A DNA stretch of 64,000 nucleotides from SAR92 clade bacterium H231 (GTDB taxonomy: Bacteria; Pseudomonadota; Gammaproteobacteria; Pseudomonadales; Porticoccaceae). Positions 1 to 64,000 of the stretch are shown here, one piece after another. Location of the stretch: the NCBI GenBank assembly GCA_025153775.1, contig JAOALC010000004.1, positions 310,001 through 374,000 of the forward strand, written 5' to 3'. Each line of letters begins with the position of its first letter. Position 1 is the stretch's first letter. A program made the translations under genes and the position numbers. A model generated the notes under the pieces. It ran no database searches and was not told where the DNA came from. It saw only the letters and a list, made by a program, of their open reading frames with translations.

Positions 1-22
1 TGTAGCAATAGGAACAAGGATG

Positions 23-56
23 AAAAAAAGGCCCGTTAAGCTCTGGGCTACGGGCC
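23..56 (-). terminator. Rho-independent terminator
   Basis: Read on the minus strand, a hairpin with arms GGCCCG and CGGGCC is followed directly by seven T residues. It lies 11 bases past the stop codon of the glycine-zipper lipoprotein gene, so it probably ends that transcript. Confidence 0.85.
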
Positions 57-66
57 ATTTCAGGCT

Positions 67-444
67 CTAGTTGAGTACCTTATAGCCGCGGCCTATCAAG
101 CAGCGCTTAACTATATGTCGCTGCTCGTGGCGGGCGCGCTCATTAGACTTTACTCCCCCCAACACAGCTCCGGCACCAGCCCCGCGCTTGGTGGTATTGC
201 TATTGCCCACTACTGCACCCAACACGGCACCAATCACGGCGCCCTCGGCCGCCCCTTCTACAGTGCGGTTACTCACATCAATATTAGCGGCATAGTCTTT
301 ACAGTCCGCCAAATCCACCTCGTATTGGTAGGGGTCTACACCCAGGGTATCTATAATTACTTCCTTTGGCGCGCCATAGCGATAGCCGTTGGCACAGCCG
401 GTAAGAGTGATTGCGAGTGCAATTGATAGCCATAGTTTTAACAT
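67..444 (-). CDS. Glycine-zipper lipoprotein
   Basis: Small predicted envelope lipoprotein of 125 residues. The chosen ATG has an AAAGGA ribosome site seven bases upstream; an earlier in-frame start would add 24 residues before the signal peptide. The N-terminus is a classic lipoprotein signal (LTGC lipobox at about residues 14-17). The middle (about residues 63-100) is a Gly/Ala-rich stretch with GAAEGAVIGAVLGAVVG spacing, typical of glycine-zipper proteins that insert in or associate with membranes. Two further cysteines are present. It stands alone and ends at a strong terminator. The precise function is unknown; families with this architecture include SlyB/YMGG-like outer-membrane lipoproteins. 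Confidence 0.75.
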   Translation of the reverse strand: MLKLWLSIALAITLTGCANGYRYGAPKEVIIDTLGVDPYQYEVDLADCKDYAANIDVSNRTVEGAAEGAVIGAVLGAVVGNSNTTKRGAGAGAVLGGVKSNERARHEQRHIVKRCLIGRGYKVLN

Positions 445-549
445 GATAAATCCTTTATTGGTCAAGTCATCCGTTGTACAGAACGCCAACCAGAGAATTT
501 GGTTGACGCTCCCCAAGGGCCTCGAGCCGAGGCCAATTACTGCAAATGC

Positions 550-1401
550 CTACTTGGTATTATTCATAATACCGCGCACTGCCGCTGGAATATCGGCCGG
601 CAGTATCACTAGTTTAGCATTAGATGATTTAGACAGATGTTTCATTGCATCAATATATTGCTCACCTAGCAGATACATAGCGGGCAGTTCTTTGTCCTGA
701 ATAGCCTCATTCACTTTGCTCAGCGCTTCTTTGGTGGCTTCAGCCAGCACTACCTGAGCCTCAGCATCGCGGCGGGACGCTTCCAGGCGGCCGTCGGCCT
801 CCAGAATAGCCGCAGTCTTTTCACCATCGGCACGGGTCACAGTGGCGCGGCGCTGCCGCTCTGCTGCCGCCTGCTCTTCCATGGCCTGCTGCATTGTGCC
901 CGAGGGGTTAATATCCTGAATCTCAACTGTCTTGAGCGTAATACCCCAGTCGGCAATATCTTCAGAGATAGAATCTTTCAGCTTGGCCTTGATCTGATCC
1001 CTAGATGACAATGCATCATCTAGCGCCATCTCACCCACAATGGAGCGCAGAGAGGTCTGTACCAATGTACGAATGGCCAGCTCATAGTCTTCAACACCAT
1101 AGACAGCTCGCTCTGGGCTAATAATATTAATATAGGCCACCGCATTGGCAATAATCACCACATTATCCAGGGTGATCACTTCCTGAGAGGGAATATCCAA
1201 CACTATATCTTTGGTAGTCGCCTTAAAGGACACGTCGTCTATATAGGGAATAATCAGATTCAGGCCAGGACTCAGTGATTTGTGAAATTTACCCAGCCGC
1301 TGAACCACCCACTTGGAACCCTGAGGTACCAGACGAATGCCTTTAAAAAGAGTAATAATCACCAGTATCAAAATTGCTACAACAACAAATGTACCTTCCA
1401 T
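550..1401 (-). CDS. SPFH-domain membrane protein (QmcA/stomatin-like)
   Basis: Protein of 283 residues with one N-terminal membrane helix followed by an SPFH (band 7) domain and an Ala/Glu-rich coiled coil ('EEQAAAERQRRA' region) near the C-terminus, the standard slipin layout. SPFH proteins form large membrane-anchored oligomeric cages and influence protease access and membrane microdomains. The start was placed at the ATG preceded by GGAGATAGG, rather than 12 codons earlier inside the NfeD gene. It lies 19 bases downstream of an NfeD gene on the same strand. SPFH-NfeD pairing is a well known conserved operon and supports both calls. Confidence 0.88.
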   Translation of the reverse strand: MEGTFVVVAILILVIITLFKGIRLVPQGSKWVVQRLGKFHKSLSPGLNLIIPYIDDVSFKATTKDIVLDIPSQEVITLDNVVIIANAVAYINIISPERAVYGVEDYELAIRTLVQTSLRSIVGEMALDDALSSRDQIKAKLKDSISEDIADWGITLKTVEIQDINPSGTMQQAMEEQAAAERQRRATVTRADGEKTAAILEADGRLEASRRDAEAQVVLAEATKEALSKVNEAIQDKELPAMYLLGEQYIDAMKHLSKSSNAKLVILPADIPAAVRGIMNNTK

Positions 1402-1420
1402 TTTCCTATCTCCTAAATCA

Positions 1421-1873
1421 TCAACTAAGTTTGGCAACCACTAGCACATTGCCTGAAATTTCTTGGATATAAAGTCGGTCGCCGAGAGCTACCTCTGAGT
1501 CGCAACTGAACTCCCACTCATCTTCGCCCAAAATCGGTGTAGTAAATCGCAACCTGCCTCTGGTATCTCCAGCGGGTAACTTAATAACCTGCCCCGACTC
1601 CCCAATGGCCGACTCGCGAGCCCCTTGGCTATTGCTGCTATCCACCATTCTGGGCTTTACCAGCTTAAACCACAGCACCGTAAATACCACCGAAAAAACA
1701 GTCCACAACAGCACCTGCAGGCTGAAGGGTATATCGACTAACAGCGCCACCACCCCCACTACCAGAGCACCGAGGCCAAACCACAAAATGGTAAAGCTGG
1801 GAATAAAGATCTCTGCCACAACCAGTACAACACCCAGCACCAACCAGTGCCAGTAAAGCATATGAAGTTCCAT
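1421..1873 (-). CDS. NfeD-family membrane protein
   Basis: Protein of 150 residues with three to four hydrophobic segments in the first 75 residues and a soluble beta-rich C-terminal OB-fold domain (about residues 80-148), the architecture of short NfeD proteins. These partner SPFH proteins; the OB domain is thought to bind the SPFH assembly. The first gene of a two-gene operon with the SPFH gene. No ClpP-like protease domain is present, so this is the short (NfeD1b-type) form. Confidence 0.85.
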   Translation of the reverse strand: MELHMLYWHWLVLGVVLVVAEIFIPSFTILWFGLGALVVGVVALLVDIPFSLQVLLWTVFSVVFTVLWFKLVKPRMVDSSNSQGARESAIGESGQVIKLPAGDTRGRLRFTTPILGEDEWEFSCDSEVALGDRLYIQEISGNVLVVAKLS

Positions 1874-1922
1874 TTAACGCCTCATTTCAATAAAAGTTAC
1901 TCAAGGGTAACAAAGTTCAGTA

Positions 1923-2387
1923 TCAATCAGTAGTAATCTGCCGACACATGAGCAGCGCATCCTCGCGGCCCAGTTCGGTTTTGTAATAGTCGCGCCGCTC
2001 CCCTACCTGAGCAAAGCCCCGCTCCTGATACAAGCGGATAGCGCGAAAATTGGACAGCCTGACTTCTAAGTAAATTGATCTGACCTGTTCGGCCAGATGA
2101 TCTAACAGATAGTCTAGTATAGCAGCACCCAAGCCCATTCCCTGACTGTCTGGATGGACGGCTATATTATGTAGTTCAGCCTGATCCAGCACCGAGCTCA
2201 ATATGCCAAAGCCAACTACATGATTATCCAGCTCAATCACCTTTGAGTCGCTGAGACTAAGCTCAAACTGTTTGCGGCTCCAAGGAGAGGCTGAGCAAGC
2301 TGATTCTATAGCGCAGACCTGTTGCAGGTCAGCGGCCATCATGGGGCGGATACTGTGGGGCAAATCAGCTGTCCGCTCTGTGGACAT
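1923..2387 (-). CDS. rimI: Ribosomal-protein-alanine N-acetyltransferase
   Basis: GNAT-family acetyltransferase, about 154 residues from the chosen ATG (MSTERTADL). RimI acetylates the N-terminal alanine of ribosomal protein S18. The acetyl-CoA binding signature (V-H-P-x-x-Q-G-x-G-x-G/A, here VHPDSQGMGLGAA) is intact, and the C-terminal LYQERGFAQVGERRDYY block is typical of RimI. The reading frame is open for 13 more codons upstream; neither start has a strong ribosome site, so the N-terminus is uncertain. It overlaps the end of holD by 23 bases, and holD-rimI adjacency is a common gammaproteobacterial arrangement. Confidence 0.85.
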   Translation of the reverse strand: MSTERTADLPHSIRPMMAADLQQVCAIESACSASPWSRKQFELSLSDSKVIELDNHVVGFGILSSVLDQAELHNIAVHPDSQGMGLGAAILDYLLDHLAEQVRSIYLEVRLSNFRAIRLYQERGFAQVGERRDYYKTELGREDALLMCRQITTD

Positions 2388-3147
2388 GGCGCTGAGGTGA
2401 GAGATAGCGCACTGTCTGCCAGGCATCTCGCTTTAGGCTGGGCTGCTCAATCATTGTTGACAGGGATGGAATTAGCAGCGCGGTCACCTGGGCAAAGATA
2501 TCCACCTGACCGTTGCTGGCGCTAGCTTTCTGCTCAGAGGTTAACAACCAATGCTGGGCGGCATCGCCGAGCAGAAGAATAATTTTTGTTGCCCTGCTAT
2601 TGATTCTGGCCCCAATTAAGGTGGTTAAGAATTCCCGCACCTCTGACTCATCTCCAGCCATATTGGGATAGGGTGGCCACTCAACCAGCTCCATCTGTGG
2701 GAGCGGCCCGCTGCCCTGCCCCATGGCCTGCAGAATATTGCCCAATAACAGAATCTGCTCCGGCTCTGGCAATGAGCCCTCAACAGAGCTGCACACCAGC
2801 AGCTCCTCAGTAGGCTGCCAGAGCGCCAGGCGCAGCTCAATATCTGAGGCGGGTACAGAGTCCCTCTGGGCTGGTGTAGCTCGAGCTGCTGTTGCAGGTG
2901 CGCCAGTATCTTGCAGGCCAATATTTACCAGCTCGGCCATAGATTTTTCACGAATTAGCGCATTGACTCGGCTACCCATAGACTCTGCAACCGGCGTTTC
3001 AGTCTCAGATATAGCTGCGGATTCAGACGGCTGCAAAGCTACCGGCGAGGGACTGGCAGCCTGACTGGCAACCACAGGCAAATCTCTGCCCACATACTGC
3101 ACAATACCCATCTGCTGCAGATACTGGTTGCGCAGCGCCTGAGACAT
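2365..3147 (-). CDS. holD: DNA polymerase III psi subunit, HolD-like
   Basis: Protein of 260 residues whose first 25 residues (NQYLQQMGIVQYVGRDLP) resemble the conserved N-terminus of HolD, the segment that docks to the clamp loader. Psi, with chi (HolC, encoded at 23.7 kb), links the clamp loader to single-strand-binding protein. The central part (about 35-100) is Ala/Pro/Ser-rich, low complexity and probably disordered; the conserved fold appears to be about residues 105-230. It is much longer than the roughly 137-residue E. coli protein. The start overlaps the leuA stop as TAATG, implying translational coupling. Assignment rests on N-terminal resemblance and the rimI neighbour. Confidence 0.6.
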   Translation of the reverse strand: MSQALRNQYLQQMGIVQYVGRDLPVVASQAASPSPVALQPSESAAISETETPVAESMGSRVNALIREKSMAELVNIGLQDTGAPATAARATPAQRDSVPASDIELRLALWQPTEELLVCSSVEGSLPEPEQILLLGNILQAMGQGSGPLPQMELVEWPPYPNMAGDESEVREFLTTLIGARINSRATKIILLLGDAAQHWLLTSEQKASASNGQVDIFAQVTALLIPSLSTMIEQPSLKRDAWQTVRYLSPQRHVHRADS

Positions 3148-4718
3148 TACACGCCACCCAGCTGGGGATGAAGTCTGCCCGGATTGCGCATCAGGGTCAG
3201 TGCATTTAGATAGGCCTTGGCACTGGCCAACAATATATCTGTATCAGCCCCCTGCCCGTTGATAATGCGCCCAGCCTTCTCCAGCCGAACCGTTACTCCA
3301 CCCTGGGAATCTGTTCCCTGAGTAACCGCATTTACTGAGTAGAGCTGCAGTTTAGTTTCGCTGTTCACTAGCTTTTCAATCGCATTAAAGATCGCATCCA
3401 CGGCGCCATCGCCACTGGCCTCTGCGCTGTGGTCTTTATCCTTGTAGCGAATACCAATCTTTGCCAGGGGCGACTGGCCCGTTTTGGACAGTACTTCCAG
3501 ATCAATCAGGGTCAATGCATCACCCTGGGTACCCAGCTGCACATCGGACACCAGCGCCTGTAAATCCTCATCAAAGATTTCTCGCTTCTTATCGGCAAGC
3601 TCCTTAAATCTGGTAAAGGCCTCGCCAAACTCCTCTTTGCTATCAAAGCTGATGCCCAGCTCTTCGAGTCTCGCAGCAAAGGCGGCGCGGCCAGACAACT
3701 TACCCAGAGTCAGCCTGTTGGTGGACCAGCCAACATCTTCAGCCTTCATAATTTCGTAGGTCTCACGGAATTTTAGAATACCGTCCTGATGAATACCGGA
3801 CTCATGGGCGAAGGCATTGGCACCCACAATGGCTTTGTTGGGCTGCACAGGAAAACCAGTAATACTGGAGACCAGGCGCGAGGTGGGCACTATATGCACC
3901 GTATCTATATCAGTGGTTACCGGAAATACATCTCTGCGCGTGCGAATGGCCATCACCAGCTCTTCCAGCGAAGCATTACCGGCCCGCTCGCCCAGACCAT
4001 TGATGGTACATTCAACCTGCCGAGCACCGGCCTGCACCGCATTGAGGCTATTGGCGACCGCCAGGCCCAGATCATTGTGGCAGTGCACTGAAAATATGGC
4101 TTTATCTGCATTGGGCACCGTATTTAACAGGCGTCGAATCATAGACCCATACTCAGCGGGGTCAGCATAGCCCACGGTATCTGGCAGATTAATGGTTCCT
4201 GCACCTGCATTGATTACCGCCTCGGTGATGCGGCACATAAAATCGAACTCGGTGCGACTGGCGTCCTCGAGAGAAAACTCCACATCGTCAATCAGTCCGC
4301 GAGCAATTTTGACTGCACCCACGGCCTGCTCCAGCACCTGATCCGGCTCCATCTGCAGCTTGTGCTTCATATGGATTGGAGAGGTGGCAATAAAGGTGTG
4401 GATGCGCCCAGCATTGGCACCTTTAAGTGCCTCGGCGGCCCGCTCAATATCGCCGCGAACTGCTCGGGACAGGCTACAAATTCGGCTTTCAGTAATAGTA
4501 TTGGCAATGGCCTGAACCGCCTCGAAATCTCCCTGACTGGAGATAGCAAAACCCGCCTCGATCACATCGACACGCATTTTCTCAAGGGCCTTGGCAATAC
4601 GAATTTTCTCGTCTTTGGTCATGGATGCGCCCGGGCTCTGTTCGCCATCGCGCAATGTAGTATCAAAGATCACTAATTTCTCTTTGGACTGCTCTCTGTA
4701 CTGCTGGGTAGAACTCAT
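3147..4718 (-). CDS. leuA: 2-isopropylmalate synthase
   Basis: First committed enzyme of leucine synthesis, condensing acetyl-CoA with 2-oxoisovalerate. 523 residues, the length of the long bacterial LeuA with a C-terminal leucine-sensing regulatory domain. The catalytic motif [14 protein letters not shown] is at residues 19-32, and the metal-binding HCHNDLG is in the middle of the TIM barrel. The C-terminal region (about 390-515) is the allosteric domain. A good ribosome site (GAGGAAGAG) precedes the ATG. It heads a three-gene set with holD and rimI. The 280-base upstream leader shows no obvious leucine-rich attenuator peptide. Confidence 0.95.
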
Positions 4719-4891
4719 GGTCTTCTCTTCCTCTATGAGCCAGGCTTGCTCTTGGCTCTATTGTAAAACGATTTCACCCCGCGCGGGGCACAATTTAAAC
4801 GCAGCAATGCCACGTTTTATAGATTTTGGATGAGGTATAACAATAGATGCCCCTCAGGGCAGGAGAAGTAGCAGTCCAGACGCAGAAACAG

Positions 4892-4908
4892 CAGCAAGAA
4901 CCTTGCTG
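4892..4908 (-). terminator. Hairpin between pssA and leuA, possible weak terminator
   Basis: A perfect 7-bp stem CAGCAAG/CTTGCTG with a 3-base loop lies about 90 bases past the pssA stop. The bases after it (CTGTTTCTG) are only moderately T-rich, so termination is uncertain. Confidence 0.3.
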
Positions 4909-4998
4909 TTTGCGATTGAGTTGTTAAGTACAGAATTCATAGACAGTATTCAAACAGGTTTCCGGTCTTTTGCCAAGAGCGACAACCCAATGTCCCTG

Positions 4999-5787
4999 TT
5001 AATCAGCTTTGGGGCCAGCACTAAAGCCAAGCTTTTTGGCCAGCCAGATCAAGGGAGCAGAGAAACTAAAGAAAACCGCCAGCATAAAAAGAATACGCGG
5101 CGGGTCAATGGTAATTACCACAAAGCCCATCACTACCGACAAAATAACTATAAACGGTACCTTGCCACGCAGATCCACCTCTTTAAAGCTAGGGTACTTA
5201 AAGTTGGATACCATCAACAGCCCAGCAGCTGCAGTGAGCACAGCGCCCAACACCGACAGGGCCACAGAGGGCGCCAGCTCATAGGTAGACCAGACAAACC
5301 CAGCCACTAGAGCTGCTGCCGCAGGACTGGGCAGACCAGTAAATACCTTGCCATCGGACGACTCAGCCTGAACATTAAACCTTGCCAGACGCAGTGCAGC
5401 GCAAGAGGCATAGACAAAGGCGGCCGCCAGACCCAGTTTACCCAGATCACTGACACCCCAACCATAGGCCACCACTGCGGGGGCCACGCCAAAGGACACC
5501 ATATCTGAGAGACTGTCGTACTGCACACCAAAGTCACTCTGGGTATTGGTCATGCGAGCCACACGCCCATCTAATCCGTCAAATATCATGGCGGCAAAAA
5601 TCGCTATGGCAGCTAATTCAAACTGGCCGGTAAAGCCTGAAAGCACAGCGTAAAAACCGGCAAAAAGTGCCCCGGTCGTCAGCAGATTAGGCAGCAAGTA
5701 GATACCTTTGCGACGCGCGGGCGCATCGGCCGAGGACCCCTGTTTTAACTTCACCACATTTTCGCTGCTATCGGCTTTTTTGTTCAT
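4999..5787 (-). CDS. pssA: CDP-diacylglycerol-serine O-phosphatidyltransferase
   Basis: Integral membrane enzyme (262 residues) making phosphatidylserine, precursor of phosphatidylethanolamine. The CDP-alcohol phosphotransferase signature D-x2-DG-x2-AR-x8-G-x3-D-x3-D is complete (DGLDGRVARM...GVQYDSLSD, about residues 69-94). Multiple hydrophobic helices follow. The N-terminal 28 residues are polar. This is the type II (Bacillus-like) enzyme found in many gammaproteobacteria alongside leuA or ilv genes. Confidence 0.92.
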   Translation of the reverse strand: MNKKADSSENVVKLKQGSSADAPARRKGIYLLPNLLTTGALFAGFYAVLSGFTGQFELAAIAIFAAMIFDGLDGRVARMTNTQSDFGVQYDSLSDMVSFGVAPAVVAYGWGVSDLGKLGLAAAFVYASCAALRLARFNVQAESSDGKVFTGLPSPAAAALVAGFVWSTYELAPSVALSVLGAVLTAAAGLLMVSNFKYPSFKEVDLRGKVPFIVILSVVMGFVVITIDPPRILFMLAVFFSFSAPLIWLAKKLGFSAGPKAD

Positions 5788-5827
5788 AGATTGCTACCTG
5801 CTCCAATTCTAGAGACATTATAGGCCA

Positions 5828-6616
5828 TTAGCCTTCCAAAAAGCTCTCTTGCATTTTTTCCAGATCAGCCTGAGACAGCCCCAATCCATTCACCAGATAA
5901 GTTTTAACATCGCCATACTCGGCATCTATAGCCTCCAGAAAGGCAACAATATTGTCCTGATGCACAGAGCAGTAGGGAATTAACCAGGAGCGATCCCAAT
6001 TTTCCACCTTGGCATCGCGCAGGTGACCCTCAACAATTTCAATTAACTTATCCGAGTTATAGTGCTCCAGAGTCAGCATATAGTCTGCAACTATAGTCTC
6101 TCTGGGTATATCCAGTGCCGACAAAATCAGAGCCGCCGCCATACCAGTGCGGTCCTTGCCCGCCGAACAGTGAAACACCGAACCCCCCTCAGCATTGTCG
6201 ACAATATGGCGCATAAAACGGCTAAAAGCCGGAATAACCGCCTGAATACAGTTGCGGTAAGAATTGACCACCAACTGGTGGGAGGCATCAGCACTCATCT
6301 GGCCATCAAACAGAAACTCCCAGAATCGCGAGATATCGCCAATCGACATTTGGTAGTCATCAATAAACTCGGCCCTAACCCTGCAGCTAGGGTTTTGATT
6401 TTGCTCTTCCTCGCGGCGAAAATCATGGATTTTACTGACCCCAATCATCTCTAAATGGTCTAGATCGCCATCAGTTAAATTAGCCAGATGACCGCAGCGC
6501 ATTATCTTGCGCCATTTTACGGTTCGACCCTGAATATTGGCATAGCCGCCTATATCGCGAAAATTAATGCCGCCATCCAGAGGTACCAGTCTGGTTTGAT
6601 TATCTGCCGCTGTCAT
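5828..6616 (-). CDS. Tyrosine-phosphatase-superfamily protein
   Basis: Protein of 262 residues of the Y_phosphatase3 (protein-tyrosine/lipid phosphatase) type. The N-terminal NFRDIGGY motif (about residues 18-25) and the phosphate loop HCSAGKDRTG (about residues 152-161, catalytic Cys and Arg) are both intact. Such enzymes act on phosphotyrosine or phosphoinositide-like substrates; the substrate cannot be told here. No signal peptide, so cytoplasmic. It is encoded 40 bases upstream of pssA on the same strand. Confidence 0.85.
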   Translation of the reverse strand: MTAADNQTRLVPLDGGINFRDIGGYANIQGRTVKWRKIMRCGHLANLTDGDLDHLEMIGVSKIHDFRREEEQNQNPSCRVRAEFIDDYQMSIGDISRFWEFLFDGQMSADASHQLVVNSYRNCIQAVIPAFSRFMRHIVDNAEGGSVFHCSAGKDRTGMAAALILSALDIPRETIVADYMLTLEHYNSDKLIEIVEGHLRDAKVENWDRSWLIPYCSVHQDNIVAFLEAIDAEYGDVKTYLVNGLGLSQADLEKMQESFLEG

Positions 6617-6668
6617 ATTGATCCTTAAATTTTATTAAAATATATCCCAATAAACTGATGTACGGGCC

Positions 6669-6706
6669 TAAAAGCAAAACGGCCCGCCCCTTACTGGAGA
6701 GAGCCG
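6669..6706 (-). terminator. Probable terminator after ilvBH
   Basis: On the minus strand a stem CGGCTC/GGGCCG (one G-T pair) with a 15-base loop is followed by TTTTGCTTTT. It lies 38 bases past the ilvH stop, between ilvH and the phosphatase gene. Confidence 0.5.
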
Positions 6707-6743
6707 CTCGAAGCCAAGCTGTCAACTATACAGAGTCTAATAG

Positions 6744-7238
6744 CTAAACGCGGAGAAATTTATCGCCCCGCGAAATGCCAGAGACTCCGCTTCTGACCAC
6801 CTCCATAATGCCAATCTCTCGCACCGCCTCGATAAAGGCATCCAGCTTTTCGCTGTCACCCGCCAGCTGGACTGTATAGGTCTTGGGAGTTACATCCACA
6901 ATAGTGCCACGGAAAATCTCCACACAGCTTTTAACCTCAGCGCGAATATCAGCCTCAGATGCCTTGAGCTTAACCAGCATCAATTCGCGCTCAATATGGA
7001 CGCCCTGGGTCAAATCCACAACCTTGATGGTATCTATCAGCTTGTGCAGCTGCTTGACGATCTGCTCGGCCATTTGGTCATCGCCCTGGGTGGTCAGGGT
7101 TAATCGCGACAGGGTGTCATCATCTGTGGGCGCCACCGTCAATGTATCAATATTGTAGCCACGCTGGGCAAACAGACCCACAACCCTTGAAAGCGCGCCG
7201 GATTCATTTTCCAGCAATATCGAAATAATACGTTTCAT
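6744..7238 (-). CDS. ilvH: Acetolactate synthase small subunit
   Basis: Regulatory subunit (164 residues) of acetohydroxyacid synthase, which binds valine and confers feedback control on the catalytic subunit. The N-terminal ACT domain is clear (RIISILLENESGALSRVVG, residues 3-21), followed by the conserved C-terminal domain. Start chosen at the ATG that overlaps the ilvB stop (TAATG); an in-frame start nine codons earlier would lie inside ilvB. Confidence 0.93.
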   Translation of the reverse strand: MKRIISILLENESGALSRVVGLFAQRGYNIDTLTVAPTDDDTLSRLTLTTQGDDQMAEQIVKQLHKLIDTIKVVDLTQGVHIERELMLVKLKASEADIRAEVKSCVEIFRGTIVDVTPKTYTVQLAGDSEKLDAFIEAVREIGIMEVVRSGVSGISRGDKFLRV

Positions 7239-8974
7239 TAGGTTCTCTCCGTTTTGTTCAGCCACAGATCACGCATAGAACCGCCAGGCATCTGCATGGG
7301 GTAAACATGCTCAGAGCGGTCGACACAGATATCCATAAACACAGTGCGATCTTTCATCGCAAAGCATTCACGCATCTTCTCCTCCAGCTCATCCAGATGG
7401 GTAATTTTCATACCCACATGGCCATAGGCCTCGGCCAACTTAACAAAATCTGGCAGCGAATCTTCGTACACAGACTCCGAATAACGACTGCTGTAATTCA
7501 TATCCTGCCACTGGCGTACCATGCCCAGCGCCGCATTATTCAGATTAATAATTTTGACGGGTAAATTGTGCTGAGTGCAGGTAGACAGCTCCTGAATACA
7601 CATCTGGATACTACCCTCACCTGTCACACAGGCCACATCCGTATCTGGGAATGCACGCTTGCAACCCATGGCCGCGGGCAAGCCAAAGCCCATGGTTCCC
7701 AGGCCACCGGAATTAATCCAGGTGCGCGGCTTATCAAACAGATAGTACTGAGCCGCAAACATCTGATGCTGGCCCACATCTGAGGTCACAATCGCCCTGC
7801 CATCGGTGATCTTGTAAAGCATCTTGATCACATCCTGGGGCTTAATACAGGTTCCACTGCTTGGCTCATAGCGAGAAGCTGTGTAGATACCTTTGTCCGC
7901 TCGCCACTCATCAATCTGCTTCCACCATTCGCCGATCGCCTCAGCATCCGGCTCTATATCCATCTGCTCGGCAATCGCCAGCATCTCGGTCAACACCGAG
8001 GTACAGGTACCCACAATCGGGATATGAGCTTCAATATTTTTAGACACCGAAGTGGGATCAACATCAATATGAATAATGGTTGCATTGGGGCAGAACTTAT
8101 CCAGATCGTTAGTCACCCGATCATCAAAGCGCGCACCCACGGCAAAAATAACATCGGAGTGATGCATAGCCGTATTGGCCTCGTAGGTGCCGTGCATTCC
8201 CAACATACCAACGTACTGGCGATCGGTGCCCGGGTAGCCGCCCAGACCCATCAATGTGTTGGTCACCGGATAATTCAGCTTCTTTGCCAGGGCAATCAGC
8301 TGCTCCGAAGCGTTATCGATCACAATGCCACCACCTGTATAAATCACCGGGCGCTTGGCATTGATCAGAGTTTTAACCGCGCGCTTAATCTGCCCGCGGT
8401 GGCCCTTATCAGTCGGCTGATAAGAGCGCATCTTGACCTCAGTTGGCCAGTGGTAGGGAACCTTGTGGCTGGGGTCGGTAACATCCTTGGGGATATCCAC
8501 AACCACAGGGCCGGGTCGGCCAGTGGCAGCAATATAGTATGCCTTGGCAATAGTCTCGGCGATATCTTCAGCGCGAGTCACCAGAAAGCTGTGTTTAACA
8601 ATAGGTCGCGACACACCGACCATATCGGTTTCCTGAAAGGCGTCCTGACCAATCTTGGACAGGGGCACCTGCCCAGAGATAACCACCATTGGAATTGAAT
8701 CCATAAACGCCGTGGCAATGCCGGTGATGGCATTGGTCGCACCGGGACCAGAGGTCACCAGCGCAGTGCCCACTTCACCAGTGGCGCGAGAAAATCCGTC
8801 CGCAGCATGCACAGCGGCCTGCTCGTGACGAACTAGAATATGAAAGACGTCATCCTGTCGATACAGGGCGTCATAGATATGCAGTGCCGCGCCGCCGGGG
8901 TAACCCCAGACGTCCTTCACACCTGCATCTTTTAATGCGCGGATTAAAATATCACCGCCAGATAAGAGTTCCAC
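7238..8974 (-). CDS. ilvB: Acetolactate synthase large subunit
   Basis: Catalytic, thiamine-diphosphate-dependent subunit (578 residues) of the first common step in valine, leucine and isoleucine synthesis. The catalytic Glu is in [13 protein letters not shown] (near residue 50). The ThDP motif reads GEGS...NLNN rather than GDGS...NN, a variant also known from other gammaproteobacterial enzymes. The start codon is GTG with GAGGACA upstream. It forms a coupled two-gene operon with ilvH. Also nameable ilvI, as the catalytic partner of IlvH. Confidence 0.94.
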
Positions 8975-9343
8975 AATATGTCCTCAGCCAATTTAATCTA
9001 TTAAAAATAGAACAACCGTTCTCATGGGCGGCAGCAGCTGAAACATCAAAAAGGACCGCATAAGTTGCGGTAAAACTCAGTCACACAGGTAAGTGCATTT
9101 GACTGAACTCGGAGCTGCGTACTTTGGGTAAAAGCAGCATCCTCTATTGTGATGACCAGCGACACGGGTTGCGCCAACATGGTACTAGGGCTTAAATTCC
9201 ACTCAATTCGAGCAGAATGGAGGCAATTTACCAGTTTTTGCAGATTAGTCAATGGCTTAGCTAAAAACTAACACTTTCACAAAGCCTCCAGATACGCCAA
9301 TATAAGGGCAATAATAACTTATTAAACTCGAGGGAAATCTACC
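8975..9343. other. Intergenic region between divergent ilvB and amidohydrolase genes
   Basis: 369 bases that must hold the divergent promoters. A 68-codon open frame on the minus strand (9046-9252) begins with TTG, has no ribosome site and resembles nothing known. No leader peptide rich in Leu/Val/Ile followed by a terminator was recognised. Confidence 0.4.
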
Positions 9344-11038
9344 GTGACCAATGCCACCCAAAAAGTGCTGCAGCTGAGTCTAAAACTCTTCAGCATCGCT
9401 GGCCTGTGCCTGCTGCTATCCAGCTGCCAACAGTCTCAGCCGGAGACTCTAATTATCAACAATGTGCGTGGCTACAGTTTTGACAATGACAGGCAGTTAT
9501 TTGAGTTTAGTGCACTGGCTGTGCGGGATGGCCGCGTACTGACAACCGGCGATGCGAGCCTTGCCAGCCAATACCCCAATGCAACCCTTAGAGACGGAGA
9601 AGGTAAAACTCTGTTGCCCGGACTGATAGACGCCCATGGCCATGTCTCCTCCCTGGGCTATGCCCTGCTCAGCATTGATGTGCGCGGACTGCAATCAGCC
9701 CAGGAAGTGGCTGCAAATGTTGCCACCTATGCCGCCAACAACCCAAATCTAAGCTGGATCCAGGGCCGAGGCTGGAACCAGGTGCTGTGGCCGGGCAAGC
9801 AGTTCCCCCACAGCGCCGATCTGGATGCAGAAATCTCCGATCGCCCGGTGTGGTTGGAGCGCATTGATGGCCATGCCGGCTGGGCCAATAAAAAAGCTAT
9901 GGAGCTCGCTGGTATTACCCGGGATACCCTGTCACCCCCAGGTGGAGAAATTATTCTCGATCAACAGGGCGAGCCCAGCGGCATACTGATAGACAATGCG
10001 ATGCGACTGGTAATGGATATTATCCCCGAGCCCAATACAGCAGAGATTAAACTGGCTCTGGATGCTGTGAGTCAGCACCTATTGAGCCTCGGAATCACCT
10101 CAGCCCATGATGCCGGTGTACTGTCCAATGAACATAAAGTCTACCGCCAGCTTGCCGATAGTGGTGATATGCAAATGCGCATCTATGGCATGTACTCTTC
10201 TACCGAGAAAGATTTGGAGCAGGTACTGGCCGCAGGTCACAGCACTGACCCCAGAGATATGTATTCGGTGCGCAGCATTAAAATTTACACCGACGGCGCA
10301 CTGGGTAGTCGCGGCGCGGCCATGCTCGAACCCTATTCTGACCGTCCCGACCACAGCGGGCTGTTGCTGACTAGCCGCGACGAACTGCGCCGCCTGTTTA
10401 AACTAGCCATTAATGCCGAGTTTCAAATTGCCATCCACGCCATTGGCGACAAAGGTAATCGCATTGGCCTCGACGAGCTGGAACAGGCCTATACCAGTTA
10501 TGGCGGCCGTCATCTGCGCCACCGTATGGAGCATTCACAGGTCGTTGCGCTCAGTGATATCCCCAGGTTTAAACAGCTGGATGTGATCCCCTCTATGCAG
10601 CCCACCCATGCCACCAGCGATATGAATATGGCCGAAGATCGCATTGGCGCCGAGCGCTTAAAGGGTGCCTACGCCTGGCAGAGCTTTGTTAAGCAAGGCA
10701 GTCGGGTAGTGTCTGGGTCAGACTTCCCTATAGAGCTAGCCAATGCCTTCCATGGCATTCATGCCGCGGTCACCCGCCAGGATAAAAACAATCAACCCGA
10801 GGCAGGCTGGATTCCAGAAGAGGCCATGAGCTTGGAAGATACCATGCGCTCATTTTCTATAGATGCAGCCTGGGCGGCTTATCAGGAAGATAGCCTGGGT
10901 AGCCTGACTCCAGGCAAGTGGGCTGACTTTATTATCATTGATCGGGATATTTATAAAATGCCAGCCCAGGATATTTGGAAGACTCAGGTGCTGGAAACCT
11001 GGTTGGCTGGGGAGTTGGCTTACAGTCGCCAGCCCTGA
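9344..11038 (+). CDS. Amidohydrolase-family lipoprotein (YtcJ-like)
   Basis: Predicted periplasmic or membrane-anchored metal-dependent hydrolase of 564 residues. It starts at GTG after GAGGGAAA. A lipoprotein signal ends at LLSSC (Cys at about residue 28). The HxH motif DAHGHVSS (about residue 98) and later His/Asp ligands (AIHAIGD, SGSDFPIE) fit the amidohydrolase_3 superfamily, whose members hydrolyse amides, N-formyl or related bonds. The substrate cannot be predicted. It stands alone on the plus strand, facing panD. Confidence 0.82.
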   Translation: MTNATQKVLQLSLKLFSIAGLCLLLSSCQQSQPETLIINNVRGYSFDNDRQLFEFSALAVRDGRVLTTGDASLASQYPNATLRDGEGKTLLPGLIDAHGHVSSLGYALLSIDVRGLQSAQEVAANVATYAANNPNLSWIQGRGWNQVLWPGKQFPHSADLDAEISDRPVWLERIDGHAGWANKKAMELAGITRDTLSPPGGEIILDQQGEPSGILIDNAMRLVMDIIPEPNTAEIKLALDAVSQHLLSLGITSAHDAGVLSNEHKVYRQLADSGDMQMRIYGMYSSTEKDLEQVLAAGHSTDPRDMYSVRSIKIYTDGALGSRGAAMLEPYSDRPDHSGLLLTSRDELRRLFKLAINAEFQIAIHAIGDKGNRIGLDELEQAYTSYGGRHLRHRMEHSQVVALSDIPRFKQLDVIPSMQPTHATSDMNMAEDRIGAERLKGAYAWQSFVKQGSRVVSGSDFPIELANAFHGIHAAVTRQDKNNQPEAGWIPEEAMSLEDTMRSFSIDAAWAAYQEDSLGSLTPGKWADFIIIDRDIYKMPAQDIWKTQVLETWLAGELAYSRQP

Positions 11039-11042
11039 TTTA

Positions 11043-11426
11043 TCAGCCTGCCAGCTGCACGGGGATGGTATTGGCGGTGCGCTCAACCGAATTGTCCTGC
11101 TTAAGATACACCAGAGCTGGCTTGTGCTCCGACAATTCGGCTTCAGAAAACTGTCCATAGGTGGCAATAATGATGCGGTCGCCCACCTGACATTTGCGCG
11201 CTGCTGCGCCATTTAGGGAAATAATTCCTGAGCCTGGTTCCGCGGCGATAATATAGGTGGTAAAGCGCTCGCCATTGGAGACATTGTAGATATCAATCTG
11301 CTCAAACTCGCGCATACCGCTGAGCTCGAGAAGTTGTGAATCAATTGCGCAGGAGCCGTCATACCAGAGTTCGGCGTGGGTAACAGAACCCATATGTAGT
11401 TTGGCTTTAAGAAACCTGGATTGCAT
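11043..11426 (-). CDS. panD: Aspartate 1-decarboxylase
   Basis: Makes beta-alanine from aspartate for pantothenate. 127 residues, the usual length. The self-cleavage site Gly24-Ser25 (YDGSCAID), which generates the pyruvoyl cofactor, is intact, as is Tyr58 in the TTYII block. It lies 52 bases downstream of panC. panB is not next to them, unlike in many relatives. Confidence 0.95.
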
Positions 11427-11478
11427 AGACTGCTCCCTGTTTAAACTAAATCCTATTTACATTGAACCCGCCAGGCGG

Positions 11479-12330
11479 CTAGTTCAAAACAATACTTAAA
11501 TTATCAATCAGACGTGCCTTCTCAGTAAACATAGCACCTAGAATGGTTATTTCAATATCATCATCGGCCGCTGGCTCCAGCGTCTTGCTGTTGCTGATAG
11601 TGATATAGTCCAGCGCAAAACCGGCATCAATTAGCTGCTGACCAGCAGACTGCTCCAACTTAGAGAAGTCTCTGCTGCCATCCTGAATCTGCTCGGCAAT
11701 CCACTCCAGGCTCTGCTTCAACACAGTAACTCTGGGCCGCTCTTCATCGGTGATATAGCTATTTCTAGAACTCATCGCCAGGCCATCTGCCTCTCGATGA
11801 ATAGGGGCGGCGCTTATCTGTACTGGCATACAGAGATCCTCAGCCATACGGCGAATCACCGCCAACTGCTGGTAATCCTTGATGCCAAACACAGCTTCAT
11901 CCGGCTGCACAATGTTAAACAGCTTGCTGACCACCGTAGTCACACCCTCAAAGTGGCCCGGTCGGCTGGCACCGCAGAGCATATCGGTCATGGTCGGGCA
12001 AATTACCCGGCTCTGGGTATCCAGACCATTGGGATACATCTCTATATCATCCGGATGGAACAGATAGTCACAGCCAGATTCCCGCAGCTTTTCGCAGTCG
12101 GATTCATAGGTTCTCGGATACTTGTCCCAGTCCTCATTGAGGCCAAACTGCAATGCATTGACAAAAATCGAGCACACCACAATATCGTTAGTTTCTCTGG
12201 CCTGCTTGACCAGAGCCAGGTGACCCTGGTGAAGATTGCCCATGGTGGGCACAAAACCAATGCGCAGACCCCGACGGCGATCTTTATTCAGATCGTCTCT
12301 CAGTCCACTGACGGTATGGAACACCTTCAT
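11479..12330 (-). CDS. panC: Pantothenate synthetase
   Basis: ATP-dependent ligase (283 residues) joining pantoate and beta-alanine. The nucleotide-binding motif [10 protein letters not shown] spans residues 28-37; FGIKDYQQL and MSSRNSYI are the other conserved blocks. It probably forms an operon with panD downstream and follows dnaB by 24 bases. Confidence 0.95.
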
Positions 12331-12353
12331 TAAAAAACCTTTTATCAGAGATG

Positions 12354-13802
12354 CTAGTGCTCGGCGAAATGGTCGCCGGCGAGATTTTCGAAGCGCGTGT
12401 ACTTGCCCATAAACATCAGCCTACAGGTGCCAATAGGGCCGTTACGCTGTTTACCTAGAATAATTTCCGCCGTGCCCTTATCCGGGCTGTCCTCGTTGTA
12501 CACCTCATCGCGATAGATAAAGGCAATCACATCGGCATCCTGCTCAATGGCACCAGATTCACGCAGATCGGCATTTACCGGACGTTTATTGGGTCTCTGT
12601 TCCACATTACGACTCAGCTGCGACAGGGCAATCATTGGGCACTCATATTCCCGCGCTAGCCCTTTAAGCTCTCTAGATATCTGCGAAATCTCCTGTACCC
12701 TGCCCTCTGAGGCACTGGTGCCACTCATCAGCTGCAGATAGTCCACCATAATCATCCCGGGCTGAGCCTGGGCATAGAGCGCCTCGTTATCTGGCGGCGT
12801 ATCTGCGCCGTGCTCTTTGTGCCAAAGGCTGCGCAGCTGCTCTACTCGCTCCCGCGTAAACTGCTTGATGCGGTTGCGCATTTCCAGGGGCGTAATACCC
12901 GCAGAGTCATCAATAAATAGGGGCCTGTCTTTAAGTCGCTGGGCCGCACTGCTGAGGCGCGGCCAATCATCTTCAAGCAGATTGCCCGAGCGCATTCTGG
13001 TGGCATCGATTTTGCCAATCGACGACAGCATACGAGTGACCAGACTGCTGGCTGGCATCTCCAGGCTAAACACTAGCACCGGACGATCCTGATGCAGCGT
13101 GGCATGCTCCACCATATTCATGGCAAAGGAGGTCTTACCCATTGAGGGTCGCCCGGCAATAATAATTAAATCAGATTTCTGCCAGCCCGAGGTCATGCCG
13201 TCCAAGTCAGAGAAGCCAGTGCTCAGGCCAGTGATATCTGCATCGTTTTTAAACAGCTCATCAAGGCGCTCAACCGCCTCTTTAATCAGCGAGTTAACCT
13301 CTTTAAAACCACCCTTTTTGGGGCGATTTTCTATAATTTCCTGCAGCCGCTTCTCGGCTTCTTCCAGCAGCTTGGCACTGTCCCAACCCAGAGGGTTGTA
13401 GCCCTTGCGTACAATATCGCTGGAGGCGCTGATCAGCTGACGAACAATCGACCGCTCCAGCACAATCTGGGTATAGGCCTTAACATTGGCCGAGCTGGGG
13501 GTATTGTGGGCCAGATCTACCAGGTACTCGGCACCACCGGCAGCACTCAGCTGATTGGAGTTCTGCAGAGATTCGGTCAGAGTAATGGGGTCAAAGGGCT
13601 GGCCATCAGCTGCCAGAGCAGCCATGGCGTTGAAAATCAGCTGGTGATCAGCACTGTAAAAATCGCTGTCAGAAAGCACCTCTGCAGTGGTGTCGAAGGC
13701 GTCATTCTTGAGCATCAGGCCGCCGAGAACCGCCTGCTCCGCCTCAATAGAATGAGGCAGCGGCTGACTTATGCTGGGTTCTGCAAAAAGCGCTTCGTTC
13801 AT
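12354..13802 (-). CDS. dnaB: Replicative DNA helicase DnaB
   Basis: Hexameric 5'-3' helicase of the replication fork, 482 residues. N-terminal primase-interacting domain (about 15-115), then the RecA-like motor with Walker [10 protein letters not shown] (about residue 217) and the Walker B-region block [10 protein letters not shown]. No intein interrupts it. It lies downstream of the rpsF-rplI ribosomal set, a common gammaproteobacterial arrangement, separated by a strong terminator. Confidence 0.95.
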
Positions 13803-13860
13803 GCTTAAATTCTTTAACCTGTGGTTGCTATATTGCCTAAAGTTTCTGTCTGGAATAAAA

Positions 13861-13900
13861 ACAAAAACGGCACTGCATCTTATTAAGAAGCAGTGCCGTT
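13861..13900 (-). terminator. Rho-independent terminator after rplI
   Basis: A perfect 11-bp stem (AACGGCACTGC/GCAGTGCCGTT) is followed on the minus strand by TTTTTGTTTTTATT. It sits 50 bases past the rplI stop and should separate the ribosomal operon from dnaB. Confidence 0.88.
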
Positions 13901-13949
13901 ATGCAATAACTTTACCTAAACCAGCTGATCTACAGCCAGTGACCAGCAA

Positions 13950-14399
13950 TTATTCTGCTTCGATCACTACAGTAATTGATGCGGTTACCTCAGTGTGCAG
14001 CTGTACTTCAACAGAGTACTCACCCACATTGCGCAGAGCACCCTCAGGCAGGTTGATCTCGCTCTTAGACACCTCCGCACCAGCTGCATTCAAAGCATCT
14101 TCCAGCTCGCGGGTACCCACAGAACCAAACAGCTTGCCCTCATCGCCGGCGATCGCCGTGATGGTCAGGCTGCCGATCTCAGTCACCTTAGCGGCGCGAG
14201 CATTGGCTTCTGCCAGCTTGGCCGCTGCTGCTGCTTCAAGGTCTGCGCGACGCAGTTCGAAATCAGCTAGGTTCTTCTCAGTGGCAAATACTGCCTTGCC
14301 CTGGGGAACCAAATAGTTGCGTCCATAGCCCGCTTTCACCTTGGCTTTGTCGCCAATGCTGCCTAACTTACCTAAATTCTCTAGCAGAATAACTTCCAT
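13950..14399 (-). CDS. rplI: 50S ribosomal protein L9
   Basis: 149 residues, the usual length. The N-terminal domain with the signature [21 protein letters not shown] region (about residues 17-37) joins through a long helix to the C-terminal rRNA-binding domain. Last gene of the rpsF-rpsR-DUF2232-rplI set, followed by a strong terminator. Confidence 0.96.
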
Positions 14400-14428
14400 C
14401 TTAATAACCTCAGTTTCTTACTCTCTGC

Positions 14429-15298
14429 TCAGGGTTGACGATTTTTAACCGCCGCTAACCTTGAGCGTAAATTCATAACGCTGTCAGCGAAGCCCAAGCC
14501 CACTAACAGAACACCAACGCTGGGACCGAAAAAAATCAACCCAACATACATAAAAACTAACCACTGCCTACCAGCCTGCAAAAACTTTACCACATGGTGC
14601 ACAAGCGCCAGTCCTGCCAGCAGCAGCGGCACTGCCACCAACTCAGCCCAAAACTCATAGCCATTGGGCAATCGTGTAGCGCCTATTACCGCCAGCAACA
14701 AGAATCCTGCAACAGCCGGCTGTAACCTGAGGCCGTGAAACTCCTCTGCAAAGCCGCCAGGGTTGTAGAGCAACGCCTGCCACCAACGAGCTACAAACAG
14801 GCTCATCAGGGCGCTGACCGCCAAAATTAGAGCAATCAGACCCAGGATAAACTCACGCCCGGGAATAAAGGGCTCCTGCTCTGCCTCCTGCTTTGCTGCC
14901 ACCTCTGCCAGCATATCGCCAATGCTATCTACTAGCAGATTAACATCTGTGCTGAACAACCATCCTGTGCCCAGTGCTGTGAGTCCACCAACCAGCATGG
15001 ATATCAGCATGGTTGACTGCCATGAGGCGGTGAGTCTCAGCACATTGGCCGACACCACCATCATAATTAGCGACGCTATAGACACCAGGGTCAGTAGCGC
15101 TGGTCCTTCACTCAGGCTGTAGCTCGCTATCAGGGGCAATGCTGCCCAAAGCAATACCAACAACCCTTCGACACTGCCCTTGCGCAGGGTAACCAGTCCA
15201 ATAGTGGCCGGACTGACAAAGGGAAAAAAACTTCCCAGTAAGGCAACGGCGCAAGCCTGAGTGCGCCCGCGCATAATAAATTCAGCCAGGGCCTGCAA
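14429..15298 (-). CDS. DUF2232-family membrane protein
   Basis: Multi-spanning inner-membrane protein of 289 residues (about eight hydrophobic segments) of unknown function, the protein usually found between rpsR and rplI in Pseudomonas-like genomes. It begins at TTG (MQALAEFIMRGR), which matches where family members start and has AGGA upstream; an ATG eight codons later is the alternative. Family members (YybS-like) are conserved but not assigned a reaction. Confidence 0.8.
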   Translation of the reverse strand: MQALAEFIMRGRTQACAVALLGSFFPFVSPATIGLVTLRKGSVEGLLVLLWAALPLIASYSLSEGPALLTLVSIASLIMMVVSANVLRLTASWQSTMLISMLVGGLTALGTGWLFSTDVNLLVDSIGDMLAEVAAKQEAEQEPFIPGREFILGLIALILAVSALMSLFVARWWQALLYNPGGFAEEFHGLRLQPAVAGFLLLAVIGATRLPNGYEFWAELVAVPLLLAGLALVHHVVKFLQAGRQWLVFMYVGLIFFGPSVGVLLVGLGFADSVMNLRSRLAAVKNRQP

Positions 15299-15312
15299 GC
15301 TGCTAGTCCTAC

Positions 15313-15540
15313 TTACTTATGGCTGTCTGTGTATGGCAGCAGCGCAATGTAACGTGCGCGCTTAATAGCTTCAGACAACTCGCGCTGATAACGCGCCTTG
15401 GTACCAGTGATACGGCTGGGAACAATCTTGCCGCTCTCAGACACATAGCCTTTAAGAGTATCCAGATCTTTGTAATCGATCTCAGTGGCGCCTTCGGCTG
15501 TGAAACGACAAAATTTTCTACGACGTACGAATCTAGCCAT
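15313..15540 (-). CDS. rpsR: 30S ribosomal protein S18
   Basis: 75 residues, full length. The conserved core [20 protein letters not shown] and ARYIALLPY are intact. It lies two bases downstream of rpsF; S6 and S18 bind 16S rRNA together and are co-translated. The N-terminal alanine after Met removal is the target of RimI, encoded at 1.9-2.4 kb. Confidence 0.97.
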
Positions 15541-15542
15541 GA

Positions 15543-16046
15543 TTATTCTCCTTTATCCGCTGCTTCAGGGGCAGCTTCTTCAGCTGCTGGCGCTTCTTCA
15601 GCTACTTCTTCTGCAGCTGCTGCTTCAGCAGATGCCTGGGCTGCAGCTTCAGCGGCCTTGGCTTCATCAGCCTTGGCTTTAGCCGCGTTGCGGCGCTCGC
15701 GTGCTTCTTTATCAGCCTTCTCAGCATTTTCCTGCTTCATAATCGGTGACTCAGCAGTAACAGCCTCGTCGCGACGAATTACCATGCTGCGCAGCACGGC
15801 ATCGTTGTAGCGGAAAGTTGAATTGAGCTCATCGAGAGTTTCCTGACCGCACTCGACGTTCATCAGAATATAATGAGCTTTGTGAATTTTGTTGATTGGG
15901 TAAGCCAGTTGGCGGCGACCCCAGTCTTCTAAACGGTGGACTGTGCCGTTAGCTGCAGTGATAGACGCAGAATAACGCTCGACCATACCTGGGACCTGCT
16001 CGCTCTGATCCGGATGGACCAGGAACACGATTTCGTAGTGACGCAT
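15543..16046 (-). CDS. rpsF: 30S ribosomal protein S6 with long C-terminal tail
   Basis: 167 residues. The S6 fold is residues 1 to about 100 ([18 protein letters not shown] start). The last ~65 residues are a charged Lys/Glu/Ala tail, first basic ('[15 protein letters not shown]' region) then Ala/Glu-rich acidic. Bacterial S6 is often 95-135 residues, so this tail is long; E. coli S6 carries a shorter polyglutamylated end. First gene of the operon, preceded by a promoter and a possible S6:S18-binding leader. Confidence 0.95.
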
Positions 16047-16069
16047 TGTATCTCCTCATGGATTAAAAA

Positions 16070-16105
16070 GTCTCCCGGTCAGCTATTTAGCTATCGCAGT
16101 GAGAC
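16070..16105 (-). promoter_or_regulatory. Putative S6:S18-binding mRNA leader
   Basis: In the rpsF 5' leader, 24 bases before the ATG, the minus strand can fold a stem GTCTC/GAGAC enclosing a small AGCT/AGCT hairpin, with a CCG triplet on the 3' side of the internal loop. Known autoregulatory rpsF leaders use a CCG in an asymmetric bulge that mimics the S6:S18 site of 16S rRNA. The resemblance is by eye only. Confidence 0.4.
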
Positions 16106-16122
16106 AAGGAGTGCCCGGGTTT

Positions 16123-16151
16123 ATACTAAGATTGCAGCCCAGACCCTTCAA
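16123..16151 (-). promoter_or_regulatory. Putative sigma-70 promoter of the rpsF operon
   Basis: On the minus strand TTGAAG and TAGTAT are separated by 17 bases. The expected transcript start is about 70 bases before the rpsF ATG and would include the possible S6:S18 leader. Confidence 0.5.
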
Positions 16152-16246
16152 GGCGCGGAATTATAGTGACTTGGCAGCTCAGTTGCAACCAGCGGCGAAT
16201 AAAGTTTTTACACCTTATGCAGCGCCTAAAACACCAGCAAAATCAA

Positions 16247-16834
16247 TTATTTGCGACGACCAGAAAGATCGGACCCAAGGTAGAAAACCGAGCCCACATT
16301 GCTGCGCGGCCGATTTAGGATAAAGGTAATCGCCATCTCCTCCGCCGCCACCAGCAGATGAAACAGAATCACTACCCGAAAAAAGCTATCGGCGTCCGCC
16401 AAAATAAGCACATAGTAGGCTGGAGCCATAAGTACTGCGGCCAGCTTTGCGCCCCAGGTATGGTAGCTTGGATAGGCGCCAAATTTACGAAAGGCCAACA
16501 GTGTCGGCAGGATAAACGACATCATGGCCGCAAATAAAAACTCCGCCTGTTTATCAAAGATATCCGGCCAAATAAGATGCAGACCCAGTATCATGGCCGC
16601 ATAGGTAAGAATATCACCCCAGCTATCCAACTTGGCGCCCAGCTCACTGACCAGACCCAGCTTGCGGGCCAGATAGCCATCCAGCACATCGCTGAGCAGG
16701 GATACTGCCAGCACCACCAGAAAAATATCTCCTCTCTGGGCCGAGGCTAAACCAACCAGCACAGGGACTAGTGCCAATCTCAGCAAGCTGAGAATATTGG
16801 GAATTGAGTAGAGATTAGAGCCCGTGCGTTCCAT
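16247..16834 (-). CDS. CDP-alcohol phosphatidyltransferase (PgsA-like)
   Basis: Membrane enzyme of about 195 residues. The signature D-x2-DG-x2-AR-x8-G-x3-D-x3-D is complete (DVLDGYLARK...GAKLDSWGD, about residues 49-74), with about five to six membrane helices. The family includes phosphatidylglycerophosphate synthase and relatives; residues outside the motif are not close enough to canonical PgsA to fix the acceptor alcohol. Start placed at the ATG five codons in (MERTGSNLY), which has AAAGGA six bases upstream. A second member of the family, pssA, is at 5.0-5.8 kb. Confidence 0.78.
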   Translation of the reverse strand: MERTGSNLYSIPNILSLLRLALVPVLVGLASAQRGDIFLVVLAVSLLSDVLDGYLARKLGLVSELGAKLDSWGDILTYAAMILGLHLIWPDIFDKQAEFLFAAMMSFILPTLLAFRKFGAYPSYHTWGAKLAAVLMAPAYYVLILADADSFFRVVILFHLLVAAEEMAITFILNRPRSNVGSVFYLGSDLSGRRK

Positions 16835-16936
16835 TACTATCCTTTGCAAAAATCATTAAAACAGCCTACTAGCCATTAATAAGATTAGCCTCTACCCCAG
16901 ACAAAAAGCAACTACCTAGATCAACTGCAGGCCAGT

Positions 16937-17674
16937 CTAGGCCTTTGCGCGCCGCTGGCGCACCACCTCGAAAAGGCAAATCCCGGTTGCCACCGAGACA
17001 TTGAGACTGCTGACCTCACCGACCATTGGCAACTTAGCGAGAAAGTCGCACTGCTTGCGAGTCAACTGACGCATGCCCTGCCCCTCAGCACCCATCACCA
17101 GCACTGTGGGGCCACTGAGGTCCAAATCAAAGATAGTTTGATCCGCCTCACCTGCAGTGCCCACTACCCAGGCGCCCTGCTGTTGCAGCTTCTCCAGAGT
17201 ACGGGTCAGGTTAGTTACCATCACCAGCGGCATAGTCTCAGCAGCACCGCAGGCCACCTTGGTTACCACTGGGGTCAGGCCCACAGAATTATCTTTGGGC
17301 ACAATCACCGCATGCACCCCGGCACCATCAGCCGAGCGCAGACAGGCGCCCAGATTATGCGGGTCGGTCACTCCGTCCAGCATTAGAAAAAAGCCCTCCT
17401 GACCCTTCTCCTCAGCCAGCTTCAGCAAAAAAGCTTCGTCATAGGTCTCGCCCGGCTTGCACAGTGCCATCACCCCCTGGTGGCGACCCTGAGCCCTCTC
17501 ATCCAGCTGTTTAACCGTCGCCCATTGCAGGGCCACACCATGCTGTTCTGCCAGTTTGTGAATCTTTTGCAGCCGATCATCCTGCCGACCCCGCTGCACA
17601 TGCAGCTCGCGCACCCGCTGGGGCGCTGATTTAAGCATGGTTTGCACCGCATGAATGCCATAAATCCAATCCAC
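16937..17674 (-). CDS. rlmB: 23S rRNA (guanosine-2'-O-)-methyltransferase RlmB
   Basis: SPOUT/TrmH-family methyltransferase of 245 residues that methylates G2251 of 23S rRNA. N-terminal substrate-binding domain (about 1-75), then the knotted SAM-binding domain with DGVTDPHNLGACLRSADGAGVHAV, MGAEGQGMRQL and PMVGEVSSLNVSVA (motifs 1-3). It starts at GTG after AGGAG. Confidence 0.93.
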   Translation of the reverse strand: MDWIYGIHAVQTMLKSAPQRVRELHVQRGRQDDRLQKIHKLAEQHGVALQWATVKQLDERAQGRHQGVMALCKPGETYDEAFLLKLAEEKGQEGFFLMLDGVTDPHNLGACLRSADGAGVHAVIVPKDNSVGLTPVVTKVACGAAETMPLVMVTNLTRTLEKLQQQGAWVVGTAGEADQTIFDLDLSGPTVLVMGAEGQGMRQLTRKQCDFLAKLPMVGEVSSLNVSVATGICLFEVVRQRRAKA

Positions 17675-17815
17675 AAATATCTCCTGCTACCTACAATAAG
17701 TTGAACGGCCAACCTCAATCACCGATTGCGCATTGTACTGGCTTTGGGCAAAATCCAAACAAGATTAATGAGTCCATTGCCCAGATAGGCTCAACCAACC
17801 TCAAATAAGAGCACT

Positions 17816-18289
17816 ATGACTGACTCAATCCAAGCGAAAGCCCCAGCCACCGCCAACCTGCTGCGCCGACTCATGGCCCTGCTCTACGATATATTTTTGC
17901 TGTTTGCCATTACGCTGGGCTACGGCGGCTTTCTGCTGCTGGTTAAAATAGTTTTCAACGGCACCCAGGGGCTAGAAAGCGTGCAGCCCGGGCTTGTCAT
18001 GCAAATTCTAAGCTTCCTTGGCTGGCTGGCCTCACTGGCAGGCTACTACTTTATTTGCTGGCGCAAACAGGGCCAAACACTGGGCATGAAAGCCTGGCGA
18101 ATCAAACTGCAACAGCCAGATGGCAGCATGGCCACATCGCAACAGTGCCTGCTGCGCGCAGTGCTGGCCTGTCTGTCCATGGCGGCCGCAGGCATAGGCT
18201 ACCTCTGGTGCCTGCTGCCCACAAGCAGGGGCTGCCTGCACGATAGGTATAGCGGCACAGAAGTGATATCGCTGCCCAAAGAAAAATAA
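17816..18289 (+). CDS. RDD-family membrane protein
   Basis: 157 residues with three to four membrane segments. The defining RRLMALLYD (Arg-Arg-Leu...Asp) helix is at about residues 17-25, and the GMKAWRIKL block near residue 95 is typical. Function in this family is mostly unknown; some members affect ion exchange. It ends 15 bases before glpK on the same strand and may be co-transcribed. Confidence 0.8.
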   Translation: MTDSIQAKAPATANLLRRLMALLYDIFLLFAITLGYGGFLLLVKIVFNGTQGLESVQPGLVMQILSFLGWLASLAGYYFICWRKQGQTLGMKAWRIKLQQPDGSMATSQQCLLRAVLACLSMAAAGIGYLWCLLPTSRGCLHDRYSGTEVISLPKEK

Positions 18290-18304
18290 TAAGGAGTTCC
18301 CACA

Positions 18305-19786
18305 ATGAGCACCCAATATATACTCGCTATGGACCAGGGCACCACCTCATCCAGAGCCATCATATTTGATCAGCAATACGCCATAGTGGAGCAGGCCCAG
18401 CAGGAATTTGCCCAGCACTTCCCAGACTCCGGCTGGGTCGAGCACAGCCCTGCAGATATCTGGCAGACCAGCCTGGACACAGCGCGCCAGGCCCTGGCCA
18501 ATTCCGGTATCAGTGCAGACCAGATCGCCGCCCTAGGTATCACCAACCAGCGCGAAACCACATTGCTCTGGGACCGCCAAACAGGTGAACCAGTTTACAA
18601 TGCCATAGTCTAGCAAGACCGCCGCACCGCCGACTACTGCAGCAAACTCAAAGACCAGGGCCACGAAGCCAGTATCACTAGGAAAACAGGGCTGCTACTA
18701 GACCCCTATTTCTCGGCCACCAAAATCGCCTGGATACTAGACAATGTAGAGGGCGCCAGAGTCAGAGCCGAGGCCGGCGAACTGGCCTTCGGCACCATGG
18801 ACAGCTGGTTGCTGTGGAACCTGACCCAGGGCCGCAGCCACGCCACAGATGCTACCAATGCCTCCAGAACCATGATTTACAATATCCATAACGGCGACTG
18901 GGACAGCGAGCTGCTTGAGCTATTTAATATACCCAGATCACTGCTGCCCGAGGTAAAAGACTGCAACGCCAACTACGGCTCCACCAGCCTGCTAGGCAGC
19001 GATATTGCTATTCTGGGCATAGCCGGAGACCAGCATGCAGCCACATTGGGTCAGGCCTGCTTTGCCAAAGGTATGATGAAATCTACCTATGGCACCGGCT
19101 GCTTCGCCCTACTTAACACAGGCGACACCGCCGTAGCCTCCAGCAACCGCCTGCTGACCACCATCGCCTATCAACTGGATGGCAAAACCACCTATGCCCT
19201 CGAAGGCTCAATCTTTATCGCAGGTGCCGCGGTGCAATGGCTGCGCGACGGACTGGGCATAATCGACAGCGCCAAACAGTCCGGCCAACTTGCCGCCGAA
19301 GCCGACGACAGCCAACAGGTCTATATGATTCCCGCCTTTACCGGTCTGGGTGCGCCCTGGTGGGACGCCGATGCTCGCGGTGCATTAATCGGCCTGACCA
19401 GAGGCACAGGCCCAGCAGAAATCTCCCGCGCCGCACTAGAATCCGTGTGCTACCAAACCCTGGATCTATTAAAAGCCATGCAGGCAGACTGGAGCCAGAG
19501 CGAAGATACGGTGCTGCGGGTCGACGGCGGTATGGTCGCCAGCGACTGGACCATGCAGCGCCTCGCGGATATCCTCCAGGCTCAGGTAGACCGCCCAGTA
19601 ATTGCCGAAACCACCGCTCTGGGCGCCGCCTGGTTAGCAGGATCAGGAGCAGGGCTATGGCCAGACCAGGCTGGCTTTGCCCAAAGCTGGAAACTGGAGA
19701 AAAACTTTGCGCCTCAGATGGCAGTAGAAGAGAGAGATAGCAAAGTAGCAGGCTGGGATAAGGCGGTTAGGCGAGTGCTTAGCTAA
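18305..19786 (+). pseudogene. glpK: Glycerol kinase gene interrupted by an amber codon
   Basis: Full-length glycerol kinase frame (493 residues if read through) broken only by TAG at 18611-18613, codon 103. The following frame (QDRRTADYC...) continues without any other stop to 19786, so a single TGG to TAG change explains it: the family reads NAIVWQDRR here. That tryptophan corresponds to the glycerol-contacting Trp103 of E. coli GlpK. The rest looks intact: DQGTTSSRA near the N-terminus, [29 protein letters not shown] ribosome site AAGGAG precedes the ATG. Neither glpF nor glpD is adjacent. It is either a recent pseudogene, a sequencing error, or needs amber suppression; other genes here end normally at TAG. 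Confidence 0.9.
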
Positions 19787-19940
19787 TATTATCCTGCTCC
19801 CGACAGGCTGATTGGGATATGCCAGGATTTGGATTTGGTTGGAACTGTACATGGACCTATTTAAAGCCTGTCGCAATAATCGCCCCTAAGACTCTGCGAT
19901 CCCGCAGCCATTGGCGAGTGCACTAATCCAAACACACCAA

Positions 19941-21008
19941 TCAACCACTGCGCCGCAGTAAATACAAACCCAAGGTCACACAGAAAGCCACCGGCAACAG
20001 CACCGCCAGCACCGGAGGAAACCCAAACACAATACTAAAGGGCCCCAACATATCCTGGATAATCCTAAAACTGACCCCAACCACCACACCAATAAAAATA
20101 CGAAACCCCATAGTTGAATCGCGCAGTGGGCCAAACACAAAAGAAATACCAATCAGCACCAGACCAATAATCACCAGCGGCTGCAGCACCTTCGACCAGA
20201 ACGCCAGCTTGTATCGGGCATTATCAACGCTCTGCTGATCGAGAAAATTAATATACTGATACAGACTAGAGATCGACAGCGAGTCCGGGGGCAGAATATT
20301 TAGCGTCAGCACCTCCGGAGTTAGCTCCGAGTCCCAGCGCCTGGTGATCTGCTTATCCGTCTGGGTGCCATTGCCTACAAATCTGGTAATCGACACATTC
20401 TCCTCGACCCAGATATCTTCAGCGGCATTGTAGGTAGCCCTGGAAGAAAAACTTGCCTCCAGCAAACTGCGGTCATCATCAAACTGGAAGCGACTCACAC
20501 CAAACAGCACCCCGCCCGGGAATACCGCATTAAAATGCATAAACTCCCTGCCCTCGTGATTCCAGAGCCCAGAGGAAGAATCCAGTGCCGACTCTCCTTT
20601 GCGCAGATACTCCCGGCGACCCTCCGCAAGCTGGTCCAGGTAGGGCGAAAAGTACTCGCCAATCGCCGCCGCCAACAGCACAAACAGCAACACAGGCCTG
20701 ATCACAAAAAACACAATGCGCAGCAGAGACACCCCCGAGGCGCGCATTACAATCACCTCGCTGTTGGTGGCCAATATACCCAGACCAAACAGACAGCCAA
20801 TCAGCGACGCAAAAGGAATATATTCATAAATAGTAGAGGGCAGCTTGGTACCCACATAGATCAGCGCATCAGAAAAATGGTAATTATTTCTGGTGGCACC
20901 AGCTTCGTCGATAATGGCTGCAATTACATCCAGCCCCACCAGCACCAGCAGAGCCATAGCAATGGCAACTAATATATTGATGCCCACATGACGAGAGAGA
21001 CGACGCAT
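19941..21008 (-). CDS. lptG: LPS export permease LptG
   Basis: 355 residues. One of two membrane subunits of the LptB2FG transporter that extracts lipopolysaccharide from the inner membrane. Six membrane helices with a large periplasmic beta-jellyroll domain (about residues 120-260) between helices 3 and 4. The start overlaps the lptF stop (TGATG). lptF-lptG order is standard. Confidence 0.93.
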   Translation of the reverse strand: MRRLSRHVGINILVAIAMALLVLVGLDVIAAIIDEAGATRNNYHFSDALIYVGTKLPSTIYEYIPFASLIGCLFGLGILATNSEVIVMRASGVSLLRIVFFVIRPVLLFVLLAAAIGEYFSPYLDQLAEGRREYLRKGESALDSSSGLWNHEGREFMHFNAVFPGGVLFGVSRFQFDDDRSLLEASFSSRATYNAAEDIWVEENVSITRFVGNGTQTDKQITRRWDSELTPEVLTLNILPPDSLSISSLYQYINFLDQQSVDNARYKLAFWSKVLQPLVIIGLVLIGISFVFGPLRDSTMGFRIFIGVVVGVSFRIIQDMLGPFSIVFGFPPVLAVLLPVAFCVTLGLYLLRRSG

Positions 21009-22135
21009 CAGACCACCTCAGCATGGTTGTCTGAGCCGGCGGCCATTCGCCGCCCCCAGGCCGCTTTAATTTTGTCCCAACTGAGCAGCAGCGCCGCGAT
21101 CATCAGAAACAGCAGGTGCACCGGCATTAGAGTTACCCCTATGGGCACAGAGCCAGACTCCAGGGCACCGCGCAGACCATTGAGCATCACCAGATAGGCA
21201 AAATACAGCATCACCGCAGGCAGCACCTTGGCATAGCGTCCCTGACGGGGGCCAGTGCGACTCAGGGGCACAGCCAGCAGAGTCACAATCAGCACCATAA
21301 AGGGAATAGATAGCCGCCACTGCAGGGCGGCCTGATGCCTGATATCTGCCGAGCCTATTAACTCAGCCGTGGGCAGCGCATTAATTTCCAGATCTTCTAC
21401 AATGCCCGACGGCGGTTCCAAGCGCGAGCCATATTCAGCAAACTGAGTAATCTGATACTCCGGGCTGCCGGGAATACCCTCAACTCTATAACCTCTGTCC
21501 AGCACCAGGTAGCGATCACTGCCGTCTTCGGTTTTCTGCTGTCTGCCGCGCTCGGCAATCACCAGCACCAGTCTGCTATCAAAGGTCTCCGCAGAGCCCG
21601 CAGTTACCGCCAGAAACACATTTTCCAGCTCCTGCTGCTCGTTTACATTCTCTGCATAGGTCACGCCTTTATCGCCGCGCAGCCCATAAAACTTTTTCGG
21701 TGTAATTTTATCCAGCTCGGTCTTCTCTTCCTGAGCGGCAAAAATAGTTTCCGCCTTGGCCAGCCCAGAGGGGGAAACCGACAGACTCAACCAGCCCACC
21801 GCCAGCGCCAGCACCATAGCTACCATAGAGGTATAGCCCAGCAGCTGGGCCTCAGATACGCCGCAGGCCTTAAGCACAGACATTTCGTTTTCCACATACA
21901 GACGCCCAAAGGACAGCAGAACCGCCAGAAAAAACGCCAGGGGCAATGTCAGTTCAAGAAAGCCGGGAATACGGTAGCCAATCACCGCAAAGATAACCCC
22001 AGGCTCAAGATTGCCAGCCACCGCATTGGCCAGATACTTTACAAAGCGGCCACTGATTAACACCAGCAGCAGCACAATACAGACTGCAAAGGTCGCAGAT
22101 AAAAGCTCGCGGCACAGGTAGCGAAAAATAATCAA
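21008..22135 (-). CDS. lptF: LPS export permease LptF
   Basis: 375 residues, the other membrane subunit of LptB2FG. It has the MIIFRYLCRELLSATFAV first helix typical of LptF, six membrane helices and a periplasmic domain (about 125-265). Divergent from pepA with an 85-base shared promoter region, the usual gammaproteobacterial layout. Confidence 0.94.
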   Translation of the reverse strand: MIIFRYLCRELLSATFAVCIVLLLVLISGRFVKYLANAVAGNLEPGVIFAVIGYRIPGFLELTLPLAFFLAVLLSFGRLYVENEMSVLKACGVSEAQLLGYTSMVAMVLALAVGWLSLSVSPSGLAKAETIFAAQEEKTELDKITPKKFYGLRGDKGVTYAENVNEQQELENVFLAVTAGSAETFDSRLVLVIAERGRQQKTEDGSDRYLVLDRGYRVEGIPGSPEYQITQFAEYGSRLEPPSGIVEDLEINALPTAELIGSADIRHQAALQWRLSIPFMVLIVTLLAVPLSRTGPRQGRYAKVLPAVMLYFAYLVMLNGLRGALESGSVPIGVTLMPVHLLFLMIAALLLSWDKIKAAWGRRMAAGSDNHAEVV

Positions 22136-22220
22136 TGGTTTGCGCTTACAGCTATTGGGCGTAATGACACGGAATGGTATCCTTCGCGGGTTATTTTACT
22201 CATTCAAACTTGGAGCTAAC

Positions 22221-23690
22221 ATGGACTTTACTGCATCTTCCGCCAGCCTGTTAAATATTAAAGCGGATTCTCTCATTCTCGCGACCGGCCCACAACTGCA
22301 AAACAGCGCGGCTGATCTAGATAAATCTCTTGAGGGCGCAATATCCTCTCTTATTAAGGCGGGCGACTTCAGCGGCAAGTCCGGAGAGACATTAGTTATC
22401 CATATTCCAGGTGCCTCGGGCAAACGTATTATCCTGCTCGGTACTGAGGGCGCATCCACAGCGCAAAAACAAATTAATGTTATCAATGCCGGCGCCAACG
22501 CTCTACTTAAAACCGCCAGCATCAAAGCGGTTTGGGTGGGCGAAGGCCTCTCAGACGATGCCGAGTGGCAAGCCAGCATAGTGGCGCGCAGCGTACAGGC
22601 AGCTAGCTACAAATATGCTCCCCAGCCGAAAATGGTCAAAAAATCTAAGCCGGCCAAACTTAAGTCGCTAACCTACTGGGCCAACAGCAAAGCCGCTGCC
22701 AGTGCTGCCAAAAAGGGTCTGGGCTACGGCGCCTCAGTGGGCAATGGCATGAATGTCGCTCGCCAGTTGGGCAATCTGCCCGCCAATATTTGTACCCCGA
22801 CCTATCTGGCCAACCAGGCCAAAGCCCTTGCCAAAGGTCAGGCCAAGGTCACCACCAGCGTGCTCAGCGAAGCCGAGATGAAAAAACTCAAAATGGGCTC
22901 ACTGCTGTCGGTGTCAGCAGGCAGTGATCAGCCCGCCAAATTAATTGTTATCAAGTATCAGGGAGCCAAGGCCTCAATTAAGCCCACAGTGCTGGTGGGG
23001 AAAGCCGTGACCTTTGATACAGGCGGTATCAGCCTTAAGCCAGGCGGCGGCATGGACGAGATGAAATACGACATGTGCGGCGGTGCCTCGGTAATGGGTG
23101 TAATGAACGCCCTGATCGAAAACCAGCTGCCGGTCAATGTGGTGGGCATTATCCCAGCCACCGAAAATATGCCCAATGGCCAGGCCACCAAGCCCGGCGA
23201 TGTGGTAACCAGCATGTCCGGTCAGACCATTGAGATTCTCAATACAGATGCCGAGGGCCGACTGATTCTCTGTGATGCCCTCACCTATGCCGGTCGCTTC
23301 AAGCCAGACACAGTCATTGATATAGCCACACTCACCGGTGCTGTTATAGGTGCGCTGGGCAAGGTGACCGCAGGCCTATTGTCCAACGACGACCAGCTGG
23401 CCGAAGATCTGCTTGCCAGCGGCACCAAGAGTGGCGACCGCGCCTGGCGCATGCCCCTGTGGGAAGAGTACGACGAGCTGCTAAAGAGCAACTTTGCCGA
23501 TATGGCCAATATAGGTGGCCCCCAGGCCGGCACCATTACCGCCGCCTGCTTTCTGGCGCGCTTTGCCAAGAAATACAAATGGGCTCACCTAGATGTAGCT
23601 GGTACCGCCTGGGTCTCAGGCGCACAAAAAGGTGCCACAGGTCGTCCAGTCCCTATTTTGATGGAATATATTCGCAGCAAAGCGAAATAA
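22221..23690 (+). CDS. pepA: Leucyl aminopeptidase
   Basis: M17 cytosolic aminopeptidase, 489 residues from the chosen ATG (MDFTASSASLL), which has GGAG seven bases upstream; the frame extends 27 codons further with no good site. The signature NTDAEGRL (about residues 340-347) and metal-binding VGKAVTFDTGG...D block are intact. In E. coli PepA is also a DNA-binding protein. Next gene is holC, as in many relatives. Confidence 0.95.
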   Translation: MDFTASSASLLNIKADSLILATGPQLQNSAADLDKSLEGAISSLIKAGDFSGKSGETLVIHIPGASGKRIILLGTEGASTAQKQINVINAGANALLKTASIKAVWVGEGLSDDAEWQASIVARSVQAASYKYAPQPKMVKKSKPAKLKSLTYWANSKAAASAAKKGLGYGASVGNGMNVARQLGNLPANICTPTYLANQAKALAKGQAKVTTSVLSEAEMKKLKMGSLLSVSAGSDQPAKLIVIKYQGAKASIKPTVLVGKAVTFDTGGISLKPGGGMDEMKYDMCGGASVMGVMNALIENQLPVNVVGIIPATENMPNGQATKPGDVVTSMSGQTIEILNTDAEGRLILCDALTYAGRFKPDTVIDIATLTGAVIGALGKVTAGLLSNDDQLAEDLLASGTKSGDRAWRMPLWEEYDELLKSNFADMANIGGPQAGTITAACFLARFAKKYKWAHLDVAGTAWVSGAQKGATGRPVPILMEYIRSKAK

Positions 23691-23694
23691 CCCA

Positions 23695-24123
23695 GTGACC
23701 AGTGTTTCATTCTACAAATTGGCGGGCGACCAGCAGGTTGCCCTAGCCCTGACCTGCCAGTTAATTCAGAAATCTCTCAACATGAATAAGCAGGTGCTCT
23801 GCCTGGTGCCAGACAATGCCGTGGCCCAGCAGCTGGATGAAAAACTCTGGGGCTTTCAAGACACCGCCTTTGTGCCCCATGCCCTGGGGGTCGACAATGC
23901 CCCTGTGGCCATCAGTGCCGAAAAAGAGCCGGGCGACCATCACCAGATACTGATCAATCTGCAGCCAGATATTCCCAGCTGGTTTAGCCGTTTTGATCGC
24001 GTACTGGAAATTATTTATCCCCAGCCAGACTATGAACAGGCCAAGCGGGACAACTTTAAGTTTTACAAAGACCGGGGCTATGCCCTGAGCTTCCATGATT
24101 TAAGCGACAAAGAGATCAAGTGA
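23695..24123 (+). CDS. holC: DNA polymerase III chi subunit
   Basis: 142 residues, family length. Chi binds single-strand-binding protein and, through psi (HolD), the clamp loader. The N-terminal SFYKLAGDQQVALALTCQL and C-terminal YPQPDYEQAKRDNFKFYKDRGY blocks are typical. It starts at GTG four bases after the pepA stop. Its presumed partner HolD is encoded at 2.4-3.1 kb. Confidence 0.9.
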   Translation: MTSVSFYKLAGDQQVALALTCQLIQKSLNMNKQVLCLVPDNAVAQQLDEKLWGFQDTAFVPHALGVDNAPVAISAEKEPGDHHQILINLQPDIPSWFSRFDRVLEIIYPQPDYEQAKRDNFKFYKDRGYALSFHDLSDKEIK

Positions 24124-24536
24124 CCGGGCCCAGCAACAGCAACCAGGAAGGTACCAATAGCACAGGCACGGAAAACGACAGCTACGACAGCATGTTAGAC
24201 GAGCTCTACGACCTGCATAAAAAGCTGCTACAACAGGAATTGCAGTATTCTGATCCAAGCCAAGACCAGCAAACTCAACACAGCGACAATCTAGAAATTC
24301 CTATACTGACCCAGTCATTAAATCAAGAGATTGATCACGAACATGAGTCACGCAAAGTATTCGATGAAGCACAGCACCATCTCTTCGAACAGTCAGACGC
24401 AGAGCCAGCTATTGGCGAAGAGCAGATCAACGCCATAGTGAGCAAACTAATGGGCCGCCTAAAGCCCAGAGTCGAACAGCTGCTGCGAGAGAAAATTCGC
24501 GCCAAAGTAATCGAGCGATTTAACCAGCAGAGCTAG
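24120..24536 (+). CDS. Uncharacterised acidic protein between holC and valS
   Basis: 138 residues, not recognised. It starts at GTG overlapping the holC stop by four bases (GTGA), so it is probably translationally coupled. The first ~90 residues are polar, acidic and Gln/Ser-rich, likely disordered. The last ~40 (EQINAIVSKLMGRLKPRVEQL) look like an amphipathic helix pair and are likely the conserved part. No signal peptide or membrane helix. Confidence 0.65.
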   Translation: MTGPSNSNQEGTNSTGTENDSYDSMLDELYDLHKKLLQQELQYSDPSQDQQTQHSDNLEIPILTQSLNQEIDHEHESRKVFDEAQHHLFEQSDAEPAIGEEQINAIVSKLMGRLKPRVEQLLREKIRAKVIERFNQQS

Positions 24537-24628
24537 CGACAAAACCTGCCAACCTCTATAATCGGGCGCTATAAATTCGCAGTCCGTAACAGACCCTCAT
24601 AACAAAACGTTGAATCACTGAGCTCATA

Positions 24629-27517
24629 ATGGAAAAAACATTTGCCCCCCAGGATATAGAAACCAAATGGTATAAAACCTGGGAACAGCGCGGTTACTTT
24701 GCCCCAAAAGCCGGTAGCGACAAAGACCCCTATTCCATAGTGATTCCACCGCCCAATGTCACCGGCAGCCTACATATAGGCCATGCGCTGCAGCACGGCA
24801 TTATGGATGCTCTAACCCGCTACAACCGCATGAAAGGCAAAAACGCCCTCTGGCAAGTGGGCAGTGACCACGCCGGTATCGCCACGCAAATGGTGGTAGA
24901 GCGCAAACTGGCCGCCGAGGGCCAGCCCGGCCGCGAAGAACTAGGCCGAGAAAAATTTATTGAAAAAACCTGGGAGTGGAAAGAGGAATCCGGCGACACC
25001 ATTATGCGTCAGATGCGCCGCCTGGGTAACAGCGTCGACTGGGATACAGAACGATTCACCATGGACGATGGCTTCTACAAAGGTGTTCAGGAAGCCTTTA
25101 TCCGCCTGCATGCCGATGGCCTGATCTATCGCGGCAAACGCCTGGTTAACTGGGACCCCAAGCTACATACCGCCATCTCCGATCTGGAAGTGGAAAACCG
25201 CGATGTCAAAGGCAAGATGTACAACCTGCGCTACCCTCTGGCCGAAGGCGTAAAAACCCTAGACGGCAAAGACTATATAGTAGTAGCCACCACCAGACCT
25301 GAAACATTACTGGGCGACACAGGCGTAGCCGTCAATGCCGAAGACCCCAGATACGCCAATCTAATTGGCCAGCATGTGGTTTTACCCCTGGTAGGCAGGC
25401 TGATTCCCATAGTGGCAGACGACCACGCCAATATGGAAAAAGGCACCGGCTGCGTAAAAATCACCCCAGCTCACGACTTTAACGACTACGAAGTTGGCCA
25501 GCGCCACAGGTTGCCCATGGTCAATATACTCACCATGAACGCCGATATTCGCCACAGTGCCGAGTGCGTGAATAGCGACGGCAGCGACAACGAGCAAATG
25601 GACAACAGCCTGCCCGAGAAATACCAGGGCATGGAGCGCTTTGCCGCCCGCCGCGAAGTGGTGGCCGATATGGATGCCCTGGGCCTACTTGAAGGCATTG
25701 AAGAAAACGATATGACCATTCCCTACGGCGACCGTGGCGGCGTGGTTATCGAGCCCATGCTCACCAATCAATGGTATGTAGACGCCAAAAAACTGGCCGG
25801 CCCAGCCATTGAAGCCGTGGAAGATGGCCGCATAAAATTTGTCCCCCAGCAGTACGAAAATATGTACTTTAGCTGGATGCGCAATATTCAAGACTGGTGT
25901 ATCTCACGCCAACTATGGTGGGGCCACAGAATCCCCGCCTGGTACGATCAAACAGGTAAAGCCTATGTGGGCAGCAGCGAAGAGGATGTGCGCGCCAAAT
26001 ACAATCTGGGCGATATCGAACTGCACCAGGACGAAGATGTACTGGATACCTGGTTCTCCTCAGCCCTCTGGACCTTCGGCACATTAGGTTGGCCAGAAGA
26101 TACCGAACGCCTAAAAACCTTTCACCCCACCGATGTGCTGGTGACTGGTTTCGATATTATATTCTTCTGGGTGGCGCGCATGATTATGATGAGCATGCAC
26201 CTGATCAAAGACGAAAATGGCCAGGCAGAGGTACCGTTTAAAACGGTCTATGTCACCGGCCTAATTCGCGACGAGCAGGGCCAGAAAATGTCCAAGTCCA
26301 AAGGCAATGTACTGGACCCACTGGATATGATCGACGGCATTGATATCGAGCCCCTTCTGGAAAAACGCACCGGTAATATGATGCAACCCCAGCAGGCCGC
26401 CAAGATTGCCAGCCGCACCAGAAAGCAGTTCCCCGATGGCATAGAGCCTCACGGGGCAGATGCACTGCGCTTTACTCTCTGTGCACTGGCTTCCACAGGC
26501 CGCGATATTAACTGGGATATGAAGCGCCTGGAAGGCTACAGAAACTTCTGCAATAAAATCTGGAATGCCTCCCGCTATGTGCTGATGAATGCAACCGGAG
26601 AAGACGGCGATCAAGACTGCGGCCAGGATAATTCCGACAATTACAAACTGACGCTGGCCGATCGCTGGATTGTGTCGCGACTGCAGTCCGCCGAGAGCGA
26701 AGTAACCGCCGCCATCGACAGCTACAGATTCGATCTCGCCGCCCAGGCACTCTATGACTTTGTGTGGAATGAATACTGCGACTGGTACTTGGAACTGTCC
26801 AAGCCCGTGCTCTGGGACGAAAATGGCGACCCGGCCATTCAGAAAGGCACCAGACGCACATTGGTACGGGTACTGGAAGCCATACTGCGCCTAGCTCATC
26901 CTATGCTGCCCTTTATTACCGAAGAGATCTGGCAAAATATTGCGCCGCTTGCGGGCATCGAGCTCAACCCAGAAGGCGATACCATTATGCTGCAACCCTT
27001 CCCTGTGGCCGATCAATCCCAGATCGATGCCCAGGCCGATGCAGATATAGACTGGGTTAAAAACGTGATTGTCGGCGTGCGCAATGTGCGCGGCGAAATG
27101 AATATCAGCCCCGCCAAGGCCCTGCCTATTTATATGGCCCGCGGCGATGCCGAAGACAAACGCCGCCTAGAAGAAAACCGCCAGTTTCTTAGTAAGTTGG
27201 CCAGCCTGGAATCCATTACCTGGCTGGACGACCCAGCTCAGGCGCCGCTGTGCGCCACCGCCTTAGCCGGCGACCTAGAGATACTGGTACCCATGGCCGG
27301 CCTGATTGATGTGGATGCCGAACTGGCTCGCCTAGACCGCGAGATCGACAAGATCAGCATTGAAGTAAAAAAGCTTAGCGGCAAACTCAGCAATGCCAAG
27401 TTTGTCGACAATGCCCCCGCTGAAGTGGTGGCCAAAGAACGCCAAAAACTAGAGGAATTTGAAGGCTCAGTGTCTCAGCTCCAAGAGAAACGCAGCGCCA
27501 TAGCAGAAATGGCCTAG
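24629..27517 (+). CDS. valS: Valyl-tRNA synthetase
   Basis: Class I synthetase of 962 residues, full length. HIGH is at residues 49-52 and KMSKS at 553-557. The CP1 editing domain lies between (about 190-340), the anticodon-binding domain follows, and a C-terminal coiled coil (about 890-960, [19 protein letters not shown] region) is present, as expected for ValS. Preceded by holC and its small companion, the usual order. Confidence 0.97.
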
Positions 27518-27531
27518 GGAAAGAGCAGACC

Positions 27532-29559
27532 ATGGCCCAAAACCTCAATCCTCAACAGCAGGCAGCGCTGCAATATATCGATGGCCCCTTATTAGTGTTG
27601 GCCGGTGCCGGTAGCGGTAAAACCAGCGTAATCACCAAAAAGATTGCCTATCTGGTCGAAGACTGTGGCATCCCGGCCCGCAATATAGCCGCGGTCACCT
27701 TCACCAACAAAGCCGCCCGGGAGATGAAAGCCCGAGTCTCCAGCTTGCTGGGCAAAGAAAACGGTAAAGGCCTCACAGTCTCCACCTTCCACAACCTTGG
27801 CCTGACCATTATCCGTACCGAGATCAAAGCCCTAGGCTTTCGCCCCGGCTTCTCCATACTCGACCAAGAAGACTGCCGCAAGCTGATTAAAGAACTGCTG
27901 GTGCGTCACACCGAGCTCGACGAAAAACTGATAGATACAGCCCAGAACACCATCTCCAACTGGAAGAACTCACTGCTGGAACCAGGCAGTGCCGTAAGCG
28001 CCGCCAACAGCACCGGCGAGCAAGGCATAGCCATGCTCTACGAGCGTTACCAGCGGGCACTCAAAGCCTACAACGCCGTCGACTTTGATGACCTGATTAT
28101 GACGCCAGTGCTGTTATTTAAGCAGCAACCAGAGATACTCGCCAAATGGCAACGCCGCATTCGCTACCTGCTTGTAGACGAATATCAGGACACCAACCTA
28201 GCCCAGTACGAACTGGTGAAAACACTGGTCAATGAAAAACAGGCCCTAACAGTAGTAGGCGACGATGACCAGTCTATCTATGCCTGGCGCGGCGCCAGGC
28301 CAGAAAACCTAATGCAGCTGCAGGAAGACTTCCCCAGCCTCAATATCATTAAACTAGAGCAAAACTATCGCTCCACCGGCCGCATCCTAAAAGCCGCCAA
28401 CACATTAATCGATAACAACCCCCACCTGATCAGCAAAGCCCTGTGGAGCGAACTGGGCCCAGGCGACCCACTGCGCTTTATCAGCAGCGACAACGAAGAG
28501 GGCGAATGCGAGCGGGTAGTGAATGAAATTATTGATATGCGCCTTAAACGCCGCTGTAAATACAGCGACTTTGCCGTGCTCTACCGGGGCAACTACCAGG
28601 CCAAATTAGTTGAGATTAAGCTGCAGGCGCAGAATATCCCCTACGAGATTACCGGCGGCCAGAGCTTTTACGCCAAAACCGAAATTAAAGATATCATGGC
28701 CTACCTGAGGTTAATTATTAACCCAGACGACGACAATGCCCTACTCAGAATTATCAATACCCCAAGACGCCAGATCGGCCCCACCACCCTAGAGAAGCTC
28801 GGCGAGTACGCCAACCAGCGCAGCCTCTCACTGTTCAGCGCCATCGACGAAGTGGGCCTAAGCGCCTCCATGCCCGCCAATAATCTAGAGCGGCTCAAAC
28901 GGTTTAAACACTGGATACAGAGCGTCAACCGCAATATCTACAGCGGCAACCCCATGTCCGCCATCAACGAAATGCTCGACGACGCCGACTACCTAAACTG
29001 GCTCCACCAAAATGCCAGCAACGACAATGTGGCCCAAAAGCGCTGGGAGAACGTGCAGTTTTTGCTCAGCCAGCTCAACAGCGTACTTAAAAATGATGAT
29101 TCCGAAAGCGAAGATGGCGACAGCAAAATTGAAAACGCCATCGCCAAGCTAATACTCCGCGACCTGCTCGACCGCGAAGAGGAAGAATCAGCCGACGACA
29201 AGGTGCAGCTACTCACCCTCCACGCCGCCAAAGGCCTAGAGTTTTTGCATGTATTTATGATCGGCATGGAAGAAGACATACTGCCCCACAAAAACAGCGT
29301 AGAGGGCGGCCAGATAGAAGAAGAGCGCCGCCTGGCCTATGTGGGCATCACCAGAGCCCAGCGCACCTTAACCATGACCAGCGCCCGCCAGCGCACCCAG
29401 TTTGGCGAAACCTCAAGCACCAGCCCCAGCCGCTTTGTAGACGAGCTGCCAGAAGATGACCTAGTTAGAATTGGTGGCGGCGATGCACAGATGAGTGCCG
29501 AAGAGAATCAGATAAAAGGCGAAGAATCGCTGGCGGCTTTGAAAGAGTTGTTTGGATAA
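27532..29559 (+). CDS. rep: ATP-dependent DNA helicase Rep
   Basis: Superfamily 1A 3'-5' helicase of 675 residues that helps forks pass protein roadblocks. Walker A AGAGSGKT is at residues 24-31; LLVDEYQDTN (motif II), DDDQSIYAWRGA (III) and VQLLTLHAAKGLEF and LAYVGITRAQ (V, VI) follow. Length and motif spelling fit Rep rather than UvrD. It follows valS by 14 bases. Confidence 0.9.
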   Translation: MAQNLNPQQQAALQYIDGPLLVLAGAGSGKTSVITKKIAYLVEDCGIPARNIAAVTFTNKAAREMKARVSSLLGKENGKGLTVSTFHNLGLTIIRTEIKALGFRPGFSILDQEDCRKLIKELLVRHTELDEKLIDTAQNTISNWKNSLLEPGSAVSAANSTGEQGIAMLYERYQRALKAYNAVDFDDLIMTPVLLFKQQPEILAKWQRRIRYLLVDEYQDTNLAQYELVKTLVNEKQALTVVGDDDQSIYAWRGARPENLMQLQEDFPSLNIIKLEQNYRSTGRILKAANTLIDNNPHLISKALWSELGPGDPLRFISSDNEEGECERVVNEIIDMRLKRRCKYSDFAVLYRGNYQAKLVEIKLQAQNIPYEITGGQSFYAKTEIKDIMAYLRLIINPDDDNALLRIINTPRRQIGPTTLEKLGEYANQRSLSLFSAIDEVGLSASMPANNLERLKRFKHWIQSVNRNIYSGNPMSAINEMLDDADYLNWLHQNASNDNVAQKRWENVQFLLSQLNSVLKNDDSESEDGDSKIENAIAKLILRDLLDREEEESADDKVQLLTLHAAKGLEFLHVFMIGMEEDILPHKNSVEGGQIEEERRLAYVGITRAQRTLTMTSARQRTQFGETSSTSPSRFVDELPEDDLVRIGGGDAQMSAEENQIKGEESLAALKELFG

Positions 29560-29568
29560 CAGCTTGCG

Positions 29569-29620
29569 TGACATTCTCGCGTAAGAGCGTCATACCAGCG
29601 CAGGCTGGAATCTTTTGGAG
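29569..29620. repeat. REP-like palindromic element
   Basis: Contains CTCGCGTAAGAGCGTCAT followed by a CCAGC/GCTGG hairpin (loop GCAG) and GAATCT. A related element sharing TTCTCGCGTA and a CCAGC...GCTGG palindrome lies at 55583-55636. Such elements are scattered in intergenic DNA of many proteobacteria. Confidence 0.5.
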
Positions 29621-29691
29621 CCCCCCTGCAAACCACATATACATTGTCTAAACTTAGGCTGATATTTCAAAAAACAGACTAAGGACAGCCC

Positions 29692-30000
29692 ATGATTATC
29701 GAAATCACCACCTACAAACCCGCAGCGGGCGTAACCCATACACAACTGATGCAGGCATCAAAAGAGTTTGACCAAAATTATTGCGCAAGATGCAAAGGCT
29801 TAATTAGCCGCCAGTTTGCAAAAACAACCACCGGCTATATGGACATATTTAAGTGGCAAACCAAGCAAGATGTAGAGCACGTGCAGGCTACCTTTATGGA
29901 CGATGCAGATGCCGTGGCTTATGCCAAACACCTGGATCCCGAGACTCTGACCATGCATAACTATGAGTTGCTGGATAGCTTTGAGGCTGGTGAGGCTTAG
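29692..30000 (+). CDS. Small dimeric alpha/beta-barrel-like protein
   Basis: 102 residues with no signal peptide. The pattern MIIEITTYKPAAG...EFDQNY...KWQTKQDVEHVQATF resembles single-domain dimeric ferredoxin-like proteins (the ABM or NIPSNAP kind), which include small monooxygenases and many of unknown function. It has CysxxxCys-type residues (YCARC). A good site (AAGGACAGCCC) precedes the ATG. Function is not assigned. Confidence 0.65.
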   Translation: MIIEITTYKPAAGVTHTQLMQASKEFDQNYCARCKGLISRQFAKTTTGYMDIFKWQTKQDVEHVQATFMDDADAVAYAKHLDPETLTMHNYELLDSFEAGEA

Positions 30001-30015
30001 CTTAAGAGTTTAAAG

Positions 30016-30270
30016 TCAGTTAAACCCGCGGCTGAGCCCGCCTCTAACCTCAGAATGCCTAAATGTGCGCCCCTCTAGAGCGTCATTTCCAGCGTGAGCA
30101 ATCCCCTGCAAAATGTGTTTTCTTTTTTGTTGGCCCCTAAGTTTGCCATCAGTAAGGTTAGTTGAGGACTTACCAGGTTCAGAAATTGAAGTAGACGCAT
30201 TCACTTCATACAGTTTCGATTGAGGTTTCTTAGATTTGTATTTATTGCCGATAACACCATCCCTTTTCAT
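30016..30270 (-). CDS. Possible small basic protein beside the CRISPR array
   Basis: 84 codons, unrecognised, Lys/Ser/Gly-rich and probably disordered. The only support is an ATG with GGAGA nine bases upstream. It lies about 100 bases from the cas-distal end of the array. It may be chance; no domain is seen. Confidence 0.3.
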   Translation of the reverse strand: MKRDGVIGNKYKSKKPQSKLYEVNASTSISEPGKSSTNLTDGKLRGQQKRKHILQGIAHAGNDALEGRTFRHSEVRGGLSRGFN

Positions 30271-30366
30271 TTAGCAAATCTCCATAAAGTACCAATCTGT
30301 TATCTGTAAAACTTTAATAAATCATTACCCCCCACTATTAACGGTCTCATTCGTATTAGCGCTGGT

Positions 30367-32117
30367 TTTCAAGAATCCGATCCCACTCCGTCAGGCTATA
30401 CTTAGCTACCTCCTAGTGCAGCTGCTTTACTTGTTATAGCTTCCGATCCCACTCCATCAGGCTATACTCTAGAGCGCATTGCAACCTACACTGCGGATGT
30501 TATAGCTTCCGATCCCACTCCGTCAGGCTATACTATGCCCCGCGCGGCTGCAGAGTTGCCTATGGTTATAGCTTCCGATCCCACTCCGTCAGGCTATACT
30601 CACTCATTAATGTGTCTCGTTGTTGTTTGTGTTATAGCTTCCGATCCCACTCCGTCAGGCTATACTGTCTTTGCCCGAGGCTCTTGCATCGCCATAGTTA
30701 TAGCTTCCGATCCCACTCCGTCAGGCTATACTTGCTTAGGAGAAAGTGATGCGCAAGAAATTGTTATAGCTTCCGATCCCACTCCGTCAGGCTATACTTG
30801 GGCGAATGGCTCATGGGCGGCCCAGAAGGTTATAGCTTCCGATCCCACTCCGTCAGGCTATACTCGCGAGGTTAAGTGGAGTGCGGAAGCGGAGGTTATA
30901 GCTTCCGATCCCACTCCGTCAGGCTATACTTTGGGCAATCTGCTCTAGCATGTCCCATTGGTTATAGCTTCCGATCCCACTCCGTCAGGCTATACTGGTT
31001 TCACGCAAACTCATAAGCGAGCGATAGTTATAGCTTCCGATCCCACTCCGTCAGGCTATACTCACAAGCTTCGTTAAGACGTTCCGCGAACGGTTATAGC
31101 TTCCGATCCCACTCCGTCAGGCTATACTTCTGCTACAACGAGTCAAACACAAGCGAAGGTTATAGCTTCCGATCCCACTCCGTCAGGCTATACTCGTCCA
31201 TTTTGTAGCCTCCTTCTTTTCATCGTTATAGCTTCCGATCCCACTCCGTCAGGCTATACTCGCTATAAATTTAATACCGCCACAAACATGGTTATAGCTT
31301 CCGATCCCACTCCGTCAGGCTATACTGCTAAACAGATCATCTAGCGTGTTTCTGCGGTTATAGCTTCCGATCCCACTCCGTCAGGCTATACTGCGTGCCG
31401 CCTGCACTCCATCTGGCCCGCGTTATAGCTTCCGATCCCACTCCGTCAGGCTATACTCTAATTGTCTAAGTTAAAGCTAAGGATAGGGTTATAGCTTCCG
31501 ATCCCACTCCGTCAGGCTATACTCAAAGGAACACGCAGATCGGGCAGCATACTGTTATAGCTTCCGATCCCACTCCGTCAGGCTATACTCGGCGCGCTGT
31601 TGCTATGGCTCGCCTTGGTGTTATAGCTTCCGATCCCACTCCGTCAGGCTATACTACCTGTAGCCGCTCATCTACATAGGTTTTTGTTATAGCTTCCGAT
31701 CCCACTCCGTCAGGCTATACTCCGCCAGAGTTTCTCAATGGCCTTGGCTTGGTTATAGCTTCCGATCCCACTCCGTCAGGCTATACTCGAAATTGGTGAA
31801 CTTATGACAAAAAGAATGTTATAGCTTCCGATCCCACTCCGTCAGGCTATACTAGCTCGCAAAACTTTGAGGTGACGATACCAGTTATAGCTTCCGATCC
31901 CACTCCGTCAGGCTATACTGTACTTGGTATGCATGCCTTAAAAAGATATGTTATAGCTTCCGATCCCACTCCGTCAGGCTATACTGCTTTGGTTCTGCAG
32001 CCACTTGAGACTGCAGTTATAGCTTCCGATCCCACTCCGTCAGGCTATACTAAGCTGGCATGGATATGCATACAGGGCTGCGTTATAGCTTCCGATCCCA
32101 CTCCGTCAGGCTATACT
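30367..32117 (+). CRISPR. Type II-C CRISPR array, 27 repeats, 26 spacers
   Basis: Repeats are 36 bp, beginning GTTATAGCTTCCGATCCC and ending CTCCGTCAGGCTATACT. Spacers are 30 bp except one of 29 bp (31393-31421). Repeats start at 30367, then every 66 bases from 30433 to 31357, then 31422 to 32082. The first repeat is degenerate in its 5' third (TTTCAAGAAT in place of GTTATAGCTT) and the second has one change (CCATCAG). All others are identical by eye. The decayed end is cas-distal, so the young end should be next to cas2. The crRNA sense is the + strand, because the anti-repeat of the tracrRNA also reads +. Repeat ends match a -10 box (TATACT), so each repeat may carry its own promoter as in Neisseria. 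Confidence 0.98.
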
Positions 32118-32120
32118 CCA

Positions 32121-32170
32121 TCACATGTAAGCCGCTGATTTTATTGTATAATTCAGCGGTTTACCTGTGA
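32121..32170. promoter_or_regulatory. Leader-side inverted repeat between array and cas2
   Basis: An 18-base inverted repeat (TCACATGTAAGCCGCTGA against TCAGCGGTTTACCTGTGA), with one mismatch and one G-T pair, starts four bases after the last repeat. The 14-base loop contains TATAAT. No T run follows on either strand, so it is not a classic terminator. It could be a leader recognition site for spacer insertion, or a transcript end structure. Confidence 0.6.
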
Positions 32171-32183
32171 AAACAATAATCAT

Positions 32184-32492
32184 TTATAGTAATACTAGCT
32201 GTTGAGCACTCACTTTATTCTCATGAATGGTCGGCTCACCAACCCAAAGTCGCATTCGAGAAAACTGTTTATCTGTGAGAACTAGAGTCCGAATAGACCC
32301 CTCGGGTGGGAGCTCCATTTCTAAGCGCTTTAGATGCTTCTCAACGTTGTCTAGACCATTACATAAACGACTATAAATGGAAAACTGCAACATATCGTAC
32401 CCATCTCGCAGTAGAAAGCTCCGAAATCTTGTGTAGTTTCTCCGATCAACCTTCTTAGTAACCGGCAAGTCGAAAAATACTATCAAACGCAT
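32184..32492 (-). CDS. cas2: CRISPR-associated endonuclease Cas2
   Basis: 102 residues from the chosen ATG (MRLIVFFDLPVTKK), which has GGAAG upstream; an in-frame ATG eight codons earlier has none. Ferredoxin-like Cas2 with the catalytic-region Asp in FFDLP and the type II block LPPEGSIRTLVLTDKQF. Cas2 forms the Cas1-Cas2 integrase that inserts new spacers. Closest in pattern to Cas2 of type II-C systems. It lies 36 bases after cas1. Confidence 0.95.
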   Translation of the reverse strand: MRLIVFFDLPVTKKVDRRNYTRFRSFLLRDGYDMLQFSIYSRLCNGLDNVEKHLKRLEMELPPEGSIRTLVLTDKQFSRMRLWVGEPTIHENKVSAQQLVLL

Positions 32493-32528
32493 AAATTTTA
32501 GCTTCCACGAGTGCATCTGATAGCTTTG

Positions 32529-33467
32529 TTAACTGAGCGATTTAAGAGACGGCGGAAATAGAGGCTCAGGAAGTGACAATCCAAAATCCTTGGATTTTAT
32601 GCATCGAACCAAACTCTTTACTGTAAGTCTCACTGCAGTTTGCAGCGTATGCTTTTGATTGTTTATCAACACTTGCAGCTGCAGGATTTGTGTAAGTGTT
32701 GCACGGTTTTCTTTGGTGAGCATCTTAGTGTCTGTGTTATCCAATGGGTCTTTCTCTGTCAGCTTCAACATTTGGATAGCCCAACTATCTAAAATTGCTC
32801 GGTAAGGCTCCAAAAGATCATCTGCAAGATTAAAGCTATTAAGCTCACTTGCATGATGGAGCCCTAAGGTTGGATGGAAACCATAAGAAACAAGCTCTCT
32901 GGCGATAGCGGCACGAATAATTGCATAACCGTAATTTAAAGCACTATTTATATAACCGCCATCATGACGCTTAAAGTCAGCAAAAAGGCTATCAAAATAT
33001 AATCGCGCAGCAGTAGCCTCGCAATTTCCAGCATCACCAGAAGTAACGCTGGCAGCGAGACGTTTTAGTCGATTAGTGCTTTTGAAATGCCTCCAATCAA
33101 GAATCAGGGCCTGATTTACTATCTTCTGTCTTACTATCTTTTGCCACAATCGTTTCTTAAATGGTGCACGCATAGCTATTTGCGAATGCAGCACAGGCAA
33201 TTGTCTACTATGCTGTGCCAGTGGCAACATAATTCCATTGGGGTGATGTTGCTCATCACAGGTAATTAACACAGTATTATTTTTCGCCAAACAGGACAAA
33301 AGACGGCTGGTTACAGTTGTTTTTAAACTTTCTAATGTAATGGAAGCTATATCCTCCAGCGGAACGGCCAAATTTTGGTCGTCTTGCCGACATAGAAGTT
33401 GTGAATTTTTAACCGAAAGATGGGCTGCCTCGGTTACCAGTAAATTATGCCAGGCCAAGTCTGGCAC
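32529..33467 (-). CDS. cas1: CRISPR-associated integrase Cas1
   Basis: 312 residues. N-terminal beta domain (WHNLLVTEAAHLSVKNSQL), then the helical catalytic domain with the metal-binding residues in GDAGNCEATAARLYF (Glu), LGLHHASELNSFNLADDLLEPYR (His and Glu/Asp). The start overlaps the cas9 stop by 23 bases, so translation is coupled. It pairs with Cas2 for spacer acquisition. No csn2 or cas4 is present, which is the defining feature of subtype II-C. Confidence 0.96.
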   Translation of the reverse strand: MPDLAWHNLLVTEAAHLSVKNSQLLCRQDDQNLAVPLEDIASITLESLKTTVTSRLLSCLAKNNTVLITCDEQHHPNGIMLPLAQHSRQLPVLHSQIAMRAPFKKRLWQKIVRQKIVNQALILDWRHFKSTNRLKRLAASVTSGDAGNCEATAARLYFDSLFADFKRHDGGYINSALNYGYAIIRAAIARELVSYGFHPTLGLHHASELNSFNLADDLLEPYRAILDSWAIQMLKLTEKDPLDNTDTKMLTKENRATLTQILQLQVLINNQKHTLQTAVRLTVKSLVRCIKSKDFGLSLPEPLFPPSLKSLS

Positions 33468-36400
33468 CCCCAGCTTTCACTCTATCAATAGAACCCAGAA
33501 CATCAACTTCATATTTATGAAAATATTCTAATCCCGTCTTAATCCCAATACCTTGTATTGTTTTTTCACCCTTTTTCCTCATCTTTAGAAGAGTGTCAGG
33601 TTTAACCCAATGATTGCTATTTAGCGGCAACGACCTATCATGCAAAGTAACGTTGATCGTGCCAGTTCGCCGGTGACATCCAGCATAGTAACCAAGCAAC
33701 TTGCCTTTAACCTTATGCTTGATTTCTATCAAATCGTTGCGGAAGAGGCTAAAGCAAAAGCTATAACTCTCATCCATAAATGGCCAATCTTTTTCCTGTC
33801 TTCCTTGGAAAATTGCATGGGATGGCAAACCTTTATTCACTCGATCTGCCACGTAGATCGGTACTAGATAATATTTACCATCTTTCTCGAACACGTCTGT
33901 CCTGATCATTTCAACTTGTTTGGCTATGCCCTTACTGACACTGACTCCCGCATTCATAGCGGCACTTAGTTTGATACTATGAACCCTCGGGGCGATACTC
34001 TCTCTCGCCCGTGCTTTGGCTCCTAACGGCATAAAAAATGGCACTTCAAAAGCTTTTTTACCTTTTCCATCGTGCTCCATTAAGCGAGATTTGAGTGCCT
34101 CATAAAGTGATTTATTTCGCTCTTTGTCATGCATATTTTCCAGGTTTGCGAGGGTAAGATCCGACAGCGGAGTTTTCACTGTTGCATATCCTTCGCTGAG
34201 ATACTTTGCTGATCTAATTGTCGCTTCGTGAGCTGATCCAGCAATTTTCCGCGAGGGCATGCGCGAGACAAAAACCTTATTTTCGACATACTCTCTAACC
34301 TGCCGACTGAAATCATCCCAGGGTTGTGGCAGCTGAATCCTCCGATTCACCTGGAAAGGGGTCGACGCAACTTCACCTGTATGTGCATCAACAAGCTCTT
34401 CACCCTCGTCATCAGCACCATCACTTGCCCAGAGTTCCTGGCGACGTGAGGCATCTGATAACTGCTTAACCATACTGCGTGTAATACCGGCCACTAGTAA
34501 GGCATCCACTGCATGGTGTAAATCGCTTTCATTTCGATCCTTCAGCAAACCCCATCTTACGCGCAGATAACTAGTTAAAATACCATTGGACGTTTGCACA
34601 GGCTGCCTATCATCACCGGCAAGCTCAAGATTCTGCTCGATAAAATTTTTAAGATAACGAGCAATATAGCTGGTGTCATTACAGTTACGCTCTCTGAATA
34701 CCTGAGCATCCTTATCATCTAGACTTTCCTTAAGTAATCGCCAGCGTTTTGGGTAAGGGTAATGAGCAACTTCTGCTTTAAAACGTTGCCAATTCCTATG
34801 ATTTGCATCCTCTGCCGCAATATACTCAAACGGAGTGCGATCACCCTTGTGCCGATTTTCTGCAGTTAGGACAAGTACCTTATTGTTAAGGCTGTCGTCA
34901 TAGGTCCTACTCCAAGGCAATATATGGTCGATATCTACATAACCAGACTCTATTAGCCTGTTGCTGTCTATTGCGGTTCCCGAGTATGGACAACGGCCAT
35001 TTTGAGATTTATATAACCTAAATTTGAGCAAATCATGCCCATTAGGTGCAGTTTTATAGAGAGAAATAAAGTGCTGTTTTGCTTTCTCTTTTTGGCTGCG
35101 AAAGTCACCCTGTGCCTTAATGATTTCACGCCGTTCTTTAGAAGATTTCGCCACATCACGAGCCAGCTCAATATGCACACGCTCCGGTGTTCCATGTTTA
35201 CGAATAATCGCGTTAATAACTTTGCGAGCTTGAGTTAACGCCCGGAATACAACGGGATTTCGAATGTCATCTAGAGGAATTAGAGGTAACAGCTGTTGTT
35301 TATTACTATCTAGTGGACGGCGATGGTCTTTAAAGACGGCCGCACAAGCTTCATCGTATCTCTGACCATCTAGCATCAAGGGCAACAGTTTTTTTACAGC
35401 TGTAAGTGATAGATTTATAAATTGACTAAATCCATCCAGCGGCAATAAAGCATCGATGATATTTTGCGATAATCCTAGAGCCTCCAGTTCGCGCTGGCGA
35501 TTGTTATCTGTCTTCCAGCAAGTCAAAGCCTCCGCAATGCTATCTAACAACTCCGGATTTCCAGTTAGATTATTCCATTCAGTTTTCCCACAGTTTTTTT
35601 CAATAGCTGCTCGCAACCTATGAAATCCCTTAATCTCCAAAAATATCTGCGCCTCAGGATCTTTTCCTTTTTTTTCAGCGGCGTAATAATCTAAGCCAAC
35701 AAATCGTACATTATCGGCAATATCTAACTTTTTGCGTATCTGCGCATAGGTTACTTTAAGGTTTTTGAAGCCTAACGCCATCAATGCTTGTTTTTGCTCA
35801 GCGCTGAGATGAAATCTTCCTCTGCCCTCCTCACTAATAGTCAGATTGTTACACTTTGAGACAGACACGAAACACTCAGCACTATAACTTAACTTAGGCG
35901 CTCGCCTTTGGTCAGGTTCAAAAGTACAGAAACCTCGCATTCTATTTATCTGAGCACCGTCATCATAAGAGCGCTGAGAGGAAAATATCTTGATAAACTC
36001 AGCCTGAAAATTCACATCAGCATCCGAATTTCCTAAGTTTCGTTGCCGTTCGAAAAGAGTCTCAATCTCTTGGACAAGTAAATCCCTACTAATCGTATGA
36101 GCATATGATGTTGGATGATTTCGTTTTTTATTAGAAAATTTTATATCCTTATAAAACATCTCACCTACAGTCTTGTACTTCTTTTCCTCGAACAGTTGCG
36201 TATTTTCAGCCACACCAGCCAAAAGCTTACCCATATCCTTATCGTCAAATTCACTCTTTCTGTTGGATTTAAAGCCGCGCCGACCAGCAATATGAAAGAG
36301 AGCACGAGCCCATTCATCGTTAGTTAAACGGCGGAAAAGAGCGTCATATCGAAGCAGCCAAGGTGACAAGGTGTTTTTGGTTGTAGAAAATACAATATCC

Positions 36401-36654
36401 CTGTTTATCTCAGTAATGAGCCCTACTTCGACAAATAAGTTTTTGATTCTATGCAATCTATGTTGACGCCGCCGAAGTCTTCGCCTCGATGACCTGGCAA
36501 GCCTGCGAGGCAATGCCAATGATGCACCAGTCTTAGGTGTCTCGGCCTTGTTAAAAATGCGCACACCTGCACCTAAGATTTCCTTCTGCTGAATATCTAT
36601 GACGCCCCAGCCTATAGATGCTATACCAACGTCAATTCCGATAATTTTTGACAT
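33445..36654 (-). CDS. cas9: Type II-C Cas9 endonuclease
   Basis: RNA-guided DNA endonuclease, 1069 residues, in the size range of compact II-C Cas9 such as NmeCas9 (1082). RuvC-I with Asp8 (IIGIDVGIAS); arginine-rich bridge helix about 48-70; recognition lobe about 75-465; RuvC-II with Glu496 (VHIELARD); HNH about 545-615 with Asp576, His577 and Asn600 (DIDHILPWSRT); RuvC-III with His714 and Asp717 (DLHHAVDALL); wedge and PAM-interacting region about 800-1069, including GKYYLVPIYVAD like NmeCas9. All catalytic residues are present, so it should be active. The start has AAAAGGAG upstream. First gene of cas9-cas1-cas2. The gene looks more A/T-rich than the flanking housekeeping genes, consistent with transfer. 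Confidence 0.97.
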   Translation of the reverse strand: MSKIIGIDVGIASIGWGVIDIQQKEILGAGVRIFNKAETPKTGASLALPRRLARSSRRRLRRRQHRLHRIKNLFVEVGLITEINRDIVFSTTKNTLSPWLLRYDALFRRLTNDEWARALFHIAGRRGFKSNRKSEFDDKDMGKLLAGVAENTQLFEEKKYKTVGEMFYKDIKFSNKKRNHPTSYAHTISRDLLVQEIETLFERQRNLGNSDADVNFQAEFIKIFSSQRSYDDGAQINRMRGFCTFEPDQRRAPKLSYSAECFVSVSKCNNLTISEEGRGRFHLSAEQKQALMALGFKNLKVTYAQIRKKLDIADNVRFVGLDYYAAEKKGKDPEAQIFLEIKGFHRLRAAIEKNCGKTEWNNLTGNPELLDSIAEALTCWKTDNNRQRELEALGLSQNIIDALLPLDGFSQFINLSLTAVKKLLPLMLDGQRYDEACAAVFKDHRRPLDSNKQQLLPLIPLDDIRNPVVFRALTQARKVINAIIRKHGTPERVHIELARDVAKSSKERREIIKAQGDFRSQKEKAKQHFISLYKTAPNGHDLLKFRLYKSQNGRCPYSGTAIDSNRLIESGYVDIDHILPWSRTYDDSLNNKVLVLTAENRHKGDRTPFEYIAAEDANHRNWQRFKAEVAHYPYPKRWRLLKESLDDKDAQVFRERNCNDTSYIARYLKNFIEQNLELAGDDRQPVQTSNGILTSYLRVRWGLLKDRNESDLHHAVDALLVAGITRSMVKQLSDASRRQELWASDGADDEGEELVDAHTGEVASTPFQVNRRIQLPQPWDDFSRQVREYVENKVFVSRMPSRKIAGSAHEATIRSAKYLSEGYATVKTPLSDLTLANLENMHDKERNKSLYEALKSRLMEHDGKGKKAFEVPFFMPLGAKARARESIAPRVHSIKLSAAMNAGVSVSKGIAKQVEMIRTDVFEKDGKYYLVPIYVADRVNKGLPSHAIFQGRQEKDWPFMDESYSFCFSLFRNDLIEIKHKVKGKLLGYYAGCHRRTGTINVTLHDRSLPLNSNHWVKPDTLLKMRKKGEKTIQGIGIKTGLEYFHKYEVDVLGSIDRVKAGGARLGLA

Positions 36655-36670
36655 AAAAACTCCTTTTAAT

Positions 36671-36699
36671 TTGTCGTTACGGATTTCTTCTGCTACGTT
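36671..36699 (+). promoter_or_regulatory. Putative tracrRNA promoter
   Basis: TTGTCG and an extended -10 (TGC then TACGTT) with 17 bases between the hexamers, about 12 bases before the anti-repeat. Each hexamer matches the consensus only half, so this is tentative. It overlaps the 5' leader of cas9 on the other strand. Confidence 0.4.
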
Positions 36700-36705
36700 T
36701 AAGTA

Positions 36706-36800
36706 GCGGATGTAGCCTGACGGAGTGGGATTCGTTGCTGTAAAAAGGTTTTATACCGCAAGGTATCCCCACCTTCGGGTGGGGTATCCTCTTTAAGATA
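36706..36800 (+). ncRNA. tracrRNA of the type II-C system
   Basis: Anti-repeat at 36711-36743. Bases 36716-36731 pair perfectly with the inner repeat (16 bp, CCTGACGGAGTGGGAT), then a bulge (TCGTT against TTCCG), then a 7-bp lower stem GCTGTAA with one G-U. Downstream are a hairpin ATACC-GCAA-GGTAT (36753-36766) and CCCCACC-TTCG-GGTGGGG (36767-36784), followed by TATCCTCTTT as a weak terminator; a further weak ATCCT/AGGAT stem follows. The CCGCAA loop region resembles that of Neisseria tracrRNA. Ends are approximate. It is transcribed away from cas9, on the same strand as the array. Confidence 0.88.
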
Positions 36801-36901
36801 GGATTCATACCCTAGTCCCTTAGGAGTCGTCGCAAAAGAGATTCCGATTATCAGCCCCATCACAAACCCTTACACACGATTATTAATTTAGTACTCATAA
36901 C

Positions 36902-37378
36902 TCAGTCTCCACAAACTCTATTCCTCTCTATAATCACCGCCGGGTCCCGACTCCCCAACGCCGCGGCAATCGCTAAGTTGCACTCCGCCTTTGCCTTCTC
37001 GGCCTTATCCATCGCACTAGCCTCAGAAACACGCGCAATAGTCGGCTGATAGGTCACCGCCGCATTGCAGTACATATCTTTGATTTTGGTATGGCGCCAG
37101 TGCGCACTGGGCTTTTTGGATAGCTGTGTGCACAACTCTGCAAAGAGCCTTTTGGCGGTAAGGGTGCAGTGGGAGTAACGGCTGAGATCAGATTGATAGG
37201 GCAAACAGACAGTTTTGTCTTTGACTCGCCACATCTGGTATTGGAAGGGGATACTTACTGCCTGATAGTCAATCACCACCGCTTTGACTTCGGTGCCGAA
37301 GCTATCTGTCATCTTTTTGTGGACTATATTTTGTACCGCATCCACATAGGCGGAAAAAACAAACGAAATGGGATCCAT
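36902..37378 (-). CDS. Uncharacterised protein upstream of the tracrRNA/cas9 region
   Basis: 158 residues, not recognised. Start placed at ATG with AAGGA seven bases upstream; an earlier in-frame start adds nine residues. No signal peptide or membrane helix. It has four cysteines (TVCLPY, SHCTL, ELCTQL, DMYCNA), a basic middle (about 95-110, KKPSAHWRHTKIKD) and an Ala/Glu helical C-terminus. Same strand as the cas genes but separated from cas9 by the tracrRNA region, so membership in the CRISPR system is not shown. Confidence 0.6.
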   Translation of the reverse strand: MDPISFVFSAYVDAVQNIVHKKMTDSFGTEVKAVVIDYQAVSIPFQYQMWRVKDKTVCLPYQSDLSRYSHCTLTAKRLFAELCTQLSKKPSAHWRHTKIKDMYCNAAVTYQPTIARVSEASAMDKAEKAKAECNLAIAAALGSRDPAVIIERNRVCGD

Positions 37379-37540
37379 AACCTGTTCCTTCAGATCAACA
37401 TCCAATCAAGCCAGCTTCATGCTAGCCTACTAACTCCCCGCTTGTTACCGCGTACCGCATAAATCCTTTTATATTAAAAATAACCATAGACAACATTTCA
37501 CCAGCGTGCCGGTTTATTTATTTATAAACGCCAAATAAAC

Positions 37541-37562
37541 AAAAAGGCGCCCCTGGGCGCCC
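37541..37562 (-). terminator. Rho-independent terminator beyond the aldehyde dehydrogenase remnant
   Basis: Stem GGCGCCC/GGGCGCC followed on the minus strand by TTTTTG. It lies about 40 bases past the stop of the truncated dehydrogenase copy, so it may be the original terminator of that gene. Confidence 0.7.
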
Positions 37563-37602
37563 TTCTAATGCTAAGCAAAGCCTAGCAAACCACCACAGCG
37601 CA

Positions 37603-37789
37603 CTAGGTAAAACAAATCACCGCACTAGCCACCGTCGAACACAATAAACGGCGACTTGCCGCCGCACTCCAGAATCAGCCGCTTCATATTAGACTCGCCC
37701 GCGGCCTTCATCAGCAACTTGCCCGTGGCGCTGCTGCCCACAAAGGTCAGCAAATCGACATCCATATGGCGGGCCAATGCGTCTCCAAC
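37603..37789 (-). pseudogene. Truncated copy of the neighbouring aldehyde dehydrogenase
   Basis: Bases 37603-37635 match the last codons and stop of the intact gene at 39405-39437 (one difference). They join directly to 37636-37789, which matches 40079-40232 at 149 of 154 positions. The 641 bases between are missing, which shifts the frame and brings in a TAG, and nothing upstream of the match remains. The matching middle covers the LECGGKSPF active-site Glu region. It is a dead fragment left by duplication or recombination on the left side of the DUF4143 ATPase gene. Confidence 0.9.
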
Positions 37790-37975
37790 AACCTGAACAA
37801 CCACGGCATCTCGCTCACCAAATTTGTTGATTTAGAGTGAAAAAAGCCAGCATTACAAACCATAAATGGTTTTTAATGGTTGTTAAATATACCTAATCAA
37901 GGCTAAACAAGGTTGTATTATGTACATTCCAAGTATAATATTGACCAAAGAACAGCGCTATCTGTAGGCAGGCTA

Positions 37976-39373
37976 ATGATGAAAAAGGCATTAGAACGAC
38001 TAGAAATCAACTACTTAAAAAACTGGGCAACTGAGTCCAAGCGAAAGCCAATCGTAATAAGAGGCGCCAGGCAGGTCGGCAAGTCGACATTGGTACGTGA
38101 GTTTGCCCGACTGAACGACTATTCACTGGTAGAAATCAACTTTGAACGCAACCCCGAATACCGCGAAGCTTTCACAAGTAGAGATCCAGCCCTAATACTA
38201 ACGACCCTTAAATTACTGACTGGGCAGAGTATTGAAGCAGGCTCAACCCTGTTGTTTCTGGATGAGATTCAAGCCGCCCCGGAAGCTTTACTGACACTGC
38301 GCTACTTCCATGAAGAAAAGCCCGCGTTACATTTAATCGCAGCAGGATCTCTGTTGGAGTTCACCTTGGCTGAAGCACAGTTTTCTATGCCGGTTGGCCG
38401 GGTGGCGTACTTGCATTTAGGACCAATGCACTTTGAAGACTTCCTTGAAGCAATGGGTCATCCAGAATTATCCGCTTTGATTCGCAGCATCTCACTCGCG
38501 GACCTTAGCAATAAGCCAATACCAAGGCCTGTTCACGACAAACTTCTCAGCTTACTTCGCCAATACTGGGTGGTTGGCGGCCTTCCTGAAGCCATTGCTA
38601 CCTATGCACAATCAGGCGATTTTTCCCAAGTCGCCCGCGTTCAGCACAGTATTCTTGCCACTTATCGTGATGACTTTAACAAATACAGCCGCGGAAGTTT
38701 AAAAGGTCGAGTGCAGCTAGTCTTTGATCAATTGCCTGTAGTGACCGGACAAAAGTTTAAATATGCACAGGTAAGCAAAGACCATAAGGCCGCAGAGTTG
38801 GCCGCGGCGCTAGACCAGTTATGCATGGCTCGTGTTGCTCACAGGGTTTACCACACCTCAGCAAACGGTGTCCCACTGGGTGCCGAAGCTAACAAGAAAT
38901 TCTTCAAAACAGTTTATTTGGATGTTGGTTTAACCTGCGCGGCCCTTCGTCTCAATATTCTCGATCTAAACAAAAAGGATTTAACCCTAATCAACAATGG
39001 TGCAATTGCCGAGCAGTTCATTGGTCAGCACCTGCTGTACAGCGGCCCCTTTTATGAAACACCCGCACTGCATTACTGGGTTCGGGAAGCTAAAAGTGCA
39101 GCAGCAGAAATTGATTACCTAATAACTTCAGGGCAGGAAATTGTGCCCATTGAAATTAAGGCGGGGACTATGGGGTCGCTCAAATCACTGCATCAGTTTT
39201 TAAAAGAAAAACAGCGAGGGTTTGGGCTTAGGTTTAATGCCGACGTTCCCAGCTTATTAAGTAGCACCACAACCTTAACCGATACAACGAGTATACAATT
39301 TGATTTGCTGTCTCTACCGCTCTATATGGTAGGCCAAGGGCGGCGATTGGTTCATACTTATTTTGATCGCTGA
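37976..39373 (+). CDS. DUF4143-type AAA ATPase
   Basis: 465 residues from ATG at 37976 (MMKKALERLEINYLKNW), preceded by an AGG-containing site; the frame is open 21 codons further up. N-terminal AAA_14 domain with Walker A GARQVGKST (about residue 32) and Walker B LLFLDEIQ; C-terminal DUF4143 nuclease-like fold (about 240-440) with the IDYLI...PIEIKAG block, a PD-(D/E)XK-type pattern. Function of these proteins is unclear; they are widespread and often horizontally acquired. It is the only plus-strand gene between 30 kb and the window end, and lies between a dead and an intact copy of the same dehydrogenase, which suggests an inserted gene. Confidence 0.85.
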   Translation: MMKKALERLEINYLKNWATESKRKPIVIRGARQVGKSTLVREFARLNDYSLVEINFERNPEYREAFTSRDPALILTTLKLLTGQSIEAGSTLLFLDEIQAAPEALLTLRYFHEEKPALHLIAAGSLLEFTLAEAQFSMPVGRVAYLHLGPMHFEDFLEAMGHPELSALIRSISLADLSNKPIPRPVHDKLLSLLRQYWVVGGLPEAIATYAQSGDFSQVARVQHSILATYRDDFNKYSRGSLKGRVQLVFDQLPVVTGQKFKYAQVSKDHKAAELAAALDQLCMARVAHRVYHTSANGVPLGAEANKKFFKTVYLDVGLTCAALRLNILDLNKKDLTLINNGAIAEQFIGQHLLYSGPFYETPALHYWVREAKSAAAEIDYLITSGQEIVPIEIKAGTMGSLKSLHQFLKEKQRGFGLRFNADVPSLLSSTTTLTDTTSIQFDLLSLPLYMVGQGRRLVHTYFDR

Positions 39374-39404
39374 TAGGCATTACCCAAAACAGCTTAGCTG
39401 CTTC

Positions 39405-40895
39405 CTAAGTAAAACAAATCACCGCACTAGCCACCGTATAGGCCTCCAACCCGCGCACACCGCCCTCAAACCCCACACCAGACTGCTTATGGGCCTCAAA
39501 GCTAATCGACAAATTGCCGCCGCTGGGTTGGTCGGTGGCAATTATCTGGGTGATAGCCGAGCGCAGTTCATCCCCTAGGCGGCGGACGCGGCCAAGGTTT
39601 TGGGTGGCCACATAGGCGGCCAAGCCAAAGGTGCTGTTGTTGGCTATGGCGATGGCTTCGGCTTCATCTTTAAAGCCAATCACCGAGAGCACCGGGCCAA
39701 AAATCTCTTCTTGGGCTATGCGGGCGTTGGGGTCTACTTGGTCAAAGATGGTGGGGCTTAAATAAAAACCGCCGCTGTCTTGCAGCACCTGCTTGCCGGT
39801 CAGAATGGGTTGGGCGCCCTGCTCTTTACCCAGCTCTATATAGCCCAGCACCTTGTTGAGGTGGGCTTGATTCATAATGGCACCAAAGGTGCAGTCTGGG
39901 TCTAGGGGGTCGCTGGGGGTAATAGCGGCGGCCCGCTCTAGCACCTTGGGCATTAACTTGTCGCGAATGCTGTCTTGCACCAGCAGGCGGGTGCCAGAGG
40001 AACAGAGAGCACCCTGGTTGGGGAAGGCGCGCTCCACCACTCGGTCGGCCACATGGTCTAGGTAGTCCTCGCAATCGTCGAACACAATAAACGGCGACTT
40101 GCCGCCGCACTCCAGAATCAGTCGCTTCATATTAGACTCGCCCGCGGCCTTCATCAGCAACTTGCCCGTAGCGCTGCTGCCCACAAAGGTCAACAAATCG
40201 ACATCCATATGGCGGGCCAGAGCGTCTCCAACCATAGGGCCGCCATTCACCACATTAAACACACCGGCAGGCACACCGGCCTCTAGGGCCAGCTCAGCCA
40301 AGAAGCTAGTAGACAGCGAAGTAAACTCCGAGGGCTTTAACACCAGCGAGTTGCCCGTCACCAAAGCCGGGCCAATCTTGCCCCCCGCCAGTATGGCCGG
40401 GAAGTTCCAACCCAGTATACCGGCCACCACACCCACCGGCTGATGGCTCTGATAGATCAGGCAACCCTGGTCAGTACCACAGTTACCCTGCAGCTTATCC
40501 ACATTGGCAGCGGCCTCGCGCAGCCCAGCGGGCAACCCACCCAGGTCATCGCTAAGGGCTTTGCTAATCGGCTTGCCCACATCCATGCTCTCATAGAGCG
40601 CCAAGGTCTCGCGGTGGCTATCAATCAGATCCGCCAGCTTATTTAACACCGCCCCCCGCTCGCCAGAGGACAGGTTGCGCCAGCGGCCATCGTCAAACGC
40701 CTGCCGGGCATTGGCCACCGCAGCGGCCACCTCCGAGCCATCACCATTGGCAAACTCATACAGCAGCTGCCCATTGCGACCAGCAAACTTTTGAATAGTC
40801 TCGGGCCCCACACAGTCTTGGTATTGGCCATTGATAAAATTACGCACAGAAAATTGGGTGTCAGCAGCGCGGGCGCGCCAGTCAATTGTGGTCAT
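39405..40895 (-). CDS. NAD(P)-dependent aldehyde dehydrogenase
   Basis: 496 residues, normal ALDH-superfamily length. The catalytic Glu is in LECGGKSPF and the catalytic Cys in NQGALCSSGTR; the GWNFP and FVGSSATGK nucleotide-binding blocks are intact. Overall it resembles gamma-glutamyl-gamma-aminobutyraldehyde dehydrogenases (PuuC/AldB-like), which act on amino aldehydes from polyamine catabolism, but the substrate is inferred only. A good site (AAGGA) precedes the ATG. It is a paralogue of the dehydrogenase at 48.0-49.5 kb, and a fragment of it lies at 37.6-37.8 kb. Confidence 0.88.
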   Translation of the reverse strand: MTTIDWRARAADTQFSVRNFINGQYQDCVGPETIQKFAGRNGQLLYEFANGDGSEVAAAVANARQAFDDGRWRNLSSGERGAVLNKLADLIDSHRETLALYESMDVGKPISKALSDDLGGLPAGLREAAANVDKLQGNCGTDQGCLIYQSHQPVGVVAGILGWNFPAILAGGKIGPALVTGNSLVLKPSEFTSLSTSFLAELALEAGVPAGVFNVVNGGPMVGDALARHMDVDLLTFVGSSATGKLLMKAAGESNMKRLILECGGKSPFIVFDDCEDYLDHVADRVVERAFPNQGALCSSGTRLLVQDSIRDKLMPKVLERAAAITPSDPLDPDCTFGAIMNQAHLNKVLGYIELGKEQGAQPILTGKQVLQDSGGFYLSPTIFDQVDPNARIAQEEIFGPVLSVIGFKDEAEAIAIANNSTFGLAAYVATQNLGRVRRLGDELRSAITQIIATDQPSGGNLSISFEAHKQSGVGFEGGVRGLEAYTVASAVICFT

Positions 40896-41168
40896 TCAGT
40901 CTTCCTTGAGTTGTGGTTAAAGCAGCTTTAAATCTAGTTCAGAATGAGGTGGTTTGCCAGTTTACATGGTGCTTTAAACAGAGCGAGTTGCTCAGGGTTT
41001 AAGCACTAATAACTAGTTCAGAGGCAGAATAAAATTCCTGGTATCATCGATCACCTACCCTATGGTGACGACAACCAGTGCCCTCATAACGAGAGCCCAG
41101 CAACCTCACCTCAGCGCAAGCTAGGGCCAAGGCCTCTTAAAGATGCCCGCCCACGGGAGAACAATCGG

Positions 41169-41558
41169 CTAACCGCCCTCCACCCGCCTATTCCAAGCCT
41201 CCAGCGTCCCATCCTTATCCCGCACATGAGGCCCGCGGGCCAAACAATCGGAACAGGCCCTAAAGTACAGCGTCCCCTTGTGCCCGGGCTCATTGCCCAC
41301 ACCATTATTGCCCTCCACAACAACTTCATCCGCACAAAATGGGCAGGCCCTAGCTACAGCATCGTCGGCCGCAGGCTCAGCGTTAGACCGTTCATTCCAC
41401 AAAAGCCCAGCCATATAATAGTCCGGCCCCTGCGGCCCCTTCACCAAACAGCCAGGACAAAACACAATATAAGAGAGATAAGGCCATTCCGCCAGACCAG
41501 CGAATTTAGCATCACCACCACAGTGGGGGCAGTCTTCTAGTACCATTTCTACTTCCAT
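41169..41558 (-). CDS. Lar-like double zinc-ribbon protein, copy 1
   Basis: 129 residues with two zinc-ribbon units: CPHC...FCPGC in the N-terminal half and CPFC...CSDC in the C-terminal half, followed by ARGPHVRDKDGTLEAWNRRV. Lar family proteins (restriction alleviation, mostly phage-borne) share the C-P-x-C-G-G...W-N-R pattern, but a role here is not known. GGGAGG lies just before the ATG. It shares an identical 54-bp 5' flank and a nearly identical 3' end with the second copy 450 bases away, so one arose from the other. Confidence 0.75.
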   Translation of the reverse strand: MEVEMVLEDCPHCGGDAKFAGLAEWPYLSYIVFCPGCLVKGPQGPDYYMAGLLWNERSNAEPAADDAVARACPFCADEVVVEGNNGVGNEPGHKGTLYFRACSDCLARGPHVRDKDGTLEAWNRRVEGG

Positions 41559-41609
41559 AGTTTCCTCCCTGGAAATTATTTAGAGATTAATAAAACCGAG
41601 ATATGTATT
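41556..41609 (-). repeat. 54-bp 5' flank of Lar gene copy 1 (duplicate)
   Basis: Identical by eye to 42400-42453. It includes the start codon, ribosome site GGGAGG and an A/T-rich stretch likely to hold the promoter. It marks one end of a duplicated module consisting of the flank plus the zinc-ribbon gene. Confidence 0.9.
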
Positions 41610-41769
41610 TTTTATGGAGTCAGTTCAACAATGGGGGAGTATTTAATCCGCCGAAACAATTACAAAAAGAACTCTTTTGAGATCAACCAACATTGCCAGA
41701 CCTTTATGTTCGAGACACCCTAAAAATCGGCTCATTCTGAGTGCAGCGAAGAGCCTTTATACAAGATCA

Positions 41770-41961
41770 CTAAAAAGTCACCTTATCCCTCAACGCCGCC
41801 TCATCAAAGCTGGCCCCATGGCCAGGCTCATCGGTTACATGAATCGCCCCGCCCAGCTTAGGGTCGTAGGTCATGCCGCCTAGTACTGGGTCTGTTTTAA
41901 AATCATAGGCCGAGTCGAGGTCTAAAAACACAATATTGAGCCGCGCCAGTGCCAGATGGGC
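41770..41961 (-). pseudogene. 3'-terminal fragment of the epimerase gene
   Basis: Bases 41761-41961 match 44103-44303, the 3' end of the enolase-superfamily epimerase gene, at about 193 of 201 positions. Similarity ends abruptly at 41961. The fragment keeps the last ~63 codons (TDEPGHGASFDEAALRDKVT-like ending) and its own TAG stop but has no start or upstream part. It lies between the two Lar-like genes. Confidence 0.9.
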
Positions 41962-42009
41962 TGGGGCCAGGGCCTCTAACAGATTACTCCCCCACCCAAC
42001 AATATCACC

Positions 42010-42402
42010 CTAAACATCCCCCACCCGCCTATTCCAAGCCTCCAGCGTCCCATCCTTATCTCGCACATGGGGCCCGCGCGCCAAACAATTGGGGCATGCA
42101 GTGAAATAGAGGGTCCCCTCGTGCCCAGGCTCATTACCCAGCCCATTATTACCCTCAACCACCTCTTCCCAGGCACAGTAGGGACAGGCCTTGGCAGCCG
42201 CATCTTCCTCAGCTGGGTGCTCAGCCCCAAAGCGGAGTGTCCATTGCGCAATAGCATCAGCAAAATCTGGACCCTGGGGACCTTTTGCCAAGCAGCTGGG
42301 ACAAAACACAATGTGGGTTAAATAAGGCCATTGCGCTGGGCTAGCTAGCGTGGCTTCGCCGCCGCAGTGCGGACAGGCTTTGAGTGCAATTTCCTGTTGC
42401 AT
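42010..42402 (-). CDS. Lar-like double zinc-ribbon protein, copy 2
   Basis: 130 residues, paralogue of the protein at 41169-41558. The same two zinc-ribbon units are present (CPHC...FCPSC and CPYC...CPNC) and the C-terminal ARGPHVRDKDGTLEAWNRRV block is identical. The start has GGGAGG upstream. The two differ mainly in the linker between ribbons. As with copy 1, similarity to restriction-alleviation Lar is limited to the cysteine pattern. Function unknown. Confidence 0.75.
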   Translation of the reverse strand: MQQEIALKACPHCGGEATLASPAQWPYLTHIVFCPSCLAKGPQGPDFADAIAQWTLRFGAEHPAEEDAAAKACPYCAWEEVVEGNNGLGNEPGHEGTLYFTACPNCLARGPHVRDKDGTLEAWNRRVGDV

Positions 42403-42453
42403 AGTTTCCTCCCTGGAAATTATTTAGAGATTAATAAAACCGAGATATGTATT
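42400..42453 (-). repeat. 54-bp 5' flank of Lar gene copy 2 (duplicate)
   Basis: Identical to 41556-41609. The identity ends inside the stop codon (42452-42454) of the dehydrogenase remnant next to it, so the module boundary abuts that gene. Confidence 0.9.
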
Positions 42454-42935
42454 ACCTAGCCACCCACCCCAAATCAATGTCAAAGGCGGACCCAGTTATC
42501 GCACTGGCTTTATCCGAGCACAGATAGGCAACTAACTCAGCCACCTCTGTGGGGTCAATCAAGCGTTTAATTGCCGCAGAACTCAGCATTACCTCCTCCA
42601 CTACCCTGCTTTGATCAATACCTAGGGTTCTGGCCTGATCCGCGATCTGGCTCTCGACTAATGGGGTTTTTACATAGGCCGAACAGACCGCATTCACCGT
42701 TATACCCAGTTCGCCCGCCTCTAGGGCCGCTGATTTAGTAAGGCCTAGCAGACCATGCTTGGCGCTAACATAAGCACTCTTGTTTACCGATGCTACATGA
42801 CTATGGATGGAGCCTATATTAACCACTCGACCCCAGCTCCGCCCTTTCATATGGGGCCAAACTGCTCTGATTAGACTGAAGGGCGAGATCAACATTAGCT
42901 GTATCATTCGCGCCCACTGGTCTTCGGGAAATCTC
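42452..42935 (-). pseudogene. Decayed short-chain dehydrogenase (3-hydroxybutyrate dehydrogenase-like)
   Basis: The C-terminal ~150 residues of a 3-hydroxybutyrate dehydrogenase-type SDR are readable: catalytic Ser in NIGSIHS, YVSAK (Tyr-x-x-x-Lys), GELGITVNAVCSAYVKTP and the C-terminal SAFDIDLGW. The N-terminal NAD-binding half with the Gly-rich motif is missing. Just upstream, FPEDQWAR continues in frame, then DVGDFP is found only in another frame and stops appear, showing frameshift and decay. The protein could be made from an internal ATG at 42907 but would lack the cofactor domain. Confidence 0.82.
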
Positions 42936-43097
42936 CAACATCACAGAATTGGTACACCACTCTGGTTTAACTGCGGGATCTCCATTATCTCACTATCGCT
43001 ATATCGGGATTTACTTATAGAAGCTCTTTTGTTTGATTTTAGAACAAACTGCTACACACAACCGATGGAAATATACAGGGGATTACAATAAAAGATA

Positions 43098-43859
43098 TTA
43101 GAAGCGTAACGACAGACAGGTTAAACCTCCGTCAAGTTTTTGGAATTCCGAAATATCTACTTCGATCACTTCGTATTTCAAAGAGATTAGTCTATCGCGA
43201 GTTACTGGATATCCTACAGGCATAAGTATACGGTCATTAACCCAAAGAGAATTTGCAGCACCAATTTCATCATTAGCTACTAGTATGATCTCATACTTAT
43301 TGAACGTTTGATCCTTGTGGAATTCGGGGCTAGCCAGCATGCGATTATTTTCCAAATAAACAATGCCTGTTTTTAGGTGCAGCAAATTTTTTACGGCAAT
43401 AGTTGATCCAGACATTCCATATTTATTCAGAATATGAATTAACTGACTGGCGCCTTCTATATTGGTACGGTTTGACAAACCAATATAAAAGTGACGACCA
43501 ACCATCATCACGTCACCACCGTCCAGCGTTGCTGGCGCTTCGATACGCTCAAGTTTCTTAAAAAAACTCCTGAGATGCGGCTCCATAGTTTGAATTTCCT
43601 CAGCTCGACTAACGGCACCAGGCCGAGTCAAAACCGCTAATTCACCTGCACATATTGCTGAATCCTCAATGAAGCATGAATCTGGATATCGCTCATCCTT
43701 TGGCAAAACTGTAACTTCTACTTGGCACTTTTTCAGGGCATCAATATAGCCTCGATACTGCTCTAATGCTAACTGATAATTAGGCTTACCAAAGTCGTTA
43801 TCAGCTAGACCATTAATCATATTCTTACAAGGTGTACGAAGAATAGCATTTCTAAACAT
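43098..43859 (-). CDS. Dimethylarginine dimethylaminohydrolase-like protein
   Basis: 253 residues of the guanidino-group-modifying family. DDAH hydrolyses methylated arginine to citrulline and methylamines. Motifs match: PDSCFIEDSA (about residue 59), TLDGGDVM (about 112), the catalytic-region His in NLLHLKTG (about 160), and the catalytic Cys in GGLTCLSLR at the C-terminus. A good site (GGAG) precedes the ATG. An arginine- or ornithine-type substrate is also possible. It is the last gene of the co-oriented catabolic cluster. Confidence 0.8.
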   Translation of the reverse strand: MFRNAILRTPCKNMINGLADNDFGKPNYQLALEQYRGYIDALKKCQVEVTVLPKDERYPDSCFIEDSAICAGELAVLTRPGAVSRAEEIQTMEPHLRSFFKKLERIEAPATLDGGDVMMVGRHFYIGLSNRTNIEGASQLIHILNKYGMSGSTIAVKNLLHLKTGIVYLENNRMLASPEFHKDQTFNKYEIILVANDEIGAANSLWVNDRILMPVGYPVTRDRLISLKYEVIEVDISEFQKLDGGLTCLSLRF

Positions 43860-44108
43860 GATAACTTACTCCAAGAATATTAATTTAAAAACAGATTATT
43901 AAGAATAATTTCTATAAAACATATGTATAAATTTCGGTTGCCAAATATCACGTTTCCAAACCTCCATAAATAGCGAGTATGCCCCAGCCCAACGAAACAT
44001 GAACAGATCCTTAGAGTGGTAGGTAATGGTTTTTTCGGTTACCTATCCTTTGAAATATAATTTAGACAACTAGTTAGTGCGACTATCAAAAAGATGATTG
44101 CCACAAGA

Positions 44109-45215
44109 TCAATAAATAGTCACCTTATCCGTCAACGCCGCCTCATCAAAGCTGGCCCCATGGCCAGGCTCATCGGTTACATGAATCACCCCGCCCAGCT
44201 TAGGGTCGTAGGTCATGCCGCCTCGTACTGGGTCTGTTTTAAAATCATAGGCCGAGTCTAGATCTAAAAACACAATATTGGGCCGCGCCAGTGCCAGATG
44301 GGCAGCGGCACCCAGGCCCAAACGCGACTCGCCAAAGCAACCAATCATGCACTTGCAGCCCGCCGCCTCGGCGATGGCATTAATCTTTAAGCCAGTGTGA
44401 ATACCCCCGGCCTTACCCAGCTTAATATTCAGGTAATCTGCTGCCCCGGCGCGGATTAACTTCAGCGCATCATAGTGGTCAAATACCGATTCGTCAGCGC
44501 AGATGGGGAGCTCCACCTTGTCTCGCAGGCGCGCCAGATTATCAACATCCCACACCGCTAAGGGCTGCTCGGAATACTGCAGATTCAGAGACTGCATGGC
44601 CTGAATATTGGCCACCGCTGTGGGGTAATCCCAGCCCTGATTGCTGTCCATCTTGATAGCAATGCCGGGCCCTGCCAGCTCGCGCACCGCCGCCACATGG
44701 GCCACATCCGCCAAACCAGGCCGGCCCACCTTTAACTTAATTGCATCAAAACCAGCATCTAAAATACTCTGGGCTCGGGCTACTGTCTGGGCCACGGTGT
44801 CCTGAATACCTATTGTCAGGTCGGTGCGAATAGCACGCTTCTCGCCACCCAAAAACTGATACAGCGGCATAGCCGCCGCCTTGGCCGCAATATCGTAGAG
44901 CGCCATATCAAAGGCCGAGCGAATCGATGGCTCGCCCACCGTAAAACCATTAATCTCGGTCATACGCGCCTCAATGGCCAGCGCATCCTTGCCCTTAATC
45001 AGCTGCGCCAATTGCTGGGCAGTTTGGTAATTGGTTTGCTGTGAATCACCGACAATTTCCATACAGGGACTGGCCTCCCCCCACCCTACCAAGCCACTGC
45101 CTGCCGTGATCTTTATTACCACGTTATTGGCACAATCCATCTCACCAAGTGCGTCCCTCAAAGGATGGTGATACTCAACATTGACTTTGTATACTTCAAT
45201 GGATTCTATCTTCAC
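44109..45215 (-). CDS. Enolase-superfamily dipeptide epimerase-like protein
   Basis: About 368 residues. Muconate-lactonising subgroup of the enolase superfamily, closest in pattern to dipeptide (Ala-Glu type) epimerases. The catalytic KxK is IKLKVG (about 160); metal ligands are in MDSNQGW, SEQPLA and CADES; the second lysine is in NIKLGKAGG. The start is taken as GTG with GAGAG eight bases upstream; a TTG five codons earlier has no site. Family members can also be amino-acid racemases or cycloisomerases. A truncated copy of its 3' end lies at 41.8-42.0 kb. Confidence 0.82.
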   Translation of the reverse strand: MKIESIEVYKVNVEYHHPLRDALGEMDCANNVVIKITAGSGLVGWGEASPCMEIVGDSQQTNYQTAQQLAQLIKGKDALAIEARMTEINGFTVGEPSIRSAFDMALYDIAAKAAAMPLYQFLGGEKRAIRTDLTIGIQDTVAQTVARAQSILDAGFDAIKLKVGRPGLADVAHVAAVRELAGPGIAIKMDSNQGWDYPTAVANIQAMQSLNLQYSEQPLAVWDVDNLARLRDKVELPICADESVFDHYDALKLIRAGAADYLNIKLGKAGGIHTGLKINAIAEAAGCKCMIGCFGESRLGLGAAAHLALARPNIVFLDLDSAYDFKTDPVRGGMTYDPKLGGVIHVTDEPGHGASFDEAALTDKVTIY

Positions 45216-45527
45216 AATCTTTTCTCTCAATTATGGATTTCATCTCCAGAATATTTCTATATAAATAGATATGCACCCAACCGCTGCGTAAGGACTATCA
45301 GATAACCTGATGGCCACCTCGCATGCAACCTCTTCGAAATGCTCGATTCGCCAGCAGTAAGCGTTGGTGATTCAGTTACAGGTTGTATCGTGACGTTCTG
45401 AGATGTAGGCCATTTACGTTCCTTTAAATACTGATTAAGCAGAAGTTCTCACAGACAATCTAAGACTCAATAATGTTGAGAGACTGCTTCATCAGACCCC
45501 AAACTTTTAGTACTAAAGAGAAGCTAC
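45216..45527. other. Intergenic region, no feature recognised
   Basis: 312 A/T-rich bases between the peptidase-like gene and the epimerase gene. No convincing frame, terminator or RNA was found. It may hold a promoter for the epimerase gene. Confidence 0.3.
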
Positions 45528-47924
45528 CTAGTCCCCAAAGCCTGTCACTTTTAAGGGGAATTCTTTAGGCGGCTCTGTTTCTAATAAATATTTAACTAAA
45601 TAGTCCCATGCACGGCGTGTGACATAACTTGAGCCCTCATGATCATGATTAGGCAGCAATAATAGATCAAAATCTTTATTGGCTTTTTGCAGGGCTTCTA
45701 CCACTCTAAATACACATGCTGGCGGAGTGGTAGTGTCGAGCATGCCATTGATGAGCAATAACTTTCCCTTAAGGTTTTCGACAATAGCTTCCGGGTATTG
45801 ATACTCCTCATCTGGGCCTGTAATGCCTTCATACTGCTCTCCCCACAAAGGAGCTGACATCAGCCGACTATCATGCAATTGGTTGGAAACACCGACCTTA
45901 AAAAATTCAGGGTGTTGTAACAAGCCTTGCAATCCTCCGGGACCACCCCAAAGAGAAACAATACCTACTCGATTGATGTCCAGAGAAGAGTAACGTTCTG
46001 CTAACTGCCGTGTGCCTGCGATGAAGTCGTCAAAATTGCAGGCAGATTCCACACAACCATAACTTTCATCTTTAAAGGCCTTACTGCGATATGCTGCTCC
46101 ACGCGTATCAAGCTGCACCACAATGAATCCCAGTTCAGCCAACGCACTCGCTTCGAGATAAAATCCACCGGCATAAAAACCATTACTAAACGAACCTTTG
46201 GATACGATAGGAAAGTCAGGAGTGCTATGAGCATAAACCAGAACAGGGTAGGATTCCTCAGATCTAAAATCTGAAGGGCGATATACCAAACCGTAGAGAT
46301 CGGTGTGGTCGTCTGCAGCTAAGAATTTGACGGGCTCAGGCCAGCGCCAGGTAGAGGGTAACCCAGAGGTATCTGTTACTTCGAGTTCAGAGTGTGTCTT
46401 GCCCTGTCGGTCCACCAAGAAACTACTTGATACTTCATTGGCTCGGGATTGGGTGATAACGGCAAACTTTCCTGTGGGGGAGACACCGCTGGACCGCCTC
46501 AGGTCATGTGAGAACCCCATGAAATTAAAATAATTATTCATGTCTTTGTAAGTAACGCACACAATTTCGTGATCGCTTGATACCAAGGGTGTGATTTCCC
46601 CTCTATCAAGATGAACCCGGCAGAGATCGCGATAATAGGGGTCTCTCTCCGGTACTCGTCCAGCGGTTTGGATAAAAACTTCCCGTTGGGCCGAGTCAAT
46701 ATGGACGATCTGTCTTACAACCCAATCTCCCTGAGTCACAGTATTCTTCAATTCGCCGGTTTCAAGATTATAGAGATATAAGTGGGCCCAACCACTACGC
46801 TCAGAAAACCATAACAATTCATCACTGTCCGGCAATGGCCTAAAAGTGGGTTGCTCGTCGCCATTGAGCATTAAATTGATTTGGGTGTCGGTCGTTTCGG
46901 TCAGTAGCACTTTGACTTCGCCATTATCAGTATTGAATTCCACCACTCTGACAGTTTTATAATCCCGTTCGACATCGACAAAGTAAGCGCGGCAGCCGTC
47001 GGTAGCCCACCAAGCGAGGTTACTGGAAAAAAGACCCAAACTATTACGGGTCACAGGTATCTGTCGATAATTCGCCTCCTGCTGCCGACCGGTTTCAATG
47101 TCAATACAGAGCAAACGCAATGTCGCAATATGTTCATCACCTGGATAGGCGATCTTGTTCAGCTCAACCGTTGGACGAAGGCGACCATTCTTGGGAACGT
47201 GGTGTACAACGGGCAAAGCTTTAACCTGTCGCTCATCGTGTTGAACGGTAAGCAGCCGTTTGGAGTCAGCGGACCATCGCGCTTGTACATGAGGTTCTGA
47301 AACGACGCCCCACCCCCTTCCGGCAAGCCCATAGATATAGCTTTCTTCACCGTCAGTCGTCAGGGCATGCTCTATTCCAGTGTCCAACACACGCACCCAA
47401 AGATTAAAGTCACGTATAAACACGGCGTGCTTTCGATCTGGAGATACTTCCCATTCATCTGGAATTGTCTCTATCTGCCTACAGACTTCGTCTTCGCTAT
47501 CAAATACCCAACGTTGATCAAAAGCCGTAAACTGCACCGTTTTCACCGCTTTTTTTGTGGTTAGTGCTGAATCAAATTGCATGTCAACCTGGATAATCGG
47601 CAGATCGCTGGCATCCACCGTTTGTTGCGCAGCTTCCGCCAGCGCAGTAGCAAGCACTTGATGATTAAAGGCCAAACTATTGGTTGCCAAGTTGGCATCG
47701 ACTAAACGGAATTCCTGACCAAAATGAGCTGAATCGCCCTCACCTTTTTTTGTGGTCCGGACATACCAAAAGCAATCAGAATCCCCAATCCAGAAAGGAT
47801 AAACGATGTCATTAAACGTTAACTTGTTGGTCCATATACCTTGCATCAAGGTTTGCGCTCGTCGATAGCGGTCTTCCATGGTTTCGCCATCAGTTGTGTT
47901 GTGAGTTTGTATGGTGCCCGACAT
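45528..47924 (-). CDS. S9B (dipeptidyl-peptidase IV-type) family protein, apparently lacking the nucleophile Ser
   Basis: 798 residues: N-terminal beta-propeller (DPPIV N, about 100-520) and C-terminal alpha/beta-hydrolase domain (about 540-790). The acid and base are recognisable: INGMLDTTTPP (Asp) and LLPNHDHEG (His). At the nucleophile elbow, where relatives read RVGI-x-G-x-S-x-G-G, this protein reads RVGIVSLWGGPGG (Ser657-Leu-Trp-Gly-Gly), so the G-x-S-x-G motif is lost. Ser657 is one or two positions off. No signal peptide is evident, so it is probably cytoplasmic. A good ribosome site (AGGAG) precedes the ATG. Frame is otherwise intact. Confidence 0.82.
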   Translation of the reverse strand: MSGTIQTHNTTDGETMEDRYRRAQTLMQGIWTNKLTFNDIVYPFWIGDSDCFWYVRTTKKGEGDSAHFGQEFRLVDANLATNSLAFNHQVLATALAEAAQQTVDASDLPIIQVDMQFDSALTTKKAVKTVQFTAFDQRWVFDSEDEVCRQIETIPDEWEVSPDRKHAVFIRDFNLWVRVLDTGIEHALTTDGEESYIYGLAGRGWGVVSEPHVQARWSADSKRLLTVQHDERQVKALPVVHHVPKNGRLRPTVELNKIAYPGDEHIATLRLLCIDIETGRQQEANYRQIPVTRNSLGLFSSNLAWWATDGCRAYFVDVERDYKTVRVVEFNTDNGEVKVLLTETTDTQINLMLNGDEQPTFRPLPDSDELLWFSERSGWAHLYLYNLETGELKNTVTQGDWVVRQIVHIDSAQREVFIQTAGRVPERDPYYRDLCRVHLDRGEITPLVSSDHEIVCVTYKDMNNYFNFMGFSHDLRRSSGVSPTGKFAVITQSRANEVSSSFLVDRQGKTHSELEVTDTSGLPSTWRWPEPVKFLAADDHTDLYGLVYRPSDFRSEESYPVLVYAHSTPDFPIVSKGSFSNGFYAGGFYLEASALAELGFIVVQLDTRGAAYRSKAFKDESYGCVESACNFDDFIAGTRQLAERYSSLDINRVGIVSLWGGPGGLQGLLQHPEFFKVGVSNQLHDSRLMSAPLWGEQYEGITGPDEEYQYPEAIVENLKGKLLLINGMLDTTTPPACVFRVVEALQKANKDFDLLLLPNHDHEGSSYVTRRAWDYLVKYLLETEPPKEFPLKVTGFGD

Positions 47925-48013
47925 TTTTTACTCCTATCAGAATTCAAGAATATGGTTTAAACGTTGCATTTGCGGCAACTTTTTTTGAAAAAATAGGGTT
48001 AGCATCCACTATG

Positions 48014-49519
48014 CTATGTCCAATGATGCACTGTGGTACTGAGACTGTAAGACATGAGGCCCATCAAGCCGCCTTCGATACCAAAACCGGATTCTCGGTG
48101 GCCTTCCTTACCGAGCTCTCGAAAGGATTCCACCGGTGCAAAAGTACTCATAAACATAACAGTACCGGCATTAATCTCCTGACTAAGCCGCTGGACACGG
48201 CCTAGATTCTCGGTGGCAACATAAGCTGCCAAGCCGTAACAGGTATTATTGGCCAATGCGATAGCCTCTTGCTCAGTGTTGAATGTCAAAACTGACAACA
48301 CTGGGCCAAAAATTTCTTCCTGGGCGATCTTCTGTTGGGGATTGACGTTGTCGAAAATCGTAGGCTCAATATAAAAGCCCTCGCTGCCCTCCGCATCGGT
48401 GTCGACGTATACGCGTTTACCACCGACGATGCGTGTTGCGCCTTCTCTTTCACCACTGTCGATATAAGCCAATACTTTGTTCATATGGGCCTCGTGAATC
48501 ATGGCCCCAAAAGTACTGTTAGGGTCTAGAGGGTCCTGTGGAATCAGTTGCTTGGTTTGTTCGATGACTTTGGGCAATAGTTTCTCTTTGATACTGTCCT
48601 GAACCAGCAAACGACTGCCTGCCATACAGTTTTGACTCTGGTTTTGAAACGCTGTGCCAACAATGTCGGCGGCCAACGTATCAAGATCAGCTGGGCAGTC
48701 ATCAAAGATGATATAAGGCGACTTGCCACCACACTCCAATAACAAACGCTTCATATTAGATTGGCCCGCAGCCATTTGCATTTTTTTGCCGGTGGCGGTG
48801 CTACCGGTGAAACTGAGCAGATCCACATCTGGGTGGTGCGCAAGGGTTTCCCCTACGGTAGGACCAGCACCATGAACAAGGTTTAATACGCCGGGCGGAA
48901 TACCCGCTTCCAGTGCCAAAGACACCAAATAGTTCGCCGAAAGTGCGGTGTGTTCAGAGGGCTTTAGTACCAAACTATTGCCCATAATGAGAGCCGGGGC
49001 TATTTTTAGGGCCGCAATAACCAGTGGGTAGTTCCAAGGAATAATGGCACCCACCACCCCAACAGGTTTACGCAACTGGTAGGCACAATAAGCGCCGTCG
49101 GCAGCATAAGCGGAGAAGAGTTTATCGGCACCATCGGCTGCTTCGCGAAGCATATCACTGGCCATCGTCACTTCTCCTAGGGCTTGGGTAATGGGTTTAC
49201 CTGCGTCCAAACTTTCATACAGGGCAAAGATTTCCTGTTGCTCGTCCACTAAATCGCCAAGCTTTCGCAAGGCGGCCTGACGCTGATGTAATGGTAAGCC
49301 GCGCCAGCGTTTGTCTTGGTAAGCTTGCCGAGCACTGGCGACAGCGCGTTCCATCTCCGCCGGAGTGCCCTTTGACAGTTGATACAGCAGGCTGCCGTCT
49401 CGTGGCGCATATTTTAGAATGGCATCACCTAGGGTAAGTGCTATCTGTTCACCATCAATCAAGTGGCTAATCGTAAAATCTACTTCTTTGGCACGTTGGT
49501 GCCAGTCAATAATCGTCAT
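48014..49519 (-). CDS. Aldehyde dehydrogenase (betaine/aminoaldehyde type)
   Basis: 501 residues. Catalytic Glu in LECGGKSPY and catalytic Cys in FQNQSQNCMAGSR; IIPWNYP and FTGSTATGK are the nucleotide-binding blocks. NAD(P)-dependent oxidation of an aldehyde to an acid; resembles betaine-aldehyde and gamma-aminobutyraldehyde enzymes. Paralogue of the dehydrogenase at 39.4-40.9 kb but well diverged. AAGG precedes the ATG. It lies between the transporter and the peptidase-like gene, all co-oriented. Confidence 0.88.
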   Translation of the reverse strand: MTIIDWHQRAKEVDFTISHLIDGEQIALTLGDAILKYAPRDGSLLYQLSKGTPAEMERAVASARQAYQDKRWRGLPLHQRQAALRKLGDLVDEQQEIFALYESLDAGKPITQALGEVTMASDMLREAADGADKLFSAYAADGAYCAYQLRKPVGVVGAIIPWNYPLVIAALKIAPALIMGNSLVLKPSEHTALSANYLVSLALEAGIPPGVLNLVHGAGPTVGETLAHHPDVDLLSFTGSTATGKKMQMAAGQSNMKRLLLECGGKSPYIIFDDCPADLDTLAADIVGTAFQNQSQNCMAGSRLLVQDSIKEKLLPKVIEQTKQLIPQDPLDPNSTFGAMIHEAHMNKVLAYIDSGEREGATRIVGGKRVYVDTDAEGSEGFYIEPTIFDNVNPQQKIAQEEIFGPVLSVLTFNTEQEAIALANNTCYGLAAYVATENLGRVQRLSQEINAGTVMFMSTFAPVESFRELGKEGHRESGFGIEGGLMGLMSYSLSTTVHHWT

Positions 49520-49587
49520 AAATACACCTTGTTTTAGTCTGTTGAAATAATCATGTGGGAGGTATTTATTTATTCAAAAGCCCGGAT

Positions 49588-51009
49588 TCATACCGTAAAT
49601 GATTTTAGAGCCGATGCCGCTGTGACTTCTTGATTCGAGCAATCAGATTCACATGAAAGGCGCTTACGTTTCCTTTCCAGTCCACGGCGAATGATATCGC
49701 TGCGGTGGGTGTTAATTGGTACCAAGACTATGATAAAAACGGCCAACAACATCACAATAGTAGGTAACCAACACGCGGCTAAGCGCAAACCCGAAATCGC
49801 TTCCCTCGCATGGGTTGTTGAGGCAGGATCAAAGCCCATATTACCGGCTATGCCGAGTCCAATGGCGCCTCCAAAGGCCAGCGCGCCCTTCAACACCAAT
49901 GTGTATAACGCAAAATATGTCGCACTATGATCCGTGCCGAACTTCCAGCGGGCATAGTCGACAATGTCCGACAATAGGGAAGGCGACATAGCGGCAACGG
50001 GTGTGGATCCGGCGTAGGCCAGCAGCATCACAATAGCTAAACCTAGCACTCCAGCCTGCCCTGGCTCTAAAAATCCGGTAAAGGCTATTCCAGACCCATA
50101 ACACACTGCGCCCAACCCCCAGGCCAGCTTTTTACCGAAGCGATTGGCCAGCCAATACCAAAATCCCAGGGAAACAATGCTTAATGACAGGACAATTAGA
50201 GTCAGTAAGGCGAAGTGATTGCCAAGGTTAAGAAAAGTATCGACAATAATAAATATCAAAGTAAACCACATGCCAGTAGCGACACTGTATAAACCGAATG
50301 CGCTAACAAACATAAGAAAGGGCTTGTTAGCCATGATCTCATGACGGAGTGCCCATATACTGGTGGCATCGACCTTTTCAACATCTAAGCAAACACCATT
50401 TGGGATCACTTTCACGCAAAAAAACAAAGCCGGTAACATAAGTAATCCGGCACCAATAACCGTCCAATGCAGGGTTTCAGGGGTAAATTCATTGCTAGAG
50501 AAAAATGGCAATAAGGGGATCAAATAAAAAAGCAGTATACCTATCAACGTTGATGAAGCTCGAACACTGAAAATTTTATTTTTCTCTTTTGCACTATCTG
50601 CCAGTTCTGACCCCCAGGCCAAATGGGGAATTTCCAATAAGGTCCAGGCAAAATAAAATAGTAAAAACCATATCAGGAAATAACCCGTGCTGACGGTTGT
50701 ATCGGCATTTAGCGTCTTCAAATCAACCGGCACATACAAAAAATAACTACTGATAATAAACAACAACCCGCCCGCAATAATAAAGGGTTTGCGAGTGCCC
50801 GTTTTGGCGTAGTGACGATCTGACCAGTAACCAATAATGGGGTCAGTGACGGCATCAAAGAGTCGAGAAACAAGTAACACGGTGGCGATGGTCGTTAGTG
50901 CCACCCCAAAATATTTAGCATAAATACCCTGTAATATACCGATGGGGCCAAATAAAAAAGCTAGCACCATACTCGGTCCTGCATAGGCAATGTAGTGAGG
51001 TAATTTCAT
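49588..51009 (-). CDS. GPH-family (MFS-type) cation symporter
   Basis: 473 residues with about twelve membrane helices. The pattern RLFDAVTDPIIGYWSDR after helix 2 and GTRKPFII is the hallmark of the glycoside-pentoside-hexuronide:cation symporter family. The substrate is not predictable; in TonB-linked clusters such proteins move the imported solute across the inner membrane. The C-terminal ~40 residues are hydrophilic. Next to the TonB receptor and the dehydrogenase, same strand. Confidence 0.87.
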   Translation of the reverse strand: MKLPHYIAYAGPSMVLAFLFGPIGILQGIYAKYFGVALTTIATVLLVSRLFDAVTDPIIGYWSDRHYAKTGTRKPFIIAGGLLFIISSYFLYVPVDLKTLNADTTVSTGYFLIWFLLFYFAWTLLEIPHLAWGSELADSAKEKNKIFSVRASSTLIGILLFYLIPLLPFFSSNEFTPETLHWTVIGAGLLMLPALFFCVKVIPNGVCLDVEKVDATSIWALRHEIMANKPFLMFVSAFGLYSVATGMWFTLIFIIVDTFLNLGNHFALLTLIVLSLSIVSLGFWYWLANRFGKKLAWGLGAVCYGSGIAFTGFLEPGQAGVLGLAIVMLLAYAGSTPVAAMSPSLLSDIVDYARWKFGTDHSATYFALYTLVLKGALAFGGAIGLGIAGNMGFDPASTTHAREAISGLRLAACWLPTIVMLLAVFIIVLVPINTHRSDIIRRGLERKRKRLSCESDCSNQEVTAASALKSFTV

Positions 51010-51186
51010 ATTATTTTAAGGTGAACTGATCTATTTAAAAAATATAATTCCACAATGGGATACGCGATCAACAACAAAATGGCTAAGTTAAATAAAGGAA
51101 GAAGAAAAGTTGACGGTCGGAAAAGTGAATGAGATTTAGATTAAAGTATCTTCGACAAGTGTACGGCTCAGATACCAGCATCACAT

Positions 51187-51229
51187 GCTCTTTAGCTAGC
51201 TGCTAGAAACTTGTAGCTAGCTAAAGAGC
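51187..51229. repeat. 15-bp perfect inverted repeat after the TonB receptor gene
   Basis: GCTCTTTAGCTAGCT pairs perfectly with AGCTAGCTAAAGAGC across a 13-base loop, 11 bases past the receptor stop codon. No T run follows on either strand, so it is probably an mRNA-end or processing hairpin rather than a simple terminator. Confidence 0.75.
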
Positions 51230-51240
51230 TATAGGAAAAC

Positions 51241-53763
51241 CTAAAACGAATATCCAAGGTTTACACCAATCGTACGAGGGCGCGGTCGGGCTGAATTCAA
51301 CTCATTGGCAAACGGACCAATAAAGCCATTTTCATCAAGTAAATTAAGCGCATATAACTCAAGTGATACTGCATTATGCTCCCAGCCCAGGCGGACATTT
51401 AGCGTATCGATAATATCAGATGTACTGTGATAGTCTGAGCTAAACGATCGATTTCGATAATGTGACTTTCCCTGCTGGCTGTAATCTACCCTCAAAAACC
51501 CAGGGGAATGATCAAACCAATTAAAGGAATAGCTACTCCATAAGCTAAAACCGTATTGAGGAACCAAATCCAGTGGGTCACCTACCAAATGACTGGTTGA
51601 GGTCGCATTGATTTCGGTAAATTTCGAATCAATGTAGTTGCCAGTAAAGCCAAGTTCGAGAGCATCTGTGACTAGGTATTTCAGCGATAGATCAGCCCCT
51701 CGTAATTCGGCGTTTCCAGCATTGGAGGTTATATTTCCAATAGTTGGTATAACTCCAACGATCTGATAGTCATCATAGTCACTGTGAAATATTGCCAACT
51801 CCACATTTAGACGCCCATCTATGGCGGAACTTTTTAAACCCAACTCATAGGACAATACATCCTCCGGATCATAAGATGGTAAGCCCGCAACGTTAAATCC
51901 ACCACTGCGAAAGCCTTTTGCGACATTGGCGTATAGATGAATATCACTAGTAGGGTAGTAGCTGATATAGAGTTTGGGGTTCAGGCTGTTAAAGGTTTCC
52001 TTTTGCATAGGTTCGAGCATGCCACCCTGAAACTCACGCTTATCCTCAAAATAGCGAAGCCCCGCGCCCAACTCTAACTTATCCGTCACCTTATAACCGG
52101 TTTCACCAAATATTGCCCACGATTCCGAGGTATCCTCACTCTGAGTCATAAGTGTAATCTGAAACACACTTGGAATACCGACTATTGCCTCAGAATCATC
52201 CATAAACGTTGCGTCCTTATAAAATATACCGGTAGTCCAATGCCACGGACCTGATAGGTTGGAACTTATGCGTAGTTCCTGCGTCCAGACCTCCGCTAAT
52301 TTTTTATCGAAAGGGAACAATAAGTGCCACAGTTCTCCGGGTGTTCCAGTAGGGAAACAGCATTGGTTACCAAAGTTATTTCTCTGCTTATCCGAATCGA
52401 GATAGCTGGTAGAACTAACTAAACTGACACTGCCTATGTCATAGTTGATCAATAGATTAAGTAGATCGTAATCATCCTCTGCTGAAGGTGTGGTTGGATC
52501 ATCAAACGACTGTTGGTAATTTCTATTTTCATCTTCACCCGTATTCTGTGCACCTACATCATTGCGATGAACTATCGCAGTAGTTTTAATAGTTAGGTTA
52601 TCACTAGGTTTCCATAATAGTTTGGCCCGGATATTGAACAGTTCATAATCATTAATGTCTTTTTTAGATAAAGCTGGCTGATCTATCCAACCACCTGAGT
52701 TAACATATTGACCAACAACTCGAAGACCTAAACTGTCCTTTACGAGTGGAATGTTGGCAATTCCCCCAACTTCTTGAGAAGCATCGCCATCTTTTAAAAC
52801 TGAGCCATCGAGAGATATATTACCCGCGAAATCGTCCATGTCAGGGTCTTTTGTAATATAGCGTATTGTTCCTCCCACCGAGCCCTCACCATATAGCGTA
52901 CCTTGAGGCCCTTTTAGTACCTCAACACGCTCAACATCTTTAACTCTAAGATCAAGTTGGTTATCAGGAATGCTGGCTACGGAAGTTTCGTCAATATACA
53001 TACCAACCAATGACGAACTCCCAAAAGTGTTACCAATTCCTCGAATGGAGATTCTTCTTTGAAAAGAGCCACTCTCGGCAACCATTAATCCTGGTACGGC
53101 TAATGAAAGAGATTGAAGATCGGTAATACCCTGGACCTTTAGGTTTTCACCAGTCAATGCGGCAACACTCATTGGCACATCCTGCAAACTCTGCTCCCGC
53201 TTACTCGCCGTCACAATAATCTCATCAATCCTACCCTGCGCCGTGGCAGCCTCATCGCCCTGCGCCATAGCAGAACTCACGCCACCAGTTGCCGCAAAGA
53301 GACCAACCAGGCCGGCCAGTACTGTCTGTCGTTTTTTACTGTTTGTTGCGTTCATATTCTTCCCCTTGTTTTCAATCGCTATATGTAAAACGAGTTGTTT
53401 ACTGAACCTTGGGGTTAGCCCTGTGTCTTGCAGCAATAGGTTGATTGCTGTGTTGATGGGGTAGTAACCGACCAATCGGTTGGCGGTTTTGTCTTTGACT
53501 TGGTCAAAGGGAAACACCAGGGTGAGATTGGCTTGTTCAGCAAACTCTGTGAGCGCCAGGTCGGCGCGCTGCTGAGGAATATTGAAAGGAATATTGTCGT
53601 CCTTGACGGCGTAGCTGCTATTTGAATAGAGGCAACATACCAGTGCCAACATAGCTACCGCATGGTAAAAGGATAACCTGCCCTCTTCCCCAACCGCGCG
53701 CTTCATGTGCGCGTTTGAAATAGACGACTGGTTCGCATTTTTCCCCCATACAACATCAAACAT
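51241..53763 (-). CDS. TonB-dependent receptor with N-terminal STN domain
   Basis: 840 residues if read from the first start. Order: a first signal-like hydrophobic segment (about 34-51), an STN signalling domain (about 58-130), then a second complete signal peptide (from Met137, ending SSAMAQ at about 167), a TonB-box-like DEIIVTAS, plug (about 190-310) and 22-strand barrel ending in Phe. Met137 has its own ribosome site (AAGGGGAAG), so a 704-residue receptor without STN could start at 53355. STN domains talk to FecR-type anti-sigma proteins, and FecR and a sigma factor are encoded immediately upstream. Likely importer of a large solute; substrate unknown. Confidence 0.88.
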   Translation of the reverse strand: MFDVVWGKNANQSSISNAHMKRAVGEEGRLSFYHAVAMLALVCCLYSNSSYAVKDDNIPFNIPQQRADLALTEFAEQANLTLVFPFDQVKDKTANRLVGYYPINTAINLLLQDTGLTPRFSKQLVLHIAIENKGKNMNATNSKKRQTVLAGLVGLFAATGGVSSAMAQGDEAATAQGRIDEIIVTASKREQSLQDVPMSVAALTGENLKVQGITDLQSLSLAVPGLMVAESGSFQRRISIRGIGNTFGSSSLVGMYIDETSVASIPDNQLDLRVKDVERVEVLKGPQGTLYGEGSVGGTIRYITKDPDMDDFAGNISLDGSVLKDGDASQEVGGIANIPLVKDSLGLRVVGQYVNSGGWIDQPALSKKDINDYELFNIRAKLLWKPSDNLTIKTTAIVHRNDVGAQNTGEDENRNYQQSFDDPTTPSAEDDYDLLNLLINYDIGSVSLVSSTSYLDSDKQRNNFGNQCCFPTGTPGELWHLLFPFDKKLAEVWTQELRISSNLSGPWHWTTGIFYKDATFMDDSEAIVGIPSVFQITLMTQSEDTSESWAIFGETGYKVTDKLELGAGLRYFEDKREFQGGMLEPMQKETFNSLNPKLYISYYPTSDIHLYANVAKGFRSGGFNVAGLPSYDPEDVLSYELGLKSSAIDGRLNVELAIFHSDYDDYQIVGVIPTIGNITSNAGNAELRGADLSLKYLVTDALELGFTGNYIDSKFTEINATSTSHLVGDPLDLVPQYGFSLWSSYSFNWFDHSPGFLRVDYSQQGKSHYRNRSFSSDYHSTSDIIDTLNVRLGWEHNAVSLELYALNLLDENGFIGPFANELNSARPRPRTIGVNLGYSF

Positions 53764-53813
53764 TTGGGTTGTGCTCTTGGTGACTAAAATATGCTGGGCT
53801 GTGAATTCTGCTT

Positions 53814-54833
53814 TTATTGGCTGCTTAACAGTACTTTGCCCTCACCGTCTCGCTGGGAGACGATATTAAAATTTTTGCGCAGGGTGGCTAACAGGCCCTC
53901 TACATCGCCGGCTTTAAAGAGGCCGGACACGCGCATGGTTTTTAGGTGTTCGTTGACAAAAACAAATTCTACCGAGGTGTAGCGGCCAATTTCTTTGACG
54001 GCTTCTTCTAGGGATTCGCCTCGAAATATAAGGTTACCCTCACGCCAGGAGAGCTTGACGGCTATATCGTCCAGGGTAACTTCTGTAATGGCCTTTTGTT
54101 TGCCGCCCAGCAGCATCTGCTCCCCTGCGGCTAGGGTGAGGGCGTTGTCTGGCAGGCTGAGCTGTGCCCTGCTGGGGTTGTCGTCTTTAATCAGGGCGTC
54201 GGCCTGCTGTTGCACCCCTACTTTCACTTTGCCCTCGGTCACTACCAGTTCTATATTTTGTTGGTCGGTGATTTCTATATTAAATTCGGTGCCCAGGGCC
54301 TGCACTATTTGCCCGGCGGCCATTACGCTGAGGGGCCGGTTGGGGTCTTTGGCGACGCTGACATGCAGTTCGCCACTTATCAGCTGCAGCAGACGGGCCT
54401 GGGGGCTGTAGTTGACCGCAACTTTGGTGTTGGTGTTAAGAATAATTTGGCTGCCGTCGGGCAACATTACCGTGGACTGCTCGCCTACTGCTGTGTGGTA
54501 GACGGAGTTGTTGTTGTCCATGGCACCCAGCAGGGCCCACAGGCCCAGGCTGGCGGCCAGCAGCACTGAGGCGGCCACTGCGCCGATGCCGCGCCATTGC
54601 CTGGGGGCTGGCTGGGGGTCGGCAAACAGGTCACCCAGACGCGACATGGCGTCCATCTTGTCCCACAGCTGGGTCATTTCTGCCATTATATTGCGGTGCT
54701 GTTGGTTGGTGCCCAGCCATTCTTGCAGTGCGGTCTGCTCGTCGGCGCTGAGGCCGCGGTCCATTTTTACTATCCACTGGCTGGCCTGGTCGTAGAGCTG
54801 TTGGTTGTCGGGCATGGGGTGTATGTTGTTCAT
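53814..54833 (-). CDS. FecR-family anti-sigma/signal transducer
   Basis: 339 residues from ATG at 54833; the open frame continues 76 codons upstream inside the sigma gene, which is a shadow. N-terminal DUF4880 domain (QLYDQASQWIVKMDRGLSADEQ) binds the sigma factor, one membrane helix (about residues 83-103, GAVAASVLLAASLGLWALLG), then the periplasmic FecR domain (about 115-215) and a C-terminal STN-like segment. The start overlaps the sigma stop as ATGA. It relays receptor occupancy to the sigma factor. Confidence 0.9.
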   Translation of the reverse strand: MNNIHPMPDNQQLYDQASQWIVKMDRGLSADEQTALQEWLGTNQQHRNIMAEMTQLWDKMDAMSRLGDLFADPQPAPRQWRGIGAVAASVLLAASLGLWALLGAMDNNNSVYHTAVGEQSTVMLPDGSQIILNTNTKVAVNYSPQARLLQLISGELHVSVAKDPNRPLSVMAAGQIVQALGTEFNIEITDQQNIELVVTEGKVKVGVQQQADALIKDDNPSRAQLSLPDNALTLAAGEQMLLGGKQKAITEVTLDDIAVKLSWREGNLIFRGESLEEAVKEIGRYTSVEFVFVNEHLKTMRVSGLFKAGDVEGLLATLRKNFNIVSQRDGEGKVLLSSQ

Positions 54834-55435
54834 GGGCGCGGTCCTTTGGGTGCGCGGTCTGCTAGGCTGATAACTGCGCTGTGCTGGTGCCCCCGGGGAT
54901 ATGGCTGTTGGCCGCTGTGATGTTGCTGCATAAAATAGGTGCTGCGCTTTATGCCTTGGCTGATATGTTTTTCGACCGTGCCTATGCTGATATTGAGCTT
55001 TTTGGCAATTTCTATTTGCGAGTAGCCGTAGACTTTTTTCATTACAAAAACACGCCGGCATTTCACCGGCAAGTGGCGTACGGCCTCGCAGAACAGGGCA
55101 AACTCTTCGTTGCTGGCCACCTGGTCAAAGGTGCTGTCGGCTCCCTGGCTGTGGTCTATCAGGCTGTCTATTTCCTGTTCTTCAATACTGTCGGTGAGTT
55201 TGTTGTCGGCCCGTTTAAGGTAATCTAGCGCTAGGTTGCGGGCGGTGCGAAACAGGTAGGAGCGCGGTTGGCGTATGTCCTCTGGGCGTTTGACCTGGCA
55301 CACACGCACATAGGTTTCTTGAACTATGTCTTCCACCTCGGGCGGTGGCACCATGCCCATAATGGCTCGGGCCAGGCTGTTGCGCAGGCCCATAAAGATG
55401 CTGTGTATGCTGTCGTTGCTGTCCTTGTCCCTCAA
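54830..55435 (-). CDS. FecI-like ECF sigma factor
   Basis: 201 residues. Sigma region 2 (about 25-85, VEDIVQETYVRVCQ...YLFRTARNLALDYLKR) and region 4 (about 120-170, YSQIEIAKKLNISIGTVEKHISQGIKRS) are clear; there is no region 1.1 or 3. The start is TTG with a G-rich site upstream; an ATG 14 codons later is the alternative. The C-terminal 30 residues are basic and disordered. With FecR it probably controls the TonB receptor gene downstream. Confidence 0.9.
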   Translation of the reverse strand: MRDKDSNDSIHSIFMGLRNSLARAIMGMVPPPEVEDIVQETYVRVCQVKRPEDIRQPRSYLFRTARNLALDYLKRADNKLTDSIEEQEIDSLIDHSQGADSTFDQVASNEEFALFCEAVRHLPVKCRRVFVMKKVYGYSQIEIAKKLNISIGTVEKHISQGIKRSTYFMQQHHSGQQPYPRGHQHSAVISLADRAPKGPRP

Positions 55436-55582
55436 TCCCTGTGCCTTCCCTTGTGGTATGGGTTGTTTGCCTACTGTGCTGGACGACTGAGAACGGCTTA
55501 TCCCCCAGTTTGGCTGGTTGGGTATTTTTTTGGTTTATGTAGTTTATTTATAGCACGTGGTTGGTTGTTGCGTGGGGGCGCT

Positions 55583-55636
55583 GTTCTCGCGTAGGCGGGA
55601 ATCTGCTGGAGATACCAGCATGCGCTGGTATGACGG
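55583..55636. repeat. REP-like palindromic element
   Basis: TTCTCGCGTAGGCGGGAATC followed by the palindrome ATACCAGC-AT-GCGCTGGTAT. Related to the element at 29569-29620. It lies between the sigma-factor gene and ihfB. Confidence 0.5.
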
Positions 55637-55687
55637 GTGGGTGCTGGGGTGACGGGTGTGGCGGTGCTGGGATGGCGGTGCTGGGGG

Positions 55688-55972
55688 TTACAGGCTGTTG
55701 TTGACTCTGGTGCGGAGGTCTTTGCCTGGTTTGAAATAGGGGACGTACTTGCCGGTGAGTTGAACTGGGTCGCCGGTTTTGGGGTTGCGGCCCATGCGCG
55801 GGGCGCGGTAGTGGAGGGAGAAGCTGCCGAAGCCGCGAATTTCTATGCGTTGGTTGCCGACCAGGGCTGAGGTCATTCTCTCGATGATCATACGCACGGC
55901 CAATTCCACATCTTTGGGTGGAAGTTGATCTTGGCTGGCGGAGATCTTTTCGATAAGTTCAGATTTGGTCAT
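55688..55972 (-). CDS. ihfB: Integration host factor beta subunit
   Basis: 94 residues, full length. HU/IHF fold with [10 protein letters not shown] and the DNA-intercalating arm [12 protein letters not shown] (the Pro of RNP intercalates). With IHF alpha it bends DNA in replication, transcription and recombination. It follows rpsA, as in most gammaproteobacteria, after a strong terminator. Confidence 0.96.
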
Positions 55973-56084
55973 GCTTGCTTGGTGTCTTCTAAGTCCGTGA
56001 ACGATTTTGGTTTTTGTTACCTATTGATTTTATTGAAGTTTTAAATTTATTCAAGCAAAACTTGGGCAAATGGCTTTTTACAGA

Positions 56085-56116
56085 CAAAAAAAGGGTGGCA
56101 TAGCCACCCTTTTTTA
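56085..56116. terminator. Bidirectional-looking terminator after rpsA
   Basis: Stem GGGTGGC/GCCACCC with a 3-base loop, flanked by A7 on one side and T7 on the other. It is 14 bases past the rpsA stop and separates rpsA from ihfB. Confidence 0.92.
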
Positions 56117-56129
56117 ACTCAGCAGGCAA

Positions 56130-57803
56130 TTACTTGTCCATTTGAGCCTTGATCAGATCACCAATAGTCGCTGGAGATGAGACTTCTGTCTCTGTCTTGC
56201 GATGCGCTTTAACTGCATCTTTCTCTTCAGCAACGTCTTTCGACTTGATCGACAGATTAATGGTGCGGTTCTTGCGATCCACATTAATAATCTTGGCTTC
56301 AACTTCAGCACCAACTTGCAGCTCGTTGCGAGCATCTTCCACTTTATCGCGAGAGATCTCAGAGCCTTTAAGTGTGGCTTCGATGTCGTTGCCCAGGTCG
56401 ATAACGGCGCCTTTGGCATCAACTTCTTTAACGGTGCCTTTAACAATCGCGCCTTTGTCGTTCTCGGCTACGTAGTTGTTAAACGGATCGTCGGAAAGTT
56501 GCTTGATGCCCAGTGAGATACGCTCACGTTCTGCATCAATGCTAAGTACAACAGTTTCAACTTCTTCGCCTTTCTTGAAGTTGCGAACTGCTTCTTCGCC
56601 AGTTTCGTTCCAAGAGATATCTGACAGGTGAACCAGACCATCGATACCACCGTCCAGACCGATAAAGATACCGAAGTCAGTGATAGATTTGATCTTGCCT
56701 GAAATCTTGTCGCCTTTGGACATGGTTGATGAGAAGTCGTCCCATGGGTTGGTGAAGCACTGCTTGATACCCAGAGAGATACGACGACGCTCTTCGTCGA
56801 TGTCCAGTACCATAACTTCAACTTCCTGACCCAGGTCAACAATCTTGGATGGGTGAACATTTTTGTTAGTCCAATCCATTTCAGAGACGTGTACCAGACC
56901 TTCAACACCATCTTCCAGCTCGGCAAAACAACCGTAGTCGGTAAGGTTGGTGATCTTGGCTTTGCAACGTGCGCCCTCTGGGTAGCGGCCTTTGATGTCG
57001 CCCCAGGGATCTTCGCCCATCTGCTTCATGCCCAGTGATACGCGATTGCGCTCACGGTCAAATTTCAGAACCTTAACGTCGATTTCGTCGCCAACATTGA
57101 TCATCTCGGATGGGTGCTTGATGCGCTTCCAAGACATATCAGTGATGTGCAGCAGGCCGTCAATGCCGCCCAGATCTACGAATGCACCGTAGTCAGTCAG
57201 GTTCTTAATGACACCTTTCAGTGAAGCGCCCTCTTCCAGGTTGGCCAGCAGCTCTTCACGCTCTACAGAGTTTGCACTCTCCATTACGGCACGACGGCTA
57301 ACAACCACGTTGTTGCGCTTGGGGTCTAGCTTGATAACTTTAAATTCTAGTTCAATGTTTTCCAGGTGAGTAATTTCACGCAGTGGGCGAACATCAACCA
57401 GTGAACCTGGCAGGAACGCACGCAGGCCGCGAACATCAACTGTGAAACCACCTTTAACCTTGCCGGAGATAACGCCTGTAACCACTTCGTCAGCAACATG
57501 GGCTGCTTCGAGTTCGATCCAGGATTCTGCACGGCGGGCTTTTTCACGGGAAAGTTTGGTAGCACCGAAACCGTCTTCAACAGCTTCCAGGGCAACCTGA
57601 ACTTCGTCGCCTACAGCAACTTCCAGTTCACCTTTCTCGTTGTAAAATTGATCAGCGGGGATAACGCCTTCCGACTTCAAACCAGCATGTACCGTTACCC
57701 AGTCTTTATCTACATCGATAATTACGCCAGTAATGATGGCGCCGGGGTTCATTTCAACGGTTTGTAGACTTTCTTCAAATAGTTCTGCGAAATTTTCGCT
57801 CAT
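56130..57803 (-). CDS. rpsA: 30S ribosomal protein S1
   Basis: 557 residues with six S1 (OB-fold) repeats, as in E. coli; repeats 3-6 carry clear ITDYGx[20 protein letters not shown] cores. S1 binds mRNA leaders and helps start translation. Standard neighbours cmk upstream and ihfB downstream. The last ~25 residues are a polar tail. Confidence 0.97.
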
Positions 57804-57943
57804 GGGACATACCTAAGTATTGACAGAGTAACAGCATGGGCTGCTCTCTTTTTTCCGCGTGGCCAGTTTACGCGGGTCAGTTAAAATAAAGGCTCGCAGC
57901 AATGTTAGCTGGCGATTGTTGCAAAGCCCGATATTGAACGTTC

Positions 57944-58633
57944 TTACTGATCGATAACCTTGACCAAACCCTTTAAGTAAACCAGGTTTAGCACTGTATC
58001 CATCACTTCTTGAATTGATAATTCGGAGGTGTCTAGCTCAATGGCGTCCTCAGCGGGAAGCAGAGGCGAAACATCTCGGTTCATATCTCGTTCATCTCGT
58101 GAGCGTACCTGCTCTTCGAGGGCGCGCAGACTAACATTTTCGCCTTTATCTAGCAACTCTTTGTAGCGGCGCTGGGCGCGCTCTTCAATGCTGGCGGTGA
58201 GATAAATTTTGAGGGGCGCCTCGGGGAAAACTACGGTGCCCATATCGCGCCCATCGGCGATTAAGCCTGGGGCTTTGGCAAACTGGCGCTGGCGGTCAAA
58301 CAGCGCGGTGCGCACCTCTGGGTGGGCTGCAACCTGGGATGCCAGGGCGCCGGTGTTTTCGGTGCGCAGCTCTTGGCTTACATCCTCGCCCTCGAGGAGT
58401 ATTTTTAAGCTGCCATCGTCCAGGGTTTTAAAGCCTATATCCATATGGGCTGCCAGCATGCTGAGGGCATTGTCGCTGTCCAGGCCGACTCTGTGGCGCT
58501 GAGCTGCTAGGCCCAGCAGGCGATACAGAGCACCGCTGTCCAGATAATGAAAGCCCAGCTTGTTGGCCAGCCCGCGGCTTACTGTGCCCTTACCTGCACC
58601 ACTGGGGCCATCTATGGTAATAATTGTTGCCAT
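57944..58633 (-). CDS. cmk: Cytidylate kinase
   Basis: 229 residues, phosphorylates CMP and dCMP. P-loop GPSGAGKGT at residues 9-17; DGRDMGTVVFPEA and SIEERAQRRYKEL blocks are typical. It lies 12 bases after tyrA:aroA and 140 bases before rpsA. Confidence 0.96.
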   Translation of the reverse strand: MATIITIDGPSGAGKGTVSRGLANKLGFHYLDSGALYRLLGLAAQRHRVGLDSDNALSMLAAHMDIGFKTLDDGSLKILLEGEDVSQELRTENTGALASQVAAHPEVRTALFDRQRQFAKAPGLIADGRDMGTVVFPEAPLKIYLTASIEERAQRRYKELLDKGENVSLRALEEQVRSRDERDMNRDVSPLLPAEDAIELDTSELSIQEVMDTVLNLVYLKGLVKVIDQ

Positions 58634-58645
58634 TTTTGAGCCCTA

Positions 58646-60910
58646 TCAGTGGGTGGTTGGCGACTGGGTAACTGTCAGGTTTATCCCTATTTGCTGGGCC
58701 AAACCCACAAAGTTGGGGAAAGAGGTGGCCACATTGTTGGCCTCGTGAACCAGAATCTCGCCGCTGGCGCGCAGTGCCGCTATGGTAAAGGCCATGGCAA
58801 TACGGTGGTCGTCGTGACTCTGCACTTCGCCAGAACCAATCTGGCCGCCAACAATGCGAATACCATCGGCTGTGGGTTGGGCATCAATACCCAGAGTAAT
58901 TAGGCCATCGGCCATGCTCTGGATGCGGTCGCTCTCTTTGACCCGCAGCTCCTCGGCACCGGTCAGCACCGTTGTACCCTCGGCACAGGCGGCGGCTACA
59001 AATAGCACTGGGAATTCATCAATAGCCAGGGGTACCTGATCTTCAGGTATATCAATACCTTTTAGGGCACCGTAACGCACACGGATATCGGCTACGGGCT
59101 CACCGCCCACTTCAATTTCATTGCTGAGTTCTATACTGGTACCCATGGCGCGTAGAATATTGATCACCCCTACTCTGGTGGGGTTAACACCCACATGGCG
59201 CAGAGTAATATCGGAGCCTGGCACTATGGCTGCGGCCACCATAAAAAACGCTGCTGAGGAGATATCGGCAGGCACATCGATACGGCTTGCCACCAGCTTG
59301 CCGCCGCCACTGAGGGAGGCTTTGCTGCCCTCTGTAGTAACCTGGTAGCCAAAGCCCCGCAGCATGCGCTCGGTATGGTCGCGAGTGGGGGCAGGTTCCA
59401 CCACAGAGGTCTGGCCCTGGGTATAGAGCCCGGCCAGCAACACGCAAGATTTAACCTGAGCACTGGCCATAGGCATGCTGTAATCTATGGGCCTAAGGCT
59501 CTGGCCGCCTTTTATTTTTAATGGCGGGCGACCGCCCTCGGCGGTTTCTATTATTGCGCCCATTTCACGCAGTGGGTCAGCCACTCGGCCCATGGGTCGG
59601 CCGGAGAGCGAGGCATCGCCGGTAAGTTCTGTATCAAAGCTCTGTCCCGCCAGCAGACCGCTGAGCAGGCGGATTGAGGTGCCGGAATTGCCTAAGTAGA
59701 GGGGCTTGGCTGGAGCTTTAAGACCATGCAGGCCCACACCATGGATAACGACTCGCCCCTGATCAGGCCCTTCAATCTGCACCCCCATATCGCGGAATGA
59801 CTGCAATGTGGCCAGGCTGTCTTCGCCCTCTAAAAACCCTGTCACCTCGGTCATGCCCTCGGCCAGCGAGCCGAGCATTATGGAGCGGTGGGACATGGAT
59901 TTGTCGCCGGGAACACGCAGATCGCCCTTGGCCTTGCCACCTGGTGATACTGCGTAGTTGATCGTCTTTTCTGTCATGGGGCTCTGTAGTCCAGTATTTG
60001 TCTTGCTTTCAAGTATTTTGCCAAAGTGATTGCGCGCATCCCGGGCTCGGGTAAAGCTGCCCATCAGGTAGTCCTGATCGCCGGTTTCTATGGCGGTGCG
60101 CATCAGTTTAAAGTTGTCCATCACCTGATCGAGAATAGTCAGAATGGCTTCGCGATTGGCCAGGGCTATATCGCGCCACATCACTGGGTCGCTGGCAGCG
60201 ATGCGAGTAAAGTCGCGGAAGCCGCCGGCGGCGTAGCGGAAGATTTCACGGTTATCGCCCATGGCGGCCAATGTGTCTACCAATGAATAGGCGAGAAAAT
60301 GGGGCAGATGGCTGGTGGCGGCGAGAATTTCATCGTGCTCTTGCACATCCATGGTCGAGACTATGGCGCCCGTGGCAGTCCAGAGGTCTGAGACCAGCTT
60401 TAGGTGCTCTGCCCCAGTGGCCTGATTGGGCGTGAGAATAATTCGGTGGTCGACAAATAACTCGCTATTAGCGGCGGTAACACCACTTTTTTCCGAGCCT
60501 GCTATAGGGTGCCCGGGCACCAACTGCGCTGGCATACCAGAGTAAATAGCCTCTGCGGCCTCAACCACTGAACCTTTAACACTGGCCACATCGGTAATGC
60601 TGACATCGGCAGATAGCAGCTCAAAACAGTCTTGCAACAGCACGGGCACGGTTAATGTAGGCACACCAATTACTACCAGATCGCCAGCGCCCAACTCTGG
60701 GGCAATAGCGGCCAGACTGGGTTCGGCACGGTCGATAACGCCCATTTGCAAGGCTATTTCCAAGGTGGATTCGCGCCTGGAGATACCCACCACCTGTTGG
60801 GCCAGACCATTTTTGCGCGCCACGGCGGCCAGACTGGAGCCTATTAGACCCAGGCCAATAACCACTAGGCGGTTAATAGTCGGCTTGTTAGCTGTGGCAT
60901 CTGTAGGCAT
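58646..60910 (-). CDS. tyrA-aroA: Fused prephenate dehydrogenase / 3-phosphoshikimate 1-carboxyvinyltransferase
   Basis: 754 residues in two domains. N-terminal TyrA (about 1-305): Rossmann motif VIGLGLIGSSLA at 18-29 and the HPIAGSEKSG active-site His block, making hydroxyphenylpyruvate for tyrosine. C-terminal AroA (about 315-750): starts ...INYAVSPGGKAKGDLRVPGDKSMSHR, with LGNSGTSIRLL and KESDRI blocks, making EPSP in the shikimate pathway. This fusion is known in Pseudomonas and relatives. An AroA with SPGG...PGDKS points to the class I enzyme. Confidence 0.95.
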   Translation of the reverse strand: MPTDATANKPTINRLVVIGLGLIGSSLAAVARKNGLAQQVVGISRRESTLEIALQMGVIDRAEPSLAAIAPELGAGDLVVIGVPTLTVPVLLQDCFELLSADVSITDVASVKGSVVEAAEAIYSGMPAQLVPGHPIAGSEKSGVTAANSELFVDHRIILTPNQATGAEHLKLVSDLWTATGAIVSTMDVQEHDEILAATSHLPHFLAYSLVDTLAAMGDNREIFRYAAGGFRDFTRIAASDPVMWRDIALANREAILTILDQVMDNFKLMRTAIETGDQDYLMGSFTRARDARNHFGKILESKTNTGLQSPMTEKTINYAVSPGGKAKGDLRVPGDKSMSHRSIMLGSLAEGMTEVTGFLEGEDSLATLQSFRDMGVQIEGPDQGRVVIHGVGLHGLKAPAKPLYLGNSGTSIRLLSGLLAGQSFDTELTGDASLSGRPMGRVADPLREMGAIIETAEGGRPPLKIKGGQSLRPIDYSMPMASAQVKSCVLLAGLYTQGQTSVVEPAPTRDHTERMLRGFGYQVTTEGSKASLSGGGKLVASRIDVPADISSAAFFMVAAAIVPGSDITLRHVGVNPTRVGVINILRAMGTSIELSNEIEVGGEPVADIRVRYGALKGIDIPEDQVPLAIDEFPVLFVAAACAEGTTVLTGAEELRVKESDRIQSMADGLITLGIDAQPTADGIRIVGGQIGSGEVQSHDDHRIAMAFTIAALRASGEILVHEANNVATSFPNFVGLAQQIGINLTVTQSPTTH

Positions 60911-60955
60911 GGGGCACCAGGTTGTTTAATTTAGCTGGGGTAATACCAGCGCGCG

Positions 60956-62041
60956 CTAGAGTACGGCGCGCGGGTACGAGCCTAATATTTTCAGTTCGGC
61001 AACTGAGCTACTCAACTCTTCCAGCACATCAGCGACGGGCTGGTCTTCGATATGGCCAATCAGATCGATAAAGAATACATAGGACCATTTGCTATTGCGC
61101 GAAGGCCGCGACTCCAGGCGGGTCATATCTACATTGTAGCGACGGAATGGCTCTAGCAGGTCGTGCAGTGCACCTGGTTTGTTGTGCACAGAGACCACTA
61201 TGGAGGTTCTGTCATCACCGCTGCGGGGCACAGACTCGCGGCCAATAATCAGGAATCTGGTGGAGTTGTCGGGGCGATCTTCAATCTTCTCGCGCATTTT
61301 CTCCAGATTGTAAAGCTCGCAAGCCATATCACCGGCAATGGCCGCTGAGTTCCACTCGCCCTGCACTCGCTTGGCGGCCTCGGCATTACTGCTGACCGCG
61401 ACCCGCTCTATATTGGGGTAGTTGGAGTTGAGCCACTGGCGACACTGAGCCAGAGACTGGGCATGGGAATACACTCGCGTCACGCTGTCTTTATTGGTAT
61501 TGGGGCCAATCATAAAGTGCTGGTGAATACGAAGCTCCACTTCGCCACAAATTTTGAGTGAGGAGTCCATAAAGCTGTCGAGGGTATGACTGATTACCCC
61601 CTCGGTGCTGTTTTCGACTGGCACCACGCCGTAGTTGCAGGCGCCGGCCAGCACTTCGCGAAATACTTCATCTATAGCAGACTGGGGTACGCTGATGGCG
61701 GAGTCGCCAAAATGCTTGAGTGCGGCCTCCTGGGTAAAGGTGCCCTCGGGGCCCAAAAATGCCACTCTGATAGGCTGCTCTAGTGCCAGACAGGCGGACA
61801 TAATTTGCCGAAATAGCCGGGCCATCTCTTCGTTGTCTAGAGGGCCGGCATTTTTTTCCATAATATGACGCAATACCTGGGCCTCACGCTCAGGCTTGTA
61901 GTAGGCCAGGTCGCCCTGACCTTTTTTAACCTCTGCAACCTGCTGGGCACAGCGCGCGCGATCACTGATGGCCTGCATAATCTGCAGGTCTAGCGCGTCA
62001 ATCTTGTCTCTTAGCCCCAGTAAGGGGTTGTCTTCTGCCAT
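60956..62041 (-). CDS. pheA: Bifunctional chorismate mutase / prephenate dehydratase
   Basis: 361 residues, the P-protein of phenylalanine synthesis. Chorismate mutase (AroQ type) about 1-90, prephenate dehydratase about 94-275 (FLGPEGTFTQEAALKHFG, VPVENSTEGVI), and a C-terminal ACT domain about 285-360 with the Phe-binding GALHDLLEPF and ESRPSR motifs. A good site (GAGGAATAAG) precedes the ATG. It starts 10 bases after gyrA; serC, which often lies between them, is absent. Confidence 0.96.
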   Translation of the reverse strand: MAEDNPLLGLRDKIDALDLQIMQAISDRARCAQQVAEVKKGQGDLAYYKPEREAQVLRHIMEKNAGPLDNEEMARLFRQIMSACLALEQPIRVAFLGPEGTFTQEAALKHFGDSAISVPQSAIDEVFREVLAGACNYGVVPVENSTEGVISHTLDSFMDSSLKICGEVELRIHQHFMIGPNTNKDSVTRVYSHAQSLAQCRQWLNSNYPNIERVAVSSNAEAAKRVQGEWNSAAIAGDMACELYNLEKMREKIEDRPDNSTRFLIIGRESVPRSGDDRTSIVVSVHNKPGALHDLLEPFRRYNVDMTRLESRPSRNSKWSYVFFIDLIGHIEDQPVADVLEELSSSVAELKILGSYPRAVL

Positions 62042-62051
62042 AGTTAAACTC

Positions 62052-64000
62052 TTATTCCTCAGCGGTAGATTCCGTGCTCTCGCCTTCTTCGCCCTCTATA
62101 AAATCATCTTCTTCGGGCTCGGCAATACGTGCCAGGCTCACCAGGTTTTCACCCTCTTTCAAGCGGATAATGCGCACGCCCTGGGTGTTGCGGCCTACCA
62201 CAGACACCTCGTCGCCTCTGGTGCGAACCATGGTTCCCTGGTCGGAAATCAGCATAATTTCATCGCCGGCAAACAGCTGACAGGCACCTACCAGGGGCCC
62301 GTTGCGCTCGCTGGCCTGAATAGCAATCATACCTTTACCACCGCGACCCTTGGTTGGGAACTCGTCCACTGTGGTGCGCTTGCCATAGCCATTTTCACAG
62401 ACGGTCAGCAGGAAACCATCGACCTCGGGCACTACCATGGAGATAACTCTATGCTCTTCCGGCAGACGCATACCGCGCACACCTTTGGACACGCGACCCA
62501 TGGGGCGGGCATCTGTGCTGGCAAAGCGCACGGCCTTACCTTCAGAGCTGAGCAGCATCACATCACTTTCATCGTCAATAATGGCTGTGCCCACCAGGTG
62601 GTCGCCATCGACCAGATCAACGGCGCGCAGACCCACACTTCTTGGACGGGAGTACTGGTCCAGCGAGGTTTTCTTGACGGTGCCATTGGCAGTGGCCATC
62701 AATACATATTGATCGGCACTGTACTCTTCAACCGGCAGAATCGAGCTAATGCGCTCGCCTTCATCCAGGGGCAGCAGATTAACCACTGGGCGGCCGCGAG
62801 AGTTGCGGCCTGCCACAGGAATCTGATAAACCTTGAGCCAGTAAACCTTGCCCAGGTTGGTAAAGCACAGAATAGTGGCGTGGGTGCTGGCAATCAGCAG
62901 GTGCTCAACAAAGTCTTCGTCTTTTACTGCCGTTGCCGACTTGCCCATACCGCCGCGGCGCTGGGCCTGATAGTCAGTTAGGGGCTGGGTTTTGGCGTAG
63001 CCGCCGTGGGAGATAGTCACCACCCGGTCTTCTTCGGTAATCAGGTCTTCTACGGTCAGGTCGTGCTGGGATTCAACAATTTCACTGCGACGCTCGTCAC
63101 CGAACTCTTCAACCACAGACTCCAGCTCTTCGCGGATCACAGTCATCAGGCGATTCAGGTCTCCGAGAATATCCTGGTAGTCGGCAATCTCTTCTAACTT
63201 GACGGCAAACTCTTCAATAATTTTGTCGTGCTCCATGCCCGTAAGGCGGTGCAGACGCAGCTCGAGTATATCTTTGGCCTGCTCTGGAGATAGGTAATAT
63301 TTGCCTTCGCGCAGACCAAACTGCTCTTCCAGCCATTCCGGGCGGGTAGCCTGGGGGCCGGCGCGCTCTAGCATGGCGACCACAGAGCCTGGATTCCAAC
63401 CTCTGGCAATCAGTGCCTCGCGGGCATCTGCAGGAGTGGATGACTCTTTGATCAGCTGGATTATCTCGTCGATATTGGCCAGCGCAATAGCAAAGCCTTC
63501 CAATGTATGGGCGCGCTCGCGGGCTTTGCGCAGCAGATAGATAGTTCTGCGCGTAACCACTTCGCGGCGGTGGCGAACAAAGGCCTCGAGCATTTGCTTG
63601 AGGTTGAGAATCTTGGGCTGGCCGTCGACCAGGGCCACCACATTGATACCAAATACAGACTGCAGCTGAGTCTGGGCATAGAGATTATTGAGTACTACCT
63701 CGCCCATTTCGCCGCGCTTTAGCTCAATCACCACGCGCAGACCGTCTTTGTCTGACTCGTCACGCAGTTCGGAGATACCTTCGATCTTTTTCTCTTTAAC
63801 CAGCTCGGCAATGCGCTCAATCAGGCGGGCCTTGTTTAGCTGATAGGGAATCTCGTGGATAATAATGGTTTCGCGCTTGGTCTTTTCATCGACCTCAATA
63901 TCTGCTTTGGCGCGCACATAGATGCGGCCGCGGCCAGTTCTGTAGGCCTGAATAATACCGGCTTTACCATTGATAATTGCCCCAGTGGGGAAATCTGGCC
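62052..64000 (-). CDS. gyrA: DNA gyrase subunit A, C-terminal part (cut by window edge)
   Basis: About 649 residues of GyrA; the frame stays open to 64000 and reads [20 protein letters not shown] at the edge, so the N-terminus with the active-site Tyr lies outside. Present: the rest of the breakage-reunion domain and the coiled coil, then the C-terminal beta-pinwheel with the GyrA box [10 protein letters not shown] (the family reads QRRGGKG). The end is an acidic tail ([14 protein letters not shown]). Confidence 0.96.

Follow-up and report, generated by a model that had tools for sequence, protein, structure and literature searches.

The window, as we call the whole 64,000-nucleotide stretch of DNA analysed here, carries a complete type II-C CRISPR-Cas9 locus, in which array, leader, cas2, cas1 and cas9 are accompanied by a tracrRNA on the opposite strand, and which very probably works as a system of adaptive immunity belonging to the Nme1Cas9 branch. 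As such it adds one more example to a known type, complete and ordinary CRISPR-Cas9 immunity of the small (II-C) kind. A first-pass annotation had proposed such a locus, and all of its parts were indeed recovered, with profile matches for Cas9, Cas1 and Cas2; the absence of Csn2 and Cas4 that it had claimed also holds at the locus, as a profile scan with NCBIfam, Pfam and PADLOC found neither csn2 nor cas4 in the three neighbouring open reading frames. A self-targeting spacer (spacer 24), a truncated Cas9 in a congener and a stem-loop in the leader go beyond what that annotation described. The features of the locus are the following:

30367..32117, plus strand (crRNA sense): CRISPR array of 27 repeats and 26 spacers, found by repeat detection, with its sense from repeat sequence and anti-repeat pairing
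30367..30402, plus strand: first (oldest, 'extra') repeat, degenerate at its 5′ end, with an intact 3′ half that includes the −10-like TATACT
31920..31949, plus strand: spacer 24, self-targeting, 30/30 identical to G000:C1:387194-387223 (E = 8.9e-9)
32112..32117, plus strand: −10-like TATACT closing the last repeat, aimed at the leader and cas2; putative promoter, by analogy with reported II-C repeat promoters (PMC12080349)
32118..32183, plus strand: leader of 66 nt on the new-spacer side, reaching from the last repeat to the cas2 end
32184..32516, minus strand: cas2 (TIGR01573, 7.7e-21; PF09827; PADLOC Cas2_II)
32529..33467, minus strand: cas1 of type II/NMENI (TIGR03639, 3.8e-87; PADLOC Cas1_II, 2.2e-103), with a GTG start and a 23-nt overlap with cas9
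33445..36654, minus strand: cas9, 1069 residues (TIGR01865, 4.8e-235), with its catalytic residues and Nme1Cas9 as best solved relative
36713..36795, ends approximate, plus strand: tracrRNA, with anti-repeat, short stem, hairpin and T-rich tail

The repeats are 36 nt and the spacers 30 nt long, save for one spacer of 29. While 25 of the 27 repeats are exact, the second carries one mismatch and the first five, all within its first 10 nt, and TATACT closes every one of them. We assign the array to the plus strand because of the repeat sequence and its pairing with an anti-repeat on that strand, where the terminator-like hairpin of the tracrRNA also lies. The orientation recurs elsewhere: among 80 arrays in 104 loci, the start of the repeat gave a sense for 74 (the window and the congener G789 included), and in all 74 the end nearer the cas genes is the 3′ end when read in crRNA sense. 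The new-spacer end is placed on the cas2 side because the degenerate repeats sit at the opposite end and because acquisition on that side is reported for II-C systems (PMC12080349, PMC6008519); it is there that Cas1-Cas2 would insert new spacers. The type II-C array of Neisseria bergeri (L093) has the same kind of 36-nt repeats, the same 66-nt spacing and a crRNA sense likewise opposite to the cas genes, but Neisseria repeats end in TACAAT where those of the window end in TATACT.

Repeats of II-C arrays are reported to carry promoters, and a mutated extra repeat to keep its promoter-like end (Feussner et al., 2025, PMC12080349). The first repeat of the window resembles that extra repeat, as it is likewise mutated near its 5′ end and retains its promoter-like end. 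Since every repeat ends in the −10-like TATACT, each crRNA most likely starts from its own repeat promoter and reads toward the leader. A sigma-70 promoter scan returned no repeat among its 7 sites, where shuffled sequence would give 11.7. Its top-scoring site (10/12) is on the minus strand of the leader (32171-32143), from where transcription would enter the array in antisense to the crRNAs. The crRNAs would then pair with the tracrRNA, whose anti-repeat (36713-36743, plus strand) is predicted to form a nearly full-length duplex with the repeat (−52.7 kcal/mol) and which has its predicted terminator-like hairpin at 36767-36784. For the first repeat, which is mutated in the part that would pair with the tracrRNA, the predicted duplex is weaker, at −44.2 versus −52.7 kcal/mol. 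At its own cut-off, Rfam reported no family within the window.

The congener G789 carries a locus at the same site, adjoining the helicase gene, of whose cas9 only the last 285 residues are present. Within the genus, only 2 of 50 genomes, the host's own included, have the array; a unique and recent import of the locus is nevertheless made less likely by the same-site locus in G789. The first repeat of that congener has 10 mismatches, 9 of them within the first 11 nt, and in these 5′ mutations and the kept promoter-like end it, too, resembles the mutated extra repeat reported for II-C (PMC12080349). Its predicted duplex, computed with the anti-repeat of the window, is not weaker than that of the consensus repeat (−50.7 versus −49.7 kcal/mol).

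By sequence, profile and fold comparison, the Cas9 of the window belongs to the Nme1Cas9 branch, in which it sits on a long branch. The length of 1069 residues and the intact nuclease centres given by the first-pass annotation were both corroborated: D8, E496, D576, H577, N600, H714 and D717 are all present, and in an alignment of 86 Cas9s that includes the window (one sequence, L157, was dropped), E496, H577, N600, H714 and D717 are identical in 86/86 and D8 is kept in 81, the other five having gaps. Nme1Cas9 is the best match by sequence among solved structures and also ranks first in a fold search against them (E = 4.7e-79, ∼39% identity), with a structure model of pTM 0.53 and Foldseek TM-scores of ∼0.4. 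Identity to a relative from Pasteurella multocida is 40.1%. Neither a single-Cas9 query against genome contigs nor a scan of viral contigs returned a relative, whereas an alignment-based scan of named genomes gave 357, of which 80, 37-46% identical, were kept. The nearest genome relative found, from an uncultured proteobacterium (L082, contig CAINBI010000163.1), is 46-47% identical and is the nearest tip in the tree, yet 1.46 substitutions per site away; no CRISPR array was detected in its 6.2 kb contig. In the comparison with homologues suggested with the annotation, the protein is not closely grouped with any characterised orthologue, and it adds a divergent, compact Cas9 whose predicted PAM can be put to the test.

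That PAM is read from the contact residues. Three of the four that contact the PAM in Nme1Cas9 are common to both proteins, with Q981, H1024 and T1027 corresponding to Q950, H994 and T997, and N1029 replaced by T999. A histidine at Nme1Cas9 position 1024 goes with A or G as the fifth PAM nucleotide (PMC9433092), and because this PAM-reading histidine is conserved, as it also is in L082, we predict that the PAM, on the 3′ side, begins N4R and that Cas9 would cut matching DNA beside it. Compared with the N4GATT of Nme1Cas9, where the asparagine now replaced by threonine completes the contacts, the sole known protospacer reads ATTG at positions 5-8. This protospacer, the target of spacer 24 (the third spacer counting from the new end), lies within an alpha/beta-hydrolase gene of the host's own genome and has the 3′ flank CCTGATTG, with A at position 5. 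The PpCas9 of Pasteurella pneumotropica, a compact II-C Cas9 like that of the window, has the published PAM NNNNRTT (PMC7708072), which the ATT of the flank also fits at this single site.

Such a perfect self-match, tolerated next to an A at PAM position 5 and in a flank compatible with the PpCas9 PAM, could mark a locus whose sequence is intact but which the cell leaves silent or inhibited, through an anti-CRISPR or lack of expression for instance, and the absence of most of cas9 from G789 points the same way. We nonetheless consider this unlikely: no decay is seen in the cas genes, the repeats or the tracrRNA region, the true PAM may exclude the self-target, and a purine at position 5 occurs half of the time by chance. 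There is about an even chance that the self-match is harmless or only apparent, either because its PAM does not permit cleavage or because the assembly mixes cells that carry the spacer with cells that carry the target. A single known protospacer does not fix the PAM, and the hydrolase gene is accessory (at E ≤ 1e-30, the 50 genus genomes hold only the host's own copy and one 46% relative), so that cells may differ in carrying it; the host assembly (7 contigs; completeness 97.79%, contamination 0.11%) speaks against a crude mixture. That one spacer perfectly matches an own gene could also mean that the array regulates genes, with the hydrolase gene as target, instead of defending the cell, which we hold to be very improbable, as pairing over 30/30 positions favours cutting over silencing, the nuclease residues are intact, and the other 25 spacers have no own-genome match at E ≤ 0.1 (six of seven first-look candidates were scored). 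Regulation at the RNA level through spacer 24 is ruled out because its crRNA has the same sense as the hydrolase mRNA and cannot pair with it. The locus, otherwise intact, has a perfect self-target, so that tolerance of self-targeting can be put to the test here.

Phage or plasmid protospacers were not established for the window array, which gave one chance-level match against phages and none against plasmids; the congener array gave two chance-level matches against phages. Exact 24-nt seeds of spacers 26 and 25 had no match in viral contigs. With 16-nt seeds, spacers 23 and 22 matched 11 and at least 120 stretches, respectively, 80 of the latter becoming loci, but best full-spacer identities of 21/30 and 23/30 rule these out as protospacers, and the other 22 spacers found none among the 91 viral loci fetched for these seeds. 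Weak matches in congeners and the wider order, judged singly, likewise looked chance-like, the best ungapped ones being 22/30 (spacer 26, one sequence in two congeners) and 25/30 (a G789 spacer). In one frame, spacer 22 translates to ELMTKR(M), resembling an FMTKRMN motif found in 12 of the 22 seed matches that are open in this frame, among the 80 loci; the motif may belong to a phage terminase, which we take as a lead only.

The leader holds two further features:

32121..32170, plus strand: stem-loop predicted in the leader (its nt 4-53, with 19 pairs), from folding z-scores, with similar elements in relatives
32129..32130, plus strand: AA at nt 12-13 of the leader, its best-conserved position in relatives (A13 in 59/62 leaders, A12 in 47/62)

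The predicted fold has −26.2 kcal/mol and z = −7.7 over 60 nt (−21.2 and −6.3 for 32118-32168), its axis lies ∼28 nt outside the last repeat, and a congener (L052) has a similar element with z = −9.2. Across leaders, which are related sequences and not independent samples, z ≤ −3 is reached in 34/43, versus 10/43 far sides, and a dyad is present in 35/52 Nme-like (near) leaders, 2/10 distant leaders, 6/44 far sides and 1/310 shuffles. Read in array sense, the stems contain 26 G-U pairs against 7 A-C mismatches (binomial p = 0.0013), a G-U share of 0.79 where 0.55 is expected under random re-pairing and which none of 1000 repeats of that procedure reached. This excess of G-U over A-C suggests that the element acts as RNA read in array sense. 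A DNA dyad predicts no such excess, and this speaks against the possible, if somewhat doubtful, alternative that the stem-loop is a DNA element for adaptation, anchored at A13 and bound either by Cas1-Cas2 or by a protein that bends DNA. That alternative would account for the fixed distance to the integration junction, for the 11 leaders of the distant group (L052 included), which keep A12 and A13 in 11/11, T19 in 11 and G20 in 10 although the dyad is present in only 2 of the 10 distant leaders scored for it, and for the lack of a U-run in about half of the stems: one is absent from the hairpins of the window and its congener and present in only 25 of the 49 leader stems of at least 10 pairs.

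Taking the element as RNA, we infer that it most likely stops or caps the transcript fired outward by the promoter of the last repeat, a transcript that, if unchecked, would cross cas2-cas1-cas9 in antisense. The last-repeat promoter would pose a problem specific to II-C, having no spacer behind it and being aimed at convergent cas genes, and it would be the mirror image of the difficulty that the extra repeat poses at the opposite end of the array. Tentatively, and with some doubt, we propose that Nme-like II-C arrays share a general, hitherto undescribed terminal device, an RNA stem-loop locked ∼28 nt past the last repeat beside a near-invariant A13, so that the leader would serve both as landing site for new spacers and as stop for the last-repeat promoter. 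If general, the stem-loop would account for the way in which II-C arrays, each of whose repeats has a promoter, keep from transcribing their own cas genes in antisense, and would offer a defined leader landmark for studies of II-C adaptation. The II-C system of Riemerella anatipestifer likewise has an inverted repeat in its leader next to cas2 (PMC5006608), described for this one species and, in the portion of that report drawn upon here, with neither a position shared between species nor a connection to repeat promoters; the account of the mutated extra repeat (PMC12080349), in its corresponding portion, does not cover a leader-side stem-loop. Leader-repeat hairpins keep unwanted array RNA down in II-A systems (PMC12080349) and reportedly have a like role in Cas13 systems (PMC13187072), but these sit where the transcribed array begins and base-pair with the repeat, whereas that of the window lies past the array end and pairs internally.

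The window carries a complete, probably functional type II-C CRISPR-Cas9 system, whose self-targeting spacer and leader element are the parts that deserve further work. The array, leader, cas2, cas1, cas9 and tracrRNA claimed by the first-pass annotation were all found where it had placed them, and each Cas9 catalytic residue it had named is present in the window Cas9:

30367-32117, CRISPR array with 27 repeats and 26 spacers
32118-32183, leader, between the last repeat and cas2
Beyond the array, minus strand, cas2, cas1 and cas9, matching type II profiles
Upstream of cas9, plus strand, tracrRNA with anti-repeat (36713-36743) and terminator-like hairpin

The 36-nt repeat is identical in 25 of its 27 copies, which is far beyond chance, and the scores of the three cas genes against type II profiles far exceed the curated cut-offs, with PADLOC concordant. 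Repeat and anti-repeat are predicted to form a duplex of -52.7 kcal/mol, 3' of which lies a hairpin with 7 pairs and a T-rich tail (36767-36784). A 167-aa reading frame without a family match (36902-37405) adjoins the tracrRNA, and an AAA_14/DUF4143 ATPase (37913-39373), which PADLOC maps to the candidate defence family PDC-S01 (2.5e-150), adjoins the CRISPR locus.

Nme1Cas9 is the top solved relative of the window Cas9 by both sequence and fold (39% identity in the fold search); as TM-scores were about 0.4 for a structure model with a mean pLDDT of 79.2 and a pTM of 0.53, the fold comparison was used for ranking only. The Cas9 phylogeny and homologue search that the first-pass annotation had suggested came out in its favour: the protein forms a long branch in the Cas9 tree, and the closest of the 80 relatives kept, from 357 found in named genomes, is 46-47% identical. 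Whole-genome search matched Cas9 in 10 genomes among 390 from the order and 29 among 369 from the class (own genome included in both); across the other 55 relatives examined it gave no match.

When the natural array was searched against 50 genomes of the genus, it was present in its own genome and in one congener, G789, which lies outside the 55-relative set. There, the helicase gene seen in the window, the array, cas2 and cas1 follow the window's order, and the 16 spacers (15 distinct) are all other than the window's. Two adjacent identical spacers (locus L044, 1616-1711, on G789:C71), whose preceding repeats are each one base off the consensus, show the pattern that a recent duplication would leave. 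Of Cas9, just the C-terminal 285 residues are left; no further piece was found by search of the assembly (91% complete), and the counterpart of window positions 34300-55688 (∼21 kb) is absent at that point. Either a genuine loss or a mis-assembly may lie behind this. At locus L052 (3354-4833, same contig), the cas9 remnant is fused, by deletion or mis-assembly, to a truncated reading frame that we take, by eye from its start, to be glutamine-amidotransferase-like. Locus L053 holds short elements (4805-4891 and 6104-6160) repeated many times across congener genomes, next to genes that, named by eye, are presumably FecR-like and TonB-receptor-like.

The leader is predicted to form a strong hairpin in both genomes (z = -6.3 in the window, -9.2 in G789), with differing sequences. 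We surveyed 104 loci, of which 23 had no array by the detector and one an odd repeat; for 6 of the remaining 80 arrays the repeat-start rule gave no clear crRNA sense, and these were dropped. The other 74, which include the window and G789, all have their cas-proximal end at the 3' side. Removal of similar leaders left 62, in 59 of which nucleotide 13, counted from the last repeat, is A, while conservation reaches at most 0.23 bits on the 44 sufficiently long far sides, at the opposite array end. We found dyads in 35 of the 52 Nme-like leaders and in 2 of the 10 distant ones, compared with 6 among 44 far sides and 1 among 310 shuffles. The 37 dyad centres in leaders are locked in position, with 22 at nucleotide 28, 29 within 26-30 and 8 elsewhere. 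An earlier folding-energy count over 43 loci gave 34 leaders against 10 far sides. A13 outlasts the dyad in distant leaders, most of which lack it, and is therefore likely an additional, separate DNA signal for adaptation.

A DNA dyad predicts equal numbers of G-U and A-C mismatches; in 35 leader dyads (17 of 52 were dropped for weak score, and the axis was sought only at nucleotides 24-33) we counted 26 versus 7, with G-U in excess at 17 loci and A-C at 3. The observed G-U share of 0.79 was reached in 0 of 1000 random re-pairings of the arms, which gave 0.55. Since the leaders have common ancestry, the binomial p-value for the G-U excess (0.0013) is only indicative. Nine far-side dyads, read outward and thus in the opposite sense, hold 0 G-U and 5 A-C, which in array sense is a bias in the same direction as in the leaders, from a tiny count. 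Speaking against a plain terminator, a U-run is found in just 25 of 49 leader stems with at least 10 pairs, and in neither the window nor the G789 stem.

Leader-repeat hairpins are known in II-A (as told in PMC12080349) and Cas13 systems (PMC13187072), R. anatipestifer has been noted to carry a palindrome in its leader (PMC5006608), and Flavobacterium II-C leaders are described with poly-A and poly-T stretches and array transcripts directed toward the leader (PMC8092290); the consulted passages of a II-A leader study leave II-C unmentioned (PMC5382924). Our search, covering titles and abstract starts and mostly outside subscription papers, found no description of a position-locked stem-loop in II-C leaders; the novelty of such an element is therefore uncertain.

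Spacer 24 (31920-31949), third from the leader end, is identical over 30 of 30 nucleotides to positions 387194-387223 of contig C1 in the same genome (G000); no other spacer matched that genome at E ≤ 0.1 (of 7 first-look candidates, 6 were scored). Pfam assigns the target gene to the alpha/beta hydrolases; it has the same sense as the crRNA and is accessory, being matched in just two genomes among the 50 from the genus, own included (E ≤ 1e-30). Self-targeting spacers are common knowledge, with several known explanations, and the known cases include host-derived spacers in a Campylobacter II-C system (PMC6990116). Of the four PAM contacts in Nme1Cas9, three are conserved in the window Cas9, and His at the Nme1Cas9 1024 position is associated with either A or G as the fifth PAM base (PMC9433092). 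The protospacer flank, CCTGATTG, has A there and is compatible with an NNNNRTT PAM (PMC7708072), although one site proves nothing about the PAM, R at position 5 being a coin toss. Spacer 22 (31788-31817) could encode ELMTKR(M); in viral contigs (80 loci), 12 of the 22 seed hits whose frame is open carry a motif that it resembles.

In II-C systems, a promoter is reported in each repeat, and spacer entry at the last one (PMC12080349). Every window repeat ends 3' in TATACT; because our promoter scan lists none of these repeats, promoters within them are putative, by analogy. The scan gave 7 sites in total, below the 11.7 in shuffles, and the region's top promoter-like site (10 of 12) lies on the minus strand of the leader (32171-32143), overlapping the stem-loop; transcription from it would enter the array in the orientation opposite to that of the crRNAs. 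The first repeat of the window has 5 mismatches, all within its first 10 nucleotides at the 5' end, and a weaker predicted duplex (-44.2 vs -52.7). That of G789 has 10 mismatches, 9 within the first 11 nucleotides; with the window's anti-repeat substituted for the G789 tracrRNA, which was not found, its predicted duplex is not weaker (-50.7 vs -49.7).
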